64,000 bases of DNA from a virus, in IMG/VR virus record IMGVR_UViG_3300030419_003252, positions 2,403 through 66,402 of that record; one strand, written 5' to 3'. The translations under genes were made by a program, and so were the position numbers. Positions 1-64,000 of this stretch are shown here, piece after piece. Under the pieces are notes generated by a model, which worked only from the letters and a program-made list of their open reading frames with translations, did not search any database and was not told the origin of the DNA. Every line of letters begins with the position of its first letter. Positions within the stretch are counted from its first letter, which is position 1.

Positions 1-1
1 A

Positions 2-100
2 AAAGGATACATTGTTGTTGAAGTTTGCTACATACAGCAAGATTCAGCTCCTGGATATGCTGATATTGAACAGTATCTAACTAACCGTACTGTTTCTTAA
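2..100 (+). CDS. C-terminal end of a truncated gene, probably virion protein
   Basis: An open frame enters from the left edge and ends with TAA at 98-100. It encodes 32 visible residues ending in YLTNRTVS. No family is recognisable from so short a tail. Its position immediately ahead of a run of small structural-looking genes suggests a virion component, but this is inference from context. Confidence 0.6.
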   Translation, partial: KGYIVVEVCYIQQDSAPGYADIEQYLTNRTVS

Positions 101-143
101 ATTCTGAGTTAAACTAGGATCAGAAAGTAACATTCTGGTCCTA

Positions 144-560
144 ATGACTACACTTTTTAAGCATAAAAAAACGGGTGCAAGAGTTAAGGTTATAAGTGAA
201 ATAGACAATGGCGACTGTTTTATGGTGGAAGATCAGGACAGTCGCTTATTTTATGCTTATAAACATGAACTAGAAAATGATCCTGAAGGAACTAAAAAAG
301 TAAAAACATTACAGATTAAAGATAAGGCTGCTAAAGAGGAACCTCGTGATTTTCCACCAGACATGAGATTAAATATAAATGGAGCTACACCTCAAATGAT
401 TGCTGATCATATTAAAGGAATTGGTCTTAAAACTGCTCGTGAAATTAAAGATCTTCAAATGTCACTATCGGGTGAAAAGTTCAATAATTTAGAGCAATTA
501 AGAGACATAAAAAGAGTAGATTGGGATTCTGTTTTAGCAGCTGATTTAATCCGAGTATAA
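144..560 (+). CDS. small protein with C-terminal helix-hairpin-helix
   Basis: 138 residues. The N-terminal two thirds is a charged, beta-rich domain of unknown family. The C-terminal segment (about residues 80-138) contains an ATPQMIADHIKGIGLKTARE pattern, where the GIG hairpin between two helices is typical of non-specific DNA-binding helix-hairpin-helix motifs as in ComEA-like proteins. It is the first complete gene in a rightward run of likely head or neck genes. A role in binding genome ends or packaging-complex DNA is possible but inferred; it could equally be a structural adaptor. Confidence 0.7.
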   Translation: MTTLFKHKKTGARVKVISEIDNGDCFMVEDQDSRLFYAYKHELENDPEGTKKVKTLQIKDKAAKEEPRDFPPDMRLNINGATPQMIADHIKGIGLKTAREIKDLQMSLSGEKFNNLEQLRDIKRVDWDSVLAADLIRV

Positions 561-583
561 TTTAAGTAATAAGCATTTTTATT

Positions 584-1045
584 GTGCAACTATCTGACTT
601 CGATAAAAGTAGGGTCAGGTATCACCTGGGCTATTTTACTGTTTCTGTTCCAGCTGGTGATTATGCCAGATTGGAAGAGGCAATGAATACTGTTCCAGAT
701 TCTTATTTTTATGACAAGATTGCTGTTCAATTAGGACGTTGTGATACCGCTGAAAAGAAAACTGAAGTAGCAACTTCTCCATCGACACGATTAGAAAGTA
801 TTGCTGGTGACGTTGATAGAACAATTAAATCTAGTAATGCTCAAGAAGCATTAAAGGTTTGGGACGATATTTATCTTTATGAAACAAATAGGCTTGCTGC
901 TATTTTGTATGTACCTAATTTCAAAGATCCCGAACAAGCTAGATACAGATACGATAGATCTGGAGCAGAATTTATTCAATCATTACCAGGCCCAGCTGAT
1001 ACAGCAGTAGGTTCTAGAATTGTATTATCGGAGGCTTGGCGATGA
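584..1045 (+). CDS. hypothetical, probable head/neck protein
   Basis: 153 residues starting at GTG 584 and ending in ATGA overlap with the next gene at 1042. Composition is mixed alpha/beta with no signal peptide or membrane segment. I do not recognise a family. Size and position between small virion-like genes fit a head-completion or connector protein, but nothing in the sequence proves it. Confidence 0.7.
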   Translation: MQLSDFDKSRVRYHLGYFTVSVPAGDYARLEEAMNTVPDSYFYDKIAVQLGRCDTAEKKTEVATSPSTRLESIAGDVDRTIKSSNAQEALKVWDDIYLYETNRLAAILYVPNFKDPEQARYRYDRSGAEFIQSLPGPADTAVGSRIVLSEAWR

Positions 1046-1347
1046 CATACGGTAAACGATTAGGTTCAGGTTGGACTCCATCAACTATTCAAGATGTATG
1101 GGGAGGATATCTCCCTGGAGATTACATCAACGCTGGTAAAAGTGATATTCCATTCGCTAGTAAATGGGCAATGGATAAAAGGTGGGGTAAAGTATTTAGT
1201 TCAGAAGACCCTTTTGCTTCAAAATCTCCAGATATGTTTCAACGATTTATGCAATTACAAAAAAATCCAGAGAAATTAGTTAATGATGAAATAAATCGAT
1301 ATTCTCCTGAATTTATTAGAACTGCAAGTCAGATGGGTATTAACTAA
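1042..1347 (+). CDS. hypothetical, probable virion protein
   Basis: 101 residues from ATG 1042, which overlaps the upstream stop (ATGA). An in-frame TTG at 1036 exists, but the overlapping ATG is the better start. Rich in Trp, Gly and Pro in the N-terminal half with a helical C-terminus. No family recognised. It is translationally coupled to both neighbours, consistent with a stoichiometric structural operon. Confidence 0.7.
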   Translation: MTYGKRLGSGWTPSTIQDVWGGYLPGDYINAGKSDIPFASKWAMDKRWGKVFSSEDPFASKSPDMFQRFMQLQKNPEKLVNDEINRYSPEFIRTASQMGIN

Positions 1348-1487
1348 TGCCTATTATTCAATTAGCTGGAAGAGTTCCTTGGGGACAACTTTTACATGAT
1401 GATTTAACTAAAAGAGAAGAGGCTGAGAAGAGACATATTCTTAAAGAAGGAAGAGATGCAGAAGAAGACTTTAGAAGAAAGCATTAA
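1347..1487 (+). CDS. 46-residue coiled, charged protein
   Basis: Small gene whose ATG overlaps the previous stop (TAATG). The product begins MPIIQLAGRVPWGQL, then becomes a highly charged helix (KREEAEKRH, EGRDAEEDFRRKH). The helix would form a short coiled coil. The overlap and the clean codon pattern argue that it is real. Function unknown; a small virion assembly factor is plausible. Confidence 0.65.
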   Translation: MPIIQLAGRVPWGQLLHDDLTKREEAEKRHILKEGRDAEEDFRRKH

Positions 1488-1524
1488 CAGAGCCTATAAT
1501 TAAAGAAAATTAGTGTGAATAAAA

Positions 1525-2322
1525 GTGTCATCAACCTCTACTAATAAACAACCCCTATTAGTTGATCGTCCACTATTTGATTCAGTTAGAATAACAACTC
1601 AGACAGTTGGTCAAGAATCAAGTAATACTTTATTTGTTCAAGGTGGACAAGCTCCTTCCATCCTTGTTGATATGGACGCAGCTTTAAGTGAAGATAATAA
1701 TAATGGAGGAGTAATTGATTCAATACAAATTACTAGAAATGATAAGTATAGAGGTAATGATTACGTATTAGATTCCACCACATCAGGAACAGCTTCATCT
1801 TTTATTAGTGGACAAATTATTTATGCTAAAGATTCTCAGCAATCTGCAGTAACAGCTGTTAAAAACGCAGGTAATAAATATTATAAATTTATTGGATCAA
1901 CTCCTGTAACAGGTTTAATTAGTGCTTTTGATTTTACTAATACAGCTACAACAACTGGTTATACAGATTTAGGTCTTGTACGTGGCAAACAACCCGAAGT
2001 AACTTTTGTTTTCTATCAAACAAGAGGAACTACAACACCTATTCCTGCATCTGGTGATTACAACATTCTTTTCTCTAAAACAGTACCTGCTGAAACTACT
2101 GTTTGTGATTGCTCAGATGTAATGCCTCATTTGGCTACTCCAGGAATACATGCTTCTTTTGCTACTTCAACTGGAGATTCAAGAGCAGGATTACCTGTAA
2201 GAAACAGAGGTATTTATTTAGAACGTGGTGATCGTTTATATGTAGGTGTTTATGCAGAAGGAAATAATACCGCTGGTTATGCTGCTGGTGCAAACATAAC
2301 TGCTCAAGGCGGTTTCTTCTAA
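1525..2322 (+). CDS. probable virion structural (capsid decoration-like) protein
   Basis: 265 residues starting with GTG 1525. The sequence is Ser/Thr/Gly-rich and predicted almost all beta, with no signal peptide. Its C-terminal part (GIYLERGDRLYVGVYAEGNN and following) resembles surface-exposed jelly-roll or receptor-type virion proteins of marine phages. The call as a structural protein rests on composition and neighbourhood, not on a recognised family. Confidence 0.6.
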   Translation: MSSTSTNKQPLLVDRPLFDSVRITTQTVGQESSNTLFVQGGQAPSILVDMDAALSEDNNNGGVIDSIQITRNDKYRGNDYVLDSTTSGTASSFISGQIIYAKDSQQSAVTAVKNAGNKYYKFIGSTPVTGLISAFDFTNTATTTGYTDLGLVRGKQPEVTFVFYQTRGTTTPIPASGDYNILFSKTVPAETTVCDCSDVMPHLATPGIHASFATSTGDSRAGLPVRNRGIYLERGDRLYVGVYAEGNNTAGYAAGANITAQGGFF

Positions 2323-2349
2323 TATCTTTAATAGGATTCCTAAAAAACT

Positions 2350-3060
2350 TTGAGACGATACATTTTTGATGTTGATGGAACGTTGACTCCTAGTCGACAA
2401 AAAATCGACCCAAATTTTGCTGATTTCTTTTTACGTTTTATCTCTAATCATTATGTCTATTTAGTTACTGGAAGTAACCGTAAGAAAACTATCGAACAAA
2501 TAACAGAATCAATTTATAACACATGTAAAAAAGTCTATAACTGTTCAGGTAATGATGTGTATGAAGGTAAAAGAAATATTTATAGATCAAATTGGAAAAT
2601 ACCAAATGATTTAAAACAATTTTTACTTGATGAATTAGCTTTTAGTACTTTCCCTGTGAGATGTGGTTGTCATATAGAAGAAAGACCAGGAGGAATAAAT
2701 TTTAGTATTTTAGGTAGAAGAAAAGTTATAGATTTACGTGAAAGACAAGATTATGTTGAATGGGATTTAATGACCAATGAAAGAAAAGATATTGCAGAAA
2801 GAATTAAAGATAATTTCCCAGATCTTTCTGTACAGATTGGAGGAGAAACAGGATTAGATATAACACCAAAAGGAAAAGATAAAAGTCAGATCCTAAAAGA
2901 CTTTAAGAATGAAGATGAATTATATTTTTATGGAGATATGATGAAAGAAGGTCAAAATGATTATCTTTTAGCACAAGCAGTATTAAATAAAAAAGGTTCT
3001 GTTTATGCCGTTAAAGATTACAAAGAGACATGGGATTTATTAGAACAATATGAGTTATGA
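2350..3060 (+). CDS. HAD-superfamily phosphomannomutase-like phosphatase
   Basis: 236 residues, start TTG 2350. The N-terminus carries the HAD nucleophile motif FDVDGTLTPSRQ, which matches eukaryotic-type phosphomannomutases, where two aspartates act as nucleophile and acid/base. VTGSNRKKT is the expected motif II region, and GLDITPKGKDKSQIL corresponds to the lysine/metal-binding C-terminal motifs. PMM interconverts mannose-6-P and mannose-1-P; a simple sugar phosphatase is the main alternative. It overlaps the next gene by four bases within a structural operon, an odd place for a sugar enzyme unless virion glycans are made. Confidence 0.75.
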   Translation: MRRYIFDVDGTLTPSRQKIDPNFADFFLRFISNHYVYLVTGSNRKKTIEQITESIYNTCKKVYNCSGNDVYEGKRNIYRSNWKIPNDLKQFLLDELAFSTFPVRCGCHIEERPGGINFSILGRRKVIDLRERQDYVEWDLMTNERKDIAERIKDNFPDLSVQIGGETGLDITPKGKDKSQILKDFKNEDELYFYGDMMKEGQNDYLLAQAVLNKKGSVYAVKDYKETWDLLEQYEL

Positions 3061-4592
3061 GCTTTGGATCTTTTTCAACCTTTGATAAAAAATATAAAGG
3101 TGATTCTTACAAATTTAAACCAATTACAAATGAATTTGGAGGTAGTAGTCCTGAATCATTATATACAGTTAACAGAGAATCATGTTGGGCTAGATGGAGA
3201 AGAGGATTTGAATTAGCTACAGCATCGTTATATCACAACTCATTTGATTATCCCTTTAAGTATCGTATTCCACTTCCTACAGGCGTTCCTGGAGCCTCTG
3301 GAAACGCTCCTGCTATTCCAGGTGTATTTAGAGGTTTTCCTACAAAGAATAAAGAATTAGGAGTCCATTGGGCAGGTGTACGTGTAGCAGGTAGTCTTCG
3401 ATTTGATAATGTCTTAGATACTAATAGTGTTCGAGCATCTATTGCTTCAGTAACAGAAGATAATGAATTTTGGTATGTACAGCTTGCAGGAACTTGGAGT
3501 TCAACTAATCCTCTACCAGCTCCTTTATTTATTCCTATTGCAGGTACAGATGGAATTAAACCTACTAATGGTGAGGTAATAGAAGATCGGATTATTGAAC
3601 CTGAAGGAGTTCCAATTAATAGGGGAACAATTAATCCAAATACACAAACTCGATATGGTTATGTACAAGCAGTTTTAGTTGATGTCAATCCAAATACAGG
3701 TTTATTAAAACTTAGAAAACGTGGTTCTGTTGAAGCAACTCCTGACCAAATATTAGTTACACCAGCAACTAGACCTCCAAATATAGGTCGTTATTTTATG
3801 ACAGGTACTCGGTACTATTGCACTTGTCAGGATTTCACTCGTCGTCAATACGCTTATATATCATCCTTGGGTCAAAGGTCAGGTCCAAGATTTCCAAAAA
3901 CAGGAGTAGCAACATTAAAACCTGGACGTTACGAAGTTATGACCGAAGCAGGTAAAGTTGCTAACCAAGCAATGACTAATGCTTTAACTAATAGGCAATT
4001 AGAAATTGTTGCTCCTGCTGTTGAATATGAAATACCTCCAACAACTGCAGCTACAAGTAGTACGGTATTAGGAGCTACTAGAGATAACCCAGGTGTATTT
4101 AGTGACTTTGGTGGTGTATATCTAAGAAGTGGAGCTGATCCTTCTCTTCCAGGAGCAAGATCTGAAGGCTTACCTGATTTTGAAGATTACAAAGCAAAAG
4201 ATAATGTCATTACATCTTTGACTGATAGATGGAGTCCAACATTAGATGAATTCAGATATTGTAAACATATTTATTCAATGAAATATGAAGAAGGTGTATT
4301 TCCTCCAGAACCATCTGATATACCTGTTGAAATTAATGATATTGTTGCGTGGGAACAAAAACTTGTAGATCAAGTTGAAAAAGATCAACAAGGAGCTGCA
4401 GCAAATATTAATCGGTATGGATTAGCTTATATGGATATACCTCCATTTAATTGTCAATCACCAATGATGGTTCAGATGATGCAAAAGTTATTTAATATTC
4501 CTTCTACTTTTGTAAGACTACAAAATTTCACTATGTATGATAAAGCTGGAAGAGCATATACACCATCACAAGGAGGAACACCTACAACATGA
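3057..4592 (+). CDS. large probable virion structural protein
   Basis: 511 residues; ATG overlaps the upstream stop (ATGA). No signal peptide or membrane segment. A cysteine-containing stretch (YYCTCQDFTRRQYAYI) and two more Cys near the C-terminus could bind a metal or form disulphides. Proline/glycine-rich loops and beta content are typical of a phage tail or baseplate component. I do not recognise a family. It is co-translated with the 76-residue gene that follows. Confidence 0.65.
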   Translation: MSFGSFSTFDKKYKGDSYKFKPITNEFGGSSPESLYTVNRESCWARWRRGFELATASLYHNSFDYPFKYRIPLPTGVPGASGNAPAIPGVFRGFPTKNKELGVHWAGVRVAGSLRFDNVLDTNSVRASIASVTEDNEFWYVQLAGTWSSTNPLPAPLFIPIAGTDGIKPTNGEVIEDRIIEPEGVPINRGTINPNTQTRYGYVQAVLVDVNPNTGLLKLRKRGSVEATPDQILVTPATRPPNIGRYFMTGTRYYCTCQDFTRRQYAYISSLGQRSGPRFPKTGVATLKPGRYEVMTEAGKVANQAMTNALTNRQLEIVAPAVEYEIPPTTAATSSTVLGATRDNPGVFSDFGGVYLRSGADPSLPGARSEGLPDFEDYKAKDNVITSLTDRWSPTLDEFRYCKHIYSMKYEEGVFPPEPSDIPVEINDIVAWEQKLVDQVEKDQQGAAANINRYGLAYMDIPPFNCQSPMMVQMMQKLFNIPSTFVRLQNFTMYDKAGRAYTPSQGGTPTT

Positions 4593-4819
4593 CTGAACCT
4601 AAATTTGGTGATATTGTTGATACTAATTTCATCTATTCTGAACAACAAAGAACAGTAAGAAAGTTTGGAGATAGTGAAGTACAAATTAGTGGTCAACCAG
4701 CTACATATCATGCAGGAGATGTTGTACATATGCCTTATAAATCTACAGAAACATCAACAATAGAAGCAATAGGATTAGCGTGGTCTGGTTTTGCAAATGG
4801 TATAAATCCTGCCGATTAA
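4589..4819 (+). CDS. small hypothetical virion-operon protein
   Basis: 76 residues, overlapping the upstream gene by four bases (ATGA). It is soluble and acidic, contains beta segments, and ends GINPAD. It is the last gene before the psbA cassette, and the hairpin at 4844-4862 follows its stop. Its function is unknown; tight coupling suggests it assists or joins the 511-residue protein. Confidence 0.65.
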   Translation: MTEPKFGDIVDTNFIYSEQQRTVRKFGDSEVQISGQPATYHAGDVVHMPYKSTETSTIEAIGLAWSGFANGINPAD

Positions 4820-4843
4820 ATTATTAATTGTATAGTTATATTA

Positions 4844-4862
4844 AGCCTTTTGTTGAAAGGCT
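4844..4862 (+). promoter_or_regulatory. hairpin between virion operon and psbA
   Basis: A perfect 7-bp stem AGCCTTT/AAAGGCT with loop TGTTG lies 24 bases before the psbA ATG. No T-tract follows, so it is not a textbook intrinsic terminator. It may instead be a psbA 5-prime-UTR stem; structured psbA leaders (PhotoRC type) are known in marine cyanobacteria and phages, but I cannot match this to that consensus. Confidence 0.5.
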
Positions 4863-4886
4863 AACAAACGTCCTTATATTAATTAA

Positions 4887-5972
4887 ATGGCTACTGCTAT
4901 AGAAGTCAGGGAGCGAAGTTCCCTGTCAGGCTGGCCTGAGTTTTGTGAGTGGGTTACATCTACAAATAACCGTATCTACGTCGGTTGGTTTGGAGTATTA
5001 ATGATCCCTTGCTTGCTAACAGCAGCCACTTGTTTCATAATTGCGTTCATCGCTGCCCCACCCGTAGATATTGATGGAATTAGAGAACCAGTTGCAGGAT
5101 CATTCCTGTACGGAAACAACATCATATCTGGAGCAATCGTCCCATCATCTAACGCAATCGGTCTTCACTTCTACCCAATCTGGGAAGCTGCAACCCTCGA
5201 CGAGTGGTTGTATAACGGAGGACCATATCAACTCATTGTGTTCCACTTTCTCATCGGTATCAGTGCTTACATGGGACGCCAATGGGAACTTAGTTATCGA
5301 CTAGGGATGAGGCCCTGGATCTGTGTTGCTTACTCCGCACCAGTCTCAGCCGCTTTCGCTGTCTTCTTGGTCTATCCTTTCGGACAAGGATCATTCAGTG
5401 ACGGTATGCCTCTCGGCATTTCAGGTACATTCAACTTTATGTTTGTCTTTCAGGCGGAACATAATATCCTCATGCATCCATTCCACATGGCTGGCGTGGC
5501 GGGTATGTTTGGTGGTGCCTTGTTTAGTGCTATGCATGGTTCACTTGTCACATCTTCACTTATCCGTGAAACCACAGAGAATGAGTCTCAGAACTATGGA
5601 TACAAATTCGGACAAGAAGAAGAGACGTATAACATCGTCGCAGCCCATGGCTACTTCGGACGTCTTATCTTCCAATACGCCTCCTTTAACAACTCTCGTA
5701 GTTTACATTTCTTTCTTGCTTCTTGGCCTGTTATTTGCATATGGCTCACCTCAATGGGTATATGCACCATGGCATTCAACTTGAATGGATTCAACTTCAA
5801 CCAATCAGTTGTTGATAGCTCAGGTAAAGTTGTACCAACATGGGGAGACGTTCTTAATAGAGCAAACCTTGGTATGGAAGTAATGCACGAGCGTAATGCT
5901 CACAACTTCCCACTTGATCTAGCAGTTGCTGGGACTAGTGAAGTTGCACTTGTTACTCCTGCCATAGGATAA
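4887..5972 (+). CDS. psbA: photosystem II reaction-centre protein D1
   Basis: 361 residues, full length, near-identical in pattern to cyanobacterial D1. It binds the P680 pigments, Q-B and the manganese cluster in the thylakoid. Visible landmarks are [20 protein letters not shown] at the N-terminus, [13 protein letters not shown] in the middle, and [17 protein letters not shown], where the His-Glu, His and Asp manganese ligands and the processing Ala are intact. The position equivalent to residue 130 is Gln ([12 protein letters not shown]), the D1:1-like state. Base composition is visibly less AT-rich than neighbouring phage genes, consistent with host origin. Expected role: replacing photodamaged D1 during infection. 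A terminator follows at 6062. Confidence 0.99.
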
Positions 5973-6046
5973 TGGAATTGCTAATTATCTTTGCTGCCAT
6001 AAGTGGTACAGCATTCGGTGCATATAAAATGACACCTAAAAGCTGA
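5972..6046 (+). CDS. 24-residue membrane peptide coupled to psbA
   Basis: The ATG overlaps the psbA stop (TAATG). The peptide [20 protein letters not shown] ends with TPKS and is a single hydrophobic helix with a polar tail. The overlap means every ribosome finishing D1 could reinitiate here. It is too short to assign. A small photosystem subunit mimic or an assembly helper is possible; chance is the alternative. Confidence 0.5.
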   Translation: MELLIIFAAISGTAFGAYKMTPKS

Positions 6047-6061
6047 TAATTTAAAACACAT

Positions 6062-6091
6062 AAGCCTCTCTAAACGGGAGGCTTTTCTTTT
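6062..6091 (+). terminator. intrinsic terminator after psbA
   Basis: Stem AAGCCTC (6062-6068) / GAGGCTT (6078-6084) with a 9-base loop, followed by TTCTTTT. It ends the psbA transcript. Confidence 0.85.
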
Positions 6092-6131
6092 GGGAATCTT
6101 TTAATACAATAAATATACATACAATTTAAAT

Positions 6132-6338
6132 ATGGATAAAGACGACGTTAAAAAATTAATAGATCGTTCCATTGAAATTGCAATGGATAAGCATAATCGC
6201 AATGCCACAATCATTAGTGCAATCTTAGGTTTCTTTTGTTTAGCTGCTTTTGTGGATGGTCTATTTAGAATCCTTGGAAGAATTCCTCCTTTTTTAGGAT
6301 TAGATGTAAATATTATTCCTAGTCTTATAGGACAATGA
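6132..6338 (+). CDS. 68-residue single-span membrane protein
   Basis: A charged N-terminal helix (MDKDDVKKLIDRSIEIAMDK) is followed by a hydrophobic segment (ATIISAILGFFCLAAFVDGL) and a second weaker one. No known family. It is the first gene after the psbA terminator and overlaps the next peptide by four bases. Small membrane proteins of this kind are common beside photosynthesis genes in cyanophages; function unknown. Confidence 0.65.
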   Translation: MDKDDVKKLIDRSIEIAMDKHNRNATIISAILGFFCLAAFVDGLFRILGRIPPFLGLDVNIIPSLIGQ

Positions 6339-6436
6339 GTGAGTTTTCTTATGTGTTTGCATGGTCATATTTAACAGCATTTCTATTAGTATTAACTATC
6401 AAATTCATTATTGATACTAATACTGAAGATAATTAA
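6335..6436 (+). CDS. 33-residue single-span membrane peptide
   Basis: The ATG lies in an ATGA overlap with the previous stop. The product has a hydrophobic core (FAWSYLTAFLLVLTIKFII) and an acidic tail (DTNTEDN). Its size and single span resemble low-molecular-weight photosystem or cytochrome b6f subunits, but I see no specific match. The coupling with the 68-residue membrane protein suggests a pair. Confidence 0.55.
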   Translation: MSEFSYVFAWSYLTAFLLVLTIKFIIDTNTEDN

Positions 6437-6508
6437 ATAACTGTCTAATTAAGTATTTATATCCATTGTTTTAATGCTAGATTCAAACTTAATAATTAAT
6501 TGTTTAAA

Positions 6509-6880
6509 ATGATCAGATCATTTCTTAGCGTAGCTGCTGCAAGTGCTCTTGCTGTTCCTTCTGCTTTCGCTGGTGTATATGTCAATGTAGAAAATAATGG
6601 CTCATTCACAGGAAAAGATTTCACTACAGCAACTACAGACTTCCATGTCGGCTATGAGGGTGAAGTTGGTGCTCTTGGCTACTACATTCAAGGAGGACCA
6701 GCTGTGGTTCGCCCTGACGGTGCTGATGGTGATACAAGGATCTCTGGTAAAGTTGGCGGCAATTTTGCAGCAACTGAAAAGCTTGGCGTTTATGGCGAGC
6801 TTTCACTTTTAACCGCTGATTCTGATACAGATAACGACAACAGCTACGGTACAAAAGTAGGCGTTAAGTATTCATTCTAA
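6509..6880 (+). CDS. secreted outer-membrane-barrel-like protein
   Basis: 123 residues from ATG 6509 (a TTG at 6500 is less likely). The first 21 residues are a clear signal peptide ending in AFA. The mature part has alternating beta-strand pattern with glycine/aromatic pairs (VGYEGEVGALGYYIQGG), and the chain ends KVGVKYSF; a terminal Phe is typical of Bam-recognised outer-membrane beta-barrels. At about 100 residues it would be a very small barrel or one module of an oligomer. It could alter host surface permeability or block superinfection; both are speculation. Confidence 0.65.
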   Translation: MIRSFLSVAAASALAVPSAFAGVYVNVENNGSFTGKDFTTATTDFHVGYEGEVGALGYYIQGGPAVVRPDGADGDTRISGKVGGNFAATEKLGVYGELSLLTADSDTDNDNSYGTKVGVKYSF

Positions 6881-6955
6881 AACTGTACGGGCATCAGTAT
6901 AAATACCTAGATTAATTAAGCATAAGATACTATCAAGTATACATTTCTTAATACA

Positions 6956-7144
6956 ATGGTTACTAACGAAGCTGGTGGTCGTCAAAACATTTTTGGTAAA
7001 GAACCTAAAATCGCAGTTATGGAAGGAGAGGATTCTCTTTTTGAAGCAGCTGAAAAAGCCAACGGACGTTGGGCAATGATCGGTATCTTTGCAGCTTTAG
7101 GAACTTATGCAACAACTGGACAACTTATTCCAGGAATTTGGTAA
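6956..7144 (+). CDS. hli: high-light-inducible protein (Hli/HLIP)
   Basis: 62 residues. The C-terminal half holds the chlorophyll-binding helix EKANGRWAMIGIFAALGTYATTGQ, with the E-x-x-N-x-R-x-A-M signature of the LHC/Hlip family. Hlips sit in the thylakoid and dissipate excess energy or carry chlorophyll during photosystem II repair. With psbA it forms the usual cyanophage photoprotection pair. A strong terminator follows at 7175. Confidence 0.97.
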   Translation: MVTNEAGGRQNIFGKEPKIAVMEGEDSLFEAAEKANGRWAMIGIFAALGTYATTGQLIPGIW

Positions 7145-7174
7145 TCTGGTAGAATTTATTGGCTATTGAATTTG

Positions 7175-7206
7175 AACCCCTGTGTTGCACCACTGGGGTT
7201 TTTTAT
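7175..7206 (+). terminator. intrinsic terminator after hli
   Basis: Stem AACCCC/GGGGTT, extended inside by TGTG/CAC pairs, followed by a run of T (TTTTTTATT). It separates the photosynthesis cassette from the next region. The rest of 7207-7337 is AT-rich with no clear gene. Confidence 0.9.
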
Positions 7207-7337
7207 TGTTTACATATAGATATATTAGATATTGTTATAATTGTTAAAGAACTTTAAGACATATTAAAAACTGACATGCAACACTTCTCATTTAAAACAA
7301 TTGTTGTATATGGTTTTAATAAGTCAGCTTTTCAATT

Positions 7338-7718
7338 ATGGAACACAAAGTCCCAGATGATCAGCAGATTGTAGAGGAATACTTCGATCTTGCTACACGT
7401 CAAAAGACGAAAAATTGTTCTTGGCTTTATGGTATGGTTGCAACTTACGGGTTAACACCTAATCAATTAGAAGGATTCAGTTGGAATAAGGATTATTCAA
7501 TCAAAGTAAAAGATAAAAAAAGATCTATTAAACCTTTACATCCACAATGGACTGTATTATTTAATCTAAAACAAAAACAGTCCTGTGAAGAACAAGACTG
7601 TTTTAAATACAATGAGTTGAAAATACAAGAATTACTTCAAGCTCATAAAATACGAAGAAAATTTTACAGGCAATCTAAGCTAAGACGGGCAAGCCTTTTT
7701 CCTGCAGTTGCCGCCTAA
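7338..7718 (+). CDS. possible truncated tyrosine recombinase-like protein
   Basis: 126 residues. The segment SWLYGMVATYGLTPNQLEGF, followed by short beta strands and PLHPQWTVLF, resembles the first part of the catalytic core of cyanobacterial tyrosine recombinases (the region around the first catalytic Arg, which is replaced here). No downstream H-x-x-R or catalytic Tyr is present, so any recombinase would be a fragment. The gene converges on, and overlaps by 44 bases, an excisionase-like gene. An unrelated small DNA-binding protein is the main alternative. Confidence 0.45.
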   Translation: MEHKVPDDQQIVEEYFDLATRQKTKNCSWLYGMVATYGLTPNQLEGFSWNKDYSIKVKDKKRSIKPLHPQWTVLFNLKQKQSCEEQDCFKYNELKIQELLQAHKIRRKFYRQSKLRRASLFPAVAA

Positions 7719-7890
7719 TTTTGTTTACATTCCATCTAAAGCTATTACGAGAACGGGTTTCAGGGAAAGCAGCGTAATGTGGACCTAACTTTAAAGTGCC
7801 ATCATCTCTATATCTAAATAGAGTTTCACGATCAAGTCCAAGTGCTTCTTGTGCTCGACGAGTAATGACCCATCCCTTTGCTTTTGCCAT
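7675..7890 (-). CDS. excisionase-like helix-turn-helix protein
   Basis: 71 residues. The pattern ITRRAQEALGLDRETLFRYR followed by DDGTLKLGPHYAAFPETRSR and RWNVNKIRRQL fits a MerR/Xis-type winged helix-turn-helix as found in small picocyanobacterial DNA-binding and excision proteins. It reads leftward and overlaps the 3-prime end of the possible recombinase fragment. It could be an excisionase, a repressor or another regulator. Its divergent upstream region is 7891-8029. Confidence 0.6.
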   Translation of the reverse strand: MAKAKGWVITRRAQEALGLDRETLFRYRDDGTLKLGPHYAAFPETRSRNSFRWNVNKIRRQLQEKGLPVLA

Positions 7891-8029
7891 GTGAGGAAAA
7901 CAAAATTTAATACTTGTTTACGCTATTTAACATAAAAAATCTGTCAAGCAGCTTAATAGTTTTTTTATCTTTTGATTTTTTAAGTCTTAAGCGAGGTGAA
8001 ATTAAAATTAGATAACAGCAAATTTATGT
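7891..8029. promoter_or_regulatory. divergent intergenic region
   Basis: 139 AT-rich bases between the leftward excisionase-like gene and the rightward HNH gene. It must hold leaders for both directions. I see T-tracts and AT-rich stretches but no convincing minus-35/minus-10 pair, so only the position supports a promoter. Confidence 0.35.
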
Positions 8030-8398
8030 ATGTTCAATGATGAACGTGAACCTCTCACTCTCCTTCTTGAACTTACTCCAAAATTAGCAAAACGAAGATA
8101 TAGACAATCTATTTATGAAGCATGGAACTATTGTTGTGGATATTGTGATGCACCTGCTACTTCTTTAGATCATGTAATTCCAAAATTTAGTTCAGGTTCT
8201 AGTTATAGAAATAATTTAATTCCTGCTTGTCGTAGCTGTAATGCAAATAAAGCTAGTTTAAAAATGGAAGATTGGTATAAACAACAAAGTTTTTTTGATG
8301 AAATAAAATTAGAAAAAATAAAAAAATGGTGCTCAGAAGATGTTAGTGATCTACTGGAATATACTAGATATAGTAATCGTTTTTCTTTTGCTAGTTAA
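8030..8398 (+). CDS. HNH endonuclease
   Basis: 122 residues with a compact HNH fold: YCCGYCDAPATSLDHVIPK carries the first zinc Cys pair and the catalytic His preceded by Asp, and LIPACRSCNANKASL gives the second Cys pair and the Asn. This is the McrA/5-methylcytosine-type HNH nuclease family. Some phage HNH proteins assist packaging cleavage, others act as homing enzymes. The stop overlaps the start of the 1064-residue gene (TAATG), so it is expressed with virion genes. Confidence 0.85.
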   Translation: MFNDEREPLTLLLELTPKLAKRRYRQSIYEAWNYCCGYCDAPATSLDHVIPKFSSGSSYRNNLIPACRSCNANKASLKMEDWYKQQSFFDEIKLEKIKKWCSEDVSDLLEYTRYSNRFSFAS

Positions 8399-11300
8399 TG
8401 GCTTTAGATTGGCTCCAACAATTTTATAAAGATAATAATATAGGTGGTCCAGGTGGTGATCTAGATAATGAGGCTAGAGAATATTGGTTGGCAGAAGCTA
8501 AACGTCTGGGAAATGATGCAGCAGCTATTCAACAAGTAAAAGATATTATAAGAAGAACTTCAGAAAACGAAGGTACTTGGAACTGGGAAATGTACCCAGG
8601 AATTAAATATGATAAAGAGTCTGGATCAATTAAATATCAAAAACACATAGAGACTTTAAACACAAATCATTTTGATCAACGTCAAGAAACTGGAAATACA
8701 TCAGAAGCAGAAGTTGTTGAATGTCGTATTGAACCTGCTGGAAATGAGAACTGTCAAACAGTAATAAAACAAGTACCTGATCCAGACATGGATGAGTTAA
8801 ATAAAAAATTAAATAAGGCAGCTAGTGAATTAAATCAGAAAAATGAAAAAATAAATCTAAGAAATAAGAAAAGAAACGCAGCATATAAAAAGACGGTTGA
8901 TGTTGCAGGAGTTACTCCTCAAGGTGACTATGTTAATAGACGTGGTGTATTAAGAACGCATAATACTAATAATGATGTTGATGAAGATGCTAAAAATAAT
9001 ATAGAAGCAGCATTTAGAAGTTGGTATAAAAATGAAAAACTAGAGGTATTTGATGAGTCAACACTCGAAAAAACAGGTAAACCTCCTTATGGAAAATTTG
9101 ATCCTGTTTATTATGCATTTAAGAATGAAGATGTAAAAAATAAGTGGACAGATGCAAAAAAAATTGATGATATAGATATTATTGAGCGTTATAAAGATAA
9201 TGAAAATATTTTTTATAAACAACACTATGCAAGTGTTGGAAAAGCTAAAAGATTAAGAGGTAATAGAGAAGAAGAAAATGAAGCAATTAAAGCATATCAT
9301 CTAGAAGAGACATTTACTGATGCTGATAAAGAGACTGTTAGAGATTTACATTTCAATATAGACACTGAAAATCAGACAGATAGATTATTAAATGTTCCAG
9401 AAATAGCTCAACTATGGGAAAACGCTAAAGGAGGAGATCCATATTGGGCTGACTTAGGTAAGAAAAATTATTTAGATGTAAACAATAAACATGATTTTGC
9501 TGCTTTATTCCGTTTATCAGAGGATGAAGCTCACAAAGCAATAGCTTTTAAGTATTCAGCAAATACAGGTTATGGAATTACCGACTTAGAAGATGCAATA
9601 AATGAAGCTGCAGGTGAAAAAGGACAAGTAGAAGCAAGACAATTTGGAGCTTTAGCTCAGAACGTACTTAAAGATACGATTGAAGAAATGAAAGAAGCAA
9701 AACGTCGAGAACAATTTTTAAGTACTGTTTCTGGATTTAGTGGATTTGGAGAAGTTATGGATGTAAATACATCTTTAACAAATTCAATTCTTGGAGATAG
9801 TGGAGTTGGAGGAATTGTATCTTGGCTTGGAGGTGGTAAAGCAGAAGAAAGTCTTGAAACATCATTAGAAAAAGTAACTGGAGTTAATAGAAATAGTGCA
9901 GTTTACAATTGGCAAAAATGGTTTGATGAACAATTAGTTGAAAAATATGGTAAAGATCGTACAGAATATTTACCTTTAGATAGACAAACAAAAATTATTG
10001 ATGCTTGGAAAAGTAAAGCTACAGACCAAGCAAATCCTTATAATGCTGAGACAGGAAAATTTACAGATCAGTTTTTAAATAGAATTAATTTTGAAAGTAC
10101 AGAAAAGTTAGAAGAATTTCTTAATGCTCAATCTTTTGGACCAAGAATTCTCACAATTTTAAAAGAAAAATGGAGTGATAATAGTCGTAACAGAATGCAA
10201 GTGACTGATCAACCTTATGGAAGTTCAATGAAAAATTTTCAAGGAACGATTGATAATAAACTTCAAGAATTAAGAAACCAAGGCTTAGGAAATCCAGATT
10301 TATCTTTAGAGCTAGAAGGAGAAGAAGATCCTGTATTAATTGATGCTCAATATGCTAGAAATTTTGTAAATGAATATTTACAAGAAAGATTTGATCAATC
10401 AAAATCTATGGATGAATTTGTTGAATATTTAGATATAAGACAAGAAGAACAAAACCCATTTCAAACTCAAAGTTTATTAGACGCTATAAAAATGACAGCG
10501 AGTATGCATGCACGGACTTTTATGGATGAAATACAAACAAACACAGAAGTAAAATTTGATTCTGATTATTATTTTGATCCAAATAGTTATGAAGGAAGTA
10601 GAGAAGATTTAACAGAAGATTTTGCAGAACAAAAAAAAGTTATAGAAGAAGATTGGGCAGCAGCAAAAGCTGGAGATTCATATTGGAATTCTCAAGCATA
10701 TCGCTTTGGTACTATTCCTTTTAATGATAATACTATTAGTGAAAAAGAAAGAAAAGACGCTTTTGCCAGAGTTCACTATGCAGTTAAAGGAAAAGTTTAT
10801 CGAAATGCAGATGGAGAATTGAAACCTTTTGATGGAGCAGAAGATGTTATGAACTATACAAAAGTAAAAAATTATATTTATGAAGAGGTTCTTCCTAAAT
10901 TAAAAGATGAAGCTTTGGAACAAGGATCTGTCTTTGGTCAATTTATTACACCAGAAGAATTTGCTGACGATATTTTGGAAGGGTTAGATCCAACAGATAA
11001 ATCTGAATGGGATCTTGTTTTAAAACAATATGGTTTAGAAAATTTCCAAGGAAGTTTTGATGAATTAAAAGATTATATTATTGAAAGTTTAAGAACTGGT
11101 TCAGCTCAAAGAATTAGAGAACAAATTAAATTCCTAAATGAGAAGAGAAAGAAACCTACACAAAAAGTTTTAGGTATTTCTTATATTCAAAGAGAAGAAG
11201 ATTATAAAGATGAGCAAGCAGACGCTGACACTGAATTATATAAAACTTTTCAAAATGCTGGTTTCCAAGGAACTGAAGATGAATTTTATAATGATTTCTT

Positions 11301-11592
11301 TCCTGATTTAGATCGAGGAGAACAAAAATTATTACAGAAAGGTGGCAAGGATGATCCATTAAAAACTTTTGGATTAGATCTTGATGATCCTTTTGCTTCT
11401 CTTGGATCAATTACTCAATTCTTAGATGATGATTCTGCTGATGAAATTGATGATGATGATAGAACTCCATCTCAAAAAGAAAGTTACTTTACTTATGATT
11501 TAAAAGATTCCGATACTGAATGGACTTATAAACCTAAGAAAAAATCTGATCAAGTCTTAGGAGAATACACAGGTTGGTTTAAAGGATTATAA
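8398..11592 (+). CDS. very large (1064 aa) internal or tail virion protein
   Basis: Highly charged, mostly helical protein with no membrane segment. Internal repeats are visible: AEAKRLGNDA near the N-terminus, AKGGDPYWADLGKKNY at about residues 345-360 and AAKAGDSYWNSQAYR at about 758-772 share an A-x-x-G-D-x-Y-W pattern, suggesting duplicated modules. The C-terminal 60 residues are very acidic. The size, charge and repeats fit an ejected internal protein or tail component. No enzyme motif was found. It is co-translated with the HNH gene upstream. Confidence 0.65.
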   Translation: MALDWLQQFYKDNNIGGPGGDLDNEAREYWLAEAKRLGNDAAAIQQVKDIIRRTSENEGTWNWEMYPGIKYDKESGSIKYQKHIETLNTNHFDQRQETGNTSEAEVVECRIEPAGNENCQTVIKQVPDPDMDELNKKLNKAASELNQKNEKINLRNKKRNAAYKKTVDVAGVTPQGDYVNRRGVLRTHNTNNDVDEDAKNNIEAAFRSWYKNEKLEVFDESTLEKTGKPPYGKFDPVYYAFKNEDVKNKWTDAKKIDDIDIIERYKDNENIFYKQHYASVGKAKRLRGNREEENEAIKAYHLEETFTDADKETVRDLHFNIDTENQTDRLLNVPEIAQLWENAKGGDPYWADLGKKNYLDVNNKHDFAALFRLSEDEAHKAIAFKYSANTGYGITDLEDAINEAAGEKGQVEARQFGALAQNVLKDTIEEMKEAKRREQFLSTVSGFSGFGEVMDVNTSLTNSILGDSGVGGIVSWLGGGKAEESLETSLEKVTGVNRNSAVYNWQKWFDEQLVEKYGKDRTEYLPLDRQTKIIDAWKSKATDQANPYNAETGKFTDQFLNRINFESTEKLEEFLNAQSFGPRILTILKEKWSDNSRNRMQVTDQPYGSSMKNFQGTIDNKLQELRNQGLGNPDLSLELEGEEDPVLIDAQYARNFVNEYLQERFDQSKSMDEFVEYLDIRQEEQNPFQTQSLLDAIKMTASMHARTFMDEIQTNTEVKFDSDYYFDPNSYEGSREDLTEDFAEQKKVIEEDWAAAKAGDSYWNSQAYRFGTIPFNDNTISEKERKDAFARVHYAVKGKVYRNADGELKPFDGAEDVMNYTKVKNYIYEEVLPKLKDEALEQGSVFGQFITPEEFADDILEGLDPTDKSEWDLVLKQYGLENFQGSFDELKDYIIESLRTGSAQRIREQIKFLNEKRKKPTQKVLGISYIQREEDYKDEQADADTELYKTFQNAGFQGTEDEFYNDFFPDLDRGEQKLLQKGGKDDPLKTFGLDLDDPFASLGSITQFLDDDSADEIDDDDRTPSQKESYFTYDLKDSDTEWTYKPKKKSDQVLGEYTGWFKGL

Positions 11593-11643
11593 AGAATTTT
11601 TAATAATAATTGTGTATATTAAAGACACTAAATGTTATTTTTC

Positions 11644-12288
11644 ATGGCAGATTTCTCATCAGCTATTAATTTAATCCGTAAATATGAGGGATTTAGTGAA
11701 AGAGCTTATCCAGATCCGAAATCTGGAAGTATGCCATATACGATTGGTTATGGAACTCAATATTATCCAGATGGTGCTCCTGTAAAAGTAGGACAAAAAT
11801 GTACTGAAGAAAAAGCTTTAGAATATTTATTTAATGAAATTAATGTAATTAATAGAGAAATTTCTAAATTAAATTTATGTTTAGATAGCTACATGAGACA
11901 AGCATTAATATCATTTATTCATTCAGTAGGCTGGGAATCATTTTTATATAGTCAAATTATTGACTGCATTGAAAATGAAAATTTTGCAGGAGTTTGTGAA
12001 GATATAGGTCGTTGGATCTTTGATGAAGATTATCAAATTATTGGAGGTTTATTAGATCGAAGAAAAGAAGAAGTAAAATTATTTTTAACTGAAATCCATA
12101 CTAATGACTGGAAAACTAGTCAAATTTTATTAAATGCTTTCCATGGATTTAATGGTAGTCCAGGGCAAATAAGAGCTATTCAAAAATTAGAAGAAAATAT
12201 TAATCCTTATATTCTTAGTGATTTTGCAAATGGATTTAATTCAAATATTAATCCTTTTGAAAGAGATTTAGATTATGTCCAAGATTAA
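11644..12288 (+). CDS. phage-type lysozyme (GH24-like endolysin)
   Basis: 214 residues from ATG 11644 (an ATG at 11632 is also in frame). The N-terminal domain has the lysozyme triad pattern: Glu15 in LIRKYEGF, Asp24 in AYPDPKS and Thr33 in PYTIGYGT, as in T4/P22-type lysozymes that cut peptidoglycan. The last ~50 residues form a separate tail ending NINPFERDLDYVQD. The coding sequence for that tail is duplicated after the neighbouring methyltransferase gene. No signal peptide, so release would need a holin, or the protein is virion-bound. Confidence 0.85.
   Translation: MADFSSAINLIRKYEGFSERAYPDPKSGSMPYTIGYGTQYYPDGAPVKVGQKCTEEKALEYLFNEINVINREISKLNLCLDSYMRQALISFIHSVGWESFLYSQIIDCIENENFAGVCEDIGRWIFDEDYQIIGGLLDRRKEEVKLFLTEIHTNDWKTSQILLNAFHGFNGSPGQIRAIQKLEENINPYILSDFANGFNSNINPFERDLDYVQD
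12231..12277 (+). repeat. 47-bp direct repeat, left copy
   Basis: Lies in the 3-prime end of the lysozyme gene. It matches 12976-13022 at 45 of 47 positions by direct reading. The two copies flank the methyltransferase gene. Confidence 0.9.
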
Positions 12289-12335
12289 ATTATTATTTTA
12301 TATATCTAACGAAGTTAGTTTGTTTTAGAAAAAAA

Positions 12336-12968
12336 ATGAACCCCAATAATTCAAATCAATTTGAATTTACAAACAATTGGTTTGATATAACGGCAAAAGC
12401 AATATGGGAAGATTTGCTTCCTAACCTCAAACCTGTAAAGGTTCTTGAAATAGGGGCCTATGAAGGTGCTTCTACATGCTTTCTAATAAAATCATTATCT
12501 TCTCATCTTGATAAATTTGAAATTCATTCTGTTGATACATGGGAAGGAGGTAAAGAGCATAAAGATAGCAACATAGATATGTCATTAGTTGAAAGTAGGT
12601 TTCATAAAAATACCTCTATTCAAAAAAGCAAATCAGAAAAAGATGTGAATTTAGTTATTCATAAATCATCTTCTATAAATGCTTTATGTAAATTAATATC
12701 AGAGAGCAAATCTGGTTATTTTGATTTCATATATATAGATGGATCTCATATGGCATTAGATGTTATTACTGATGCAGTTTTATCCTTTGAACTTGTAAAA
12801 ATTGGAGGCATAATTGCTTTTGATGATTATCTTTGGAGACTTCCAGGTTCTAATAGCATTCATACAAATCCAAAGTTTGCTATTGATTCATTCACAAATA
12901 TATTTTCTCCTAGGATTAGAATTCTAGGAGTAACTAATCATCAGCAATATATTCAGAAGATTAATTAA
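12336..12968 (+). CDS. class I SAM-dependent methyltransferase
   Basis: 210 residues. VKVLEIGAYEGASTCFLI is the SAM-binding motif I, EIHSVDTWEGG motif II, and YFDFIYIDGSHMALDV then GGIIAFDDYLW complete a Methyltransf_24-like fold, a group often acting on sugars or small molecules and found in glycan clusters. The gene sits between two copies of a 47-bp repeat, which suggests it was inserted as a cassette at the end of the lysozyme gene. Confidence 0.8.
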   Translation: MNPNNSNQFEFTNNWFDITAKAIWEDLLPNLKPVKVLEIGAYEGASTCFLIKSLSSHLDKFEIHSVDTWEGGKEHKDSNIDMSLVESRFHKNTSIQKSKSEKDVNLVIHKSSSINALCKLISESKSGYFDFIYIDGSHMALDVITDAVLSFELVKIGGIIAFDDYLWRLPGSNSIHTNPKFAIDSFTNIFSPRIRILGVTNHQQYIQKIN

Positions 12969-12975
12969 AAATATA

Positions 12976-13022
12976 TGGATTTAATTCAAATATTAATACT
13001 TTTGAAAGAAATTTAGATTATG
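12976..13022 (+). repeat. 47-bp direct repeat, right copy
   Basis: Second copy of the repeat at 12231-12277, with two mismatches. It stays in an open frame. Confidence 0.9.
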
Positions 13023-13042
13023 ATTTTTATGCATCTGTGTAA
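12976..13042 (+). pseudogene. displaced lysozyme C-terminal remnant
   Basis: Reads GFNSNINTFERNLDYDFYASV then TAA, parallel to the lysozyme C-terminus GFNSNINPFERDLDYVQD. It has no start of its own and follows the methyltransferase stop by 7 bases. It is best explained as the original lysozyme 3-prime end left behind by insertion or duplication. Confidence 0.7.
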
Positions 13043-13068
13043 AGATGTGATTTAGAATAGAAGAGTTA

Positions 13069-13377
13069 GTGGAAGACAAAATGAGACATTCAGCAAAAAC
13101 AAGAGAATTTGCGCTCCCGCTAGAGCTTCAGTTCTCTATGAGAAAAGCTGAACTTGGCGCACAAGAGATGACATGGGAACAATTATATGCAGCACTAGTT
13201 AATTTGTATTATCAAAGACTAATGGAATGGCATGCTGTTAAAGAATTAATAGCTGAACAAAATATTACTTTAGATTTTGATATTCCTACTGATATTGAAT
13301 TACAACAATTAGCAGCTGATTGTGAGCATATAGATGATTGGGATGATATAGATCAAGACCCTTTTACTCCTGCTTAA
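13069..13377 (+). CDS. hypothetical cyanophage protein
   Basis: 102 residues from GTG 13069, or 98 from ATG 13081, which I consider equally likely. Helical and acidic at the C-terminus (CEHIDDWDDIDQDPF). No family recognised. The leader shares a block (TTTAGAATAG then AAGAGTTAGTGG) with the leader at 22329. It converges on the DUF3310 gene with a 4-base overlap. Confidence 0.65.
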   Translation: MEDKMRHSAKTREFALPLELQFSMRKAELGAQEMTWEQLYAALVNLYYQRLMEWHAVKELIAEQNITLDFDIPTDIELQQLAADCEHIDDWDDIDQDPFTPA

Positions 13378-13982
13378 TTAGGTTTAATTAATCTATTTAA
13401 ATACCATAGTGCTTTTTTTAAAGATTCAATTTTACCTTTGTGTTTCTCTCTCCAAATGTATTTAATAATATTTCCTTTTAAATAACCACGAAATTCTTCT
13501 GCACTTAACTGAGCTTCAATTGCGTCAATACATTCAATAGATCCAGCTGCATAATGAATAGGTCGATCTACATTATCAAACTGATGAAGATGTGTATCCT
13601 TTCCGTCCATACGTTTAGTTATAAAATCAGTAATTTCCTTCCATGCTAAATCATTTACTTCGTTTACAGTTTTATCTCTTAGCAACTCAATATCTTTTCC
13701 AATATTAGAGACTTCTTGTTTTTCTGCTTCTGGACCAGCCATACGCATTTTAGGAGATGTCTCGTCTATCGGCTCAAGCCACGTCTCATCAAGGATTCCT
13801 TTTTCATTTGGTCTGATGGAGATCCTAGTGCTATCAGCAGCTTTGGAGATTTTGGAGATGAACCTGGATATTGCCCCGCTTCCTCCATTGCTGGGATGTA
13901 ACCTGTTAATCCCATCCTTTGGCTTTTGTCCCTCTTCTCTCCTTCTAGAGTTAAATTCCTTCTGTTTATCCCTGTCTCGCAT
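13374..13982 (-). CDS. DUF3310-domain protein
   Basis: 202 residues. The C-terminal ~65 residues match DUF3310 (SaV-like): RPIHYAAGSIECIDAIEAQL, then FRGYLKGNIIKYIWREKHKG and DLxKALWYL-type helix. This small domain is common in phages and sometimes labelled nucleotide kinase without good evidence. The N-terminal 130 residues are low-complexity and basic. The first 217 bases overlap a second leftward frame ending at 13766. Confidence 0.75.
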   Translation of the reverse strand: MRDRDKQKEFNSRRREEGQKPKDGINRLHPSNGGSGAISRFISKISKAADSTRISIRPNEKGILDETWLEPIDETSPKMRMAGPEAEKQEVSNIGKDIELLRDKTVNEVNDLAWKEITDFITKRMDGKDTHLHQFDNVDRPIHYAAGSIECIDAIEAQLSAEEFRGYLKGNIIKYIWREKHKGKIESLKKALWYLNRLIKPN

Positions 13983-14137
13983 GCAGTTAATCCACGATTA
14001 TATTGATCATAGAGTGGAACGTCATTATTTTCATTATCTATTGGAGCACCAAAATCTTGTAGATCTAAATAAGCACAATCTAATTCATCTTTAACAAAGT
14101 CACCTAAGAACTTACTTTGTGAAGAGTATCCAGCCAT
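13766..14137 (-). CDS. hypothetical, overprinted with DUF3310 gene
   Basis: 123 residues from ATG 14137 (MAGYSSQSKFLGDF). The first half is an acidic globular-looking domain (KDELDCAYLDLQDFGAPIDN). The second half overlaps the N-terminal coding region of the DUF3310 gene in another frame for 217 bases. The overlap region is visibly richer in G/C than its surroundings. Either both frames are used, or the C-terminal part of this frame is a shadow. Confidence 0.5.
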   Translation of the reverse strand: MAGYSSQSKFLGDFVKDELDCAYLDLQDFGAPIDNENNDVPLYDQYNRGLTACETGINRRNLTLEGEKRDKSQRMGLTGYIPAMEEAGQYPGSSPKSPKLLIALGSPSDQMKKESLMRRGLSR

Positions 14138-14179
14138 GAGAATATCTAAGTCTTGATGTATTCCTTTTACAATATTATC

Positions 14180-14557
14180 ATGGCAAGTTTGTATAGCTCT
14201 ACCTACGATCCTCAAAAGGATTCAGCTACTTCTGGAAGTGAAGTATCAGATTTAAATCCTGAAAGAATTTATGATACAGATTTACGTAGAGTAGATCCAG
14301 ATCTTCGTGACGATTTAGATGTTAATAATAAACAAAAACGAGTTTCTAAATTTATGAAAGCTGCTCGTGCTGCAGGTAAATATAGACAAAGTACAGGTAT
14401 ATCTGAACCTTCTATTAGAGGTAAAACTCCTGTTGGAAAAGCTGCGATATCAGGTGTAGAGCTACCAAGTTTAAGAGGAAGAAATTTTGGTCCTCCAGGT
14501 GCAGGTTCTACTGAATATGCTCACAAGCCAAAACCTTCTTTTGGCAGAAGTTTTTAA
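14180..14557 (+). CDS. hypothetical, basic disordered protein
   Basis: 125 residues from ATG 14180. Rich in Ser, Arg, Pro and Gly, with a disordered look (LRGRNFGPPGAGSTEYAHK near the end). It lies between two leftward genes and converges on dcd with a 4-base overlap. A small virion or scaffold-like protein is possible. No family recognised. Confidence 0.6.
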   Translation: MASLYSSTYDPQKDSATSGSEVSDLNPERIYDTDLRRVDPDLRDDLDVNNKQKRVSKFMKAARAAGKYRQSTGISEPSIRGKTPVGKAAISGVELPSLRGRNFGPPGAGSTEYAHKPKPSFGRSF

Positions 14558-15141
14558 ACTTTGGAATAAACTACATCTTTTGGTTGGTCTTGATATTTTC
14601 CTTTACGATCTTTATAACTAACCATACAAGATTTACCACGGAAAAATAATAACTGGATGATTCCTTCGTTTGCATAAATACGATTAAATAATCCAGTTGC
14701 ATTGTTAATTTGTAGAGTTAAATATCCTTCCCAACCTCCTTCTGCAGGTGTGATATTACAATGTATCCCTGAACGTGCATAACTAGATTTACCAGCTGGA
14801 ATAACTGTTATATCTTCTGGTAAAGATAGACGTTCATGAGCAACACATAATGCATATCCATATGGAGGAATAATGAAGTATTTTCCACTTTCATCTTCCT
14901 TTAGTTCAGTTTCTTTTAATATTTCAGGGTTAAATTTCTTTGGATCACAATCTCCTCTTGGAGGTGTACCAAAAATTAAACATTTTGTAGATGACAAACG
15001 AATATCATAACCATAAGATCCTAATCCATAACTAAGAATTTTATGTCCATTTTCTTCTTTAACAACATGATCAACAAATGGTTCAATTAGCTTATCTCCC
15101 AAAGACAAAGCTTTGATTTCCCAATCAGAAAGAATGCTCAT
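14554..15141 (-). CDS. dcd: dCTP deaminase
   Basis: 195 residues, normal length for the family. IKALSLGDKLIEPF and YGLGSYGYDIRLS are the N-terminal signature. IPAGKSSYARSGIHCNIT is the nucleotide-binding S-S-x-A-R-x-G motif, and PAEGGWEGYLTLQINNAT carries the catalytic Glu in the G-x-E-G block. It converts dCTP to dUTP, feeding dTTP synthesis. This suits an AT-rich phage replicating in a higher-GC host. Confidence 0.92.
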   Translation of the reverse strand: MSILSDWEIKALSLGDKLIEPFVDHVVKEENGHKILSYGLGSYGYDIRLSSTKCLIFGTPPRGDCDPKKFNPEILKETELKEDESGKYFIIPPYGYALCVAHERLSLPEDITVIPAGKSSYARSGIHCNITPAEGGWEGYLTLQINNATGLFNRIYANEGIIQLLFFRGKSCMVSYKDRKGKYQDQPKDVVYSKV

Positions 15142-15174
15142 AATTTTTTGCTCAGTTTTTTTAGTATAAATATG

Positions 15175-15762
15175 TCAACACAAAATGCGACCTTTTTCAG
15201 AATATATTCCAATAAATCTTTCTGTCATTTCTGTTGAATTATGAATAGGAGGAAGATAAACCAAAAATGAAGTACATGTCCTATGTTTACTAACACCTGA
15301 GCTTGTATTTTTCAATAACAATGGAGCAGTTTTTAATATACATATAGGAAAATCAAAAATTTTTTGTTCATATCGAATCATGTCTGGACAATTTGTAAAA
15401 TATAAACCTTGTTCTATATCATTTGATAACCATGAGTTATATAATTTTCTAAACCAAACTGCATGAGAAGAAGTCAAGCTTGGTGAAGAAGCTCGTGTCA
15501 TTTTCCATTTATCATTTTTTTTATCCCAAAAGTATGCTCCTCTTGGTGGAAATAAATAAACTTTTCCAAACCATTGTTGAGAATTTAATCCATCATCAGA
15601 AGGAGTAAAATAATTTTCAGCTTCAACATAAGTATTAGCAGTTTTAGAACTTGCTACATCTAATTCAATTCCTTCTAACAATGCATGAGCAGACGCTACT
15701 AAATCATAATTAGTAATAAGTTCTAAATCTTCACGACGTTTTGTAATATCGTGAATAGCCAT
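15175..15762 (-). CDS. Dam-like DNA N6-adenine methyltransferase, altered motif
   Basis: 195 residues resembling the phage Dam family (PF05869 type): ELDVASSKTANTYVEAENYF then TPSDDGLNSQQWFGKVYLFP. In the family the motif before the aromatic residue is D/N-P-P-Y; here it reads FPPRGAYF, so the catalytic position is altered. It may be inactive, change specificity, or act as a non-catalytic relative. It overlaps by one base with the downstream gene in a leftward run. Confidence 0.7.
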   Translation of the reverse strand: MAIHDITKRREDLELITNYDLVASAHALLEGIELDVASSKTANTYVEAENYFTPSDDGLNSQQWFGKVYLFPPRGAYFWDKKNDKWKMTRASSPSLTSSHAVWFRKLYNSWLSNDIEQGLYFTNCPDMIRYEQKIFDFPICILKTAPLLLKNTSSGVSKHRTCTSFLVYLPPIHNSTEMTERFIGIYSEKGRILC

Positions 15763-16175
15763 TACTCAATTGAACAAGGTGCTAAATCTGGTTTGTCATT
15801 AATTTCGTTGTAATCAATTTCAAAATATCTCATACCTTCATCATCATTAATAACATAAGCAGCTTTTTCTTCTGGATTTATTTTTTGTGCTGCTTCTAAT
15901 ATTCTTCTAAAACTTTCTACTAAATCATCTTTATTATTTCGTTCTGAATCTTCTTTAGCAGCGTTTAATTCTTCTAGTGTTAAAAAGAACATTGAACGTT
16001 TTTTATTTGATGGCTGAAAGACCATTACTCCTGGACCTTCTGCTTTCCACATCTTTATATATTGTTGGCCCATATCGCCAAGAATAAATCGTATTGTAGT
16101 GTCTAACATCTTTGCTTTGGTTTCATCCATTTCTGGACCAATAATTGATGCTAAAAGGCGTTCTCTTCTGTTCAT
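15762..16175 (-). CDS. hypothetical protein
   Basis: 137 residues, mainly helical in the first half, beta toward the acidic C-terminus (VINDDEGMRYFEIDYNEIND). The stop overlaps the Dam-like start, and its own start overlaps the upstream stop (ATGA). No family recognised. The tight coupling suggests a function in DNA modification or regulation, by context only. Confidence 0.65.
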   Translation of the reverse strand: MNRRERLLASIIGPEMDETKAKMLDTTIRFILGDMGQQYIKMWKAEGPGVMVFQPSNKKRSMFFLTLEELNAAKEDSERNNKDDLVESFRRILEAAQKINPEEKAAYVINDDEGMRYFEIDYNEINDKPDLAPCSIE

Positions 16176-16630
16176 TTTTCTAATAATCCTTGACGAGAAA
16201 GTGATTCTAAAAGTTTTGGCATTGGTTGATATAAAACAACCATCTTTCCTAATACTCCACGTTTTTTAACAAGTTTTCCTTCTTCATCTCTTACCTTATC
16301 GAATTCTCCAGAACGTATCAGATATTCTGCTACGCAACGAAGTCTTCGTTTTAAAGGTAGTTCAGCTTGCGGAAATTTTCCACAAATAGTATCAGGAGTC
16401 ATATCTTTAAAAGCTAGTCTTAAACGATTAGCTAATGTCATATTAGAATTAGCATCTTCTTCCTCGTAATTTTTTACATGTTCTAAATATCTTCTTAAAC
16501 AAGCAGTATCAAATGATCCATTAGGAGGGATAAAAATTTCAACTTGTTTTATTAATGAAATAGGTAATACATCAGCATAATTCCTTAGCGTTACTTTAGT
16601 AATATCAACATTTTTAAAACGATGAGCCAT
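16172..16630 (-). CDS. hypothetical helical protein
   Basis: 152 residues from ATG 16630, which overlaps the upstream TGA (TGATG); longer starts would run back into the upstream gene. Arg/Leu-rich helices (LANRLRLAFKDM, LPLKRRLRCVAEYLIRSGEF) suggest a winged-helix-like nucleic-acid binder. Family unknown. Confidence 0.6.
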   Translation of the reverse strand: MAHRFKNVDITKVTLRNYADVLPISLIKQVEIFIPPNGSFDTACLRRYLEHVKNYEEEDANSNMTLANRLRLAFKDMTPDTICGKFPQAELPLKRRLRCVAEYLIRSGEFDKVRDEEGKLVKKRGVLGKMVVLYQPMPKLLESLSRQGLLEK

Positions 16631-17046
16631 CACCCCAACTTGCCAATGCTTGTGGATTTGTACATAGGAGAAGCTTTTTTGCGATAATCTTGATTCTCCA
16701 TTTTGCGATTCTTTGCAAATGACTGTACTAATTGATTCCACGGAATTCTAATAATTGCTTTTTTTGTAGGATTAGGGGAAGCATTTACATAATGGATTCC
16801 TTCAATCCATCCTTTTTCTGGAGTTTTTCGTCCAAGTGCCATCCAATTTCTAATAGTTTGATCAGAAATGCCAAGTCTTCGAGCACATTCTTCTGTAGAA
16901 ATATATTCATCAGCAAAAGCTTCTGGATTTAATATATCAGTTTCTCCTTTAGCATAACGACTATGCCAAATAGCAGAAAGTATATTTTTTACTCCTTTTA
17001 ATTCCCATGCAATATCTTCTAAACCTTTACGAATCCCAGACTTCAT
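16630..17046 (-). CDS. helix-turn-helix DNA-binding protein
   Basis: 138 residues from ATG 17046, which has AAAAGGA about ten bases upstream (an ATG at 17055 is possible). STEECARRLGISDQTIRNWM followed by a short wing is a MerR/excisionase-type helix-turn-helix. A regulator of this leftward cluster or a terminase-small-subunit-like protein are both possible. It is the first gene of the 17.0-13.4 kb leftward unit. Confidence 0.65.
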   Translation of the reverse strand: MKSGIRKGLEDIAWELKGVKNILSAIWHSRYAKGETDILNPEAFADEYISTEECARRLGISDQTIRNWMALGRKTPEKGWIEGIHYVNASPNPTKKAIIRIPWNQLVQSFAKNRKMENQDYRKKASPMYKSTSIGKLG

Positions 17047-17099
17047 AATAAGCATTTCCTTTTATTAGATGCTAATGTAACGATGAATGTTTTGCCCAA

Positions 17100-17384
17100 A
17101 TGGATTCACAATTACCTACTAATCAAGAACAGCCTCAAAACCAAATTACTCCAGAGCAATTAGAGGAAATGAAAATGATGGCTCGGCAACAAGCCATACA
17201 ACAAGTAACTCAACAAAGACAATCGGTTAAACAACCAGAAGTTATTTATGTAAGAAGAAACCTTACAGTAGCTGAAGTCATTGTAGTTTTTATTATTTCT
17301 TGTGGATTAGTATTTGGAGTTCAAGCAAGTTGGAATTTTGCTACCAATGTATTACCTAAGATAGAAATTAAAGTAAATCAGTAG
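17100..17384 (+). CDS. single-span membrane protein
   Basis: 94 residues: a Gln-rich soluble N-terminal part (MARQQAIQQVTQQRQ), one transmembrane segment (VAEVIVVFIISCGLVFGVQA), and a short tail. It is divergent from the DNA-binding gene. A holin or membrane anchor is possible, but one span and a long polar N-terminus do not decide it. Confidence 0.6.
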   Translation: MDSQLPTNQEQPQNQITPEQLEEMKMMARQQAIQQVTQQRQSVKQPEVIYVRRNLTVAEVIVVFIISCGLVFGVQASWNFATNVLPKIEIKVNQ

Positions 17385-17434
17385 CGTAAGATTAGCAATC
17401 TATAATTAGTATAAGGCTTTTATGTAGATAAGAA

Positions 17435-19300
17435 GTGGCAAACCGAAGGATTAGTGAACTTCAAGAACAAGCTGGACTTCAGTTAGATGAAGATGATCTA
17501 TTAACGGTAGTCCATGTTGCGGAAGTTGACCCAGCAATCAAAAATAAAAAACTTACAATATCAGGAACAAAAGCATATTTAAATGTCTATTATCTTCCAA
17601 GAACAGGAGGAACTATTAGTGGAAGTGTTGTTGTACAAAATGATTTAACAGTTTCTGGTGCTACAACATTAGATACTTTAAATACAACAGGAACTTCTAC
17701 TGTTAATGCACTAATTGTTAAAACAGATGCAACAGTTACAGGGACAGTTAGTGGAGCAACTATTACTGGTAATTTTATAAAAGCAACTAATATTACTGGT
17801 CAATTAATTAGTGGTGTTAATGTCTCTGGTACAACTGCAACCTTTACAACAGGTACTTATACAAAACTAACAGGTGTAACAACTACTGGTACTTCTGCAG
17901 AATTTACTTCAATTACTGGTGGAACTATTAGTGGTACAACCATTACGGGTATAACTGTTAAAGCAACAACAGGTGTCTTTGCTGAACTAGATACTCCTGC
18001 ACTTGAAGTTGGAAACTTAACTGTACAAACAGGATTAGTTGTTTCTGGTACAGGCAAAATACAAGATATAGAAACAAGTGGAACTATATCTGGAGCAACA
18101 ATAACTGGTGGAACAAAAATACTTTCTCCATTAATCACAGGTGCAACAATCGTTGGTACCACTAAAGTTTCAGGTGTGACAGTTACTGGTACTGATGCTT
18201 TATTTACTAATGCAACTGCTGCTAATGTTACGGGTACAACTTTAGTTTCTGGAGCTATTGTTTCTGGAGCTGTTGGTCGATATGGAACTTTAACGGGTAC
18301 TACTGCAACATTTACTCAAACTGCATCTGGTGCAGTTATTACTGGTGATGCTGGTCAATTTACAGTTTTAACAGGTGGGACAATTGAAGCTAGTACAAAA
18401 TTATCAGGTACTGTTGTTACTGGTAGTACTTCTATTAGTGCTCCGTTAATTACAGGTGCAACAATTGTTGGTACAACTAAAGTTTCGGGTACAACAGTAA
18501 CAGGTGCTAGTGGTGCATTTACTTCAGTTACTGGTACAACAGGTGTCTTTACTACACTTGCGTCTGGAGCAATTGTTAGTGGTGATGCTATTCAAGGAAC
18601 AGTAATAACTGGAGGAACAGTTGTAGGTACCACCCTTGTTTCAGGATTAACAGTCAGTGGTAATACAGGTAAATTTACAGATTTAACAGCTACCAATATT
18701 ACAGGAACAATTATCACAGGTAGTACCAAAATACTTTCTCCATTAATTACTGGAGCAACAATTGTAGGTACCACTAAAGTCTCAGGATTAGTCGTTACAG
18801 GTGATACAGGTCAATTTACTAATGTTACTGCTCAAGACTTTACTGTTGAAGATGATTTTATAGTTGCTGATGATGTTACTGTTAGTGGTGATTTAGAAGT
18901 TGAAGGAACGATTAGTGGAGTAACAGTTACAGGAACTACTGCTAATTTCATTACAGTTAATGCAGATGATTTAAATGTTTCTGATGATTTAGTTATTTCA
19001 GATAAATTAACAGTTACTGGAGAAATAGAAGGTAAAGGTGCAAAAATTAGTGGTTTAATAATCACTGGTAGTACAAAAGTTTTATCACCCCTAATTACGG
19101 GAGCTACAGTTGTAGGTACCACCACAGTATCGGGTACAACAGTCACAGGTACTCATGGTCAATTCACAAATATGACAGCAGCTAATATCACAGGCTCAAC
19201 ATTAATTACTGGTACAACAATCAAAATGAGTGGAGATACAGTTGCAACTCAAACTTATGCAACAGATAGTTCAATTGTCTTTGCTATAGCTCTTGGATAA
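17435..19300 (+). CDS. repetitive tail fibre / beta-helix protein
   Basis: 621 residues from GTG 17435. The N-terminus MANRRISELQEQAGLQLDED is the type found on cyanophage fibres and whiskers. The rest is built of short Thr/Gly/Val repeats (SGxxVTGxxxxF and SPLITGATIVGTTKVSG). The latter appears four times, and its DNA repeats the block GGTACCAC. The pattern suggests a triple-stranded beta-helix shaft. Antisense open frames over this gene are codon-bias artefacts. Confidence 0.85.
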   Translation: MANRRISELQEQAGLQLDEDDLLTVVHVAEVDPAIKNKKLTISGTKAYLNVYYLPRTGGTISGSVVVQNDLTVSGATTLDTLNTTGTSTVNALIVKTDATVTGTVSGATITGNFIKATNITGQLISGVNVSGTTATFTTGTYTKLTGVTTTGTSAEFTSITGGTISGTTITGITVKATTGVFAELDTPALEVGNLTVQTGLVVSGTGKIQDIETSGTISGATITGGTKILSPLITGATIVGTTKVSGVTVTGTDALFTNATAANVTGTTLVSGAIVSGAVGRYGTLTGTTATFTQTASGAVITGDAGQFTVLTGGTIEASTKLSGTVVTGSTSISAPLITGATIVGTTKVSGTTVTGASGAFTSVTGTTGVFTTLASGAIVSGDAIQGTVITGGTVVGTTLVSGLTVSGNTGKFTDLTATNITGTIITGSTKILSPLITGATIVGTTKVSGLVVTGDTGQFTNVTAQDFTVEDDFIVADDVTVSGDLEVEGTISGVTVTGTTANFITVNADDLNVSDDLVISDKLTVTGEIEGKGAKISGLIITGSTKVLSPLITGATVVGTTTVSGTTVTGTHGQFTNMTAANITGSTLITGTTIKMSGDTVATQTYATDSSIVFAIALG

Positions 19301-19344
19301 GTGAACTTATAATTAAATTATTAGTGCTAAGGTTTTACAAATAA

Positions 19345-19725
19345 ATGGCTCGTTTTCAATCGGTTTGCCGAGCAAGTATTTCAAATAATTCTGGCTCACC
19401 AACTACAATTATAACTGGGTCAACAAACTCAAGTGGAGTTCCTGCTACAACTTACGGAGTTATATTAAGTATTCTGGCATCAAATAAAACAGCTAACTCA
19501 GCAGATGTCACAGTTAATTTGATTAAGGCAGGTGGTACTGGAAGTCAAGTTATAAGTTCTTTAATTACTTCTGGAAATGTTCCAAATAAATCTTCTTTAG
19601 AATTTATGACGGGAAATAAAATTATTATCGAACCAGGGGATTGGATTAAAGCTTACGCAGGAACTGCAAGTGCAATAGATATAACTGTTTCTTACATGCT
19701 TAACCCACAAGATACAACTATCTGA
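19345..19725 (+). CDS. small virion protein in fibre cluster
   Basis: 126 residues, beta-rich, no signal peptide, ending with YMLNPQDTTI. Its Ser/Thr/Gly composition and location between fibre genes suggest a head-fibre or tail accessory protein. The gene that follows begins two bases after its stop region, so the two are likely co-translated. Confidence 0.6.
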   Translation: MARFQSVCRASISNNSGSPTTIITGSTNSSGVPATTYGVILSILASNKTANSADVTVNLIKAGGTGSQVISSLITSGNVPNKSSLEFMTGNKIIIEPGDWIKAYAGTASAIDITVSYMLNPQDTTI

Positions 19726-19727
19726 TC

Positions 19728-21686
19728 ATGCCATATATAGGTAACATTACTTCTGATTTCAGTATTGATACTGGAAATATAACTAATAGGGCAGTCACTG
19801 CTACAAAGTTAAGCCCTTCAAGTGTTGGTTCTAATGGTCAAGTATTAAGTATAGATGGAAGTGGAAATTTACAATGGGGAAATGATGCTAATGCTCCAGA
19901 AGGTACAGCTGTTTTATCTACAGGTGAATCAGGAACTACTAAATATTTAAGAGTAGATGGAGATGGAACTTGTTCTTGGCAGTTAGCAGTTGATGCAACA
20001 AAAACAACATTAACAGGAAGTACAGATAATACTATTACAACCGTTACAGGTGCAAATGCGATTCAAGGTGAAGCAAACTTAACTTTTGATGGAAGCACTC
20101 TAGCTCTTGCTGGCAATATGCAGTTTACTGCTGCTAATGCACAAATTGAATTTAATAATGGAGGTCCAAGATTTTGGAGTCCAGCAGCAAATACACTTAC
20201 TATTCATACTGGTGGTGGATTTGATTCAACAGATTATGAAAGACTTCGTGTTGATTCAAGTGGAAATGTAGGTATAGGTACAACAAGTCCAACTGCTAGA
20301 TTAGATGTTCGACGTGGTGATGAAGACGGTAAAATTGCAGAATTTCATACAAGTACTGGTTTCGGATTTGAACTAGGTTCAAGTCAAACAGTGGCTTATA
20401 TTGCATCTGGTAATGCCCAGATATTTCATCTAAAAACTCATAATGGTACAAACTCACTAGAACGGTTAACAATTAAATCTGATGGAAAAGTAGGTATTGG
20501 TACAACTAGTCCAGAAGATTTATTACATATAAAAAGTGGAAAAATAAGAATAGAAAATGAAATAGTTTCAAATAACGATTCGACTATTAGTTACGACAAT
20601 TCAGATTTTCTTATAGATGTAGATCCAAATAATGTTAGAGGTTCTAGTCAATTCCAAGTTAAAATAGACACGGTAGCTGGCTTAACTATTGATGATAATA
20701 GAAGAGTTGGAATAGGTACAACAAGTCCTGATTCATTACTTCATGTTGAATCAAGTGGTGCTACTTCTACAAGAATATCTGGCAATAGAGGTGATAGTAA
20801 TAATTTACATATAGCAAATATTGAATTTGAAAATACTTTTGATACTCAAGGTGTAATTGCAGAAATCAAAGCTATTACTGGTAGTAGTGGTACTCAAAGT
20901 ACTAAAGGTCAACTTACTTTCTCTACAGATGATGGATCTACATTTGCAGAACGTTTGCGTATAGATTCAGTTGGAAGAATACTTCTAGGAACTCAAAAAT
21001 CATTTGGTACTCAAAGTTATTATGATGATATTACTATTAATAATAGTGATAGTGATTCTGGAGCTGCAGGTGGAACAGGAATTAGTTTAATTTCTGGTAA
21101 TAATAGTTGGGGTGCAATATTATTTGGTGATAGTGATGATGATGATGTTGGATATATTAAATATGCACATAGTGGCGACTATATGAGGTTTGCTACAGGT
21201 ACTGGTATTAGATTTAGAATAGATAGTGATGGTGTTAAATTTAACGGTGAGACAGCAGCAGTTAATGGATTAAACGACTATGAAGAAGGTACATTCACAC
21301 CAACTTTAAGAGCTTATTTTAATGGTGCTTGGCGAGATAGTTCTTATACTACAGCTCCTAGTGAAACAGTTGGTTATTTTACAAGAGTTGGAAATCTTGT
21401 GTATATCTTTGGAAGATTTGTAGGTTTTGATTTGGATTCTGATTCAGATGGTGCTTATGCTGGATTTGGAGGATTACCATTTGATTCGGCATCAGGTACT
21501 GGAAAATATCCAATAATTCAAACATTTAATGCTAATTGTTTTGCTGATGCTGGTATTGGATTTTATATAGGTGCAAGTTCTAAATATGCTTACAGTGCTA
21601 GATATGATTCTGATGATGGACATACTACTTGGAGTAGCAGTAGTGGTAGAGGTTTTTGGTTCTGGGCTACTTATTTTGCTGCTTAA
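19728..21686 (+). CDS. large tail fibre, VGIGTTSP-repeat type
   Basis: 652 residues. The N-terminus (MPYIGNITSDFSIDTGNITN) matches the phage fibre start type that ends in ...Q-W. The body carries repeated V-G-I-G-T-T-S-P turns with D-S-S-G-N or S-D-G-K lead-ins, a hallmark of marine phage fibres. The C-terminal domain begins NDYEEGTFTPTLRAYF and is shared by at least three other fibres in this window. It should form a trimeric shaft with a receptor-binding tip. Confidence 0.85.
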   Translation: MPYIGNITSDFSIDTGNITNRAVTATKLSPSSVGSNGQVLSIDGSGNLQWGNDANAPEGTAVLSTGESGTTKYLRVDGDGTCSWQLAVDATKTTLTGSTDNTITTVTGANAIQGEANLTFDGSTLALAGNMQFTAANAQIEFNNGGPRFWSPAANTLTIHTGGGFDSTDYERLRVDSSGNVGIGTTSPTARLDVRRGDEDGKIAEFHTSTGFGFELGSSQTVAYIASGNAQIFHLKTHNGTNSLERLTIKSDGKVGIGTTSPEDLLHIKSGKIRIENEIVSNNDSTISYDNSDFLIDVDPNNVRGSSQFQVKIDTVAGLTIDDNRRVGIGTTSPDSLLHVESSGATSTRISGNRGDSNNLHIANIEFENTFDTQGVIAEIKAITGSSGTQSTKGQLTFSTDDGSTFAERLRIDSVGRILLGTQKSFGTQSYYDDITINNSDSDSGAAGGTGISLISGNNSWGAILFGDSDDDDVGYIKYAHSGDYMRFATGTGIRFRIDSDGVKFNGETAAVNGLNDYEEGTFTPTLRAYFNGAWRDSSYTTAPSETVGYFTRVGNLVYIFGRFVGFDLDSDSDGAYAGFGGLPFDSASGTGKYPIIQTFNANCFADAGIGFYIGASSKYAYSARYDSDDGHTTWSSSSGRGFWFWATYFAA

Positions 21687-21690
21687 AATC

Positions 21691-21720
21691 CTAAATGTAC
21701 TACGAATAAAATATATGTAA
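21691..21720 (+). promoter_or_regulatory. conserved TACGAATAAAAT element, copy 1
   Basis: CTAAATGTACTACGAATAAA then ATATAT lies just after the fibre stop and before the next ATGGC start. It is one of four near-identical copies (24571, 25856 and inverted at 42713). It may be a late promoter or a shared recombination tract. Confidence 0.6.
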
Positions 21721-21735
21721 TATCAATTAAATAAA

Positions 21736-22074
21736 ATGGCTGTTGTTTGGAATGTAGTTGCCTTAGATCGTGCTCCTACAGAAGGTTCTCTTGCTGATGT
21801 CGTTAAAACTGTACATTGGACTGCTCAAGATTCAGAAACTGTAGGTTCTGGTGATTCTGCTGTTACTCATACAGGTTCTTCTTATGGTTCTATTTCATTA
21901 GGTGCTGCTGATGCTAGTAATTTCACAGCATATGATTCAATTACTAAAGACAATGCAGTTGCTTGGGCAAAAGCTGCTCTTGGTTCTGATCAAGTTACAG
22001 CCATAGAAACAGGAGTTGCGGCACAGATTACTGAGTCGAAAACACCGACCTCTAAAACTGGTGTCCCTTGGTAG
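21736..22074 (+). CDS. small tail/virion protein
   Basis: 112 residues beginning MAVVWNVVALDRAPTEGSLA. This looks like the small, widely shared phage tail protein of the DUF7936 kind that starts with a W-x-V/I pattern and handles a charge pattern ending TGVPW. Function is not established. It lies between fibre genes after the conserved 30-bp element. Confidence 0.65.
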   Translation: MAVVWNVVALDRAPTEGSLADVVKTVHWTAQDSETVGSGDSAVTHTGSSYGSISLGAADASNFTAYDSITKDNAVAWAKAALGSDQVTAIETGVAAQITESKTPTSKTGVPW

Positions 22075-22110
22075 GATTTGATATATAATTAAAATAGTTT
22101 TTAAAGAGTC

Positions 22111-22305
22111 ATGCCTTCCATAGACGAAAGAATCAGTACATTAACTGAAGAATTAAAAGGAGCTGTTGAAAAACATAATCAAGCTTTAGAAGTTGTTAAT
22201 ACTGAAAAAGAAAAAGCATTTGGTCTTCAAAAACAGCTTGAACTACTAAATGAAATGAAAGCAGAAGAGAATCCAGAAGAAGCAACAGTAACTGAAGTTG
22301 TTTAA
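22111..22305 (+). CDS. 64-residue coiled-coil protein
   Basis: Almost wholly helical, with heptad-like Leu/Ile spacing (RISTLTEELKGAVEKHNQAL, EKAFGLQKQLELLNEM) and an acidic tail. Small coiled-coil proteins within fibre loci often act as fibre-assembly chaperones or trimerisation partners. No specific family. Confidence 0.6.
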   Translation: MPSIDERISTLTEELKGAVEKHNQALEVVNTEKEKAFGLQKQLELLNEMKAEENPEEATVTEVV

Positions 22306-22361
22306 ATATTCTCGCTAGAGTTAGTCAATTTAGAATAGTTAAGAGTTAGTGGTATGGAAGC

Positions 22362-23021
22362 TTGTCTTACATTGGACAAAGACCTGTTGTTGGTAGATAT
22401 ACCAAGTTAGATCAGATTAATACTGGTTTTAATGGTAATACTGCTACGTTTAATTTAACTGCTGGTAGTCAAGCAGTTTTACCAGGTACAGAGCAAAATT
22501 TATTATTGTCGTTAGGTGGTGTAATACAGGAACCAAAAACAGATTTCACAATTTCTGGTTCACAAATTACTTTTACCACTGCACCTGTTGCTAATACAAC
22601 ATTCTTTTGTGTTGTTTTTGGCGACATGCAATCAATTGGGCAACCAAGTGATGGCACAGTTATACCAGCTAGTATTGCAAGCACAGGAGATTTTACTTTT
22701 CCTGCTGATATTAAATCTGATGGTACTGGAGGAGTTAAAGTTCCTGTTGGTAATACAGCACAACGACCTTCTAATGCAGCTGGATATATAAGATATAACA
22801 GTCAAATATCTAAATTTGAAGGTTATGGATCTAGTTGGGGACTATTAGGAGGTGGTGCAACTGGTGGTGGAGCAGATAAAGTTTTCGTAGAAACAAATCA
22901 AGATATAACAACGTCTTATACATTGACTACAAATTTTAATGCAATGACTGCAGGTCCAGTAGACATTGCAGCATCAGCTACTGTCACTGTCCCAGCTGGG
23001 GCTTCTTGGGTAATTGTTTAG
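22362..23021 (+). CDS. fibre-associated structural protein
   Basis: 219 residues from TTG 22362. It begins SYIGQRPVVGRYTKLDQI, a fibre N-terminal type known from cyanophages, followed by a beta-sandwich region with the pattern LSLGGVIQEPKTDFTISGSQ and a glycine-rich hinge (GGGATGGGA). It is probably a fibre adaptor or short fibre. Its leader shares a block with 13051-13072. Confidence 0.75.
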   Translation: MSYIGQRPVVGRYTKLDQINTGFNGNTATFNLTAGSQAVLPGTEQNLLLSLGGVIQEPKTDFTISGSQITFTTAPVANTTFFCVVFGDMQSIGQPSDGTVIPASIASTGDFTFPADIKSDGTGGVKVPVGNTAQRPSNAAGYIRYNSQISKFEGYGSSWGLLGGGATGGGADKVFVETNQDITTSYTLTTNFNAMTAGPVDIAASATVTVPAGASWVIV

Positions 23022-23029
23022 GAGATACT

Positions 23030-24568
23030 ATGGCACTCACACTTAACGGAACAACAGGACTTTCAGGTATTGTAGGTAGTGCAGGAACACCAGCATTACA
23101 AGGAGGTGATACCAATACTGGTTATTTTTTTGGTACAGATACTTTAGGTTTAAGTACAGGTGGTACTCAAAGACTTCAGATTGATTCTAGTGGAAATATA
23201 AAACTAGGTTCAGGAGCTACTCAAACGTTAGCTATAAAAGATTATGGATATAGTGGAACTTACAAAAATATAATGATTGGAAATCCTGGTTCAAATGTAG
23301 GATCAGTAGGTATATGCGTAGATGTTTCAACAATATCTGGAGGTAATTTTGCAGCTCAACATCAGGCAATATTAGGCAAAAATGGATTTCTTATGCCTAA
23401 TGAAGCAGGTGATAATTATATTGGAGTATTACGTAGAGATTCAAGTGCAAATAAACTTTATATTGGTCCAGGTATATCAAGTGGTCTTACAAGTGGTCCT
23501 TTAACTCTTGAAACTTCATATGTAGGTATTGGTACAACAGCTCCTACAGCAGAATTAGAAATTTTTCATGCTACTGATCCAGAAATACATTTAAATATTA
23601 ATACTCATGGTGATGTAGGAAAAATACTGGGTGATGCAGATGGCTTAACATTAACTGGAAACGGAAGTAGCAACCAAATTAGATTTAAAACTAATAATGA
23701 GCACCGAATGCGTATAGATTCCAGTGGGAGACTCTTAAAAGGTGTTCTTAGTTCCGAAGCATCAAGAAGTAATACAAGTACAAGAAATCCACACGTTCAA
23801 CTTTCAAGTCCTTGGTCTAGTGGATTAGGTAGTACGTCAATTACTTGTACAGATGACTATCCAATTCTATTTATTAATAGTAATGCAAATTACGTAGATA
23901 ATGCTGGAGCAGGTGTAATAACATTTAGTATCAAAGATGGTGCAGGTAATTATTGCAATACTGCTGAAATAAGATCTCAAATAGATGGTAGTCCAGGTAA
24001 TGATGATTCCCCTGGAGAATTATCATTTAGAACAACTGCTGATGGGTCTTGTCAGCCTACTGAAAGGTTGAAAATCCATAGAAATGGAAATGTTGAAATT
24101 AATGATGGTGATTTAATAATAGGAACTGCTGGTCACGGTATTGACTTTTCTCAAACTAATTCTTCTGAAACAGGTGTTACCGTTGATGAAGAGGTTTTAG
24201 ATCATTTTGAAGAAGGAACCTGGACACCAACTCAGCCTACTGTAGGTTGGTATAGTGGTACAGAAATAGAAGGAAAATACCAACGAGTTGGACATTGGGT
24301 TACAGCTAGTTTTATTGTTAGATTTGCGAGTAATGCTAGTGCTATTGCTGGTTATATAGATGGGCTTCCATATGTTAGTGCTGGAGCTAATACTGAATAT
24401 AAGTATGGTGGTTCTGTTTCATACACTACTGATAGTAATGTTAATAGTTTTTTAGTTGAAAATGCTACTGCTCGAATACATTTATATAACGATACTGGTG
24501 GGGGTATTCAATTAACTCATTTAGATGATGATTATGTAAGAGGAACAGTTATATATAGAGTCGCATAG
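23030..24568 (+). CDS. tail fibre, paralogue of 19728 gene
   Basis: 512 residues from ATG 23030 with MALTLNGTTGLSGIVGSAGT at the N-terminus, a common fibre/collagen-like start. It contains a VGIGTTAPTAELEI repeat and the shared C-terminal domain starting LDHFEEGTWTPTQP. The upstream gene ends eight bases earlier. It is followed by the second copy of the conserved 30-bp element. Confidence 0.85.
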   Translation: MALTLNGTTGLSGIVGSAGTPALQGGDTNTGYFFGTDTLGLSTGGTQRLQIDSSGNIKLGSGATQTLAIKDYGYSGTYKNIMIGNPGSNVGSVGICVDVSTISGGNFAAQHQAILGKNGFLMPNEAGDNYIGVLRRDSSANKLYIGPGISSGLTSGPLTLETSYVGIGTTAPTAELEIFHATDPEIHLNINTHGDVGKILGDADGLTLTGNGSSNQIRFKTNNEHRMRIDSSGRLLKGVLSSEASRSNTSTRNPHVQLSSPWSSGLGSTSITCTDDYPILFINSNANYVDNAGAGVITFSIKDGAGNYCNTAEIRSQIDGSPGNDDSPGELSFRTTADGSCQPTERLKIHRNGNVEINDGDLIIGTAGHGIDFSQTNSSETGVTVDEEVLDHFEEGTWTPTQPTVGWYSGTEIEGKYQRVGHWVTASFIVRFASNASAIAGYIDGLPYVSAGANTEYKYGGSVSYTTDSNVNSFLVENATARIHLYNDTGGGIQLTHLDDDYVRGTVIYRVA

Positions 24569-24570
24569 TT

Positions 24571-24600
24571 ATCTAAATGTATTACGAATAAAATGTATTT
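24571..24600 (+). promoter_or_regulatory. conserved TACGAATAAAAT element, copy 2
   Basis: ATCTAAATGTATTACGAATA then AAATGTATTT directly follows the fibre stop region. It is almost identical to copy 3 at 25856-25885. Confidence 0.65.
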
Positions 24601-24614
24601 AAGGGATTGATATT

Positions 24615-25853
24615 ATGGCACTTAGACTTCGGGGAGCTACATCTGGTTATATCGAGTTAAAAGCTCCTGCATCTGCTGGAGATAATACTTTAACTCTGCC
24701 AACAAATAACGGAGGTGCTAATCAACTTTTAAAAATAGATGGTTCAGGAAATTTAAGTTGGCAAGCAAATCTTACTTTTGATGGAACACAATTAAATGTC
24801 AAGGGATCAGGAACAGATATTTTAAAGATTGAATCTACTGATGCTGGTGCTCAAGGAACAAATTTAATCTTACAGCATAGTCCTGGTGCAGGAAATATGG
24901 CTGCTAATGATGTTATTAGTTTGCTTCAATTTAATGGTGTAGACGATAGCAATAATCCTACTACATACTCTTCAATTCGAGCAGTTGCAACTGATGTTTC
25001 TAATAATTCTGAGAAGGGTGATTTAACATTCTTTACTCGTAATGGTAGTACTTTTGCTGAATGTATGCGTATAAATTCTAATGGTGATTTAAATCTTGGA
25101 AATAATCCAACCAATCAATATGGATATAAATTAAATATACAAGATAGTGCAATTTTATATGCACAGACTGCATCAAATAATGGAACAGAACTGAAGTTAT
25201 ATTTAGATCACGGAAATACAGTTGCTAATTTTGGAACAGTATCAACATCTCATTTAGCATTTGTAACAGCAAACACAGAAAAAGTTCGTATTACATCTGA
25301 TGGTGATTTAACTATTGATAACGGTGATCTAAAAATAGGAACAGCTGGCAAAGGTATTGACTTTAGTATCAATTCTGATGGTTCCAGAGCAGTAACTACT
25401 AATGGAAATCTATTTGACGACTATGAAGAAGGGACATTTAATGCTCAATTAGGAGGAGCAACTAATCATGGTACACATGAAATAACTGGAGGTGGTACTT
25501 ATACAAAAATAGGTAGAAAAGTATATATGCAAATATCATTTCAAAACAGTGATTTAAATGATGGTGCTTCTGGTCAAGTAATAATTAAAAATTTACCATT
25601 TACTTTTGTTGATTCAACTGTTAATAGCAGTCATGTTTGTGCTGGAGTAAGTGCTGATTTTGTTACTACTAATGTTACCTATCCTCATAGTGGAGACATG
25701 AACCGATACGTTTGGCAATTAATAGCTTCTGCTGGTCACATTAAAGGATATAGAGTTAATGATGGAGGCAGTATGACAGATTGGGATGCTAGTCATTGGG
25801 TAGCATCTAGTATGGAACTTAGACTTAATATTAGCTCATTAACAGCAACTTAA
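24615..25853 (+). CDS. tail fibre, paralogue
   Basis: 412 residues. The N-terminus MALRLRGATSGYIELKAPAS is a recurring fibre start. The middle has S-N-G-D-L-N-L-G-N turns rather than V-G-I-G-T. The C-terminal domain starts FDDYEEGTFNAQLGG, again the shared E-E-G-T-F/W module. It is probably an alternative receptor-binding fibre. Confidence 0.85.
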   Translation: MALRLRGATSGYIELKAPASAGDNTLTLPTNNGGANQLLKIDGSGNLSWQANLTFDGTQLNVKGSGTDILKIESTDAGAQGTNLILQHSPGAGNMAANDVISLLQFNGVDDSNNPTTYSSIRAVATDVSNNSEKGDLTFFTRNGSTFAECMRINSNGDLNLGNNPTNQYGYKLNIQDSAILYAQTASNNGTELKLYLDHGNTVANFGTVSTSHLAFVTANTEKVRITSDGDLTIDNGDLKIGTAGKGIDFSINSDGSRAVTTNGNLFDDYEEGTFNAQLGGATNHGTHEITGGGTYTKIGRKVYMQISFQNSDLNDGASGQVIIKNLPFTFVDSTVNSSHVCAGVSADFVTTNVTYPHSGDMNRYVWQLIASAGHIKGYRVNDGGSMTDWDASHWVASSMELRLNISSLTAT

Positions 25854-25855
25854 TT

Positions 25856-25885
25856 ATCTAAATGTATTACGAATAAAATGTATTT
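25856..25885 (+). promoter_or_regulatory. conserved TACGAATAAAAT element, copy 3
   Basis: ATCTAAATGTATTACGAATA then AAATGTATTT. Identical over 30 bases to copy 2 by direct reading. Confidence 0.65.
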
Positions 25886-25899
25886 AAGAGACTGAGATT

Positions 25900-27546
25900 A
25901 TGGCAACACTTAAAGTCACAAATATAAAGAACGATGGTTTTGCTGGTGATCAGCTTTATCTTAAATCAGATGGAAAAATTGGTATAGGTACAGCAAGTCC
26001 AGGACATAAATTAGTTATTTCTCAAACGAATAGTGGTGGTATAGCAGCAATTCATTTACCTGTTGATGAAAGTACAATATTAGGTCCAAATGCAAATACC
26101 TATTTAAAAATGGGTGGAAATGTTGTATTAGGAGCGAATGGTCAAATAGATCTTACAACTTCAGGTGCTTCAAAATTAACAATAAAAAATGATGGAAATG
26201 TAGGTATAGGGACAACAAATCCAACTAATTTATTAGAAATCTCAGGTGGATTAGTTAGATGTCTTGGTACTGCTTCTGCAAGATTTACAGTTAATAATGG
26301 CGCAGCAGAAGGCTTTTTTGGATGGAATAGTGGAACGTTATATCTTGGAGGGGCTTCTGCATTATTAAATATAACTGCATCAGGTAGTAACAATATTCAA
26401 TTAGAGACTAATAGTTCTACAAGGATGACTATTAAATCAGATGGAAATATAGAAGTAGGTGGTAATTTAAAAACTAATAATTTACCTGGTAAAAATTTAG
26501 TTATTAACGGTGCGATGCAAATCGCTCAAAGAAGTTCATCATCTTCAACTATAGGATATCATACTGTTGATAGGTTTCAAATAGGATATGGAGGGCATGA
26601 TGAAGTTCTTACAGCTAGTCATCATAGTTTAACTTCTTCTGATACTGGACCTTGGGAAGAAGGATTTAGAAAATCTTTCCATGTACAGAATGGAAACCAG
26701 ACAAGTGGTGCTGATGCAGGAGATTACTCTCAAATAATTTACAAACCTGAAGGGCAAGATATAAATCGCTCTGGGTGGAATTTTACAGACCCTAATAGTA
26801 AGATAACTCTTTCTTATTGGATTAAAGCTAGTGTTGCACAGAACTACTATGGATTCATAGAAGCAGGTGGTCCAACACGAATATTTGGTTGGGAAACAGG
26901 AGCATTAACTGCTAATACTTGGAAAAAAGTAACTGTTACTATTCCAGGCTACGCTAGTTTAGCGATTCCTGATACTAGTGGAACTGCCTTCAGCATTGCC
27001 TTCATTCCTTATTATGGGACTAATTATACTGCTGCTAGTGGTCGAGATGTAGGACAATGGTACACAGCCTATAATTATCTTCCTACTAATACATCTACTT
27101 GGTGGACTACTAATGATTCAACATTTGAAATAACAGGCGTTCAGCTTGAAGTTGGATCTATAGCTACAGAGTTTGAACATAGATCGTATGGTGATGAATT
27201 AACTAGGTGTCAGAGATATTTTGTTTCTTATGGTAAGACAACAGGTTTTCATATTGGAATGGGAACAGCATATAGTGCAAGTGCTTTAAATATTAGTGTT
27301 CCTTTACCAGTGCCTATGAGAGCTGACCCGACAGTTGCTAAAATTGCAAATGGTAGTAGTGAATGGTTACATGCATATGTTGGAGCAACAGGAACAATCA
27401 GTGATCCTACTCCACAATTAGGAGAATCTGGAATGAGTGTTTATCGTGTATATGTTCCTAGTGCTGGAAGTGGTTGGACCGCTGGAGATTCTTTTTGGTG
27501 TCAAATACGTCCTGATGCTAGATTGACTTTTAGTGCTGAATTATAA
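25900..27546 (+). CDS. tail fibre with carbohydrate-binding-like C-terminus
   Basis: 548 residues. The N-terminal half has VGIGTTNP/GIGTASPG repeats (residues about 25-120). The C-terminal part begins NLVINGAMQIAQRSSSSSTI and YHTVDRFQI, a phage module seen on fibres that resembles carbohydrate-binding jelly-rolls (ITLSYWIKASVAQNYYGFIE). It lacks the E-E-G-T-W domain of its neighbours and lacks the conserved 30-bp element after its stop, so its tip is of different origin. Confidence 0.85.
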   Translation: MATLKVTNIKNDGFAGDQLYLKSDGKIGIGTASPGHKLVISQTNSGGIAAIHLPVDESTILGPNANTYLKMGGNVVLGANGQIDLTTSGASKLTIKNDGNVGIGTTNPTNLLEISGGLVRCLGTASARFTVNNGAAEGFFGWNSGTLYLGGASALLNITASGSNNIQLETNSSTRMTIKSDGNIEVGGNLKTNNLPGKNLVINGAMQIAQRSSSSSTIGYHTVDRFQIGYGGHDEVLTASHHSLTSSDTGPWEEGFRKSFHVQNGNQTSGADAGDYSQIIYKPEGQDINRSGWNFTDPNSKITLSYWIKASVAQNYYGFIEAGGPTRIFGWETGALTANTWKKVTVTIPGYASLAIPDTSGTAFSIAFIPYYGTNYTAASGRDVGQWYTAYNYLPTNTSTWWTTNDSTFEITGVQLEVGSIATEFEHRSYGDELTRCQRYFVSYGKTTGFHIGMGTAYSASALNISVPLPVPMRADPTVAKIANGSSEWLHAYVGATGTISDPTPQLGESGMSVYRVYVPSAGSGWTAGDSFWCQIRPDARLTFSAEL

Positions 27547-27548
27547 CT

Positions 27549-27710
27549 ATGGCTGATTATAAATTAAACATCACACCTCCTTCTGAGACTGTTAATTCTG
27601 TTTTTAGAAAATCAGATAATGTTTGTATTCCTTTTGCAATAGGAAATAAAGATTATGATGATTATTTAGAATGGGTAGCAGAAGGAAATACTCCTGATCC
27701 TGCTGACTGA
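27549..27710 (+). CDS. 53-residue tail-fibre accessory protein
   Basis: ATG two bases after the fibre stop. The product ends DYDDYLEWVAEGNTPDPAD, a motif (Y-x-x-Y-L-x-W-x-A-E-G-N-T-P) common in small proteins and fibre C-termini of tailed phages and often attributed to tail-fibre assembly. Too short for most automatic calls but clearly conserved in style. Confidence 0.75.
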   Translation: MADYKLNITPPSETVNSVFRKSDNVCIPFAIGNKDYDDYLEWVAEGNTPDPAD

Positions 27711-27755
27711 TAAGTCTATTTCTCATATAATTAGGACATCAATTACTTTTTCATT

Positions 27756-28007
27756 ATGCAAAAAATAATTAATGTACTTTCTATTGCGTCTTTCGTTATA
27801 TCTGCTTCCGTTGTTGGTGCTGGTGTTTACATATATGCAAATAAGGATGCACTCCTAGAAAGTGCTAAAGAAAAAATTATGAAGCAAGTAGGAGCTGCAG
27901 CTGTAGGAGAAGCTTTAAAAAATCTTCCAACTCCAGAACTACCTAGTATGACTGGTCCTGTTGCACCAAGAAGTGGAAGAAGTGGGCTAGGAGTTCCTCA
28001 GTTCTAA
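27756..28007 (+). CDS. 83-residue membrane-anchored protein
   Basis: N-terminal transmembrane or uncleaved signal segment (IASFVISASVVGAGVYIYA), a short amphipathic helix, then a Pro/Ser/Gly-rich tail ending GLGVPQF. The stop overlaps the next ATG. The same pair is familiar in cyanophage genomes, but I know of no function. Confidence 0.7.
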   Translation: MQKIINVLSIASFVISASVVGAGVYIYANKDALLESAKEKIMKQVGAAAVGEALKNLPTPELPSMTGPVAPRSGRSGLGVPQF

Positions 28008-28789
28008 TGCCTGAAATACCAGAAATTGGTATCCATAATATTGAAATAAGAACAACAGAAATACCAGATTACGACTCAATTCTTAAGTTAAATCTTCCTA
28101 GAACTCCTCCTGTAACTTTAAGTATTGGATCTCCAATTATCGAGTTACCTGGGTGTGTTGAATATAATTCTGGTAACAAGGAATCTAATCAATTAGTTGA
28201 TGATGATCCGAGAGGTAATCGAATCTTATGTGATGGTACAGTTCCTAGTTATGACCCCATAGATTACACACCAGAGAACTTAGTACTCACTAAAGCAGCT
28301 GAAGTACCAATGGTTCCATTAGATAATAATGAGATAGCTGAACCTATTAATCCAGAATTACCTCAACCATCTCTCCCTGAAATTATTTGTCCCCCAAATG
28401 ACGCTCCTATAGTCGGTACTAAGGTTGAGGGAAACAAAAAAATAAGTGGATATGAATTACAGAATGGTCGTTGTATTACTCTTTACGAAGAAGTTCCAAT
28501 TATTGAACAAGTAGTTACAGCATTACCTACAGCTGGAGCTGTAACGACTACTGCATCTATTGCTCTTGTGGCAACGTCATCGGCAGTCCTAGCAAAGCCC
28601 CTGGCTGATCTTGTTCTGAAGGCAATAAAGCCTCTGATAAAGACTTCAATGAAGAAGATTCAGAAACTTCTTGGGAAGAAACCGAGGACTTTGAATCGAG
28701 CTGAGATTGTTGCGAATCAGTATCGAGAGAAGAAAGGTCTTCCTGCTCTGAAGGAACTGAAGAAGAAGAAGAAGAAGGAGAAGAAATAA
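28007..28789 (+). CDS. proline-rich protein with basic C-terminus
   Basis: 260 residues: Pro/Ile-rich first part (PEIPEIGIHNIEIRTTEIPD), a hydrophobic segment (AVTTTASIALVATSSAVLA) near residue 180, and a very basic tail ending in a run of Lys. It overlaps head to tail with the membrane-anchored gene. Its last 233 bases run antisense to the C-terminal coding region of the leftward gene ending at 28557. Function unknown; it may be a membrane- or virion-associated protein. Confidence 0.65.
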   Translation: MPEIPEIGIHNIEIRTTEIPDYDSILKLNLPRTPPVTLSIGSPIIELPGCVEYNSGNKESNQLVDDDPRGNRILCDGTVPSYDPIDYTPENLVLTKAAEVPMVPLDNNEIAEPINPELPQPSLPEIICPPNDAPIVGTKVEGNKKISGYELQNGRCITLYEEVPIIEQVVTALPTAGAVTTTASIALVATSSAVLAKPLADLVLKAIKPLIKTSMKKIQKLLGKKPRTLNRAEIVANQYREKKGLPALKELKKKKKKEKK

Positions 28790-29438
28790 TATGTTGATGT
28801 TGTGGAATCACTCCATGAGGATTGGTTACAACAATATCGGCACAAATTTGAAATGATGGTGATTTTGGATGAAATGAAACGCCTAACCTTTTTTGCTCGG
28901 CACAGTGCTTGAGTCGTGCCATTTCAAAATCCAACCGTTTATTAGCCAATAGCTGTTTAGTTAAATCTGTTTGAGTATTAGCTGCTCTCAAACAACCTTC
29001 ATGGTGACGTTTATCTAATGGTATAGATATGGTTGCACTAATACCTAATGAAATATTGTTATTTGCTTTCTGCCCAGTCCTTGTAGGAACGTAATACAAG
29101 ATAGAGCCTGGATTATTCAGATTACCATCATCATCCGTTGTCATGTCATAGACAGGCGAATCCCAGTAAGATTCATAAGGATCTTTCCAAGAATTACTTC
29201 CTGTCACAAATGGCGTGATATTTAACGTTGGTCCTTGACACGAGACTCCATTCCCATACGAATTAGTAACGTATGGTCCTTGGAGGACTTGGATGGCTTG
29301 ATTTGTAACGCTGCCACTACTATTAGCAACAGGAGCAGCGGAAGCACTAACGCCACCAACGCTTTCTGCACGTACTGACTGGGGGAATAGTGATACCGCA
29401 TTGAGCAGAGCCAATAAGATATATTTTACTGACTGAAT
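28557..29438 (-). CDS. secreted Ser-rich protein, start uncertain
   Basis: About 290 residues. A signal peptide is visible (VKYILLALLNAVSLFPQSVR then AES), but there is no ATG in front of it. An ATT at 29438 or a TTG at 29414 near the upstream stop are the candidates, presumably translated by coupling. The C-terminus is an extended Ser/Gln/Glu stretch encoded antisense to the Lys-rich tail of the rightward gene. One of three leftward secreted proteins (28557-30375) found as a set in cyanophages; role unknown. Confidence 0.6.
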   Translation of the reverse strand: MQSVKYILLALLNAVSLFPQSVRAESVGGVSASAAPVANSSGSVTNQAIQVLQGPYVTNSYGNGVSCQGPTLNITPFVTGSNSWKDPYESYWDSPVYDMTTDDDGNLNNPGSILYYVPTRTGQKANNNISLGISATISIPLDKRHHEGCLRAANTQTDLTKQLLANKRLDFEMARLKHCAEQKRLGVSFHPKSPSFQICADIVVTNPHGVIPQHQHIISSPSSSSSSVPSEQEDLSSLDTDSQQSQLDSKSSVSSQEVSESSSLKSLSEALLPSEQDQPGALLGLPMTLPQEQ

Positions 29439-29851
29439 GTTGAAACGGTATCTGTGACTGATGTTATGTCTGTTGTACGAGTTATTATAGTTTGCGACTT
29501 CATCCCTGGTTGACTGACAGTTGTTGTTAATTGCCAAGGCAAATCTGGATTCTTGATTGTAAAATCTGGCATTTGATTTGCATCCAAACTTGTCCACGTT
29601 GTAACCACCCCATTAACGGTATTAGATGTCGAACTTGCAGTAGGAACTAAACTATCTGCACTTGTAGTTATGTTATTTCCTGTAACTACATATTGCCACC
29701 CTGTTTGATAATCTATCACGTTAATCGTTTCGCTTACTTTACTAGTAGTCTCCGTATGAGATGTCATCGAACCACTTTGAAAATTTGGCGTGACGGGAAC
29801 AGAAAAAGCAGGGATTGGTGCTAACAATAAAAGCAGTAAAAGCCGCTTCAT
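29426..29851 (-). CDS. secreted Thr/Ser-rich protein
   Basis: 141 residues: cleavable signal peptide (MKRLLLLLLLAPIPAFS) then a beta-rich domain with many Thr and Ser (TTSKVSETINVIDYQTGWQY). Its end overlaps the next gene's signal-peptide region. The product is expected in the periplasm or membrane, or on the virion. No family name known. Confidence 0.7.
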   Translation of the reverse strand: MKRLLLLLLLAPIPAFSVPVTPNFQSGSMTSHTETTSKVSETINVIDYQTGWQYVVTGNNITTSADSLVPTASSTSNTVNGVVTTWTSLDANQMPDFTIKNPDLPWQLTTTVSQPGMKSQTIITRTTDITSVTDTVSTFSQ

Positions 29852-29856
29852 GACTG

Positions 29857-30375
29857 CTACTTAACGGTTATTTCACTTACGAATTGGCCTACAGCCGAGG
29901 TGTTCGCACCTCCAGCGGTTAGAGTCATGACTCCCGAACTCAAAATAGTACCTGCGAGGGAACCTGCCACACCGCCCGATTGAGTTGTGGTATTACCAAA
30001 AGCTGGCATGTCAGCCACTACACCAGAGGTCACGTCAACACCAGTACCGATAGGATTTACGGCATCTCCTGCTGTAAAACTTTCCGAAAAACTGAAAGCA
30101 GATCCTGCAGTATTTATGTCATATGTACCAGGGTCAAGAGTTGCTGCTGCGTTATTACTAGGTGCCAATAATTTTCCAAAATGATCATCACCAGATGCAA
30201 CTTTGATATTAGATCCAGAAACCGCATAAGTTGAACCGATGCGTTCAGATGTTGTACTAGCTCCTCCCACGTTTAATTGTGTACTAGTTGATAGACGATG
30301 AATCAGGTCTGCACGTACTGAAAGTGGACTAAATATTAATATCAAAAATGAAAGTAACTTCCACATTTTAAACAT
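29857..30375 (-). CDS. secreted beta-rich protein
   Basis: 172 residues (ATG 30375; ATG 30366 also possible). Signal peptide with core LLSFLILIFSPLSVRA, then a Gly/Ser/Thr-rich region with repeats of the S-G-x-x-T-x-T-A-G kind. It belongs to the same leftward set as the two following genes. An outer-surface or virion decoration role is a guess. Confidence 0.7.
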   Translation of the reverse strand: MFKMWKLLSFLILIFSPLSVRADLIHRLSTSTQLNVGGASTTSERIGSTYAVSGSNIKVASGDDHFGKLLAPSNNAAATLDPGTYDINTAGSAFSFSESFTAGDAVNPIGTGVDVTSGVVADMPAFGNTTTQSGGVAGSLAGTILSSGVMTLTAGGANTSAVGQFVSEITVK

Positions 30376-30398
30376 TTACATTACTTAATTAAAGTCTA

Positions 30399-30854
30399 TC
30401 ACCTACAAATTGATTCCCTTTCTTGATAATATTTATCCAATATCCAAGAACTACTATTAATTTTATCGTCACCTCCAACGCTCCAAACAAACTCTACTCT
30501 TGGATCTAAACCATAACGTTTTAATTCAGGTGTATTATTTGAACTACGATCTCCACCATTAGCAAAATAAATCTTATTAGTTAATTGAAAACATTTTTGA
30601 ATTGCTCTACATGCAGAGTTATCTGAATCATCCCAATCTATAACAATATTAACCATATCTAAATGACTAATTATATTTGCACGTTCTTTCCAAGTCTGGA
30701 AGTATTGTCCTTTTTTATTAACCAACCATTGATCACTATTTAAACCAACAACTAAACAATCAGATAATTTTTTAGCATTTTCAAAATATTTTATATGTCC
30801 ACTATGTATAGGATCAAATCCTCCTGTAACAAGAGCAATTGAATCAAAAAACAT
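30399..30854 (-). CDS. cytidylyltransferase-like nucleotidylyltransferase
   Basis: 151 residues. LVTGGFDPIHSGHIKYFENA contains the nucleotide-binding H-x-G-H motif. LVVGLNSDQWLVNKKG and the NGGDRSSNN region match the RfaE/TagD/GCT family that joins CMP or AMP to sugar phosphates. With glycosyltransferases and a mannose-6-P isomerase-like gene nearby, it probably activates a sugar for a glycan. Confidence 0.85.
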   Translation of the reverse strand: MFFDSIALVTGGFDPIHSGHIKYFENAKKLSDCLVVGLNSDQWLVNKKGQYFQTWKERANIISHLDMVNIVIDWDDSDNSACRAIQKCFQLTNKIYFANGGDRSSNNTPELKRYGLDPRVEFVWSVGGDDKINSSSWILDKYYQERESICR

Positions 30855-30881
30855 TGAAGTATTCTTTCTAACTACAATATA

Positions 30882-31022
30882 TTACATTCGTCTAATTTTT
30901 TTTACAATTGTCTTTGCTCGATGTAATGCTCGACGGAGCATATTTTCTTTTCTAACGAAGTCGATTGTTATATCTTTCTTTGAGTGATATTGCCAATTAG
31001 GAATATAAAGTGGACTGTTCAT
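30882..31022 (-). CDS. 46-residue basic protein
   Basis: Starts at ATG 31022 behind a perfect AAGGAGG Shine-Dalgarno, which strongly supports it. The product is basic (MLRRALHRAKTIVKKIRRM at the end), suggesting nucleic-acid or membrane binding. No family. The strong ribosome site contrasts with the leader type of most leftward genes farther right. Confidence 0.75.
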   Translation of the reverse strand: MNSPLYIPNWQYHSKKDITIDFVRKENMLRRALHRAKTIVKKIRRM

Positions 31023-31056
31023 AAGTAAACCTCCTTAGTTATGTTCCTCTTTAATT

Positions 31057-31521
31057 TTACATCTGGTACTTAGTTTCCTTACTAGGTGTTTCTGCCTTAA
31101 TTACTAATGGAGCTTGTTCAATTCTTACAGTTTGTACAGCAGCAGTTGATGCAGCTTTTGCAATCATTTCTTCCATATCTTTTTTACTAATTTGACCATT
31201 ATTTTCACCATTCATTTTCATAGTTCCATCGCTTTTTTTAGATGCTGTAGTAATATTAAAGGAAGCCAAAACTCCTGTAAATACTGAAGCTATGAATGTT
31301 GGATCTATTTTCTGTTGAGGTATTCCTGGGATAGAAACATAATTTAATGTTAATATCGCACCCGACCACCCAAGAACTACAATTTTTATCAGTGTAGTAA
31401 TTGCATTGGCTTGTTCTTCTTTATCATCCAAACCTTCTTTTAGTTTCTGTAAAGGATTTTTCTTATCAACTTTTTTATCCTTTTTTTCTTCTAGGATTTC
31501 CGCATCTTTCTTCTCTGGCAT
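31057..31521 (-). CDS. membrane protein with charged N-terminus
   Basis: 154 residues. Lys/Glu-rich N-terminal helix, then two hydrophobic segments (ITTLIKIVVLGWSGAILTL and FIASVFTGVLASFNI) and a polar C-terminal domain. Two spans and a charged end are compatible with a holin, for which no other clear candidate exists near the lysozyme, but distance and sequence do not prove it. Confidence 0.65.
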   Translation of the reverse strand: MPEKKDAEILEEKKDKKVDKKNPLQKLKEGLDDKEEQANAITTLIKIVVLGWSGAILTLNYVSIPGIPQQKIDPTFIASVFTGVLASFNITTASKKSDGTMKMNGENNGQISKKDMEEMIAKAASTAAVQTVRIEQAPLVIKAETPSKETKYQM

Positions 31522-31557
31522 TTGTAATATTTAACTGCTAATGATTAGTATAGGATT

Positions 31558-31713
31558 ATGACATTTAATAGACACAAGGATATAACTGTAAACGTGTGCT
31601 ATGAAGTACACGGAGAAAGAAAATGCATCACACTAAATAAGTATGATGCATTCAATTTACGTAATTACGTTAATAAAGAAGAAGGTGTTGTTTGGTGGTT
31701 TACTGCTATTTAG
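31558..31713 (+). CDS. 51-residue rightward protein
   Basis: ATG 31558 to TAG 31713; MTFNRHKDITVNVCYEVHGE continues to KEEGVVWWFTAI. Its amino-acid usage looks protein-like, and it sits in an otherwise uncovered gap between leftward genes, converging by 8 bases with the next one. Function unknown. Confidence 0.6.
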   Translation: MTFNRHKDITVNVCYEVHGERKCITLNKYDAFNLRNYVNKEEGVVWWFTAI

Positions 31714-31879
31714 CTTGCTTTCCTCCAGGGAATAAACCATTTTTTATAAATACAACTGCTTTATCATCAACAGTATTATCCGTTGAATCAGCAAGTTTAG
31801 TTAATAAATCAATAATCAATTGCTTGACTTGAGGAGTATTAACAAATTTAAAAAGCAATGGACGAATGAGAGCAATCAT
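31706..31879 (-). CDS. 57-residue helical protein
   Basis: From ATG 31879: MIALIRPLLFKFVNTPQVKQ and a C-terminus ending FPGGKQAK. An upstream in-frame CTG at 31912 overlaps the previous stop and would add SKINLVSNDQ, which looks protein-like, so the true start may be that CTG. Similar small proteins occur in T4-like cyanophages. Function unknown. Confidence 0.65.
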   Translation of the reverse strand: MIALIRPLLFKFVNTPQVKQLIIDLLTKLADSTDNTVDDKAVVFIKNGLFPGGKQAK

Positions 31880-31904
31880 TTGATCGTTTGAAACTAAATT
31901 TATT

Positions 31905-32108
31905 TTACTCAGCCCTATAAAAAAATAAAGTCTTCCATTTAGGATTTGCTATCCAATTTGGATCTTCATGTGTTTCAAACCACTTTTTCCAAATTCTAAA
32001 TTGTTTCTCAGATAAAGCAGATTCACAACGTAAATTAATAGAATCACCAACTGGTATTTCTTTCATCCATTTTCTAATTTGATAGATAACCATTAATTGA
32101 GGTTTCAT
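31905..32108 (-). CDS. 67-residue hypothetical protein
   Basis: Best start ATG 32108; the frame stays open farther upstream but is there covered by another gene. AGGTAAAGG lies upstream of the start. The product is Trp/Lys-rich (WKKWFETHEDPNWIANPKWK). No family recognised. Confidence 0.55.
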   Translation of the reverse strand: MKPQLMVIYQIRKWMKEIPVGDSINLRCESALSEKQFRIWKKWFETHEDPNWIANPKWKTLFFYRAE

Positions 32109-32124
32109 TGCATCTGTTCTACCT

Positions 32125-32352
32125 TTACCTGTCAAACACGAATCCATCGAGCGTCTTCTTCTGTTTTCCTTTCTCATCAACCAATCGTTGATTTGTCTCA
32201 TACTTTTTCCTATAGCCATGCTTGCCAGCCATATCGTTCCGTCGTTTGTATATATCCATGGCGTCAGCCTCGCTTTCAAAATATGATCGCCAATACGAGT
32301 TATCATCACTTTCTTGGTCCTGGTTGTTCTTAAAGTCATCATTAACAGTCAT
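32125..32352 (-). CDS. 75-residue acidic/basic hypothetical protein
   Basis: From ATG 32352 (MTVNDDFKNNQDQESDDNSY), charged and probably disordered at first, then helical (WRSYFESEADAMDIYKRR). It overlaps the gene upstream by 11 bases. Function unknown. Confidence 0.6.
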   Translation of the reverse strand: MTVNDDFKNNQDQESDDNSYWRSYFESEADAMDIYKRRNDMAGKHGYRKKYETNQRLVDEKGKQKKTLDGFVFDR

Positions 32353-32614
32353 AAATTTTACATTGTTGTAGAAAGGGAATACGTTCACATTCTTCTTTAA
32401 ATCTAGCGGGTAAATCTAATTGGTTCTGAGTCGATTTCCATTTACAATATTGTTCATCTAAAATTTCAGTATATAAGTTTGAGTCCATAAGTTTTTCATC
32501 CTTTAATTGTTGTGCTCTTTCTTCAAGTGCTCTTGCACTATTTATAGCTATTTCATCGTAAAATGTATCATCAAAACCTAGATAAGGTTTGTTTGGTACT
32601 CGATTAATAGTCAT
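32342..32614 (-). CDS. 90-residue helical hypothetical protein
   Basis: MTINRVPNKPYLGFDDTFYD followed by long helices (RALEERAQQLKDEKLM). It ends with a Cys-containing tail. The start lies eight bases after the stop of the structural gene upstream. No family recognised. Confidence 0.65.
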   Translation of the reverse strand: MTINRVPNKPYLGFDDTFYDEIAINSARALEERAQQLKDEKLMDSNLYTEILDEQYCKWKSTQNQLDLPARFKEECERIPFLQQCKIYDC

Positions 32615-32622
32615 AAGAAGTC

Positions 32623-33345
32623 TTATGGTTTTGTAGTTAGAGGAATTAAAGCATCAGGGAATTTTTCATAAGCTTGACGTTCACGACTCCATGCTGTTTT
32701 CCATTCTGTAAGAGAATGTTCATGATCCTCTGCTCCAGTATAGTTTGGAGTTGTATCACAAATAATATCGTCTTGAGTTGCTGTTGTTTCTAATATCAAT
32801 CGGTCATAATCTTCAGTAAGTAAAACAGGAAATGGATCAGCCATTTCTACTACTACACCTACTGCATAATCAAATGGTGTATTAAGATTACTAGAGACAC
32901 AAAGTAAGTACTCACCTATGTTTAAAGGATAATATCTTGAGTCTCCTTTATCTAATCGTCTTGCATCAAAATTATTATATAAATCAGATTGAGCACCCAT
33001 TACATGACCAATATATGGATTTAATACTTTTCCATCTGATGTGATTGTTATACTATCATCATCAAAAATTGCTCGGCCTTGAATAGGATTTCTATTTATA
33101 TCGTAAGCAGAAACATTAAACCATTTTTCCCATCCACCAGCTTTCGTTAATATTATCCAAGCAGAAGTTTCAATCTTAAATTTAAACCAATGGTTAACTG
33201 CCCCTCCACCATATCCACCTGATCTTGGAACATGAGTTCCACCAAGTTTACCTGTTAAATAACGAATAGAAGTTTGGTCAAATGTTCCAACTAATAACGG
33301 ATCTTGAGCAGTTCTTTGGCGTTGTGTGGTCTGGTTGCGAGCCAT
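32623..33345 (-). CDS. probable virion protein
   Basis: 240 residues. The segment GTHVPRSGGYGGGAVNHWFK and a following beta-rich domain (NHWFKFKIETSAWIILTKAG) resemble a virion protein shared among cyanophages. The C-terminus is helical. No enzymatic motif is visible. Confidence 0.65.
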   Translation of the reverse strand: MARNQTTQRQRTAQDPLLVGTFDQTSIRYLTGKLGGTHVPRSGGYGGGAVNHWFKFKIETSAWIILTKAGGWEKWFNVSAYDINRNPIQGRAIFDDDSITITSDGKVLNPYIGHVMGAQSDLYNNFDARRLDKGDSRYYPLNIGEYLLCVSSNLNTPFDYAVGVVVEMADPFPVLLTEDYDRLILETTATQDDIICDTTPNYTGAEDHEHSLTEWKTAWSRERQAYEKFPDALIPLTTKP

Positions 33346-33362
33346 TATTGTTTAACACTAGT

Positions 33363-34016
33363 CTATCCCTCATCATAATCGGGGGTATCTTTGACTGTTA
33401 AAGGATGTGCAATAGTTTTTTGATATTTTTCTTGAATAATTTCTTGTTCTCTATTTAATAATTTAGCTTTACTTAGTCTCATTAATTTGGCTGCATCAAA
33501 TGTTGTAGTAAAAGGTTGAATCTTATCTGGATAGAATTTTCTATTCCATTTAGATTTCATATGCAAAGGATTTAAACACCAAGGATTGCCACAAATACGA
33601 GTAACAAATAAAGAACCTATATCTCCCCATGCACAATGATAAATAATTTTATGAGCTGTTATATTTTCTGCTTTCTGACAACTATATTGTGAACGATATG
33701 AAGGAAAGCAAACTCGATGAGGACCACGCTTCCCTGGAAGACTAGCTTCCCAACATTCATTAAAATCTTTTATTTTTATATGACCCCATAAAGTATTAAA
33801 TTTTGTTTTGTAATCTTTATGCAAGTAATTTAAATCAAATCCACAGACATTAGATTGGATTTTTACAGCACAGTGATAACACCAATGTTCTTCTTTATCT
33901 CGAATTACATGTTGATGAGGACAAGGAAATCCAATGTAATATCCATGTTTATCTAATTCTCTATCAGTTAGATTATTTATATTTTCAACATACCTAAAAG
34001 AATTAATACTTGACAT
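33363..34016 (-). CDS. HNH-like endonuclease with extra zinc finger
   Basis: 217 residues. An N-terminal C-x-H/C-x-x-C set (FPCPHQHVIRDKEEHWCYHC) suggests a zinc finger. The later block ITAHKIIYHCAWGD then RICGNPWCLNPLHM is typical of phage HNH nucleases, where C-x-N-P-x-C-x-N-P-x-H carries the metal site. It may be a homing-type or packaging nuclease. It overlaps a second HNH gene upstream by 14 bases. Confidence 0.75.
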   Translation of the reverse strand: MSSINSFRYVENINNLTDRELDKHGYYIGFPCPHQHVIRDKEEHWCYHCAVKIQSNVCGFDLNYLHKDYKTKFNTLWGHIKIKDFNECWEASLPGKRGPHRVCFPSYRSQYSCQKAENITAHKIIYHCAWGDIGSLFVTRICGNPWCLNPLHMKSKWNRKFYPDKIQPFTTTFDAAKLMRLSKAKLLNREQEIIQEKYQKTIAHPLTVKDTPDYDEG

Positions 34017-34332
34017 ACGAAAAATATGTAGGCTTTAATTCTAATCGGTTATCTTTGTTTCGGTTAGACATTTCATGTTGAACACCATGATTATCAGGGC
34101 ATTCTTTTGTTCTTAAATAATAAACAATACGATGAGCTTGATAAGGTTCATTATCGACAAATACTGTGTAATAACCAGTACTAATATTTCTTTTCCCTGC
34201 TGGATCGCCAATTTTATTTCCTGCTTTATTAATTGCCCAGGCTAGTCCACTAGGATATTTATCGGATAAGATAAACAATTCTTCTAATCTCCAAAGCTTT
34301 GGCATTGGTTTGTAATTACGAGACATGCACAA
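34003..34332 (-). CDS. HNH homing-endonuclease-like protein
   Basis: 109 residues (ATG 34332 or 34326). ITG-like beta strands, then YQAHRIVYYLRTKECPDNHG and NRNKDNRLELKPT match the HNH_3 pattern (A-H-R, then H-x-x-x-N-R-x-D-N-R-x-x-N-L), although the central Asp-His is degenerate here (GVQHEM). It could be a worn-out mobile nuclease. It is adjacent to another HNH gene, suggesting either pairing or decay. Confidence 0.7.
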   Translation of the reverse strand: MCMSRNYKPMPKLWRLEELFILSDKYPSGLAWAINKAGNKIGDPAGKRNISTGYYTVFVDNEPYQAHRIVYYLRTKECPDNHGVQHEMSNRNKDNRLELKPTYFSYVKY

Positions 34333-34369
34333 AAACCAAGAATGAGATTAAAATTTCTTAACTCTAGAG

Positions 34370-35134
34370 CTAGATTACACTTTCATTCTCTCTTTTATAG
34401 ATCTCCTTAAGTTTTTCTTCATTTTTTTCTGAATATTCATAGGTTCCTATGTGACCTAAACTAACTTTGGATGCTAAATAACTTTTAAATCCAATATCAT
34501 TTGCACGTTTTACAAAAGAATAATCTTCGCCTAAAAACATATTATCTCTATCTTTATCAATCATTGTTTCAAATATATGGCAATGTGTTTCTCCTTGATA
34601 AGACATATTTAAATCTGTATAATGTTCAACCATTTTCTCTAATACGTGTCTTTTGATACACATAAATCCTGTTGTAAGAAAACGACTTTCTACAAAATCA
34701 CCTTCTTCTTTTATTTGTTCTTTTAAAAGTTTTTCAGGAATTCTTTCTCTGGGATTAAGATTAGGATATTGATCTATTAACCATTTTTTTATTTTATCGG
34801 GACCAGATGCAGATTTTAAAGGTAAACTTTTGGCTGGATAAAATCCAGTAACAATATCTTTATCTGCTGCTAATAAATAATGTACGTGCTTAGGTTCCCA
34901 ATAAACATCAGCATCAAGCCAAAAAAGATGAGTCCATTCTTTTTCTTTTAAAGCAGCTGTAACCATCATTGTTCGTCCTAAAGAAATTAATGAACAATTT
35001 CTTAAAGTTTGAACTTCATAATTTATACCGTTTTCATCTGCATATGGTATGAAATTTAAAAAACTATGGAAACATTTAGCCATTATGTTTCCGCCATAAC
35101 AAGGAATTGCAAAACGAACTGTAGGAGGTTCCAT
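34370..35134 (-). CDS. GT-A glycosyltransferase
   Basis: 254 residues. FAIPCYGGNIMAKCFHSFLN starts a Rossmann-like domain, WTHLFWLDADVYWEP carries the D-x-D metal motif, and IVTGFYPAKSLPLKSASG fits nucleotide-sugar transferases seen in cyanophages. It should transfer a sugar to a virion or host surface acceptor. It clusters with a GT-B transferase and a sugar-phosphate cupin. Confidence 0.85.
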   Translation of the reverse strand: MEPPTVRFAIPCYGGNIMAKCFHSFLNFIPYADENGINYEVQTLRNCSLISLGRTMMVTAALKEKEWTHLFWLDADVYWEPKHVHYLLAADKDIVTGFYPAKSLPLKSASGPDKIKKWLIDQYPNLNPRERIPEKLLKEQIKEEGDFVESRFLTTGFMCIKRHVLEKMVEHYTDLNMSYQGETHCHIFETMIDKDRDNMFLGEDYSFVKRANDIGFKSYLASKVSLGHIGTYEYSEKNEEKLKEIYKRENESVI

Positions 35135-35216
35135 AAAAATTATTATTACTTAATTAGTATAGACAAGAAACCAAGAATGAAAGTGTTATTTAATTTATAG
35201 TTAAGAAAAAAATAGG

Positions 35217-35576
35217 TCATTCTGGGTTTTTCTGCACACGCCCATAGTCATCTTCAATACGTACAATGTCGTTTTCAGAAATTTTTTCCCCAAATTGAAC
35301 TTCTATAAGAACTAAATCTGTTTCGTCTGCTTTGATACGATGCGTTCCCATGACAGGGATATGAATACATTTACCTGTTCTAGCTTTTTGCCATATACCA
35401 TTTGCAAAAACTTCTCCTACTCCTGATGCAATAATCCAAGTTTCACTGCGATGCTTATGATACTGAAGACTAAGTTGCTGCCCTTTTTTTACATTAATAA
35501 TTTTGGCTAGATAGCCAGGTCCTTGAAATAAAGCTTGCCACCAACCCCAAGGACGAAAGGTAATCTTTCTAAGCAT
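35217..35576 (-). CDS. mannose-6-phosphate isomerase-like cupin
   Basis: 119 residues, one cupin domain. RPWGWWQALFQGPGYLAKII is the M6PI type II entry motif, LQYHKHRSETWIIASGVGEV holds the H-x-H...E metal ligands, and IHIPVMGTHRI the second His. It matches the C-terminal domain of bifunctional mannose-6-P isomerase/GDP-mannose pyrophosphorylases, but without the pyrophosphorylase part. It overlaps the GT-B gene by 8 bases. Confidence 0.85.
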   Translation of the reverse strand: MLRKITFRPWGWWQALFQGPGYLAKIINVKKGQQLSLQYHKHRSETWIIASGVGEVFANGIWQKARTGKCIHIPVMGTHRIKADETDLVLIEVQFGEKISENDIVRIEDDYGRVQKNPE

Positions 35577-36822
35577 TACCTATTTTCCTCTTCTTACGAT
35601 TTTTTTTCTTAAGTGGAACTTTTTTTACGGAATGATCTACACCTTTAATAGCATCTTCAAATATACCTGCAAATTGAGCACCAATAACTTCCCAAGTAAA
35701 TTGTTTTTCTAAAGCTCTTTCATAACAAAGTTCAGCTGTTGCTTGTAGTTTTTTCGGATTTTTATATAGTTCATTTAGTATTTCTGTTAAATGATCTGTA
35801 GAAGGACAAGGCATTTCCCTACCGAAATTAGTATCAGTATCTATATGATCACAACGTATAAGTTGACCATAGCCTTCAAAAATTTCTTTACAAGATGTAT
35901 GTCCTGGTACAACTTGAGCAACTTTACAAGCAGCTTGTTCAAAATTAACAAGACCCCAACCCTCACCTTTGCAGGTATTCACACCAACATCAGCTGCGTT
36001 ATAAATCGTATTGAGCATTTCTAATTCAACACTTGGAGGACCATCAACATCTGCTGTCAAAATGATTCTGTTATTTGGATCTAATTTATTTCGTTTCATT
36101 TCTCGATCAAAGAGATGCATAATATCCCAACCTTGATCCTTTTTACCCATATGTAAGTACAACTGGGTATTGGGTTTATCTCTTGCAAACTTAGCGAAGG
36201 CAGCAATGGTTATATCAATTCGTTTACGGAATTGGTTTCGATTACCATTGAAGACAATAAATATATCTTCTTTTATATTTAATTTTTTTCTAGCTTCCGC
36301 TTTATCTATAGGAAAGAATTGCCCTGGTGTTACACCATGAGGAACAACAGCTATTGGTTTTGTAATACCACCTTGAATAAATTCATAAGCACCAAACTGT
36401 GTATAAGAAATAACTCCATCCCAATCATTAGCAGTATCAGCTAAACAACCAATCCAACCATAAGAATCCATTGGTGAATAACCAACAAATTTAAATTTTT
36501 TATCTTTATGAAAATCTTGTATACGTCTATATTGTTCATTAATGATCCACATATCATTAATGGTAAAAACTAAATCTGGTTTTTCTATTTGAACAATTTC
36601 TCGAATTCGATCTTCTCCAAACGGTGCAGTTTGAAATCTATTCGATGAAGGATACATCTTATATTTCTTTTGAAAGGGTGTTGGATCACCCCACCAGTTA
36701 TGGGCTAAGACAACAATATTGAATTGTTTTGCTAGGAAAGGTAAAACATTTTCTGTTACACGAGCGAATCCAGTTTTTGCAGCTATATCACCACACCATA
36801 AAAGCTTTGGTTTTTTTGCCAT
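35569..36822 (-). CDS. GT-B (family 4-like) glycosyltransferase
   Basis: 417 residues. The N-terminal domain begins KPKLLWCGDIAAKTGFARVT, and the C-terminal donor domain shows FNGNRNQFRKRIDITIAAFA, YNAADVGVNTCKGEGWGLVN and FEQAAC, the E-x7-E region of family 4 transferases. The last 25 residues are very basic. It likely works with the GT-A enzyme and the sugar-phosphate genes. Confidence 0.9.
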   Translation of the reverse strand: MAKKPKLLWCGDIAAKTGFARVTENVLPFLAKQFNIVVLAHNWWGDPTPFQKKYKMYPSSNRFQTAPFGEDRIREIVQIEKPDLVFTINDMWIINEQYRRIQDFHKDKKFKFVGYSPMDSYGWIGCLADTANDWDGVISYTQFGAYEFIQGGITKPIAVVPHGVTPGQFFPIDKAEARKKLNIKEDIFIVFNGNRNQFRKRIDITIAAFAKFARDKPNTQLYLHMGKKDQGWDIMHLFDREMKRNKLDPNNRIILTADVDGPPSVELEMLNTIYNAADVGVNTCKGEGWGLVNFEQAACKVAQVVPGHTSCKEIFEGYGQLIRCDHIDTDTNFGREMPCPSTDHLTEILNELYKNPKKLQATAELCYERALEKQFTWEVIGAQFAGIFEDAIKGVDHSVKKVPLKKKNRKKRKIGNA

Positions 36823-36879
36823 TACAATTCTATTTCTGTATTAAATATACATAGATTAGACAGAAATAGTAATAATTAA

Positions 36880-39456
36880 TTACCGATCTTCTCTTTCTTT
36901 CTTATCAAGAACTTCACCATATTCTTCTCTCCATTTTTCTTTATTCAATCCAACTTCAATTAATGAAGGGTAATCTTGATACTTGGGATCAGAGGTACGA
37001 CAAGCAATGTTCTTAACTCTCATGCCTCTACGATCTTTAAATTTATAAACATTTAGTCTTAATTGATGAACACAAACATCCATTAATAGTGTTTCAAATC
37101 TGCTACGGCCAAGGATATTACTATTTGATCCTTTAGAAAATTCACAATAGCTTGCATAAAGCCACTTATCCCAAGACATATAAACGTTAGATGATCCTGG
37201 TTGAGAACTTTTAGCTAAACCAATTGGAGCAGTAGTATCTGGATCAAATACTAAACAATGATCCATCCAATCCATAATCTGATTTGATTTAAGGATTTGT
37301 TCTCGATGATGTTTAGCAAAGAACTTAACTTTATTATTTGTTTCCATTAGATACTCCCGCATTTCCATCTCGGTCATATCTAATAACCAATTCACCAATC
37401 CTGGAAGTAATGAAGCGAAATCACCAAATGGTGTTCCACTGTCATCCATATCAATTAAGGTGCGTTGTTCAGCTGAACTGCCAGTGAAAGGTCTATCAAA
37501 AGGAATAGTAAGACGACGACGTGCAAGCCCAGATGTAGGATCTGTCGTTTGTATTGGTTCATTTGCAGTTATCATTACCAACCCATTAAATTTAAACGGC
37601 TTTAATGAACCAGATTGAAATTTACGTTCATTCCGAATTAAATCACGACCAGTAATTGCTTTTAATACTGAGACTGAACCACCATATCTTTCAACATCAT
37701 TGAACAAAAGTAATTTCTTTTTATACAAGTTAGCTGTTTCAAATCTACTCTTTTCTAAGTGATCAAGAGAAGAGATGATAGCGTTTGTATCTCCTACTAA
37801 TGCATGAGCAAGGTTGGAATAAGTAGACTTACCAGACTTACCTGGACCAACAATTTCAACGAATTTCTGTATATCTGAATGACTTAATAGCACAGCACGT
37901 AACCATGCTCTAAGGACTTGTACACGTCCCCAGCTACCATCTTGTACATGTTTTAACCATTTAATAATTGGCTCACAAGAAGCTGAAGGATCATAAGCAT
38001 ATGGCAATTGTTGAGTCATATGCATATCTCTATCAAATGGTATTAATTCTTTTGTCTCAACTATTAAAATTCCGTTTGTAAAAAGTAGATGTTCATTACC
38101 TTCGTACCAATCATCAAATATGACACTAATTTTTAATTGCTCTAATACATCATTTACTAAATTCATACTGTACCCATTAGGTAGCAGTTCTTTCTTTAAC
38201 ATCTCTAATCGACCTTTTATTTCACCTCTCATTTCAGTATCAGAGAGTGCTGTCCATAATCCTTTACTCTCTACCTCATAAAGTAAGAAACAATTTTGTG
38301 CTTGACTATATCTTAAATTTCCTTGATAACTCTGAAGTAAAACACTTGCAATAATATCGGAAGAAGGATTCCTTGGCTTTTGTTCTCGACCTTTTGAATT
38401 AATTCGAGGATTACGAATCACCTTTTTGGTTGGAGCTGGAGTTGTAACTGGATCGAATTCAGTGAGCATTTTTGATACCTTGTCTAATGTTTCTTCGTCA
38501 ATTTCACGATTGATTACCTTGTGATCTTCTGAAGGTCGCCAACCATTTTGTTTTGCATGATGGAACAATGAACCAAGTGTTCTTGCTCCTCCTTTGTTGA
38601 AAGTACGCCAACGATTTTGACATTCACCTTCTTTATATTTTTCAGACTGTTTAGACCATTGATCCCAATCATCTAATAGAGATTCATCTAATTGATGCAA
38701 GGACTGACCAACAGTAATCCAAATATCGTAGTCATCAGCTGCTTCTGGAGGCATAGCCCACATAGCTTCTGATGCAAGTTGCATGTCTCTTTCGAGAGCA
38801 GCTTCAGCATTAATAGCAAAGCTTGGACCTACTATTCTAGTCGTTTCCTTTGCTGGTACACCTTGTTTTACGTTTTTGTTAATGATGCAATCAAGTAACC
38901 ATTCAGGAAATTCAGGTAACTTTGAGATCCATTCAAATCCTTCTTCTGGAGCTGTAAAATATCCATCCGTATCGGGATGTAAACCCATCAAAACTCCTTG
39001 ATGCTTTTTCCAAAGAATTTCTAGTTTTTCTTTTGCAGTCTCTGCATGCCAGGTATATTTATTGCGAACAAAGTGTTTATGTTTTTCTCTTGGTAGACGA
39101 TAGAGCTTTCTTTCCCTACCTTCTTTTCCACTAAGAATAGTTAATGTTTTAGGTAATGCCTGATCTAATTCTTTATCAGATAAACCTTCAATCAGGTTGT
39201 ATACACTAGGGCCATCAACATCAACCCATACCAAACCATAAGGGTGATTAAAAACTGGACCCGATATAAGACCGATGGCTTTGCATCGCCCTGCAAGTAT
39301 TTCAGCTTCAATTTCATGGAGACTACAAGGATTGTTTTGCCAACCAGAGATATATGGATCTTTATTGCCTCCTAATGGAGTAAGAGGCCAGTCAGCTGAA
39401 ATGAATTCAAGTTTTACTTCGCCTGGTCTGATTGATTTTGGAGTTGAGTTAGTCAT
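36880..39456 (-). CDS. primase-polymerase / D5-type SF3 helicase fusion
   Basis: 858 residues. The N-terminal domain (ISADWPLTPLGGNKDPYISG, then GLISGPV and LVWVDVDGPS with the D-x-D catalytic pair) is of the prim-pol/AEP kind. A middle D5_N-like segment leads to the helicase motor with Walker A VGPGKSGKSTYSNL, Walker B LLFNDVER, and the third SF3 motif around VMITANEPI. It should prime and unwind DNA at the fork. The C-terminus ends with a basic/acidic helix. The start overlaps the preceding small gene (ATGA). Confidence 0.93.
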   Translation of the reverse strand: MTNSTPKSIRPGEVKLEFISADWPLTPLGGNKDPYISGWQNNPCSLHEIEAEILAGRCKAIGLISGPVFNHPYGLVWVDVDGPSVYNLIEGLSDKELDQALPKTLTILSGKEGRERKLYRLPREKHKHFVRNKYTWHAETAKEKLEILWKKHQGVLMGLHPDTDGYFTAPEEGFEWISKLPEFPEWLLDCIINKNVKQGVPAKETTRIVGPSFAINAEAALERDMQLASEAMWAMPPEAADDYDIWITVGQSLHQLDESLLDDWDQWSKQSEKYKEGECQNRWRTFNKGGARTLGSLFHHAKQNGWRPSEDHKVINREIDEETLDKVSKMLTEFDPVTTPAPTKKVIRNPRINSKGREQKPRNPSSDIIASVLLQSYQGNLRYSQAQNCFLLYEVESKGLWTALSDTEMRGEIKGRLEMLKKELLPNGYSMNLVNDVLEQLKISVIFDDWYEGNEHLLFTNGILIVETKELIPFDRDMHMTQQLPYAYDPSASCEPIIKWLKHVQDGSWGRVQVLRAWLRAVLLSHSDIQKFVEIVGPGKSGKSTYSNLAHALVGDTNAIISSLDHLEKSRFETANLYKKKLLLFNDVERYGGSVSVLKAITGRDLIRNERKFQSGSLKPFKFNGLVMITANEPIQTTDPTSGLARRRLTIPFDRPFTGSSAEQRTLIDMDDSGTPFGDFASLLPGLVNWLLDMTEMEMREYLMETNNKVKFFAKHHREQILKSNQIMDWMDHCLVFDPDTTAPIGLAKSSQPGSSNVYMSWDKWLYASYCEFSKGSNSNILGRSRFETLLMDVCVHQLRLNVYKFKDRRGMRVKNIACRTSDPKYQDYPSLIEVGLNKEKWREEYGEVLDKKEREDR

Positions 39457-39638
39457 GGGATTTGATTAGGTTTGAAGGTTACTTCAAAATGCTTGTCTGG
39501 GAAGACCTCTTCACTTAATAGCTTGAATGCGTGAAGATGCATAGAAGTTGGCAAATGAAAACAATCCCCTTCCGTCGCATCTTTCATGCGATTTTGAAGG
39601 CTATTCATCCACTCACCAACGGAAACGTGTATTTCCAT
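39453..39638 (-). CDS. 61-residue hypothetical, coupled to primase-helicase
   Basis: MEIHVSVGEWMNSLQNRMKD ... ending FKPNQIP. The stop overlaps the primase-helicase start by four bases. Soluble; no family recognised. Coupling suggests a replication accessory. Confidence 0.6.
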   Translation of the reverse strand: MEIHVSVGEWMNSLQNRMKDATEGDCFHLPTSMHLHAFKLLSEEVFPDKHFEVTFKPNQIP

Positions 39639-39717
39639 TGGGGTTATTTTTTTCGTGTTCTTTTATCCTAATCCGAAGAAACCAAAATAAATTGTTCAAA
39701 ATATTAAGGTTCAATTT

Positions 39718-40569
39718 TTAAATTAGATCAGGATCGTAAACATTACAATTATCAATTTGTTTATAATATTCTTCTACAATTTTTAACCAATCTTTTTGTA
39801 GCATATCTAAATAACGTCTTGAAATTTTAAATACTTGAGTTCTTATAGGAGTTGAAACTAAGACAGCAGCCTGTTGAACTTTTATATTTAAAGTCTGTTG
39901 TATAGCTAGATCATAGGCAGCTAATTGTTTACAACATTTTTTAAATTTCATATGACCACTTAATAAATCTCTCCATTCTTTTGATCCTTTTTCAAATTGT
40001 TTAGGCCACTTTCTACTATATGGTTTTACACTTGTTTTTAAATCTGCAAGTGTAAGTTTGTTATTAGCAACGCCAATAATATCTGGTGCACCAGCCCAAG
40101 CTCTACCTTCTTTATCACAGCCCCAAACACGAGCAACATCATCAGCTCCAAGAGTAAATTTATATTTATCTAATACAGGAGATTCAGCCCAAAGAACTTC
40201 TGAAAACTGATCAAGTATTGGAGGCATACCACCCCAGTAATCCTCATACTCAGTAGGTATTTCAGGTTCTTTATTTCCTTTAAGATATTGTTCCATACCA
40301 AAATGGATGGCTGTTCCACGTTCAGCTGCTTTTTCTTTTACACCTGGATTAGCCTTAGACCACATTTCTAATTTTCTTTTATTTGCTTCTGAAGCTGTTT
40401 CTGAAATAATTGTTGTTACTGAAGGAGCTGGTCCTGTGAATAGTGGAGTTGTATAGTGCCGCTTACCATTAACAGTTATCCGAGCTGCAGTTTTATTTAT
40501 ATCCCGCATTAACGCAGGGTTTATCTCCTGATCTTCTTTATCACATTCGAGAATATTAGTTGAACTCAT
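39718..40569 (-). CDS. RecB/MGME1-like PD-(D/E)XK exonuclease
   Basis: 283 residues from ATG 40569. TVNGKRHYTTPLFTG and PSVTTIISETAS are the N-terminal pattern of this family. A conserved Glu-containing helix follows (AIHFGMEQYL), then AGAPDIIG and LADLKTSVKPYSRKW, the D...(D)xK nuclease core, and QLAAYDLAI as the Q-x-x-x-Y motif. The arrangement matches mitochondrial genome maintenance exonuclease 1 and phage Cas4-like nucleases. Likely role: processing replication or recombination intermediates, or degrading host DNA. Confidence 0.85.
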   Translation of the reverse strand: MSSTNILECDKEDQEINPALMRDINKTAARITVNGKRHYTTPLFTGPAPSVTTIISETASEANKRKLEMWSKANPGVKEKAAERGTAIHFGMEQYLKGNKEPEIPTEYEDYWGGMPPILDQFSEVLWAESPVLDKYKFTLGADDVARVWGCDKEGRAWAGAPDIIGVANNKLTLADLKTSVKPYSRKWPKQFEKGSKEWRDLLSGHMKFKKCCKQLAAYDLAIQQTLNIKVQQAAVLVSTPIRTQVFKISRRYLDMLQKDWLKIVEEYYKQIDNCNVYDPDLI

Positions 40570-40689
40570 CAAGGAGATTAATCTTTGCGTTTACGCTATC
40601 GTCCTTGTCAAGTATAGGAGGAAAAATAATATTTTATCTGACAAATTTTAGAAATTAGTTATATTCAAAGAGGTAATCATTAGAGCAAA

Positions 40690-41277
40690 ATGACTTTTTG
40701 GAATGAATATTTCGAGGAAGTATCACAAAATTTAGCAGGAAGATCTGGTAGTTTTAAACAAATTTTTAAGTATTTAGATAGTCTTAAATGTAAAGAGGTA
40801 TTCATTGTAGAGACAGGCTGCTACAGAGAAGAAGACAATTATAGTGGTGATGGTTGTTCTACATTATTGTTTGACAATTATGTACAACACAGAGGTGGAA
40901 ATGTTATATCAATTGATATTAATCCTAAAGCATGTGAGCTTGCCAGAAGTAATACGAGTAAGCAAGTTGAAGTTATTTGTGGTGACTCAGTAGAAGAACT
41001 TGGTTATTTAGAAGGAATGGTAGATTTACTTTACTTAGATTCATTTAACATCACAGACTGGGGAAATGATTGGGAATCATCTTCACATCATTTAAAAGAA
41101 TTATTTGCAGCTAAAAATATTATCAAACCAGGAACTTTAATTGTTGTAGATGATAATTTAAGAGCAGCAGATGGCAGACTACTAGGGAAAGGTCGCCTAA
41201 TTGGTGAACTAATGGAAGCATTAGATTTGAAACCTTACATAGATGAATACCAAATAGGATGGATTTGGAAAGAATAA
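40690..41277 (+). CDS. class I methyltransferase-like protein
   Basis: 195 residues, rightward in a leftward region. VFIVETGCYREEDNYSGDGC is motif I, VISIDINPKACELARSN motif II with the acidic SAM ligand, and DLLYLDSFNIT then GTLIVVDDNL motif IV-V. This fits the FkbM/Methyltransf_24 group often linked to glycan genes; the substrate is unknown. A 16-base gap separates it from the following HNH gene. Confidence 0.8.
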   Translation: MTFWNEYFEEVSQNLAGRSGSFKQIFKYLDSLKCKEVFIVETGCYREEDNYSGDGCSTLLFDNYVQHRGGNVISIDINPKACELARSNTSKQVEVICGDSVEELGYLEGMVDLLYLDSFNITDWGNDWESSSHHLKELFAAKNIIKPGTLIVVDDNLRAADGRLLGKGRLIGELMEALDLKPYIDEYQIGWIWKE

Positions 41278-41293
41278 TACTTAAGTATTAATC

Positions 41294-41560
41294 ATGAGCT
41301 GGAAAAGCAGTAAAAAAAGAATACGAAAGAATAGAGAAAAATTAATAAAGCATAAGAAAACATTATGCTGTAAAGCTTGTGGTTTAGATGATTATCGTGT
41401 CTTAGAATTTCATCATCTTGGAGATAAAGAAAACAATATTTCTCGCATGGTAGGAGTTGGCTACAGCTGGAAAAGTATTGTAAAAGAGATGGATAAATGT
41501 ATTGCTTTATGTAGTAACTGTCATCGTATTGAACACTGGACAGAAGTTGAATCAGCTTGA
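41294..41560 (+). CDS. HNH endonuclease
   Basis: 88 residues, with TLCCKACGLDDYRVLEFHHL and CIALCSNCHRIEHW, two Cys pairs framing the catalytic His-His and the final His. It is a compact HNH of the kind scattered through cyanophages. It converges with the leftward gene ending at 41552. Confidence 0.88.
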   Translation: MSWKSSKKRIRKNREKLIKHKKTLCCKACGLDDYRVLEFHHLGDKENNISRMVGVGYSWKSIVKEMDKCIALCSNCHRIEHWTEVESA

Positions 41561-41971
41561 TTGAGCTATAGCAGCTTGATGTGGTGAATCAGCTTGGCTA
41601 ATAAAATTTTCTTTTGAAGGTTGCTTTAATTCTTCAACGCATGCATCTTCACATTCTTGATCATTAATATCACATTCAGCAGAACAATTTAAATACTCAT
41701 CTACTGGATCAGAAGTTGGTGCTGGTTCTAATTTAATTTCACCACTTTCTACTTTTTGTACAAATTCCATACGATCAAACCATCCATCTCGCTGTGCTTT
41801 ACCTGCTTCATTTAAACAGAAGTCTTCCCATAAACCAGTAAAAAGTCCATGCATTGGATGATCAGGATTATCTCGTCCTGCACATTTGTACATATGATTT
41901 TGAAAAATTACTCTACGGTTATTTTCTTCTAACCATTCACGAGTTCCAAGTTGATCAGCTTTGTTTGTCAT
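41552..41971 (-). CDS. hypothetical, Cys-containing C-terminus
   Basis: 139 residues from ATG 41971. The first part is helical (LEENNRRVIFQNHMYKCAGR). The C-terminal part has four Cys in an acidic stretch (LNCSAECDINDQECEDACVE), perhaps a metal or disulphide site. Familiar in style from cyanophages but of unknown function. Confidence 0.6.
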   Translation of the reverse strand: MTNKADQLGTREWLEENNRRVIFQNHMYKCAGRDNPDHPMHGLFTGLWEDFCLNEAGKAQRDGWFDRMEFVQKVESGEIKLEPAPTSDPVDEYLNCSAECDINDQECEDACVEELKQPSKENFISQADSPHQAAIAQSS

Positions 41972-42161
41972 TTTCCTCAATAGCTATAAGGGAAGTATAG
42001 ACGTTTTTAACTGCAGGATTTATATCAAATAAAACTTCATGTAGTTCTGCTTCAATATATTTAATAAATTCTTGTTGAGTTTTGCCTTTAAAAGGATCAT
42101 AATCTAAATCTAAATCAACAGAAAAGCTTAAAGTCAAACGAGGTATTGGAATGGAATCCAT
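41955..42161 (-). CDS. 68-residue hypothetical protein
   Basis: MDSIPIPRLTLSFSVDLDLD then a helix. It overlaps the next leftward gene by 17 bases. A small alpha/beta protein with no recognised family. Confidence 0.6.
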   Translation of the reverse strand: MDSIPIPRLTLSFSVDLDLDYDPFKGKTQQEFIKYIEAELHEVLFDINPAVKNVYTSLIAIEENDKQS

Positions 42162-42205
42162 TTAATTTACTAATGATATATTTACGATAGCAGTCTTTAA
42201 TTTCT

Positions 42206-42337
42206 ATGGATGGAGCAGTAGATGCTTGGCATAGTTTAAGTTGGTTTGATGGAGTCGCATTCTCAATCTGGCTTGGTATTTTGTACTATGGCAAATTGAG
42301 AATAGATCTCCATTTTGAACGTAAGCGTAAGAAATAA
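42206..42337 (+). CDS. 43-residue membrane peptide
   Basis: ATG 42206; single hydrophobic segment (LSWFDGVAFSIWLGILYYGK) then a strongly basic tail (FERKRKK). The stop abuts the end of the convergent leftward gene at 42338. Probably real given its composition. Function unknown; a small pore-forming or anchor peptide is possible. Confidence 0.55.
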   Translation: MDGAVDAWHSLSWFDGVAFSIWLGILYYGKLRIDLHFERKRKK

Positions 42338-42646
42338 TTACTCAGCTGGTTTCTCAGCAATTAATTTAGCTTTCCACGCATTTTTTACGTCTGTGGTCCA
42401 AGCTGCTGTGCAAATGCTTTTTACTTCGTCTGCAATATCAGTTGTACCATCTGGTTCTTTTGATAAAGGATTATCAACAAGATTATCAGATGCATCAAGA
42501 GTACCTGGATCAAGTACAAATCTATGAAATGAACGAGTTAGTTCAACACCATCTTTTTTGATGACTGTTGCTTTTCTAACTTGTACATGTTTGTATTGTC
42601 CTACGACTTCTATTTTGTCGTATTCAATTGTTTCAGTTAATGCCAT
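42338..42646 (-). CDS. small tail/virion-associated protein
   Basis: 102 residues starting MALTETIEYDKIEVVGQYKH. This pattern is found in small proteins encoded next to phage fibres. It follows the inverted fibre gene, with the fourth copy of the conserved 30-bp element between them, mirroring the arrangement at 21.7 kb. Confidence 0.65.
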   Translation of the reverse strand: MALTETIEYDKIEVVGQYKHVQVRKATVIKKDGVELTRSFHRFVLDPGTLDASDNLVDNPLSKEPDGTTDIADEVKSICTAAWTTDVKNAWKAKLIAEKPAE

Positions 42647-42686
42647 TAGGAAAATCCCTCCGAATTAAACAGGTTTAGGCATTCAG

Positions 42687-42713
42687 TATTTTATTCGTAC
42701 TACATTTAGATAT
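42687..42713 (-). promoter_or_regulatory. conserved TACGAATAAAAT element, inverted copy 4
   Basis: On the minus strand ATATCTAAATGTAGTACGAA then TAAAATAC, directly after the stop of the leftward fibre gene. It matches the three rightward copies in sequence and position. Confidence 0.65.
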
Positions 42714-45173
42714 CTAAGCAGCCATATAAGTCGCAGAACCATAAAGATAATTATCACCACTACCAGCTGCAAAATCACTTCCTTGAACTTGAGTTGATAC
42801 AGTACTATTTGTTGCTTGTTTATACCAGTAGATAGTAGTACCTCCAGAAATTAATCCCCTAAAATTAGGCATATCAGTATTCCATTCTCTTACAAAAGAA
42901 AAAGATAGACCAAATCGAGAGCTACTGTGATCTAAACAAGAAAAAGGAAGACCAGTTAAAGTAAAATTACCGCTAGGAGAATTAATAGCAGTAGTATAAA
43001 ATGTCCAAGTAATATTAACTATTCTACCTACTCTTGTAAAATGTCCACTAGCTACGACAGTTGCTGACCCTGAAGTTTCAAAATTTGCTACAGGAGTCCA
43101 AGTCCCTTCTTCGTAGTGATCTAAAACTTCTCCAGGTGAGGCATCTGTTGTAGCTCCTGTAGCAGAAGTACCAGTTTGAGCACTAAAGTCAATACCTTTA
43201 CCAGCAGGTGCTTTTAAATTTCCATCAGTAGTTAGTTCCCATGTTCTATTAACACCTGCAGCAGCATCACTCACTTTGAAAGTTTGTCTTCCATTACCAG
43301 ACTGCACATACATAGCACTGCCAGTGGCATAAAGTCGTCCACCAGATGCAGAATCAGAACTATTTACATGAATCGTTCCATCACTTGTTATACGAAATCT
43401 TTCACTACTACCAGTAGCAAAACGAAGTTCACTACCTCTTATACCAAAACCTGCTAAAGTATCAGCTTCATCATTAGTTGCTTGGAAACCAGCAAGATTA
43501 CCAATTTCTCCAATACTACCGCTATATAAAATATTTTTATCTTCTCCACAATGAATATGGAAAAATGCTGAAGGTGCAACCGTTCCATCACCTGTTCCTA
43601 TAGCAACTCCAGTAGAAGTTATTTCCATTTTTTGAGCAACAGCTTGTGTTCCTGTGCCAGCAGCAAATCTTAAACTGGTACCTCTAAGTCCTAGATGCGT
43701 TATTAAATGACTATCATTAATAGGAACTATACAAGGAACAGAACCTACTTCTCCTTGATCACCACTATAGACAATATGTTTATCTGTATCAAGTTTTACA
43801 TGGAATGGAGCTTGTGGACTTGTTGTACCTATACCTACTTTTCCGTCTGACTTTATATACATACGTGTATTGGAACCAGCACGAAGTAAAAGATTGTCAC
43901 CATTTGCTCCAACCATTACTCCAGTATCAGTTGTGGTGTTATCTCTTATTTGAATCCAGGCATTTGCATCATCAGATTTAAACAGAGCAGTTACGTCTGT
44001 ACCTGATACTGCTTCAACAGATAATCTATAATCTGGACTTGTTATACCAATACCTACGTTCCCAGTACTACCTTGTACTGTCATTAATGTTGAATCATTT
44101 ACCTGTAAAAAAACATCTCTATTAACACTACCCGCATTTAATTTTAAATCATTTCCTGTTTTAGAACGTAATTCGTTTAAACATTCAATAGTTCCTTCTA
44201 CGTCTAATGTTTCACTAGGACTTGTTGTACCTATACCTACCAGGCCATCTGATGTAATACGAACATGTTCTTCATTGTTAGTAGTGGAATTTGAAGTTGA
44301 TAATGTTAAATATGTTGTTATTCCATTTACTCCTGAATACATTCTTAACCCACCAACAACTCCCACCCCTGCACCAGATGGGTCTTGCTTTTCAAATTCA
44401 AAACCACCTATTAATTGATCAGTGTTTAAGCTCGTGTCAGTATTTTCTAGGCGTATTACTGCTGTATCTGCTCCTGCTAAATGCAGTAATGTATCTGGAC
44501 TTGTTGTACCAATACCTACATTTCCAGATTCCCTAATAGTCATACGAGTAGAAGGATTACTTCCACTTTCTGACGTACCAAAGAAGATTATTCCATCATC
44601 TTTATTAGTAGTATCTAAACCTGAACGAAAACCTAATATTGTAACTTCATTATCATTCCAAAAACCACTAACACCTCCTAAGAAATCATCATCTCCAGTA
44701 GCTGCATTTCCTATTTTGACTTTATATCCCGATGTGTCAGATGATTTAAGACGTAGATGCCCATCAGTTATATGTATTTTTTCACTAGGATTTGTTGTAC
44801 CGATACCTATCTTTCCATCAAATTTTATATGAAAATTTGTTGCTCCTTTATTTTTTACAGCAAAATATGATTGGTTATTTGAAGCATTAGTAGGATCGTT
44901 ATCAATAACAAATGCATTAACAGTTCGATCTAGAATTATGTCACCGTAACCACTATTACCTGTATGCTGGAATCTTACTGTTGTATCTGTTCCACTTGGA
45001 GATTTAGTTAAAATTCTTGTACCATTAACAGTTAATAATTCAGCAGAATTAATTCCTAAAGATATAGTATTAGCTGCTGACAAATACATCCCATTAGCTG
45101 GAGCACTGGATGTCCCTGTAAAATTTAATGCTTGAACTAAATCACTAATTAATTGGGCTTTTGTTTGTGACAT
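42714..45173 (-). CDS. inverted tail fibre, VGIGTTSP-repeat type
   Basis: 819 residues, the longest fibre here. MSQTKAQLISDLVQALNFTG is the N-terminus, followed by about six GKIGIGTTNP / GNVGIGTTSP repeats. The C-terminal domain starts VLDHYEEGTWTPVANFETSG as in the rightward fibres 15-25 kb away. It is on the opposite strand, away from the main array but with the same 3-prime element. Possibly a second receptor-binding fibre under different control. Confidence 0.88.
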   Translation of the reverse strand: MSQTKAQLISDLVQALNFTGTSSAPANGMYLSAANTISLGINSAELLTVNGTRILTKSPSGTDTTVRFQHTGNSGYGDIILDRTVNAFVIDNDPTNASNNQSYFAVKNKGATNFHIKFDGKIGIGTTNPSEKIHITDGHLRLKSSDTSGYKVKIGNAATGDDDFLGGVSGFWNDNEVTILGFRSGLDTTNKDDGIIFFGTSESGSNPSTRMTIRESGNVGIGTTSPDTLLHLAGADTAVIRLENTDTSLNTDQLIGGFEFEKQDPSGAGVGVVGGLRMYSGVNGITTYLTLSTSNSTTNNEEHVRITSDGLVGIGTTSPSETLDVEGTIECLNELRSKTGNDLKLNAGSVNRDVFLQVNDSTLMTVQGSTGNVGIGITSPDYRLSVEAVSGTDVTALFKSDDANAWIQIRDNTTTDTGVMVGANGDNLLLRAGSNTRMYIKSDGKVGIGTTSPQAPFHVKLDTDKHIVYSGDQGEVGSVPCIVPINDSHLITHLGLRGTSLRFAAGTGTQAVAQKMEITSTGVAIGTGDGTVAPSAFFHIHCGEDKNILYSGSIGEIGNLAGFQATNDEADTLAGFGIRGSELRFATGSSERFRITSDGTIHVNSSDSASGGRLYATGSAMYVQSGNGRQTFKVSDAAAGVNRTWELTTDGNLKAPAGKGIDFSAQTGTSATGATTDASPGEVLDHYEEGTWTPVANFETSGSATVVASGHFTRVGRIVNITWTFYTTAINSPSGNFTLTGLPFSCLDHSSSRFGLSFSFVREWNTDMPNFRGLISGGTTIYWYKQATNSTVSTQVQGSDFAAGSGDNYLYGSATYMAA

Positions 45174-45233
45174 TCTTTCCCACGAATACTGGCGATAGTA
45201 TTATTTTAACGCCAGCATTTTTAGGAATAACTA

Positions 45234-45500
45234 TTATTTATCAATCATTTTTTCAAGAGCATGGACTTGGTTCTGTCTGTAATAAGCCAAGCGTTCCTGG
45301 ATCAGGTTGTAATAATTGATCGCACCATCAACCATTTCTTGTGCCTCCATGCTTCCTGCTAAATTTTCATTAGCAAGCATTGCAGCTGTTAAAACAGTAA
45401 CACCCCATTCAATTTTGCTACCAATTAAAGCCTCCAGAGGAGTCCCTTCCTGAGTAAACCCAGCGAGCAAATTGTATAGATTAGCTGGATCTTTCTCCAT
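45234..45500 (-). CDS. 88-residue helical hypothetical protein
   Basis: Start ATG 45500 chosen because GAGGAG precedes it at good spacing; a longer frame to 45572 would overlap the upstream gene. All-helical (LTAAMLANENLAGSMEAQEM). No family recognised. Confidence 0.65.
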   Translation of the reverse strand: MEKDPANLYNLLAGFTQEGTPLEALIGSKIEWGVTVLTAAMLANENLAGSMEAQEMVDGAINYYNLIQERLAYYRQNQVHALEKMIDK

Positions 45501-45535
45501 GAACTCCTCTATTCTTTTTTCTATTCTATAAGAAT

Positions 45536-45847
45536 TTATCCTTCTGTCTTTTGCATCCAGTACCAATAGCAATGCTTCGCATTCTGATGAAACCGTTTTC
45601 CTTGAAGTAATTTAAACTTCTTTTCTTCTAGTTCGTGCATTTTATCTTCGTTATAAGGGAGAGGTTCTCCATTATCACAAAGCATTGCCATCTCTAATTC
45701 GTTCAGTTCCATCTGGACTGTGTAGTCTTCAAGGTTATGTTGATGACAGCACATCCATGTATGGGCATCTTCAAGATTCTTCGGTGGTTGAAGCTTCAGG
45801 AAAAAGCTGTCGGGAATGCTCGGATGTTTCCAGTTCCAATTTGCCAT
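45536..45847 (-). CDS. 103-residue hypothetical, overlaps Gp157-like gene
   Basis: From ATG 45847 (MANWNWKHPSIPDSFFLKLQ) in the -1 frame relative to the upstream Gp157-like C-terminus; the overlap is 77 bases. Helical with several Cys/His (HTWMCCHQHNLEDYT). A longer frame to 46003 is probably a shadow. Related proteins recur within this window's leftward half (the 58855-59214 gene shares the P-x-N-L-E-D-Y style). Confidence 0.6.
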   Translation of the reverse strand: MANWNWKHPSIPDSFFLKLQPPKNLEDAHTWMCCHQHNLEDYTVQMELNELEMAMLCDNGEPLPYNEDKMHELEEKKFKLLQGKRFHQNAKHCYWYWMQKTEG

Positions 45848-46493
45848 TTCCGTGTGCTCGTCTACGGAGTATTGCGATGGTGGGGTATACGTAAACTCCT
45901 TCGGGGAGTCGTTCGTTACTTTTGTTTGCGTTGCGGAGGGCATCTTTGTTGGGAATAATTTTGACTTGAGATTTGGTTGAAGTACTTTCGTCAAGCACAT
46001 CACCTTGTATAGAACGTACCACGGTTTTTGTAGTAGTTACAACTTCTGTTTTGGTTAAAAACTTTTGTTGTTGTTCTTGTGTCCAATCTTCAGGATTAGA
46101 ATCTATTCTGATACTAGAAGTTGATTTCTTACTAAGAAGAAATTTATATTTATTCCCAGTTAAACTATTTTTCCCAACAGGTAACATTCGACCTATATAT
46201 CTAAGTAATCCTTCAAGACGATCTATTTTGTTTTGATAAGATTTCTTAGCAGTCTTAAGAAGTTCTTCTTCTTTCTTTACTCTTTCTAAACAATCTTCAT
46301 TGTTTACAAGATAAGAATAGATCATGTCTACTCTTGCAGATTTCTCATTAATCGCTAACTCTAATTCTTCTGTTATCTTCTTTTCCTCTTCAGGAGTTAA
46401 TAAAGATTTATCAGAAGAAAGTAAAGCTCTTTCATGATTGAGAACCTGGAGGAGATCCATCTTAGATAGATCCATTGAATTGTTTTGTGTCAT
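45771..46493 (-). CDS. Siphovirus Gp157-like protein
   Basis: 240 residues. A long coiled-coil first half (LTPEEEKKITEELELAINEK, then EEELLKTAKKSYQNKIDRLE) leads to KNSLTGNKYKFLLSKKSTSS, the end signature of Gp157 (PF05565), a family from siphovirus replication clusters linked with resistance or recombination. The start is preceded by a CAACTCAACTCC leader and a stop-hairpin of the upstream gene. Role unproven; probably DNA metabolism. Confidence 0.75.
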   Translation of the reverse strand: MTQNNSMDLSKMDLLQVLNHERALLSSDKSLLTPEEEKKITEELELAINEKSARVDMIYSYLVNNEDCLERVKKEEELLKTAKKSYQNKIDRLEGLLRYIGRMLPVGKNSLTGNKYKFLLSKKSTSSIRIDSNPEDWTQEQQQKFLTKTEVVTTTKTVVRSIQGDVLDESTSTKSQVKIIPNKDALRNANKSNERLPEGVYVYPTIAILRRRAHGNGKLELETSEHSRQLFPEASTTEES

Positions 46494-46523
46494 TTAAAAA
46501 TGGAGTTGAGTTGATTAGTTTTA

Positions 46524-46550
46524 CATCATTTCGGATGGAGGCTACTCCTC
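46524..46550 (-). promoter_or_regulatory. stop-codon hairpin plus CGAAAU-loop hairpin
   Basis: On the minus strand GAGG-AGTAG-CCTC has the UAG stop of the 46542 gene in its loop. It is followed at once by CATC-CGAAAT-GATG and then GTAAAACTAAT. The second hairpin and its tail recur at 49409-49422. Confidence 0.5.
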
Positions 46551-46745
46551 AAAGTATTTATTTAAAACTTCCAAGCGATCATGATGAGTAGAAATAATAT
46601 CTAACTGATCATGAACAGCTGATAAGACATCAGAGTGTTCTCCAATACCTGTAGGGTTTTTTAAATAAATTTCAACATTAGCTTTGGCTTTTTGTATGTG
46701 ACCTTCAGCATGTGCTTTGGCTGCATCAATAATTGTTCGTCTCAT
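46542..46745 (-). CDS. 67-residue helical protein
   Basis: All-helical, His-containing (AKAHAEGHIQKAKANVEIYL, then DIISTHHDRLEVLNKYF). A style seen in cyanophage early regions. Its UAG stop lies in the loop of a 4-bp hairpin. Function unknown. Confidence 0.65.
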   Translation of the reverse strand: MRRTIIDAAKAHAEGHIQKAKANVEIYLKNPTGIGEHSDVLSAVHDQLDIISTHHDRLEVLNKYFEE

Positions 46746-46835
46746 TCTTAATCATTAGCTACTACTATCTTAATCTTTCTTGCATCGAAATAAATTTTGA
46801 AGTAGTCTTCTTAAACATGATTAGATTTGAATTGA

Positions 46836-47003
46836 ATGAAAAATAAACCAGTACGACATCAAATTAAATCGAGTTGGTACTATCTATTTTGGGCAATCAT
46901 GACAGCAGCTGTTGTTACTGGCCAGTTATATGTTGGGACTAGTTATAAAGCAATGTCAAATAGTATTGAAAGATTAATTAATAATGGAATCATTATTAGA
47001 TAA
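46836..47003 (+). CDS. 55-residue membrane peptide
   Basis: ATG 46836; basic N-terminus, one transmembrane segment (YLFWAIMTAAVVTGQLYVG), polar tail. It converges by 8 bases on the next leftward gene. Plausible small membrane protein; function unknown. Confidence 0.6.
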   Translation: MKNKPVRHQIKSSWYYLFWAIMTAAVVTGQLYVGTSYKAMSNSIERLINNGIIIR

Positions 47004-47178
47004 ATAAATCATACTCTTCATCTCTGATTTTTAATTTTGCATGTTTCTTAGCTTTCTTATAAATAGATCTGCCAAGTTTATAACTTGCGAAACTAATTGC
47101 AGCAATAGTGACAGGATTACCAATAGCAGTAAACACACCTGCGCCCATTAATGCCAGAGGACCGAACTTGTTAATCAT
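46996..47178 (-). CDS. 60-residue membrane protein
   Basis: From ATG 47178, with AGGA upstream; ATG 47199 is an alternative. Hydrophobic half (FGPLALMGAGVFTAIGNPVT then IAAISFASYKLG) and a Lys-rich tail. Divergent from the 47226 gene. Function unknown. Confidence 0.6.
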   Translation of the reverse strand: MINKFGPLALMGAGVFTAIGNPVTIAAISFASYKLGRSIYKKAKKHAKLKIRDEEYDLFI

Positions 47179-47225
47179 TAGATGTGATCCTGGATGCATG
47201 TAGAATAGAAAAAGAAGGAGGTCTT

Positions 47226-47453
47226 ATGGAAAAAAGTCGTGAAAACAAGATTGATTTCTTAGAGTATCAAATACCTTTAGAAGACCAATTTGTCTTTGAA
47301 AGACTTAAGAGAAGCGTTGAAGGTTCTGAGAATGTAGAAGCTATAAAAATGATGGCAATCTATTTCGCACAGATTGCCACCCAACGTAATGCAATTATAA
47401 AGGGACTAATTAAAGATCTAATTAGCCCCGATAATATAATCCTTAAATCATAA
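47226..47453 (+). CDS. 75-residue soluble hypothetical protein
   Basis: ATG 47226 sits behind AAGGAGG at good spacing, which decides the start over 47184. Helical (QFVFERLKRSVEGSENVEAI). A rightward gene within a leftward block. No family recognised. It overlaps the end of the next leftward gene by six bases. Confidence 0.7.
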   Translation: MEKSRENKIDFLEYQIPLEDQFVFERLKRSVEGSENVEAIKMMAIYFAQIATQRNAIIKGLIKDLISPDNIILKS

Positions 47454-48470
47454 GGAAGTATCTTCACCAGTAGGAAGTGTTTTAACTTCTACTTCAGTAG
47501 TAGTTGTATCATCTTCAGATCCTTTAGGAAGAATACGAAGACCTTCTTTAATACCGTAAGCACCACCTAGTTTCTTAGCATCTTGCATTGAATGCTGATT
47601 GATATAATCCTGATACCAAGGATCATCAAGCTTGCCCCATACTTTAGCTCTATCTTCATCTGGAATAGTCAGACTATGTAGAGATTCAAGTGCAGCTTCT
47701 TGAGTGCTGTAATCAGGAACATCAAAGCCTTCGATAGCACAGATTTCAACGTTATTATTACCTCTCATGTCTGAAGCAAGAGTAGGAATAAAGACTGTTG
47801 TTGAATGAAATCTCTCATTAAATTTAAGAGGGACTTCTGTACTTAATGCTTTAGATAAACACTTGCTCATTTCTTTTTCAAAGAGACGAACTTTATCTGC
47901 CATATCTGTTCCATTTAATCCTTTTAATGTAAGGACAATAGGAATCTTATGTGCAGGAGTATTATCTGATTTAAGAATGTTAACCAAGTATTTGGTTCTT
48001 ACACCGTACTTGCGTTTGTACATTTCATTCTTAGATGAGGCAAGCTCTGATGCAGCTTTATCATCATCGAATTTTGCTTTAACAATAGGATCATCAAAAC
48101 ATCCAATTGTTGTTCTTAATCCAAATGTTTCTTCTACCATTAAAGGAGAACGCATTAGGATTTGTACTCTTGGTTGAGTAAAGTTTAAACCTTCTTCAAC
48201 AGAAGTATGTGGTGGCATACCAAAGGTTTGTTTATAGTCCCAAGCAACAGAGCCTTTATCAAAGTCAGATGCTTCAGCTGTCCAACCGCAAGTATCAAGA
48301 TCTGATTTACGAATAAACCAACCTCTTTGTTTTGATTTGTTTAGGGGCTGAATTGTGACAAAAGATTGAAGTCCATCAACAAATTCTTTTTCCTTAAACA
48401 TAAGGAAAGAATCAATGGATCTTTTAGAAAGAGCAGATTGTTTCTTAGTAGGACTCATAGAAATAGTCAT
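47448..48470 (-). CDS. hypothetical replication/recombination-module protein
   Basis: 340 residues (ATG 48470 or 48458). KQRGWFIRKSDLDTCGWTAE and the following beta-rich region resemble a family of cyanobacterial and cyanophage proteins (DUF5895-like, by recollection). Acidic, Thr-rich tail. Located beside a tandem OB-fold ssDNA-binding protein and the polymerase, so an ssDNA or recombination role is reasonable but unproven. A UAAG-type RNA element precedes it. Confidence 0.6.
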   Translation of the reverse strand: MTISMSPTKKQSALSKRSIDSFLMFKEKEFVDGLQSFVTIQPLNKSKQRGWFIRKSDLDTCGWTAEASDFDKGSVAWDYKQTFGMPPHTSVEEGLNFTQPRVQILMRSPLMVEETFGLRTTIGCFDDPIVKAKFDDDKAASELASSKNEMYKRKYGVRTKYLVNILKSDNTPAHKIPIVLTLKGLNGTDMADKVRLFEKEMSKCLSKALSTEVPLKFNERFHSTTVFIPTLASDMRGNNNVEICAIEGFDVPDYSTQEAALESLHSLTIPDEDRAKVWGKLDDPWYQDYINQHSMQDAKKLGGAYGIKEGLRILPKGSEDDTTTTEVEVKTLPTGEDTSL

Positions 48471-48491
48471 AGAAATAAGCAGGGTTAAAAA

Positions 48492-48531
48492 CTAGGTCTT
48501 ACACCAGCACTGGTGGGAACTGGATGCCTAG
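48492..48531 (-). promoter_or_regulatory. UAAG RNA motif, copy 1
   Basis: Outer stem CTAGG/CCTAG closed by GG/CC; inner stem CA(T)CCAG/CTGGTG around a loop that itself can pair as CACCAG/CTGGTG; unpaired TAAGA before the 3-prime outer strand; then TTTTTA. It starts six bases after the OB-fold gene stop and precedes the 47448-48470 gene. Confidence 0.6.
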
Positions 48532-48536
48532 AAAAG

Positions 48537-49373
48537 TTAGAAAGGATCAGTTTCTGATACAGCTTCTACAGGAGTTTCTTGATTCATGATTGGAGATGGA
48601 TTTGGATTTGGAGCTATACTCCATTCTGGTCCATCAGTTGCAGGACTGGAATCACTTGTTACAGTTCTCAATTTAGTTGTGTCAGTTTTCTGACTTGCGT
48701 TGTTATTAAAAGGTTCTAACTTACTACTGAGAGTTATACCTTGTTTATCAGCAATTAAAAGTAGACTTGAGAACCGATCTTCTTGAGTAGCTTTATCTTT
48801 CCAAGTTTCAGTAACGAGTGATCCTCTTATGGTTGCACCTATATTCTTTTTATTTAGGAAGTTCATTATGTGTTCTGCATAATTAATTCCTTTGTACTTA
48901 TTATTAGTATTATAGTTAGCCTTAAAAGTATAGAAAGCAGGAGAATCTACCTTATTCCATACAGCTAATCTTTGTTTAGCACTCATAAAACCAGAGGAAT
49001 GATGTAAACAATCTTTTTCAGTTAAATCATTTACACAACGACCAGCAAGAGTAAAGGAATTAAATTCTTCTCCATCATTAAAGCCTTGAGGTACAAGGAT
49101 TACATTGCCTTGTTGTAACCATTTGTTTTGTACTTTTGTTTCTTTATTATAAGAAAAGTAAAGTTGTGTACCTTCTACAAAGATCCTATGACCTTTCTTA
49201 ACAGACTTAAGTTTGTCTTTAGCAGGTCCCCAAATTCTTAATTCAAGTTGGGTAGGAACATACTTTCCATATCTAGGAGCAGGGATTTCTATTTGACAGA
49301 AAACACCTGGTACTTCTCTGCCTGTTTCTCTTGCATCTTCAAGAGCAACAGCAGTTAGAGTTGCATAATTCAT
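48537..49373 (-). CDS. tandem OB-fold ssDNA-binding-like protein
   Basis: 278 residues. Two beta-rich halves, each with an OB-fold look (QIEIPAPRYGKYVPTQLELR ... FVEGTQLYFSY; SFTLAGRCVNDLTE ... IRGSLVTETW), then a disordered Pro/Asn-rich linker and an acidic tip ending ETDPF. That is the classic SSB-type C-terminal tail for partner binding. It lies next to the DNA polymerase. I infer a phage ssDNA-binding protein. The leader carries CAATTCAA instead of a Shine-Dalgarno. Confidence 0.7.
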   Translation of the reverse strand: MNYATLTAVALEDARETGREVPGVFCQIEIPAPRYGKYVPTQLELRIWGPAKDKLKSVKKGHRIFVEGTQLYFSYNKETKVQNKWLQQGNVILVPQGFNDGEEFNSFTLAGRCVNDLTEKDCLHHSSGFMSAKQRLAVWNKVDSPAFYTFKANYNTNNKYKGINYAEHIMNFLNKKNIGATIRGSLVTETWKDKATQEDRFSSLLLIADKQGITLSSKLEPFNNNASQKTDTTKLRTVTSDSSPATDGPEWSIAPNPNPSPIMNQETPVEAVSETDPF

Positions 49374-49408
49374 AAGTTGAATTGAACAGTAAGTGAATAA
49401 TAGTTTAA

Positions 49409-49422
49409 CGTCATTTCGGACA
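49409..49422 (-). promoter_or_regulatory. CGAAAU-loop hairpin, copy 2
   Basis: Minus strand TGTC-CGAAAT-GACG followed by TTAAACTATT. Compared with 46524-46537, the loop is identical and the stem has changed in a compensating way. It lies just after the polymerase stop and before the OB-fold gene. Confidence 0.5.
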
Positions 49423-49426
49423 AAAG

Positions 49427-51301
49427 TTAATGGGTTTCAGCCCAGTTTTTACCAAGCTTATAATCCCCTTCAATTTTACATTTAAAATTAAAGAACTCTC
49501 CAGCTTGGATAAAGGATTTCATAACCTCTTTATATATAGATTCCTTATGTTGTTTTGCACATGTAAGTTGTACTTCGTCATGGATCATTAGCAGTTGTTC
49601 CCATCCATCTCCATAAGGTAACTTTAGATTTTGTTGTATATTGTTGTGAATGTTTACAACTACTTGTTTCATAATGATTGAACCAGCTGATTGTAATAAA
49701 ACATTAAGAGCTTTATAGTCTTCTCGACAATAAAGAACACGACGATCTAAACCTACTAAGTAACCACGAGTAGCTAAAGTATCTTTAATTTTTTCTCTTA
49801 ATTTTTTTAGTGCAGGCAAGCTATTCATAAAGTTATCAATCCTTGTTCTACCAATCTGTTTCAGTTTTTGTTCATTAGTTTCAGAAGAATCAAATATCTT
49901 TCCAGCTTTAAGATCTCCGCTTCCATAAAGTATTCCATAAAGAAGAGTTTTAGCTTTATCTTTTTCATTTACACCAAACTTTTGCATGTTGTATTCATGA
50001 ATATTTTCAAAGCCAACTTTCTTTGGATTAACAACAATGTCTGCATATTCACCACCATCCCAGATAGCTAAGTATCCAGCAAGGCAACGAACTTCTAAAC
50101 CTTTAGCATCAAACCCCATCATTTCCCAATCATATGGGGCATGAAATAAACTTCTGCACTCATTACCATAGGGACTTTTAACTTTTGGAACCTGGCTACA
50201 GTTGGGATTTCGATGTGAACATCGACCTGTAATTGTTCCATTAGTTATAACATCACCATGGATACGACTATTAGAATTGTCTACTAATTTTAGCCAAGCA
50301 TTATTACCATCAGCTATTTGGCCTAGTCGTTTCTTTAATAATTGATACTCAGCTAAGGCTTTAGCTTCTGGGAAATCGAGGTTTTCAAGGACTGTATCGT
50401 CAAGTTTTGGATTACCTTTCTCAGTTCTTCCTTCTGGAACCCATTGGTACTTTGCTTGTAAGCGTTCAATAATTTGTTTACGTGATCCTGGGTTGAAATG
50501 TTCATAAGTTATTTTCTCAAATGGAACACCCTTCTGATAACCACGCTTTTGATTGTTTACTTTAGGAGTAAAAAATTCAGAGCGTTTTATAGGAGGAAAT
50601 AATTCAATTAAATGTTTCTCAAGTTTTTCTTTCTTTGCTCTGAGTACATCCACAAGATCAAGACATCTATCCACATCGAATGGAACTCCTGATCTAATTT
50701 GTCTGTTAATTGCTGTAGCAAACTCATGCTCAAGAGATAAGGCTGCTTGAGAATAGTTCTGTTTAATAATGTGTTGCCACAATTTTTCAGTAACCCGAAC
50801 ATCTTGGATGCAATAGTCGAGCATCTCTTGGGAGTACTCGGAGAAATCGTTAAACTCAATCTTTTCATCTGAGAGCCTGTAGCCCCAGGACTTGAGTGAG
50901 TGAGCACCTTTGTATTTCGGTGGAACTTGCGAATAGAATTCTTCATCTCTAGCAAATCGAATTTCTTTAGGCCAAATCAAACGACTACAAATAAGCGTGT
51001 CAATGATTCGAGCTTTAAAAGTTACTGAAAATAATTTATTTAAAACAGGTATGTCATAAAAAAGAATGTTGTGACCGATTAAAACATCAGCGGTGTCCAG
51101 ATGACTAATAGCGTTATCAATAGCATCAGGGCCATAGCTGAAAGTGTTTCCTGATTGAAGGTCATAAATAACCAAGCAATGGATTTTTGAAACGTCATCA
51201 TAAAGTCCATCAGACTCTAAATCAAATATAAGCCAAGATTCATTTTCTGAATCTGCCGTAGTCTTGAATTGAGAAGTCTTCACGTTTAAGCTTTGGGTCA
51301 T
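49427..51301 (-). CDS. family A DNA polymerase with 3-5 exonuclease
   Basis: 624 residues. Exonuclease motifs: LIFDLESDGLY (I), LIGHNILFYDIPVLNKLF (II), YCIQDVRVTEKLW (III). Polymerase motifs: MGFDAKGLEVRCLAGYL (A), KAKTLLYGILYGSGD (B), LMIHDEVQLTCA (C). All catalytic acids are present. Shorter than T7 polymerase, without a 5-prime exonuclease. It could be of the mitochondrial-like branch known from TIM5-type cyanophages, but only a tree would show this. AAGGA precedes the start, and the next upstream gene overlaps its 5-prime end. Confidence 0.95.
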   Translation of the reverse strand: MTQSLNVKTSQFKTTADSENESWLIFDLESDGLYDDVSKIHCLVIYDLQSGNTFSYGPDAIDNAISHLDTADVLIGHNILFYDIPVLNKLFSVTFKARIIDTLICSRLIWPKEIRFARDEEFYSQVPPKYKGAHSLKSWGYRLSDEKIEFNDFSEYSQEMLDYCIQDVRVTEKLWQHIIKQNYSQAALSLEHEFATAINRQIRSGVPFDVDRCLDLVDVLRAKKEKLEKHLIELFPPIKRSEFFTPKVNNQKRGYQKGVPFEKITYEHFNPGSRKQIIERLQAKYQWVPEGRTEKGNPKLDDTVLENLDFPEAKALAEYQLLKKRLGQIADGNNAWLKLVDNSNSRIHGDVITNGTITGRCSHRNPNCSQVPKVKSPYGNECRSLFHAPYDWEMMGFDAKGLEVRCLAGYLAIWDGGEYADIVVNPKKVGFENIHEYNMQKFGVNEKDKAKTLLYGILYGSGDLKAGKIFDSSETNEQKLKQIGRTRIDNFMNSLPALKKLREKIKDTLATRGYLVGLDRRVLYCREDYKALNVLLQSAGSIIMKQVVVNIHNNIQQNLKLPYGDGWEQLLMIHDEVQLTCAKQHKESIYKEVMKSFIQAGEFFNFKCKIEGDYKLGKNWAETH

Positions 51302-51482
51302 TTTCCTTAATCCAATTCAAGAATTTTTGCATCTGAGTTCGATGCGGGTTATGAAAAAGTTTAGAAACATTAGAAGGTGAATCAAGTGGAACTAAACTAA
51401 ATTTGTCTTTTTCTACTCGTATTCCATACGGAAGTCCCTTCTTCCAACAGGCAATTACGTAAGACATTGTTGTTTTCTTCAT
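51240..51482 (-). CDS. 80-residue hypothetical, overlaps polymerase start
   Basis: MKKTTMSYVIACWKKGLPYG and a helical C-terminus. Its last 62 bases overlap the beginning of the polymerase gene in another frame, a strong sign of coupled translation. An ATG at 51467 is possible. Function unknown. Confidence 0.6.
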   Translation of the reverse strand: MKKTTMSYVIACWKKGLPYGIRVEKDKFSLVPLDSPSNVSKLFHNPHRTQMQKFLNWIKENDPKLKREDFSIQDYGRFRK

Positions 51483-51526
51483 GGAAGATTTCGCATAAAT
51501 ACTAATACAATTTTTATTAAATTCAA

Positions 51527-51820
51527 CTAACTAATAGCAGTTGATTTGTGTTCTGCTTTGATTATGGTTGAAAGAGAAACTTGATAAATAGTGGACCATT
51601 CCTTACGAGATAGCATATATTTATTTCGTTTTATTAATTCAGATTGATACTGATTTAATGCTTCTTTTGGACCTGTCCTTATAGTTGTAGTGAGATACCT
51701 TTCAATTGTTCTAAACTTTGCTTTACAATCTAAACATTTACAATATCTTTTAGTAAATTCTCCACGACCTTCAGTTGTACCAACTCTTGTGTTGGTTGAT
51801 TTACATTCAGGACATTGCAT
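51527..51820 (-). CDS. zinc-ribbon regulator, NrdR/Ogr-like N-terminus
   Basis: 97 residues. MQCPECKSTNTRVGTTEGRG then RYCKCLDCKAKFRTIERYLT is a C-x2-C...C-x2-C zinc ribbon like that of NrdR or the phage Ogr/Delta activators. The ATP-cone of NrdR is absent, so a small transcriptional activator is more likely. The C-terminal part is a basic helical domain (SRKEWSTIYQVSLSTIIKAE), perhaps a helix-turn-helix. First gene of a leftward block, with a large inverted repeat upstream. Confidence 0.75.
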   Translation of the reverse strand: MQCPECKSTNTRVGTTEGRGEFTKRYCKCLDCKAKFRTIERYLTTTIRTGPKEALNQYQSELIKRNKYMLSRKEWSTIYQVSLSTIIKAEHKSTAIS

Positions 51821-51853
51821 TTTGATTTGTTAATGAATTGTTAAATTTGTATT

Positions 51854-51915
51854 CTTTGTTACAAGCTGAACTACAAAGATCCCTTCTATGGAATACTATT
51901 AATTCAGTAACAAAG
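51854..51915. repeat. 9-bp inverted repeat in divergent region
   Basis: CTTTGTTAC (51854-51862) and GTAACAAAG (51907-51915) are perfect inverse complements, 44 bases apart. They lie between the leftward zinc-ribbon gene and the rightward small gene. A cruciform, operator pair or RNA stem are possible. Confidence 0.55.
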
Positions 51916-51923
51916 GCTACCAA

Positions 51924-52067
51924 ATGACTTGTAAATTAACTTACAGAGGTATCGCCTATATCAAGAAAGATACAGGCAGATACTTGAAAGACACTCCAGC
52001 TAATAGAGAAATTCTATTAGATGCAAAGCGATTTGCCGCTAAGAAGAAGCCTCTTGCGGTTGTTTAG
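51924..52067 (+). CDS. DUF4278-like small protein
   Basis: 47 residues: MTCKLTYRGIAYIKKDTGRY then a basic helical tail. The K-L-x-Y-R-G-x-x-Y signature is that of the small cyanobacterial DUF4278 proteins, so it is probably host-derived. Function unknown. It converges with the leftward gene ending at 52039 (29-base overlap). Confidence 0.7.
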   Translation: MTCKLTYRGIAYIKKDTGRYLKDTPANREILLDAKRFAAKKKPLAVV

Positions 52068-52374
52068 GAACAGGAATTTTATCTAGTTCCAATTGATCAA
52101 GTGCATAAAGTATTGTTTGTGCACCTGCAAATCCAAAAGAATCACAGATAGCATCCTCCCGTTTTTCTTTCGATTGAAGATAGAAATTCAGGAGGAGTTC
52201 TTCTGCTTTCTTGAAATTTAAGCGATCACCTGTTAGTTGTTCGATATATTCTGCTGGCATTGTTTTAACAATTTGAACAGATATTTCATCTATAACTAAA
52301 GGCCAAGTATGTTCTGGAATTAAATCCATTGTTTCTTTGACAAGACCGCTATCAATAATTTTCTGTTTAGACAT
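52039..52374 (-). CDS. hypothetical helical protein
   Basis: 111 residues from ATG 52374; GTG 52395 is less likely. Helical (TWPLVIDEISVQIVKTMPAE). No family recognised. Cotranscribed with the 52404 gene, 29 bases downstream of its stop. Confidence 0.65.
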   Translation of the reverse strand: MSKQKIIDSGLVKETMDLIPEHTWPLVIDEISVQIVKTMPAEYIEQLTGDRLNFKKAEELLLNFYLQSKEKREDAICDSFGFAGAQTILYALDQLELDKIPVPKQPQEASS

Positions 52375-52403
52375 ACAAGGTTTACGTAACTTCACACTTA
52401 AGT

Positions 52404-52766
52404 TTACGCAGGTTGAGTTTGTGCGTCTATAGCATGTTCCATTAAACCTTGTTCTTTAAGCTTATCTATCATTTTGCTCATAACGATTGCATGCTTCTGA
52501 GTTTGTTTCATGTACCACTGAACACGATCAGCTTCCATGATATGTTCTGAACCATTTGGCTCAACATATTTCCAACTTCCATCAGGTTGAGGATCACCTT
52601 GAAGAGCTAAACTTTCACTGTTACGTGTATAACGTAGCTCAAGATTATGATGATCTTGTAGACCATCTTCTGATACCCAAGTAGCACCTATATGATAACG
52701 TTTATCGCTATCACTAAATGCATGGAACTGAGGGATAATTGCTTTTGCAGCTTGAATAATTTGCAT
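52404..52766 (-). CDS. hypothetical protein
   Basis: 120 residues from ATG 52766 (a longer frame to 52811 runs into the RNA motif). Contains GATWVSEDGLQDHHNLELRY, a beta hairpin, then a helical C-terminus. The leader has CAATTCAAC and the second UAAG RNA motif. Function unknown. Confidence 0.65.
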   Translation of the reverse strand: MQIIQAAKAIIPQFHAFSDSDKRYHIGATWVSEDGLQDHHNLELRYTRNSESLALQGDPQPDGSWKYVEPNGSEHIMEADRVQWYMKQTQKHAIVMSKMIDKLKEQGLMEHAIDAQTQPA

Positions 52767-52810
52767 AGTCGTAATAAAAGTGAACAGAGTTGAATTGTGC
52801 ATAAAAAGCA

Positions 52811-52841
52811 CACTAGGACTTACACATTAAGATGCCTAGTG
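52811..52841 (-). promoter_or_regulatory. UAAG RNA motif, copy 2
   Basis: Outer stem CACTAGG/CCTAGTG (7 bp); inner C-G and A-T pairs (CA(T)C...GTG); unpaired TAAGT. Located 25 bases after one gene and 45 bases before the next leftward start. Confidence 0.65.
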
Positions 52842-52865
52842 AAAGATTTCAAGTAATGTTAATGA

Positions 52866-53348
52866 CTATAAATAACCAGCTAATTCACAACCTGGCTCAT
52901 CAAAAAACCAAGAGATATTTATGTCTTCAAACTTTTCTCTTAGAGCAGAACAAATATATTCTGGCGGTCCCCAAGGAGTTTCAAAAGTATAAATTATCTG
53001 GTGGTCATCCCAATCTTGAATCTCTATGTCTTTGGTATCAAGATCCCATTTGATACCCCAGTTATTAATCCTCCAGTTGTACCATCTTTCATCTGGACGA
53101 CCTGTAGATTTAAATCTAGGAGTACCCCATTTTTCATCAGGATCTGGTGGGACTGGAAGCTCACCTTTCTTTGCGATTGGATTATCAGCAGTATCTTTTA
53201 GATCTGTTTCTGCTGGGGTATTAAGCCAATCTGGTTCAGGAATAATTTGATGAAATGGACGTTCAGATTCAAAGATAGATTTAATTTGTTTTAAATCTTC
53301 TGAATTATCAGAGTATATTTCAACTCTGTTATGGCACCAATTAGGCAT
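52866..53348 (-). CDS. YubB/DUF1281 ferredoxin-like-fold protein
   Basis: 160 residues starting MPNWCHNRVEIYS, the hallmark of the YubB (DUF1281) ferredoxin-like domain found on phages and plasmids. WRINNWGIKWDLDTKDIEIQ and TFETPWGPPEYICSAL complete the pattern. Molecular function is unsettled. The start overlaps the upstream stop. Confidence 0.85.
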   Translation of the reverse strand: MPNWCHNRVEIYSDNSEDLKQIKSIFESERPFHQIIPEPDWLNTPAETDLKDTADNPIAKKGELPVPPDPDEKWGTPRFKSTGRPDERWYNWRINNWGIKWDLDTKDIEIQDWDDHQIIYTFETPWGPPEYICSALREKFEDINISWFFDEPGCELAGYL

Positions 53349-53820
53349 TTACTTTTTCCTCCTTTTCTTGAAGGTCATCGTATTCTTGTCCAGCTTTAGC
53401 TGAGACTTCCTCATACTTTTTCCAGTTCTTCTTTAACTCTTCCTTGGCTTTATCTATATCTTGTTGTAATAAAGCAATGGCACAACATTCATTGATTTGA
53501 AGAGTATCTAAATCTTCTGAGACAGAGCCATGTCTATGGATCCAATACTCATCACAATAACCTGTAGTTGTATGAAGAGTATCGTGAACATTTAGACCTT
53601 TCTCTTTCTCATCTTGAAGAGTGTAAGCAACATCATATCCTTTATTTTCTAAAGTATATGAAGCAAAATACCAATCATTTATGGTATGAAGTTTCTTAGA
53701 AATTTGCTGCTTCCAATCTTTAATTTCAGCAAAGATATTCCTTCGATCAGAAAGAATTTTCTTAACTTTTGGTTGAGCATCAATCCAGTTGGATCGTTTC
53801 ATTGAAGTAGATTCTGGCAT
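53341..53820 (-). CDS. hypothetical coiled-coil protein
   Basis: 159 residues from ATG 53820 (MPESTSMKRSNWIDAQPKVK). A central domain with several His/Cys (TLHTTTGYCDEYWIHRHGSV) and a C-terminal coiled coil (DIDKAKEELKKNWKKYEEVS). Coupled to the YubB-like gene downstream and the ArdC-like gene upstream. Function unknown. Confidence 0.65.
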   Translation of the reverse strand: MPESTSMKRSNWIDAQPKVKKILSDRRNIFAEIKDWKQQISKKLHTINDWYFASYTLENKGYDVAYTLQDEKEKGLNVHDTLHTTTGYCDEYWIHRHGSVSEDLDTLQINECCAIALLQQDIDKAKEELKKNWKKYEEVSAKAGQEYDDLQEKEEKVNA

Positions 53821-53824
53821 GAGA

Positions 53825-54775
53825 TTAATTAGATTTGGTTTGAGATTTTGTTTTATCCTGCTTTGGATGAAGGATAAAATTCTTAGCACGATTAGCTTCT
53901 CTTAAAGACTCTTTAAGAATAGATGGATCTCTGCGTAAACATTTGATCCATGACTGTAAATAGTTTGCATGATTTCTTGTATCTGAATTAATTTGTAACT
54001 CATCTGAAATCAAGAAGGCAGCTAGTTCAGCTACTAATTCTTCTTCTGCATAACTAGTTAAGCCATATTTTCCTGACATAGGACGCTTTAAACGTTTTTC
54101 ATGTCCAGTTGAGTGAGCTAATTCATGTGCCCAGGTGGAGTACAAGGCATGAGCAGAATGGAACTTCTTACGCTCAGGCATTGTGACTATATCTAAAGAA
54201 GGAGTGTAATAAGCCCTTTCACCAGCCCATTGGGTTTCTAACCTTTCTTGACGGTGGTATGCAGCGAATAACTTTTCGCATTTTTCCATCCGTTCAGGTT
54301 CAGGTCTTGGTTGTTCAGCTTCTCCTTGATGTCTAGCAATAACTTCATTTTTATCTTCTCCTTCTATGTCTTTGACATTAAAGATAGGAGAGAAATAAAA
54401 GTTGCCAATTCTAGACTCTTTAACCTTTTCACCAAAGGAATTTTCTACATCAACTTGATACATTGATGGAACACATATGTAACAAGCCTTTGATCCTTTA
54501 CGGATACGCCAACCTTTAGATTTAATTTGACCGCCTCCAGCCCATAAGGGTAGAGGATAACCTCTAGCTATTTGATAGAAGGATAATAATGCAGGATTTT
54601 GTCCTGTATAAATGTGATGACTAAGGATGTTTTGTTGTTTACCTCCATTAGTACAATCCCATTCTTTTCTCCAAGGTTGTCTACCTGATTCCATTAAGGT
54701 AATTAGTTCTTCAACTAATTTTTCTTCTGGAGTAGGTTTATTGCCTTTGGATTTTGAGCGAGTTTTTGTTGTCAT
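53825..54775 (-). CDS. ArdC-like antirestriction protein
   Basis: 316 residues. The N-terminal ssDNA-binding ArdC_N-like domain (LITLMESGRQPWRKEWDCTN, HIYTGQNPALLSFYQIARGY) is followed by a C-terminal metallopeptidase-like domain with WAHELAHSTGHEKRL, an H-E-x-x-H zinc signature, and EELVAELAAFLISDEL as the third-ligand helix. On plasmids such proteins protect entering ssDNA from restriction. Here it could protect phage DNA or cleave a host factor. Basic, Lys-rich ends. CAATTCAA leader. Confidence 0.88.
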   Translation of the reverse strand: MTTKTRSKSKGNKPTPEEKLVEELITLMESGRQPWRKEWDCTNGGKQQNILSHHIYTGQNPALLSFYQIARGYPLPLWAGGGQIKSKGWRIRKGSKACYICVPSMYQVDVENSFGEKVKESRIGNFYFSPIFNVKDIEGEDKNEVIARHQGEAEQPRPEPERMEKCEKLFAAYHRQERLETQWAGERAYYTPSLDIVTMPERKKFHSAHALYSTWAHELAHSTGHEKRLKRPMSGKYGLTSYAEEELVAELAAFLISDELQINSDTRNHANYLQSWIKCLRRDPSILKESLREANRAKNFILHPKQDKTKSQTKSN

Positions 54776-54974
54776 TTGAATTGAGCTTGATTTGTTTTTG
54801 AAGTTTTAATGCGGCAGCTTCTGCATCTGATCGTAGGGGATATAAAGTCCCCCACCAAACAGTTTTGCCATCGTAATACCAAGGTTTAAATTCATAAACT
54901 AAACCTTGTATGACAGGTTCAACGCCACATTTATCTGGATATAGATCACTAGATCTATAGGCGTGAAATTCCAT
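54738..54974 (-). CDS. 78-residue hypothetical, overlaps ArdC-like gene
   Basis: MEFHAYRSSDLYPDKCGVEP with several aromatic residues (WYYDGKTVWWGTLYPL), then a basic helix. The last 38 bases overlap the ArdC-like start region. No family recognised. Confidence 0.6.
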   Translation of the reverse strand: MEFHAYRSSDLYPDKCGVEPVIQGLVYEFKPWYYDGKTVWWGTLYPLRSDAEAAALKLQKQIKLNSNDNKNSLKIQRQ

Positions 54975-54977
54975 AGA

Positions 54978-55277
54978 TTAATAATCTTCTGGATAAAGAA
55001 CCGTTGTATTACACATATCAGGATTCTTAGGATCATTACCATAACCTTCAGTAATAACCCAAAGAGTTTTACCTTCGTGTGCTTTCTTATAAACAGAATG
55101 GATTCTTCCTCCATTCTTTTGTTCAAGACTTGATTGATTTAATTGAGCATCTTCATCACATAAGTCACCCCAATCATTAGTGAAGTGACGTATGAGAAGA
55201 CGACCAACTATATTTGGAGGTACTGTTCTATCTACTTGAGCAGTAGAAACTAAAGTACCAAAAGAGTTGTGAATCAT
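54978..55277 (-). CDS. 99-residue hypothetical protein
   Basis: MIHNSFGTLVSTAQVDRTVP... ends CNTTVLYPEDY. It overlaps the upstream stop (ATGA). A small alpha/beta protein with no recognised family. Confidence 0.6.
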   Translation of the reverse strand: MIHNSFGTLVSTAQVDRTVPPNIVGRLLIRHFTNDWGDLCDEDAQLNQSSLEQKNGGRIHSVYKKAHEGKTLWVITEGYGNDPKNPDMCNTTVLYPEDY

Positions 55278-55456
55278 AGAGAAGGGTTTCGTTGAGCTGC
55301 AGTTAAACTTGGATGACCATCATGGGACCAATAGACTTCAGATTCATAAATGTCTCTGGCTATGTCCATGCGTTCATCTTCTGTGAGATTGGGATGATCT
55401 TCACAGACAATTTCCCAGATGCGTTCTTTCGCTTCCTGGCTTAGTGGATCACTCAT
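55274..55456 (-). CDS. 60-residue acidic helical protein
   Basis: Starts at ATG 55456 after TAGGAGGT, a strong Shine-Dalgarno. EAKERIWEIVCEDHPNLTED is a helix, and several Trp/His follow. Coupled on both sides by ATGA. Function unknown. Confidence 0.65.
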   Translation of the reverse strand: MSDPLSQEAKERIWEIVCEDHPNLTEDERMDIARDIYESEVYWSHDGHPSLTAAQRNPSL

Positions 55457-55539
55457 GAGTTACCTCCTAAGTAGTAGTTAATTAACAATAAGATCCCAAT
55501 GATGGAAGAAGATTCCATGAAAGCTCTTAAAGCATTCAT
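55453..55539 (-). CDS. 28-residue membrane peptide
   Basis: MNALRAFMESSSIIGILLLI then NYYLGGNS. Start and stop both form ATGA overlaps with neighbouring genes, so it links them in a translational chain. A single hydrophobic helix; function unknown. The downstream gene's Shine-Dalgarno lies inside it. Confidence 0.5.
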   Translation of the reverse strand: MNALRAFMESSSIIGILLLINYYLGGNS

Positions 55540-55742
55540 TTACCTAAAGCCTGTTTAGATAAGTATTGATTAAATAGATCTGCATCCCATTGGTTTCTAA
55601 GTTTGATTGACAAACCTAGATAAGCCATCTTCTCATTACCCATAGGAAGGCTATTAGCATGATGGCAAAGATGATCTTCTAACATTTTAAATTCTCGTTC
55701 ATTCAAAAGGAATAAACGAGTGGAACCATCTTCAAGATTCAT
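55536..55742 (-). CDS. 68-residue hypothetical protein
   Basis: From ATG 55742 (TAATG overlap with the upstream stop); MNLEDGSTRLFLLNEREFKM suggests a beta hairpin then helix. Contains two His in DHLCHHANSL. No family recognised. Confidence 0.6.
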   Translation of the reverse strand: MNLEDGSTRLFLLNEREFKMLEDHLCHHANSLPMGNEKMAYLGLSIKLRNQWDADLFNQYLSKQALGK

Positions 55743-56077
55743 TAGCACTTCTCCTTATTAATAAGTAATTTGGCATGATATTCTGCAACAGATTTCATAC
55801 CAGTAAAGAAACTAGAAGCAATATCTTTTTCAGCTGCTAGATGTTCTTGGTATTCACGTCGAATTGTTTCATTATCAAAGGCACTGCCTTCAGCATATTT
55901 ACCAAAGACATCTTTGAATTCATTAACAATTCTAACTTTTCTATCAGGATCTGATTTCTTCCAGAAATTTAGCAAGGCTGATTCAGATGAACCAGTTCCA
56001 TACTTTTCAAAACACCAGATAGCAAAAGGCGTGGTGTATTTTTCGGTGATAGATGTCACCTCATTTGAGTTAGTCAT
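55742..56077 (-). CDS. hypothetical helical protein
   Basis: 111 residues from ATG 56077 (MTNSNEVTSITEKYTTPFAI). Helical throughout, ending HAKLLINKEKC. A UAAG RNA motif precedes it. No family recognised. Confidence 0.6.
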   Translation of the reverse strand: MTNSNEVTSITEKYTTPFAIWCFEKYGTGSSESALLNFWKKSDPDRKVRIVNEFKDVFGKYAEGSAFDNETIRREYQEHLAAEKDIASSFFTGMKSVAEYHAKLLINKEKC

Positions 56078-56101
56078 AAGCTGAATAAAGTAAATAAAAA
56101 C

Positions 56102-56128
56102 TTGGGACTTACACCAAAGGATGCCCAA
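56102..56128 (-). promoter_or_regulatory. UAAG RNA motif, copy 3
   Basis: TTGGG/CCCAA outer stem; inner CA(T)CC/GGTG; unpaired TAAGT; then GTTTTTATTT. It begins four bases after the ParB-like gene stop. Confidence 0.65.
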
Positions 56129-56132
56129 TAGA

Positions 56133-57008
56133 TCAACGATTCTTGATAATATCTATAATATTTGTTCCATAAATTTCATCTCTTGGGATGATTGGTAACA
56201 TTGGAGGAGTATTAGGAGACATAAACTTTTTAACTGCTTTACCTTTCTTCCAATCGTTAAAGCACTTAATCTGTGAATTCAATTGGATCTGAGCAGCAAA
56301 ACCACCATTACCTCTTCTTCTGAAAGAAGGATTACTTAATTGATTCCTAAAGGAAAGAATTGAAGATTCAGCAGGTAGGTTTGCACCAGTAGAAAGAAGA
56401 GTAAAGTATTCCATTATTTCTTCTACACGCCATTCATAATCATCCGCTATTAGTGAGAATGTTAAAGCCGCACTCTTACTAAAGCATTTGAATTGCTTAT
56501 GGCATTTAGTTAGAAATGGAAAGAATGTCTCAATAATTTCCTGTTTCGTATTCCAATATCTAACAATCTTGGCATGGTTAGGACCATTGGCAGATCCCCA
56601 TCTAACTCTTGGGTTCTCTGTATAAGAGATATACATCTTAATTGCTGCAGCTAACGTATTGTGATTTGCTGCACATCCTGAAAGAGTGAGCATATCACCA
56701 GCAGTACGAGTTGCACCAATATCAATAACTCCAAAGGTAGATGGATCACAGTTAGTACCAAGAAGGATACGAACTGCTTTTCTAGCTTTAACTATGGCTG
56801 CCAAACGATGTTGTCCATCTAGCAGATTTCCTTCTGGATCTAAAGCAATACCTTGATTAGTAATTTTCCAGTCACCCGCTTCAATTGAACGGGTATACAT
56901 CATTAGTTTTGATGTACGAATCTTACGATTCTTATTGTTATTTTGTGTTAAGATTTTTTCTGCCCATTCGGGAGTCATTAACACAACTTCAAAGTGTGGA
57001 TCAGGCAT
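56133..57008 (-). CDS. ParB-like nuclease-domain protein
   Basis: 291 residues. KLMMYTRSIEAGDWKITNQG then GNLLDGQHRLAAIVKA is the ParB/sulfiredoxin-like N-terminal signature (D-G-x-H-R). The C-terminal 200 residues are helical. In phages such proteins are seen in early regions, and some bind DNA or act as regulators or nucleases. The leader contains CAATTCAAATC. Specific role unknown. Confidence 0.8.
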   Translation of the reverse strand: MPDPHFEVVLMTPEWAEKILTQNNNKNRKIRTSKLMMYTRSIEAGDWKITNQGIALDPEGNLLDGQHRLAAIVKARKAVRILLGTNCDPSTFGVIDIGATRTAGDMLTLSGCAANHNTLAAAIKMYISYTENPRVRWGSANGPNHAKIVRYWNTKQEIIETFFPFLTKCHKQFKCFSKSAALTFSLIADDYEWRVEEIMEYFTLLSTGANLPAESSILSFRNQLSNPSFRRRGNGGFAAQIQLNSQIKCFNDWKKGKAVKKFMSPNTPPMLPIIPRDEIYGTNIIDIIKNR

Positions 57009-57071
57009 GATTTGAATTGCGATTGAATGTAATAAACAGTTTAAAGTCTTGCTTATTACTGGACTCGTAAC

Positions 57072-57275
57072 TTAAAAGATTTTAATGTTACGTTTAGACA
57101 CGCCTGTTCCGTCTAGTGCAATAGATGCACGAACACCAGACTTTCTACCATTCAGTGTTAGACGCAGCGGTCCAAGTTTCAATGACTTGGACGCTGATTG
57201 CGGTCCTCTTTCTGTGACATTAACTCCGAAGATTGTTTTATCGAAGTTGATGAAGGATCGTTTCCTTTTTGCCAT
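57072..57275 (-). CDS. 67-residue basic protein, DUF4236-like
   Basis: MAKRKRSFINFDKTIFGVNV then KLGPLRLTLNGRKSGVRASI. The repeat of basic beta strands with S-G-V resembles the DUF4236 pattern. It overlaps the preceding gene by 97 bases in another frame. Possibly nucleic-acid binding; function unknown. Confidence 0.55.
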   Translation of the reverse strand: MAKRKRSFINFDKTIFGVNVTERGPQSASKSLKLGPLRLTLNGRKSGVRASIALDGTGVSKRNIKIF

Positions 57276-57484
57276 TGAGTTTTAGTTGATTTGGTTTTAA
57301 TAGTGTAGCTCCGAGGCCGCCACTGTGGATCATTGTACTCGTTCACTTTTAACCTTCTGATGTGTTTGAGTTTAAGATTTAAGTTACAAAAGAATTCTGT
57401 ATTCTTTTTACATAACGAGACTAAATGTTCCATTTCGACTAATTCAATTAAGCAAGTAAGTTCTTCCTGATTTAAATTAGTCAT
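57179..57484 (-). CDS. 101-residue hypothetical, overlaps 57072 gene
   Basis: First ~60 residues are a regular helical domain (ELTCLIELVEMEHLVSLCKK). The last third is low-complexity and lies over the next gene's start. The real protein may depend mainly on its N-terminal part. No family. Confidence 0.55.
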   Translation of the reverse strand: MTNLNQEELTCLIELVEMEHLVSLCKKNTEFFCNLNLKLKHIRRLKVNEYNDPQWRPRSYTIKTKSTKTQWQKGNDPSSTSIKQSSELMSQKEDRNQRPSH

Positions 57485-57490
57485 AAAGAT

Positions 57491-57754
57491 TTAATCCTCA
57501 ATGTTACCTTGTATCCTTGGACCAAATGTACGATCTATATGTTTATAAATCACACGATCTACATGTTGATGACGAAGCCCATTTGTTTCATCTTGAACTT
57601 CAAGAAAAACACGATCAGCTTCTTCTAAGGAGTTACAAGGAATATAGCCTCGCCTAATTTCGTAAACGTTGATTCTCCAAGGACCTTTATCTTCTTTACT
57701 GTTTTGATACCAATTACTTAGGTAATCATGCTCATACCAGGTACTATCTTTCAT
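57491..57754 (-). CDS. 87-residue hypothetical protein
   Basis: MKDSTWYEHDYLSNWYQNSK, then a beta segment (WRINVYEIRRGYIP) and a helical segment with several His/Arg. Coupled upstream with a tiny membrane peptide. Unknown. Confidence 0.6.
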   Translation of the reverse strand: MKDSTWYEHDYLSNWYQNSKEDKGPWRINVYEIRRGYIPCNSLEEADRVFLEVQDETNGLRHQHVDRVIYKHIDRTFGPRIQGNIED

Positions 57755-57843
57755 AATGGATGATTAGGATGTGAATTATTAATAAGTAGTCTTATTAATA
57801 AATAACAAATGAAAATAGAACATGCAACGAAAATGTAACTCAT
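57751..57843 (-). CDS. 30-residue membrane peptide
   Basis: MSYIFVACSIFICYLLIRLL then INNSHPNHPL; both ends are in ATGA overlaps. One hydrophobic helix. Too short to assign, but its coupling supports translation. Confidence 0.5.
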   Translation of the reverse strand: MSYIFVACSIFICYLLIRLLINNSHPNHPL

Positions 57844-58067
57844 AGTTTTAATTGATTATCAAAAGCCATAGTAGATACATTTCCAGTTGCTTTACCTTTA
57901 ACCCAATAAATCCATTGAGACATTCCTCTATCTACTTTTACAATTTTGTAGGGTTTACCATGAATAAGGCTTGAGCCTTGATTGGTTGTTGCTGTAACAA
58001 TGTCACCTACTTTAAACTTAGGTGCATCATCGGTGATGCCTATACCTTTTAATTCAGTATTATCCAT
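57840..58067 (-). CDS. 75-residue SH3/KOW-like protein
   Basis: DAPKFKVGDIVTATTNQGSS then PYKIVKVDRGMSQWIYWVKG fits a small beta-barrel of the SH3/KOW type. Related in style to the 60818-61078 gene. Probably binds nucleic acid or protein. TAATG overlap with the upstream gene. Confidence 0.6.
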   Translation of the reverse strand: MDNTELKGIGITDDAPKFKVGDIVTATTNQGSSLIHGKPYKIVKVDRGMSQWIYWVKGKATGNVSTMAFDNQLKL

Positions 58068-58492
58068 TAGCTATGCACCGCAAGATGTTCTTTCGATGCT
58101 TTGCTATGCATTTCATCTAAGGTAATAGGTGGTTCACCAACTAAACCCAATTCTTCATCAGTTGGATCAGGCCATGGGTCCCATTCCTTTTTAATCGCTT
58201 CAGTTATTACTTCATCACGATCCATTGAGAATGTAAGAACTCCAAGGTCTTCTAAGTATTCAGAAGCTCGATCTTCATCTTGTTGAGTACAATATTTGAG
58301 CGCATTATTTATACGTTCTACATCAGCATCATTCTTTTGCTTTTGCCATACATGATCAGTAAGGAGCAAAGCTTCTCTAAAGTATTCATCCTTTAGGTCA
58401 GGATCTGGAATGCCATGTGAAATAGTCGTTAACTTTTTAGATAACGCTATACATAATTCTTTCCAGGCAGATTCAGATGTAAGTGATGTCAT
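58067..58492 (-). CDS. 141-residue acidic hypothetical protein
   Basis: Helical and acidic (DADVERINNALKYCTQQDED). P-D-P-T-D-E-E-L-G-L near the C-terminus. No family recognised. It is followed by a coupled SH3-like gene. Confidence 0.6.
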   Translation of the reverse strand: MTSLTSESAWKELCIALSKKLTTISHGIPDPDLKDEYFREALLLTDHVWQKQKNDADVERINNALKYCTQQDEDRASEYLEDLGVLTFSMDRDEVITEAIKKEWDPWPDPTDEELGLVGEPPITLDEMHSKASKEHLAVHS

Positions 58493-58547
58493 AGGTAGGT
58501 AATAGAAATTACTTGGTTGTGGCTGTTAATCGGGGGTGTGGGGGAGA

Positions 58548-58694
58548 TTATTTACTCCCCTTTAATACACCCCATTTAATTCCTTTGCTTGAAAAATCTT
58601 TCCATTCTTTACGAATGTAATCAATTGCTACAAGTGTTAGAACAATAATAGCTGTGATGATGTGTTCATCAATCAGAGTTTTCTTAGACATCAT
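58548..58694 (-). CDS. 48-residue membrane protein
   Basis: From ATG 58694: MMSKKTLIDEHIITAIIVLT; one transmembrane segment then a basic tail ending LKGVNNLPHTPD-like residues after LKG. Its start overlaps the upstream stop (ATGATG). Small, coupled, of unknown function. Confidence 0.5.
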   Translation of the reverse strand: MMSKKTLIDEHIITAIIVLTLVAIDYIRKEWKDFSSKGIKWGVLKGSK

Positions 58695-58858
58695 GAGTTG
58701 CTCGGATAACGAGTACCAAAATTAATACCAATCCATTCTTGAATAGCTTGAGAACTAAGCTGTTCAATAGGAATATGATCATGCTTAGAGATAATCTCTA
58801 ATTTGTCGTGGATTTCTTTTGGTACGACTACATTTTCGATCTTTAAATAATGATTCAT
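58691..58858 (-). CDS. 55-residue ribbon-helix-helix-like protein
   Basis: MNHYLKIENVVVPKEIHDKL then HDHIPIEQLSSQAIQEWIGI. A beta strand, helix, turn, helix layout suits a CopG/Arc-type ribbon-helix-helix DNA binder. ATGA overlaps on both sides place it inside a translational chain. A small repressor is a fair guess. Confidence 0.6.
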   Translation of the reverse strand: MNHYLKIENVVVPKEIHDKLEIISKHDHIPIEQLSSQAIQEWIGINFGTRYPSNS

Positions 58859-59214
58859 GTCCAGTCTGAAGGTTCAGTCTCATACATCTCATCATTATTT
58901 TGCATCCAGTCAGGCAACATGTCATCTGTTACCTCTTGGTTGAAGTAACAATTCGTTTGCTCTGCTTGGATTTTCATTCGTTCCTCATATTTGTCTGCTT
59001 CATGGTCAAGAATGTCCATGTTGGCATCGACAAGGAACTGGGGATCTTCCTTACCTTTATTGGAATAACAAACATAATCCTCAAGGTTATGTTCTGGGAA
59101 ATCAATCTTATAGTTATCAAGATTCTTTACACCAGGAGGAAGTGGTTCTTGCCAATACCAATCTTTTGGTTTCGGATGATCAGTGTGATACTCATCATCA
59201 TGATTAATAGTCAT
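58855..59214 (-). CDS. 119-residue acidic hypothetical protein
   Basis: Acidic, Trp/Tyr-rich, with PPGVKNLDNYKIDFPEHNLE then DYVCYSNKG. It resembles in style the 45536-45847 product (P-P-K-N-L-E-D). Helical C-terminus. No family. ATGA overlaps at both ends. Confidence 0.6.
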   Translation of the reverse strand: MTINHDDEYHTDHPKPKDWYWQEPLPPGVKNLDNYKIDFPEHNLEDYVCYSNKGKEDPQFLVDANMDILDHEADKYEERMKIQAEQTNCYFNQEVTDDMLPDWMQNNDEMYETEPSDWT

Positions 59215-59348
59215 AAGTTCTCCTGTTGGTTTTTAAGCCACTTAAAGTAAGTGCTTCTTGTAGCACCTGCTTTCCCATACTTAAGGATAGAATCCTTTTT
59301 GCTGGAATTCGGCTTGCGAATCTTTGAAGCTTTCTTTGGACGTGGCAT
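59211..59348 (-). CDS. 45-residue basic protein
   Basis: MPRPKKASKIRKPNSSKKDS then a helix (GATRSTYFKWLKNQQE). Strongly basic, likely nucleic-acid binding. First gene of the 59.3-58.5 kb chain, preceded by a UAAG RNA motif. The stop overlaps the next start. Confidence 0.6.
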   Translation of the reverse strand: MPRPKKASKIRKPNSSKKDSILKYGKAGATRSTYFKWLKNQQENL

Positions 59349-59361
59349 GTTTAAACAGCTC

Positions 59362-59398
59362 GACTGGGACTTACGCAAGATTAACTTGCAGCCCAGTC
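59362..59398 (-). promoter_or_regulatory. UAAG RNA motif, copy 4
   Basis: Outer stem GACTGGG/CCCAGTC (7 bp); C-G pair, bulged T, inner stem GCAAG/CTTGC with loop TTAAT; unpaired TAAGT. It lies in the divergent region between leftward 59348 and rightward 59460, so it must be near the 5-prime end of the leftward transcript. Confidence 0.7.
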
Positions 59399-59459
59399 TT
59401 TCTAAAGTTTATAGAGAATAATTACAGGTAAAATGGGTATATAGATTTGTATAAAACGT

Positions 59460-60257
59460 GTGTTACTTCAGAGACTTGCAGGAACGACTCAAGGGATGAG
59501 TCCTATTACTAGTCTTAGAGATAGAAGATTAGTACCAAACAAATTTAGATATGTTCAGGACTTAATCCTTCCTGAAGCAGGAGGCACACGTTTAAGTAAG
59601 ACAATCAATACACCAGAAGGTCCAATGATTGTTTCCATAGATCATCATCAATCTATGGGTCTTGATCGAGGTATTCCTGAAGGTATAGCTTCAGATCTTC
59701 AAGACGTGTTTAGAAGAGATAGACATGCTTTAGTTACTGCTAATCAACCTTTGCTTAATGAAATTCAAGCTAAAGGTACAGGGGTTTCTGGTTTAGGAAC
59801 TCTATCTTTTGGTTGGGACACAGAAGCAATGGGTCGTCAAGGATATGACCATTTACATGCACCTAGAAAGGGCATGGGTGCAGGTACAAGTCGAGGCTTA
59901 TTAAACCAAGTTAAAGAGGTTTATCAAGATGACTTAATACCACAAATGGTTGCAATGAATCCTGGTCAAACCATACTTCTAAGTAATGAACCAACCAGTT
60001 TACAAAGAGCTTCTCTTTACCAAAGAGCAGGTTTAATGGGAGGATTAGATCCAATTGGTATGCAGTATTCAATGGTGCAACCAACTGGTCAAATACAACC
60101 TATTCAACTCTTTGGAGGTCATTTACCTACTGCGATGACTATTCCAGCAGCACAAGATATGGTACGTAAAGCCAAGCTATACAGTGAAGTTCCAGGACAA
60201 GAGGCTAAAGTCAAGAGCTTATATCAGAGAGCTGCTGCTTTAGGTTGGACTCCTTGA
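59460..60257 (+). CDS. hypothetical 265-residue protein, rightward
   Basis: Start GTG 59460. Contains IVSIDHHQSMGLDRGIPEGI, GWDTEAMGRQGYDHLHAPRK and a helical C-terminus with YQRAGLMGGLDPIGMQYSMV. The G-Y-D-H-L-H pattern and size are suggestive of an acyltransferase- or virion-type protein, but I do not recognise it. Unusual as the only sizeable rightward gene in the last 16 kb; it converges with the 60224 gene by 34 bases. Confidence 0.6.
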   Translation: MLLQRLAGTTQGMSPITSLRDRRLVPNKFRYVQDLILPEAGGTRLSKTINTPEGPMIVSIDHHQSMGLDRGIPEGIASDLQDVFRRDRHALVTANQPLLNEIQAKGTGVSGLGTLSFGWDTEAMGRQGYDHLHAPRKGMGAGTSRGLLNQVKEVYQDDLIPQMVAMNPGQTILLSNEPTSLQRASLYQRAGLMGGLDPIGMQYSMVQPTGQIQPIQLFGGHLPTAMTIPAAQDMVRKAKLYSEVPGQEAKVKSLYQRAAALGWTP

Positions 60258-60697
60258 ACTTGAGGCATAGATAAACTTGTTACTGTTACATACATCATCT
60301 CTGGTAGTTTCTCTGGATAAAAGTCTGCTAATACAGGACATAACCAGATGAAACTCTCTTCTGGTTGTAGGAAGTCTTCTAACTGTAGGTAATCAAGACA
60401 ATGATAAATAGATCCACCAAGTTCATCTTTAGGTAGATGACACTTGAGTCTTAAATCATAATCTGTTTCGTATTCTTCAGTAGAGAATTCAACTTTGATC
60501 AATCCATCTTGAATCTTCTTAATATGTTCTTCACCATACTTCTGTTTAAGTAAGGCATTTACTAGCTTTGTTGCTGAGTGCAATAGTGGTTCATCTTCTA
60601 TGCAACTTCCATTAGGAAACTCATAGTCGAAGCACCAAAGTTTCTGGTCATCTTGTCCTAATTGATTCTGGATGTAATGACAGGTGATTGTAAACAT
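60224..60697 (-). CDS. 157-residue acidic hypothetical protein
   Basis: MFTITCHYIQNQLGQDDQKL then alternating beta strands and acidic helices. No family. A leader with CAACTCAACTC and a large UAAG RNA motif precede it. It converges with the rightward gene. Confidence 0.6.
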   Translation of the reverse strand: MFTITCHYIQNQLGQDDQKLWCFDYEFPNGSCIEDEPLLHSATKLVNALLKQKYGEEHIKKIQDGLIKVEFSTEEYETDYDLRLKCHLPKDELGGSIYHCLDYLQLEDFLQPEESFIWLCPVLADFYPEKLPEMMYVTVTSLSMPQVQGVQPKAAAL

Positions 60698-60719
60698 AGA
60701 GTTGAGTTGAGGTTAATAA

Positions 60720-60801
60720 TGGGACTTACATAGATGTTATGGTTATGCAGACCTATGTTCTCTTGGCCCCTTAATTCCAAGAGAAATACATCTATTGCCC
60801 A
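60720..60801 (-). promoter_or_regulatory. UAAG RNA motif, copy 5 (large, branched)
   Basis: Outer TGGG/CCCA; C-G pair and bulge; inner stem ATAGATGT/ACATCTAT (8 bp) that encloses an 8-bp hairpin TCTCTTGG/CCAAGAGA and a smaller GGT/ACC stem; unpaired TAAGT on the 3-prime side. It occupies most of the 120-base gap upstream of the 60224 gene. Confidence 0.7.
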
Positions 60802-60817
60802 GCTTCGCTGCTAGACG

Positions 60818-61078
60818 TTACTCTTTCCCATTGGTGATGGGTGCAGCGGTGGGGGTTTGGGGTACTAGAGATAAACGATTTTGACCGTGGCGAGAGACTC
60901 GTCCACTATCAAATTTCACTTCGTAATACCAATGAACACGTCCAACTTTATTGGCCTGTGGTATAGCTTTAAGGACTTTCCCATAGTCCACTCGTGGTCC
61001 AGATGCTGTTCCACCTGTTCCTACTTTGACTACGGGATCTCCGAGCTTAAACTTTTGGCCAACTGTTGGATTTGTCAT
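60818..61078 (-). CDS. 86-residue SH3/KOW-like protein
   Basis: KFKLGDPVVKVGTGGTASGP ... HWYYEVKFDSGRVSRHGQNR looks like a small beta-barrel. Basic. Overlaps upstream gene by ATGA. Compare the 57840 gene. Function unknown. Confidence 0.6.
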   Translation of the reverse strand: MTNPTVGQKFKLGDPVVKVGTGGTASGPRVDYGKVLKAIPQANKVGRVHWYYEVKFDSGRVSRHGQNRLSLVPQTPTAAPITNGKE

Positions 61079-61281
61079 TGATTGGGTTTCCTTCTCTTAA
61101 TCTTTTTAATCAAGACCTTGGATTTGTCAAGCTTTGGTAGTCGTTCACCTTTTGGAAAGGTAAACTCCAAATTCTGGACAATTCCATCATGATAAGTCTT
61201 CTTAATAGAAAAGTATACACGATCATCTGTAGTAATTACAGTGACGTGATCAGGAGAAGTAATATCAATTTGTTCCTTCAT
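61075..61281 (-). CDS. 68-residue basic hypothetical protein
   Basis: MKEQIDITSPDHVTVITTDD, beta-rich, then a Lys/Arg tail (LIKKIKRRKPNQ). Overlaps the upstream gene by 17 bases. Unknown. Confidence 0.6.
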   Translation of the reverse strand: MKEQIDITSPDHVTVITTDDRVYFSIKKTYHDGIVQNLEFTFPKGERLPKLDKSKVLIKKIKRRKPNQ

Positions 61282-61456
61282 CTTCTAGTATTGTTGGAAT
61301 TTGATTGAGACTTGAGCCGTCCCAATCGTGGTCTTCCAGGTACTCAAGCCTTGCAGCATCGAGTGCCTTGTTGAGCTTGTACTCTTCATAAGCTTGTTCA
61401 GCTAGTTCGTCACGCTCTTCTTTTCGCTGACGATCATATTCACTCATAGTTGACAT
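61265..61456 (-). CDS. 63-residue charged helical protein
   Basis: From ATG 61456 (MSTMSEYDRQRKEERDELAE); ATG 61447 is also possible. Long charged helix, then an acidic end. No family recognised. Confidence 0.6.
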   Translation of the reverse strand: MSTMSEYDRQRKEERDELAEQAYEEYKLNKALDAARLEYLEDHDWDGSSLNQIPTILEDEGTN

Positions 61457-61475
61457 GATTTGAATAGAAATAGGG

Positions 61476-61658
61476 TTAATAGCCAAGCTTGTCACAAAGA
61501 ACTCTAAACTTGTCAGGGTTCTTTGCGATGTAGTTTGGGTTATCACAATCACGTTGCAATACGAAACGCATTGAAGTGAGTGATGATAGGGGTAATATAA
61601 CTGCTACTGAAAGCATAAAGATGCAAGCAGTCATAAAAATTTTAGTGTGATTTTCCAT
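61476..61658 (-). CDS. 60-residue membrane or secreted protein
   Basis: N-terminal hydrophobic segment (KIFMTACIFMLSVAVILPLS) followed by a Cys-containing domain (LQRDCDNPNYIAKNPDKFRV LCDKLGY-type end). Possibly a periplasmic peptide with one disulphide. Unknown. Confidence 0.6.
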   Translation of the reverse strand: MENHTKIFMTACIFMLSVAVILPLSSLTSMRFVLQRDCDNPNYIAKNPDKFRVLCDKLGY

Positions 61659-61675
61659 AGGATTAAATCAACAAT

Positions 61676-61722
61676 AGAGGGAAAGAATCCCTCAGTCTGC
61701 CCCCGAAGGAGCAGAGGGAGAG
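61676..61722 (-). terminator. strong hairpin with UUCG tetraloop
   Basis: Minus strand TCCCTC-TGCTCC-TTCG-GGGGCA-GACT-GAGGGA followed by TTCTTTCCC. GC-rich stem of 12 bp with an internal GACT bulge and a UUCG loop; likely an intrinsic terminator or processing signal right after the 61726 gene stop. Confidence 0.7.
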
Positions 61723-61725
61723 AAT

Positions 61726-61980
61726 CTAGATGTGCTCTTCAAATATGCCATCAACCATGGATTGATAGTAGTAATTCTGCATTTCGGATTTCATATCCAA
61801 GAGTCTTGTTGTTGGAGGTAACTCTTTCGAGTCAATCCTCCTCCAAGTCTTAGAGAAATCACTGAAGAACTCAAGGTGTAACCAGAGTTGTTCAAATTTA
61901 GAATTAGGCTGCTTATCAATATTCCAGAAGACACGTTGATCTTCTTGGGGTTGGTAATAGCAGGATGTGAAGTGTTCCAT
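61726..61980 (-). CDS. 84-residue hypothetical protein
   Basis: From ATG 61980, which follows the upstream TAA by one base (TAAGATGG). MEHFTSCYYQPQEDQRVFWN, aromatic-rich. No family recognised. Confidence 0.6.
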   Translation of the reverse strand: MEHFTSCYYQPQEDQRVFWNIDKQPNSKFEQLWLHLEFFSDFSKTWRRIDSKELPPTTRLLDMKSEMQNYYYQSMVDGIFEEHI

Positions 61981-61981
61981 C

Positions 61982-62368
61982 TTAGAAAAGGATGCCCCAG
62001 ATGAATACAACAGCGGCAAGCACAAGTGCAAAGTCACGCTCTTGTCTTAAATCATCAATTGTTTTGGCATCCTCAGCCTGTATTACACAAGCTTCATCAA
62101 TGATGTCGGCTTTCAAGGATTTCTCAGTGATCTCCTGGATAGGTTCTACTGATACTTCCTTAGCTTTAGACACCTTGGGAGCTTGTATTTTCACAGGCTC
62201 TACAATCTTCTTAACTGCTTCTAACTCTTTGAGCTGTTGCTCTAGAGGAGTAGCAATTGCAAGTTGAGCTTGAAGGTCTTCCTTAGCTTGAGCAATTTCT
62301 GCTTCAATAGGATGAACAGCATGTTTTGCAACAGGGTTGTTCTTACGACTTCTAGTTCTTCGTGCCAT
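61982..62368 (-). CDS. coiled-coil membrane-anchored protein
   Basis: 128 residues from ATG 62368 (MARRTRSRKNNPVAKHAVHP). Basic start, a long coiled coil (AEIAQAKEDLQAQLAIATPL), Ala/Lys/Pro linker, then a C-terminal transmembrane segment (FALVLAAVVFIWGILF). The frame is open farther upstream but only through the RNA elements. The leader contains CAATTCAATTCC. Confidence 0.65.
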   Translation of the reverse strand: MARRTRSRKNNPVAKHAVHPIEAEIAQAKEDLQAQLAIATPLEQQLKELEAVKKIVEPVKIQAPKVSKAKEVSVEPIQEITEKSLKADIIDEACVIQAEDAKTIDDLRQERDFALVLAAVVFIWGILF

Positions 62369-62393
62369 AGGAATTGAATTGTAGTTGAGTAGT

Positions 62394-62426
62394 GTGGTCG
62401 GACTAGTTCCACTAATTAAAGTCCAA
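62394..62426 (-). promoter_or_regulatory. pseudoknot-like / bistable module A
   Basis: Minus strand order: TTGGACT, TTAATTA, GTGG, AACT, AGTCCGA, CCAC. The first and fifth blocks pair (7 bp with one G-U), and the third and last pair (4 bp). It lies between stop element E6 and the 62368 start. It is nearly identical to 62917-62949. Confidence 0.6.
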
Positions 62427-62428
62427 TA

Positions 62429-62474
62429 CGAGGGAGGGGAGTTGAACCCCTCCAAAGATGCCTACATCTCTCGG
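62429..62474 (-). ncRNA. stop-codon tRNA-like element E6
   Basis: Outer stem CGAG/CTCG; small hairpin AGATG-TAGG-CATCT whose loop contains the UAG stop of the SSB-like gene; T-arm-like hairpin GGAGGGG-TTCAACT-CCCCTCC. The loop fits the tRNA T-loop pattern (U-K-C-R-A-N-Y). Overlaps the end of the 62462 coding sequence. Confidence 0.6.
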
Positions 62475-62899
62475 TTAGCCATTGATACGCCAACATTGCC
62501 AGCGCAATCAGTAGCTATTGTTCCACCAGAAGCTTTCGCCTCTGCTGTCGCTTCAGCTAATTCACGTAGTTCTCTACTGATCTTTCCAAGACCATTATCG
62601 ACTGAACGTGAAGAGGTGACAACAACCTGATACCTACCACGAGGTTCTCCAGTATTCTTGTCAGTCCAAGTGTTGTAGGAGTTACGTGTCGTTAAGGCAA
62701 TGTTATCGCCTTTGTTGAAACGTTCGGAGATCTTCTTACCATCGCCATTGAAAGCAATGACAGGTTGAGCGGATTCTCCGTCTCTAGAACCCATTGGGAT
62801 GACACGGAATTCAGTGATGGCTACACCATCCTTTGGATAACGTGTGGTGATGTCGGTCACGATGCGACCTACAAGAGTACCTTGGTTGAATACAGACAT
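62462..62899 (-). CDS. SSB-like OB-fold protein
   Basis: 145 residues from ATG 62899 (a longer start is inside RNA element territory). MSVFNQGTLVGRIVTDITTR and AITEFRVIPMGSRDGE resemble the first strands of SSB. GRYQVVVTSSRSVDNGLGKI closes the OB-fold, then a helical tail. No acidic DDIPF-type tip. A second ssDNA-binding protein or a regulator of one. CAATTCAAATC leader; the UAG stop lies in element E6. Confidence 0.7.
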   Translation of the reverse strand: MSVFNQGTLVGRIVTDITTRYPKDGVAITEFRVIPMGSRDGESAQPVIAFNGDGKKISERFNKGDNIALTTRNSYNTWTDKNTGEPRGRYQVVVTSSRSVDNGLGKISRELRELAEATAEAKASGGTIATDCAGNVGVSMANREM

Positions 62900-62916
62900 G
62901 AGCTGATTTGAATTGT

Positions 62917-62949
62917 GTGGCTGGACTAGTTCCACTGGTTAGAGTCCAA
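62917..62949 (-). promoter_or_regulatory. pseudoknot-like / bistable module B
   Basis: Minus strand order TTGGACT, CTAACCA, GTGG, AACT, AGTCCAG, CCAC. Same pairing scheme as module A with changes in the linker and in one stem base (G-U to U-A). Ends 17 bases before the SSB-like ATG. Confidence 0.6.
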
Positions 62950-62951
62950 TA

Positions 62952-62996
62952 CCAAGCCAGGAGATTTGATCTCCCAGCATCACGCTTATGACTTGG
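62952..62996 (-). ncRNA. stop-codon tRNA-like element E5
   Basis: Outer stem CCAAG/CTTGG; hairpin TCAT-AAGC-GTGA holding the UAA stop of the 62986 gene; T-arm-like CTGGGAG-ATCAAAT-CTCCTGG. Outer and T-stem together give 12 stacked pairs, as in tRNA acceptor plus T-arm. Confidence 0.6.
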
Positions 62997-63177
62997 TTGG
63001 GTATCCAAAATCATCACAGAAGTTGAGATGATTCTGGTGTAAGTGTTCAGGCCAATCATGTGTAAGGCACTGATGAGCAGTAGCCTTATCAATTAGATGA
63101 CCAATCACAGAGGGAATGCCTATAAAGAAAGCTGCCGTAGCAGCTACTGATAGAACAGCTTTATAAGGGGTAGGCAT
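62986..63177 (-). CDS. 63-residue membrane protein
   Basis: MPTPYKAVLSVAATAAFFIG then IPSVIGHLIDKATAHQCLTH: a hydrophobic segment followed by a His-rich polar tail ending FGYPTKS. Its ATG is only five bases after the U-tract of a terminator-like hairpin and has no Shine-Dalgarno. Function unknown. Confidence 0.6.
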   Translation of the reverse strand: MPTPYKAVLSVAATAAFFIGIPSVIGHLIDKATAHQCLTHDWPEHLHQNHLNFCDDFGYPTKS

Positions 63178-63188
63178 GGTTAAAAAAA

Positions 63189-63207
63189 ACTACTCTCAGC
63201 GAGTAGT
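63189..63207 (-). terminator. hairpin with GCUGA loop and U-tract
   Basis: ACTACTC-GCTGA-GAGTAGT on the minus strand, followed by eight T. It has the look of an intrinsic terminator, placed just before the 63177 ATG. Shares its loop type with 63429 and 63669. Confidence 0.7.
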
Positions 63208-63210
63208 AAT

Positions 63211-63251
63211 ACCGAGGGAGGGGAATCGAACCCCTCCTTCACCTTCTCGGT
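63211..63251 (-). ncRNA. stop-codon tRNA-like element E4
   Basis: Outer stem ACCGAG/CTCGGT begins at the last base of the UAA stop of the 63251 gene. T-arm-like GGAGGGG-TTCGATT-CCCCTCC has a textbook T-loop. The spacer AAGGTGAA can alternatively pair with TTCAC ahead of the stop (TTCAC...GTGAA), which would place the stop in a loop. Confidence 0.65.
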
Positions 63252-63415
63252 TAGTGAATCAACTTTGGATCAGATACAAGATTAGTGATCCATGCATCCC
63301 ATTCCTCTGGGGAGAAATTATCTGCAACGATCTTTGGAAAATCTTGTGCAATGAGTCCAAGATCCTTAAGGATTCTTGTGTCATGTTTAAATCTACGTTG
63401 ATTTGAGTTAGCCAT
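63251..63415 (-). CDS. 54-residue hypothetical protein
   Basis: From ATG 63415 (MANSNQRRFKHDTRILKDLG); the longer frame to 63469 runs through element E3. Helical with a basic first half and an acidic second (FSPEEWDAWITNLVSDPKL). No family recognised. Leader TTCAGCTCA without Shine-Dalgarno. Confidence 0.6.
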   Translation of the reverse strand: MANSNQRRFKHDTRILKDLGLIAQDFPKIVADNFSPEEWDAWITNLVSDPKLIH

Positions 63416-63428
63416 TGAGCTGAATAAA

Positions 63429-63445
63429 CCATCCTCAGTGGATGG
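63429..63445 (-). promoter_or_regulatory. hairpin with ACUGA loop
   Basis: CCATCC-ACTGA-GGATGG on the minus strand. Its loop CTGA could pair with TCAG 8 bases downstream, next to the 63415 ATG. Confidence 0.55.
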
Positions 63446-63449
63446 CAAT

Positions 63450-63494
63450 GGATAAGGGAGGGATTGCACCTCCCACTAGCCTTACGCTTTATCC
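63450..63494 (-). ncRNA. stop-codon tRNA-like element E3
   Basis: Outer stem GGATAA/TTATCC; hairpin AGC-GTAAG-GCT with the UAA stop of the 63482 gene in its loop; T-arm-like GGGAGG-TGCAATC-CCTCCC. Outer plus T-stem give 12 pairs. Confidence 0.65.
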
Positions 63495-63658
63495 TCTTCC
63501 TTAGCAGCAGGAAGTTGTGGTTCCGTGTAGATCATCTGGGCGATGCCTCTACGGAGATCTCTAGTAGCAGTTCTAATTTGCTTAGGGTTTTCAATGACAT
63601 CACCTGTCATATGGAATCCTTTAGCAACTATGCTCTGTACTTTAGATAAGATCTTCAT
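63482..63658 (-). CDS. 58-residue hypothetical protein
   Basis: ATG 63658 to TAA 63482. MKILSKVQSIVAKGFHMTGD then IENPKQIRTATRDLRRGIAQ and an acidic Lys tail. Helical, amphipathic. The gene sits exactly between two tRNA-like elements, like its neighbours, which supports it. Unknown function. Confidence 0.65.
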   Translation of the reverse strand: MKILSKVQSIVAKGFHMTGDVIENPKQIRTATRDLRRGIAQMIYTEPQLPAAKEEDKA

Positions 63659-63668
63659 TGGTTTAATG

Positions 63669-63687
63669 ACTACTCTCAGTGAGTAGT
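63669..63687 (-). promoter_or_regulatory. hairpin with ACUGA loop
   Basis: ACTACTC-ACTGA-GAGTAGT on the minus strand, same stem as 63189-63207 but with no U-tract after it (CATTAAACC then ATG). So these hairpins are not all terminators. Confidence 0.6.
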
Positions 63688-63691
63688 AATG

Positions 63692-63734
63692 GCTATTGGG
63701 GGAGTTGCACCCCCCATGCCCCTAACGGGATAGC
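63692..63734 (-). ncRNA. stop-codon tRNA-like element E2
   Basis: Outer stem GCTAT/ATAGC; hairpin CCC-GTTA-GGG with the UAG stop of the 63722 gene spanning loop and stem; T-arm-like GGGGG-TGCAACT-CCCCC. Confidence 0.6.
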
Positions 63735-63937
63735 TTTAGGCGTATGCCTACGTCACATTTCTCTGCATATGCCCGTGTTGAAAAATCACCACTGAGCATT
63801 GCAATACGAGCGTTAACTTCGCCTAAGAAGGCAGCAGTACTGATATTAGAAATATCAGCTGAGTTAACGATGACGTTAAAACCGTTCAATAGGTTTCCAG
63901 CTGCTTGCCAGCATCTGTTCCAGAAGAGATCGGTCAT
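63722..63937 (-). CDS. 71-residue hypothetical protein
   Basis: MTDLFWNRCWQAAGNLLNGF then NSADISNISTAAFLGEVNAR. Helical, neutral. The leader holds a TTTGGA-GTTA-TCCAAA hairpin and module C. No family recognised. Confidence 0.65.
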   Translation of the reverse strand: MTDLFWNRCWQAAGNLLNGFNVIVNSADISNISTAAFLGEVNARIAMLSGDFSTRAYAEKCDVGIRLKLSR

Positions 63938-63955
63938 TGTTTGGATAACTCCAAA

Positions 63956-64000
63956 GGTGTGGTACCTATCTCCACGGGAGGTAAGACTGAGGGAAGGGAG
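63956..64000 (-). ncRNA. module C and truncated tRNA-like element E1
   Basis: At the window edge the minus strand starts with CTCCCTTCCCTCAGTC, consistent with the 3-prime half of another T-arm/outer stem. Then comes TACCT-CCC-GTGG-AGAT-AGGTA-CCAC (63956-63984), the same two-stem crossing scheme as modules A and B with a different stem sequence. The 5-prime half lies outside the window. Confidence 0.5.

Follow-up and report, generated by a model that had tools for sequence, protein, structure and literature searches.

The nearest known kind of arrangement to the one described here is the tRNA punctuation of mitochondrial transcripts, together with the t-elements of plant mitochondria. There, tRNAs or tRNA-like structures lie at the borders of co-directional genes and are the cut sites of tRNA-processing enzymes in polycistronic RNA. 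Phages of the T7 type cut their polycistronic mRNA between genes, leaving folded 3' ends. In T4-type phages, the intergenic structured elements called PeSLs, which carry early promoters, coincide with the breakpoints of gene cassettes. The 3' tRNA-like structures of plant RNA viruses and the MALAT1 mascRNA, in whose region both RNase P and RNase Z cut, recruit tRNA enzymes to a non-tRNA transcript by tRNA mimicry.

The cyanophage elements described here resemble each of these systems in part. As with t-elements, real tRNAs and mimics share one slot; unlike t-elements, the cyanophage mimics belong to DNA viruses, are serial, about 45 nt long and D-armless, often overlap a stop codon and have a hairpin or pseudoknot behind them, and their processing is predicted. 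Like the RNase III sites of T7, they occur among early genes and upstream of the capsid gene, but they have tRNA geometry and the sequence context of RNase Z where T7 has an RNase III hairpin, and T7 itself has no such element. Like PeSLs, they coincide with cassette breakpoints, but their fold is tRNA-like, and no promoter was recognised by eye in the array studied. In contrast to the single 3'-terminal element of plant viruses and mascRNA, they are repeated and internal, and have neither CCA nor a pseudoknotted acceptor.

The window, the whole stretch of 64,000 nucleotides that was analysed, comprises bases 2403-66402 of an 84,543-base IMG/VR virus contig. Among the genes of this cyanophage contig are psbA (91–92% identical to Prochlorococcus psbA) and those for a DNA polymerase and a primase; small genes form an array on the minus strand, and one of them encodes a single-stranded-DNA-binding protein (SSB). 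An RNA element of one kind (E1–E6) overlaps or directly follows the end of each of six consecutive genes of the array. The initial annotation had placed five of them (E2–E6) at gene ends on the minus strand, and all five are present where it had put them, with E5 better bounded at 62951-62997. In the order of transcription, the features are:

63986-64028 (in-window 3' part 63986..64000), minus strand: E1, upstream gene's stop TGA inside the outer stem
63959..63985, minus strand: after E1, discriminator C, UU and H-type pseudoknot, read directly
63722..63937, minus strand: gene B, 71 aa, no family; an unrelated gene stands in its place in L006, between the same two flanking RNA elements
63692..63734, minus strand: E2, outer stem GCUAU/AUAGC, T-loop UGCAACU, predicted cut A63690/U63689
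63669..63691, minus strand: after E2, C-A-UU and hairpin ACUACUC-ACUGA-GAGUAGU, then the start codon at 63658
63482..63658, minus strand: gene C, 58 aa, no family, start codon at 63658
63450..63494, minus strand: E3, outer stem GGAUAA/UUAUCC, 12-pair stack, T-loop UGCAAUC, predicted cut A63449/U63448
63428..63449, minus strand: after E3, A-UU and hairpin GCCAUCC-ACUGA-GGAUGGU
63251..63415, minus strand: gene D, 54 aa, no family
63211..63251, minus strand: E4, outer stem ACCGAG/CUCGGU, D-loop-like AAGGUGAA, T-loop UUCGAUU, predicted cut A63210/U63209
63189..63210, minus strand: after E4, A-UU and hairpin ACUACUC-GCUGA-GAGUAGU, then a U run
62986..63177, minus strand: gene E, 63 aa, no family
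62951..62997, minus strand: E5, outer stem ACCAAG/CUUGGU, side hairpin with stop UAA in its loop, T-loop AUCAAAU, predicted cut A62950/U62949
62917..62950, minus strand: after E5, A-UU and H-type pseudoknot, S1 62947-62943/62927-62923, S2 GUGG 62935-62932/CCAC 62920-62917
62462..62899, minus strand: gene F, single-stranded-DNA-binding protein (PF00436, E 5e-9)
62429..62474, minus strand: E6, outer stem CGAG/CUCG, T-loop UUCAACU, predicted cut A62427/U62426
62394..62427, minus strand: after E6, A-UU and H-type pseudoknot, S1 62424-62420/62404-62400, S2 GUGG 62412-62409/CCAC 62397-62394
61982..62368, minus strand: gene G, final gene of the array, with no tRNA-like element after it

Each element consists, in order, of the 5' strand of an outer stem, a GG linker or small hairpin, a T-arm with a 7-nt loop and the 3' strand of the outer stem. 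N-UU follows, then a second hairpin or an H-type pseudoknot, and then the start codon of the next gene. E1, which straddles the window edge, reads ACTGAG-TGGGTTTTAA-GGAGGGG-TTCAACT-CCCTTCC-CTCAGT, and the helices of its pseudoknot are S1 63983-63979/63967-63963 and S2 GUGG 63975-63972/CCAC 63962-63959. The D and anticodon arms are absent, and the junction is either a short linker, usually with GG, or one side hairpin; E4 has a GG-containing, D-loop-like linker and no clear second hairpin, and in E6 the side hairpin AGAUG-UAGG-CAUCU contains the stop UAG. The T-loop follows the pattern NNCRANY with G53-C61. In E2–E6, the G-C closing pair and both C56 and A58 are found in five of five loops, as expected from the T-loop pattern with invariant C and A that had been noticed there. 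Outer stem and T stem add up to 10–13 pairs, many to exactly 12, in agreement with the acceptor/T-arm stack of about 12 pairs proposed earlier. The hairpin or pseudoknot between each element and the next start codon had no place in the initial annotation.

The recurrence of the element is not due to chance. When both strands of the 84.5-kb contig were scanned for this geometry over their full length, there were six full matches, E1–E6, all at consecutive gene ends, and no seventh site on either strand passes; by looking past position 64000 the scan added E1, at the window edge, to the five copies known before. A descriptor combining the T-loop with a near-complete 12-pair stack recovered the elements plus scattered weak matches, and only weak matches on reversed sequence. 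With a stricter loop definition, matches with UU at the N73 position are present in cyanophage genomes, and reversed sequence of 11 phage genomes gave zero matches with UU at the conserved place. Scans of phage T7 (control) and of the first 50 kb of S-CBS2 found no element, and those of HTVC019P and P60 no convincing copy. One isolated P60 match, inside a virion gene, is probably chance.

Folding-energy z-scores of E2–E6 (-1.0, -2.2, -2.6, -3.7 and -2.4) are only moderate, and it is recurrence, geometry and covariation that carry the case; the minimum-energy fold of E2 differs from the structure given above. A sequence-based alignment was unusable because MAFFT misplaces the 5' acceptor strand when the junction length varies. 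The geometric descriptor and reversed-sequence controls take the place of a sequence-based covariance model and of formal R-scape or Infernal E-values for the family. In the window and 14 loci, the mimics matched no Rfam family at gathering score. ARAGORN made zero tRNA calls on the window, and elements of the window, S-SBP1 and P-SSP7 stayed below the gathering threshold of the tRNA family RF00005. A literature search of incomplete coverage found no description of such elements in phages, which, like the Rfam result, accords with the earlier impression that no described RNA family has this fold. The presence of a side hairpin showed no significant association with G at position 55 of the T-loop (p 0.23). 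Hammerhead ribozyme, glutamine-II riboswitch and put-type antitermination were considered and dropped, their defining sequences being lacking. Judged from sequence, the structure and the family are nearly certain.

The same element occurs in about 10 other uncultured phages (L-numbered loci) and in the cultured T7-like cyanophages P-SSP7, P-SSP10, Syn5, S-SBP1, S-TIP37, S-RIP2 and S-CBP3, with 1–4 copies each. Copies thus exist well outside the five first noted: in the whole contig, in uncultured phages and in cultured cyanophages. In the cultured phages they typically lie among early genes and at the capsid position too, and the major capsid gene leader carries one in S-SBP1, S-TIP37, Syn5 and P-SSP7. 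From position 1047 of P-SSP7 (NC_006882.2), the downstream hairpin UUGCUACUCACUGAGAGUAGC is nearly identical to that of the window. A blastn search with the array and tblastn searches with the SSB and with P0005 matched nothing among cultured phages. The link to cultured T7-like cyanophages came via a cassette protein of L024.

Among homologues, stems change in sequence while their pairing is kept, which bears out the covariation that had been read from the five copies. A comparison of nine groups, two of which (T7-like leader and capsid slots) are positional and not proven orthologues, revealed 33 double changes, 2 consistent single changes, 1 gained pair and 0 losses. With the capsid group and the S-RIP2 comparison left out, 10 double changes remain, all between close orthologues, and still 0 losses. 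Close orthologues of E3 show GC to UA, and those of E5 AU to GC in the T stem and AU to UA plus AU to GC in the outer stem; the GGUAG element shows UA to AU and the AUCAUAG element three double changes in a row. The pseudoknot helix S2 is GUGG/CCAC in the window and L043, and GCAG/CUGC in L007, L012 and L041.

The elements also mark the borders of exchanged genes. L006, whose SSB is 87% identical, has all six elements and a seventh behind an inserted gene. Compared with the window, gene B is swapped for an unrelated gene and a new gene is inserted after E5; the flanking elements are unchanged, so that gene B and its replacement both end in KLSR. In a comparison of L006, L007 and L030, each tRNA-like element moves together with the gene that it follows and each post-element hairpin with the gene that it precedes, and the cassette borders coincide with the predicted cut site. 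Swapping of hairpin-ORF-element cassettes with breakpoints at element borders, as between the window and L006, would suit DNA-level recombination linkers, comparable to PeSL elements or integron attC sites. That the elements are such linkers alone is nevertheless highly improbable: the compensatory changes keep RNA pairing while lowering the homology available for recombination, and no recombinase was recognised in the window array. A role in recombination is likely a by-product or a second role, and a further part in gene-cassette exchange is possible.

As an element-blind test, 120 contigs were fetched by a conserved capsid-leader sequence that lies downstream of the element and is blind to it. 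The survey set consisted of the 102 distinct leaders with enough upstream sequence; these are related, and their counts are not independent. A T-loop minihelix is present in 41 (40 found by script and L296 by eye), tRNA-Gly(UCC) in 2 and another hairpin in 59, the last being a different compact fold with the loop CACCUCAGAGU(C/A)GGAC. Of 42 leaders of the T-loop/tRNA class, 39 have UU, and 40 have U, 13 nt past the T-loop; in the third class, UU stands at one fixed place in 58 of 59 leaders. The UU spacing holds across three different fold classes.

True tRNAs and mimics interchange in the same slot in three phages. tRNA-Gly(UCC) precedes the capsid leader in L187 and L228, and the array slot of L024 holds a true tRNA-Asp with G73, followed by UUG, the hairpin GCAUCAC-ACUGA-GUGAUGC and AUG. 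L225, L226 and L242 (3 of the 41) retain a 7-pair acceptor and an anticodon-like loop, UUUCCAA, and by their sequences look like decayed tRNA-Gly. L242 barely reaches RF00005 (30.0 versus 29 bits), a score otherwise attained only by true tRNAs, those of L024 (6323-6396) and L187. The slots form a graded series of true tRNA gene, degenerate tRNA and minimal D-armless signal. The degenerate tRNA-Gly forms, along with the integrases of several T7-like cyanophages, could point to functionless relics of tRNA genes or of attP half-tRNA sequences. Six different copies in one genome, the fixed spacing, the downstream hairpins and an acceptor complementarity kept through double changes make this origin without function hardly credible.

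The sequence just 3' of the elements resembles that of host tRNA genes. Of 39 elements from arrays and leaders, 33 have U directly after the 13th nucleotide past the T-loop and 28 have UU there; these elements come from related phages and are not independent, and the set includes a few loci (e.g. L007 and L012) fetched by patterns matching neighbouring copies. Thirteen nucleotides correspond to 5 of the T stem, 7 of the acceptor and 1 discriminator, and so to position N73. CCA is encoded in 0 of the 39. Some elements have U after N73 without a second U, the UU is shifted to 14 nt in 3 of the 6 window elements, and several elements have fewer than 12 pairs. In tRNA genes of the hosts Prochlorococcus and Synechococcus, U follows N73 in 23 of 31 and CCA is encoded in 0 of 31. 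Genes for RNase Z are present in the hosts (TIGR02651, 381 and 346 bits, cut-off 293); model cyanobacteria have a single one (PMC10989914). Bacterial RNase Z cuts CCA-less tRNAs after the discriminator (PMC8549757) and grips the tRNA elbow (PMC4810234); in the B. subtilis enzyme, a pocket takes up the following U, without which hydrolysis fails (PMC11649783, citing Pellegrini 2012).

These observations point to the elements being RNase Z processing signals in polycistronic phage mRNA, which on sequence grounds we consider probable. RNase Z is preferred because of the 12-pair stack, N73, the U or UU, the lack of CCA, the adjacent hairpin, the host enzyme and the tRNA-Asp slot of L024. RNase P, too, recognises a 12-pair acceptor/T stack with its T-loop, and the true tRNAs in the slot also need 5' cutting; as the main enzyme it would cut 5' of the acceptor stack, alone or with RNase Z, and free a small tRNA-like RNA. 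Such a cut would remove the upstream gene's stop codon in most copies, and the conserved context (N73, U/UU, no CCA, adjacent hairpin) sits 3' of the element, which makes RNase P unlikely in this role. The initial annotation had offered RNase P or RNase Z, EF-Tu and coupled reinitiation side by side; RNase Z is the one that the anatomy favours. Its suggestion of tRNA mimicry as mRNA punctuation finds support in the T-loop, the stack, the placement at gene borders and the interchange with tRNAs.

Folded elements at gene ends might instead act without cleavage, as stabilising 3' caps, as sites for EF-Tu or the CCA enzyme, or as terminators, and the hairpin and U run after E4 do resemble an intrinsic terminator. 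The U run is found at E4 only, however, and the fixed place of the UU and the adjacent hairpin would be left unexplained; we therefore hold this to be very unlikely.

The place of the stop codon bears on a role in translation. As had been described, E2, E3, E5 and E6 carry the stop in or at a hairpin loop; in E1 it falls within the outer stem, and in E4 on the 5' edge of that stem. Family-wide, its position relative to the beginning of the outer stem varies between 7 nt upstream and 18 nt downstream, so that the loop position cannot serve as the defining feature it was first taken for. In S-SBP1, S-RIP2 and P-SSP7, the leader copies do not directly follow an annotated gene. A device for termination-coupled reinitiation or of IRES-like type, in which the mimic enters the ribosome with a pseudoknot before the start codon, would agree with several features: all window copies lie between a stop and a start codon, most starts have no obvious Shine-Dalgarno sequence, pseudoknots follow E1, E5 and E6, and stops are often in the side-hairpin loop. 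Against it stand the variable stop position (-7 to +18), the leader copies with no annotated preceding gene and a distance from element to start codon that varies from about 33–62 nt in the window to about 140 nt before the P-SSP7 capsid gene. It would also leave the fixed 13-nt UU spacing and the replacement by ordinary tRNAs unexplained, and we judge it quite unlikely. The overlap of stop and element is best read as an economical sharing of the reading frame with a 3' element. A ribosome terminating at an internal stop would unfold the element, a counterpoint to the cleavage model.

For processing by RNase Z, we infer the following course. A minimal tRNA mimic at a gene end would mark the cut site in the polycistronic mRNA, folding into about 12 stacked acceptor and T-arm pairs, with either a D-loop-like linker or a small side hairpin at the junction. 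Host RNase Z, the maturase of the host's CCA-less tRNAs, would cut after the unpaired N73-equivalent base, just before the UU. The upstream mRNA would retain the mimic as its folded 3' end, and the downstream mRNA would start with 5'-UU and an immediate hairpin or pseudoknot. A base-paired 5' end protects RNA from RNase E. The hairpin or pseudoknot should thus keep RNase E or J away from the monophosphate end of the downstream product. In 32 of 39 elements, a stem of 5 bp or more begins no further than 3 nt from the predicted new 5' end, against a mean of 10 and a maximum of 18 in shuffles. P-SSP7 infection raises host RNase E (PMC9692554), which would make protection of 5' ends useful.

A broader reading, to which we give an even chance, is that at least two marine cyanophage lineages (T7-like podoviruses and the uncultured window type) use a tRNA-mimic code of interchangeable modules, with RNase Z as phage mRNA processor and 5' hairpins protecting its products from RNase E. 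The modules would be the true tRNA, the degenerate tRNA, the D-armless mimic and perhaps a second minihelix class with the loop CACCUCAGAGUCGGAC, in which the spacing to UU is likewise fixed. If true, this would be mitochondrial-type mRNA punctuation in a DNA virus and a hitherto unrecognised RNA family in abundant ocean phages, and would explain the monocistronic early and capsid mRNAs of T7-like cyanophages. Exact predictions are available in the cultured and well-studied P-SSP7 / Prochlorococcus MED4 system: the new 5' ends are predicted at P-SSP7 positions 650, 1047 and 20681, where one element spans 20631-20679, and further ones at Syn5 19885 and S-SBP1 19346. In P-SSP7, a glutamine-II riboswitch (RF01704), a separate family of different fold that the mimics do not match, lies just upstream of the capsid-slot element, and a small peptide ORF after the riboswitch ends inside that element.

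Among 102 distinct capsid-gene leaders of T7-like cyanophages, fetched by conserved downstream sequence, there are 59 in which the position of the tRNA mimic (the D-armless tRNA-like RNA of gene ends) is taken by a second conserved hairpin with the loop CACCUCAGAGU(C/A)GGAC. The spacing between this hairpin and a UU is constant. No Rfam match to this hairpin was found at the three loci tested (L184, L189 and L194). Upstream of the capsid leader, tRNA-Gly forms a graded series from true to decayed.

Structures at the capsid leader
L184, L189, L194 and others: CACCUCAGAGU(C/A)GGAC-loop hairpin, upstream of the GACGGTGGGA-AGACCACA motif
L187, L228: true tRNA-Gly (UCC)
L225, L226, L242: degenerate tRNA-Gly
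L056 20717-20743, L053 19377-19404, L054 20611-20641: palindrome with GUGG-GAUAGA-CCAC segment
L056 20522-20680: Glutamine-II riboswitch, small peptide ORF and tRNA mimic

The palindrome and its accompanying segment, common to T7-like cyanophage capsid leaders, could form a compact structure.

In L056, the peptide ORF 3' of the riboswitch terminates within the tRNA mimic, so that all three constitute one cassette. A candidate 9-aa leader peptide, MNKQHRLGH, ends within the first tRNA-like element of the operon (L013, about 6210-6240; L024, about 5265-5297).

The hairpin 3' of the tRNA mimic frequently has the pentaloop ACUGA across unrelated phages, on a variable stem, and once the variant GCUGA (window 63680-63676, 63439-63435 and 63200-63196, minus strand; also L024, L033 and P-SSP7). 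This hairpin may be a binding site.

In S-CBP4 and S-RIP2, a different repeated intergenic structure, ACACU followed by a hairpin and CUGUAGC, is found at gene ends that in relatives carry the tRNA mimic.

Copies of the ACACU-hairpin-CUGUAGC structure
L047: 840-900, 1165-1230, 1555-1615
L050: 2905-2960, 3300-3350
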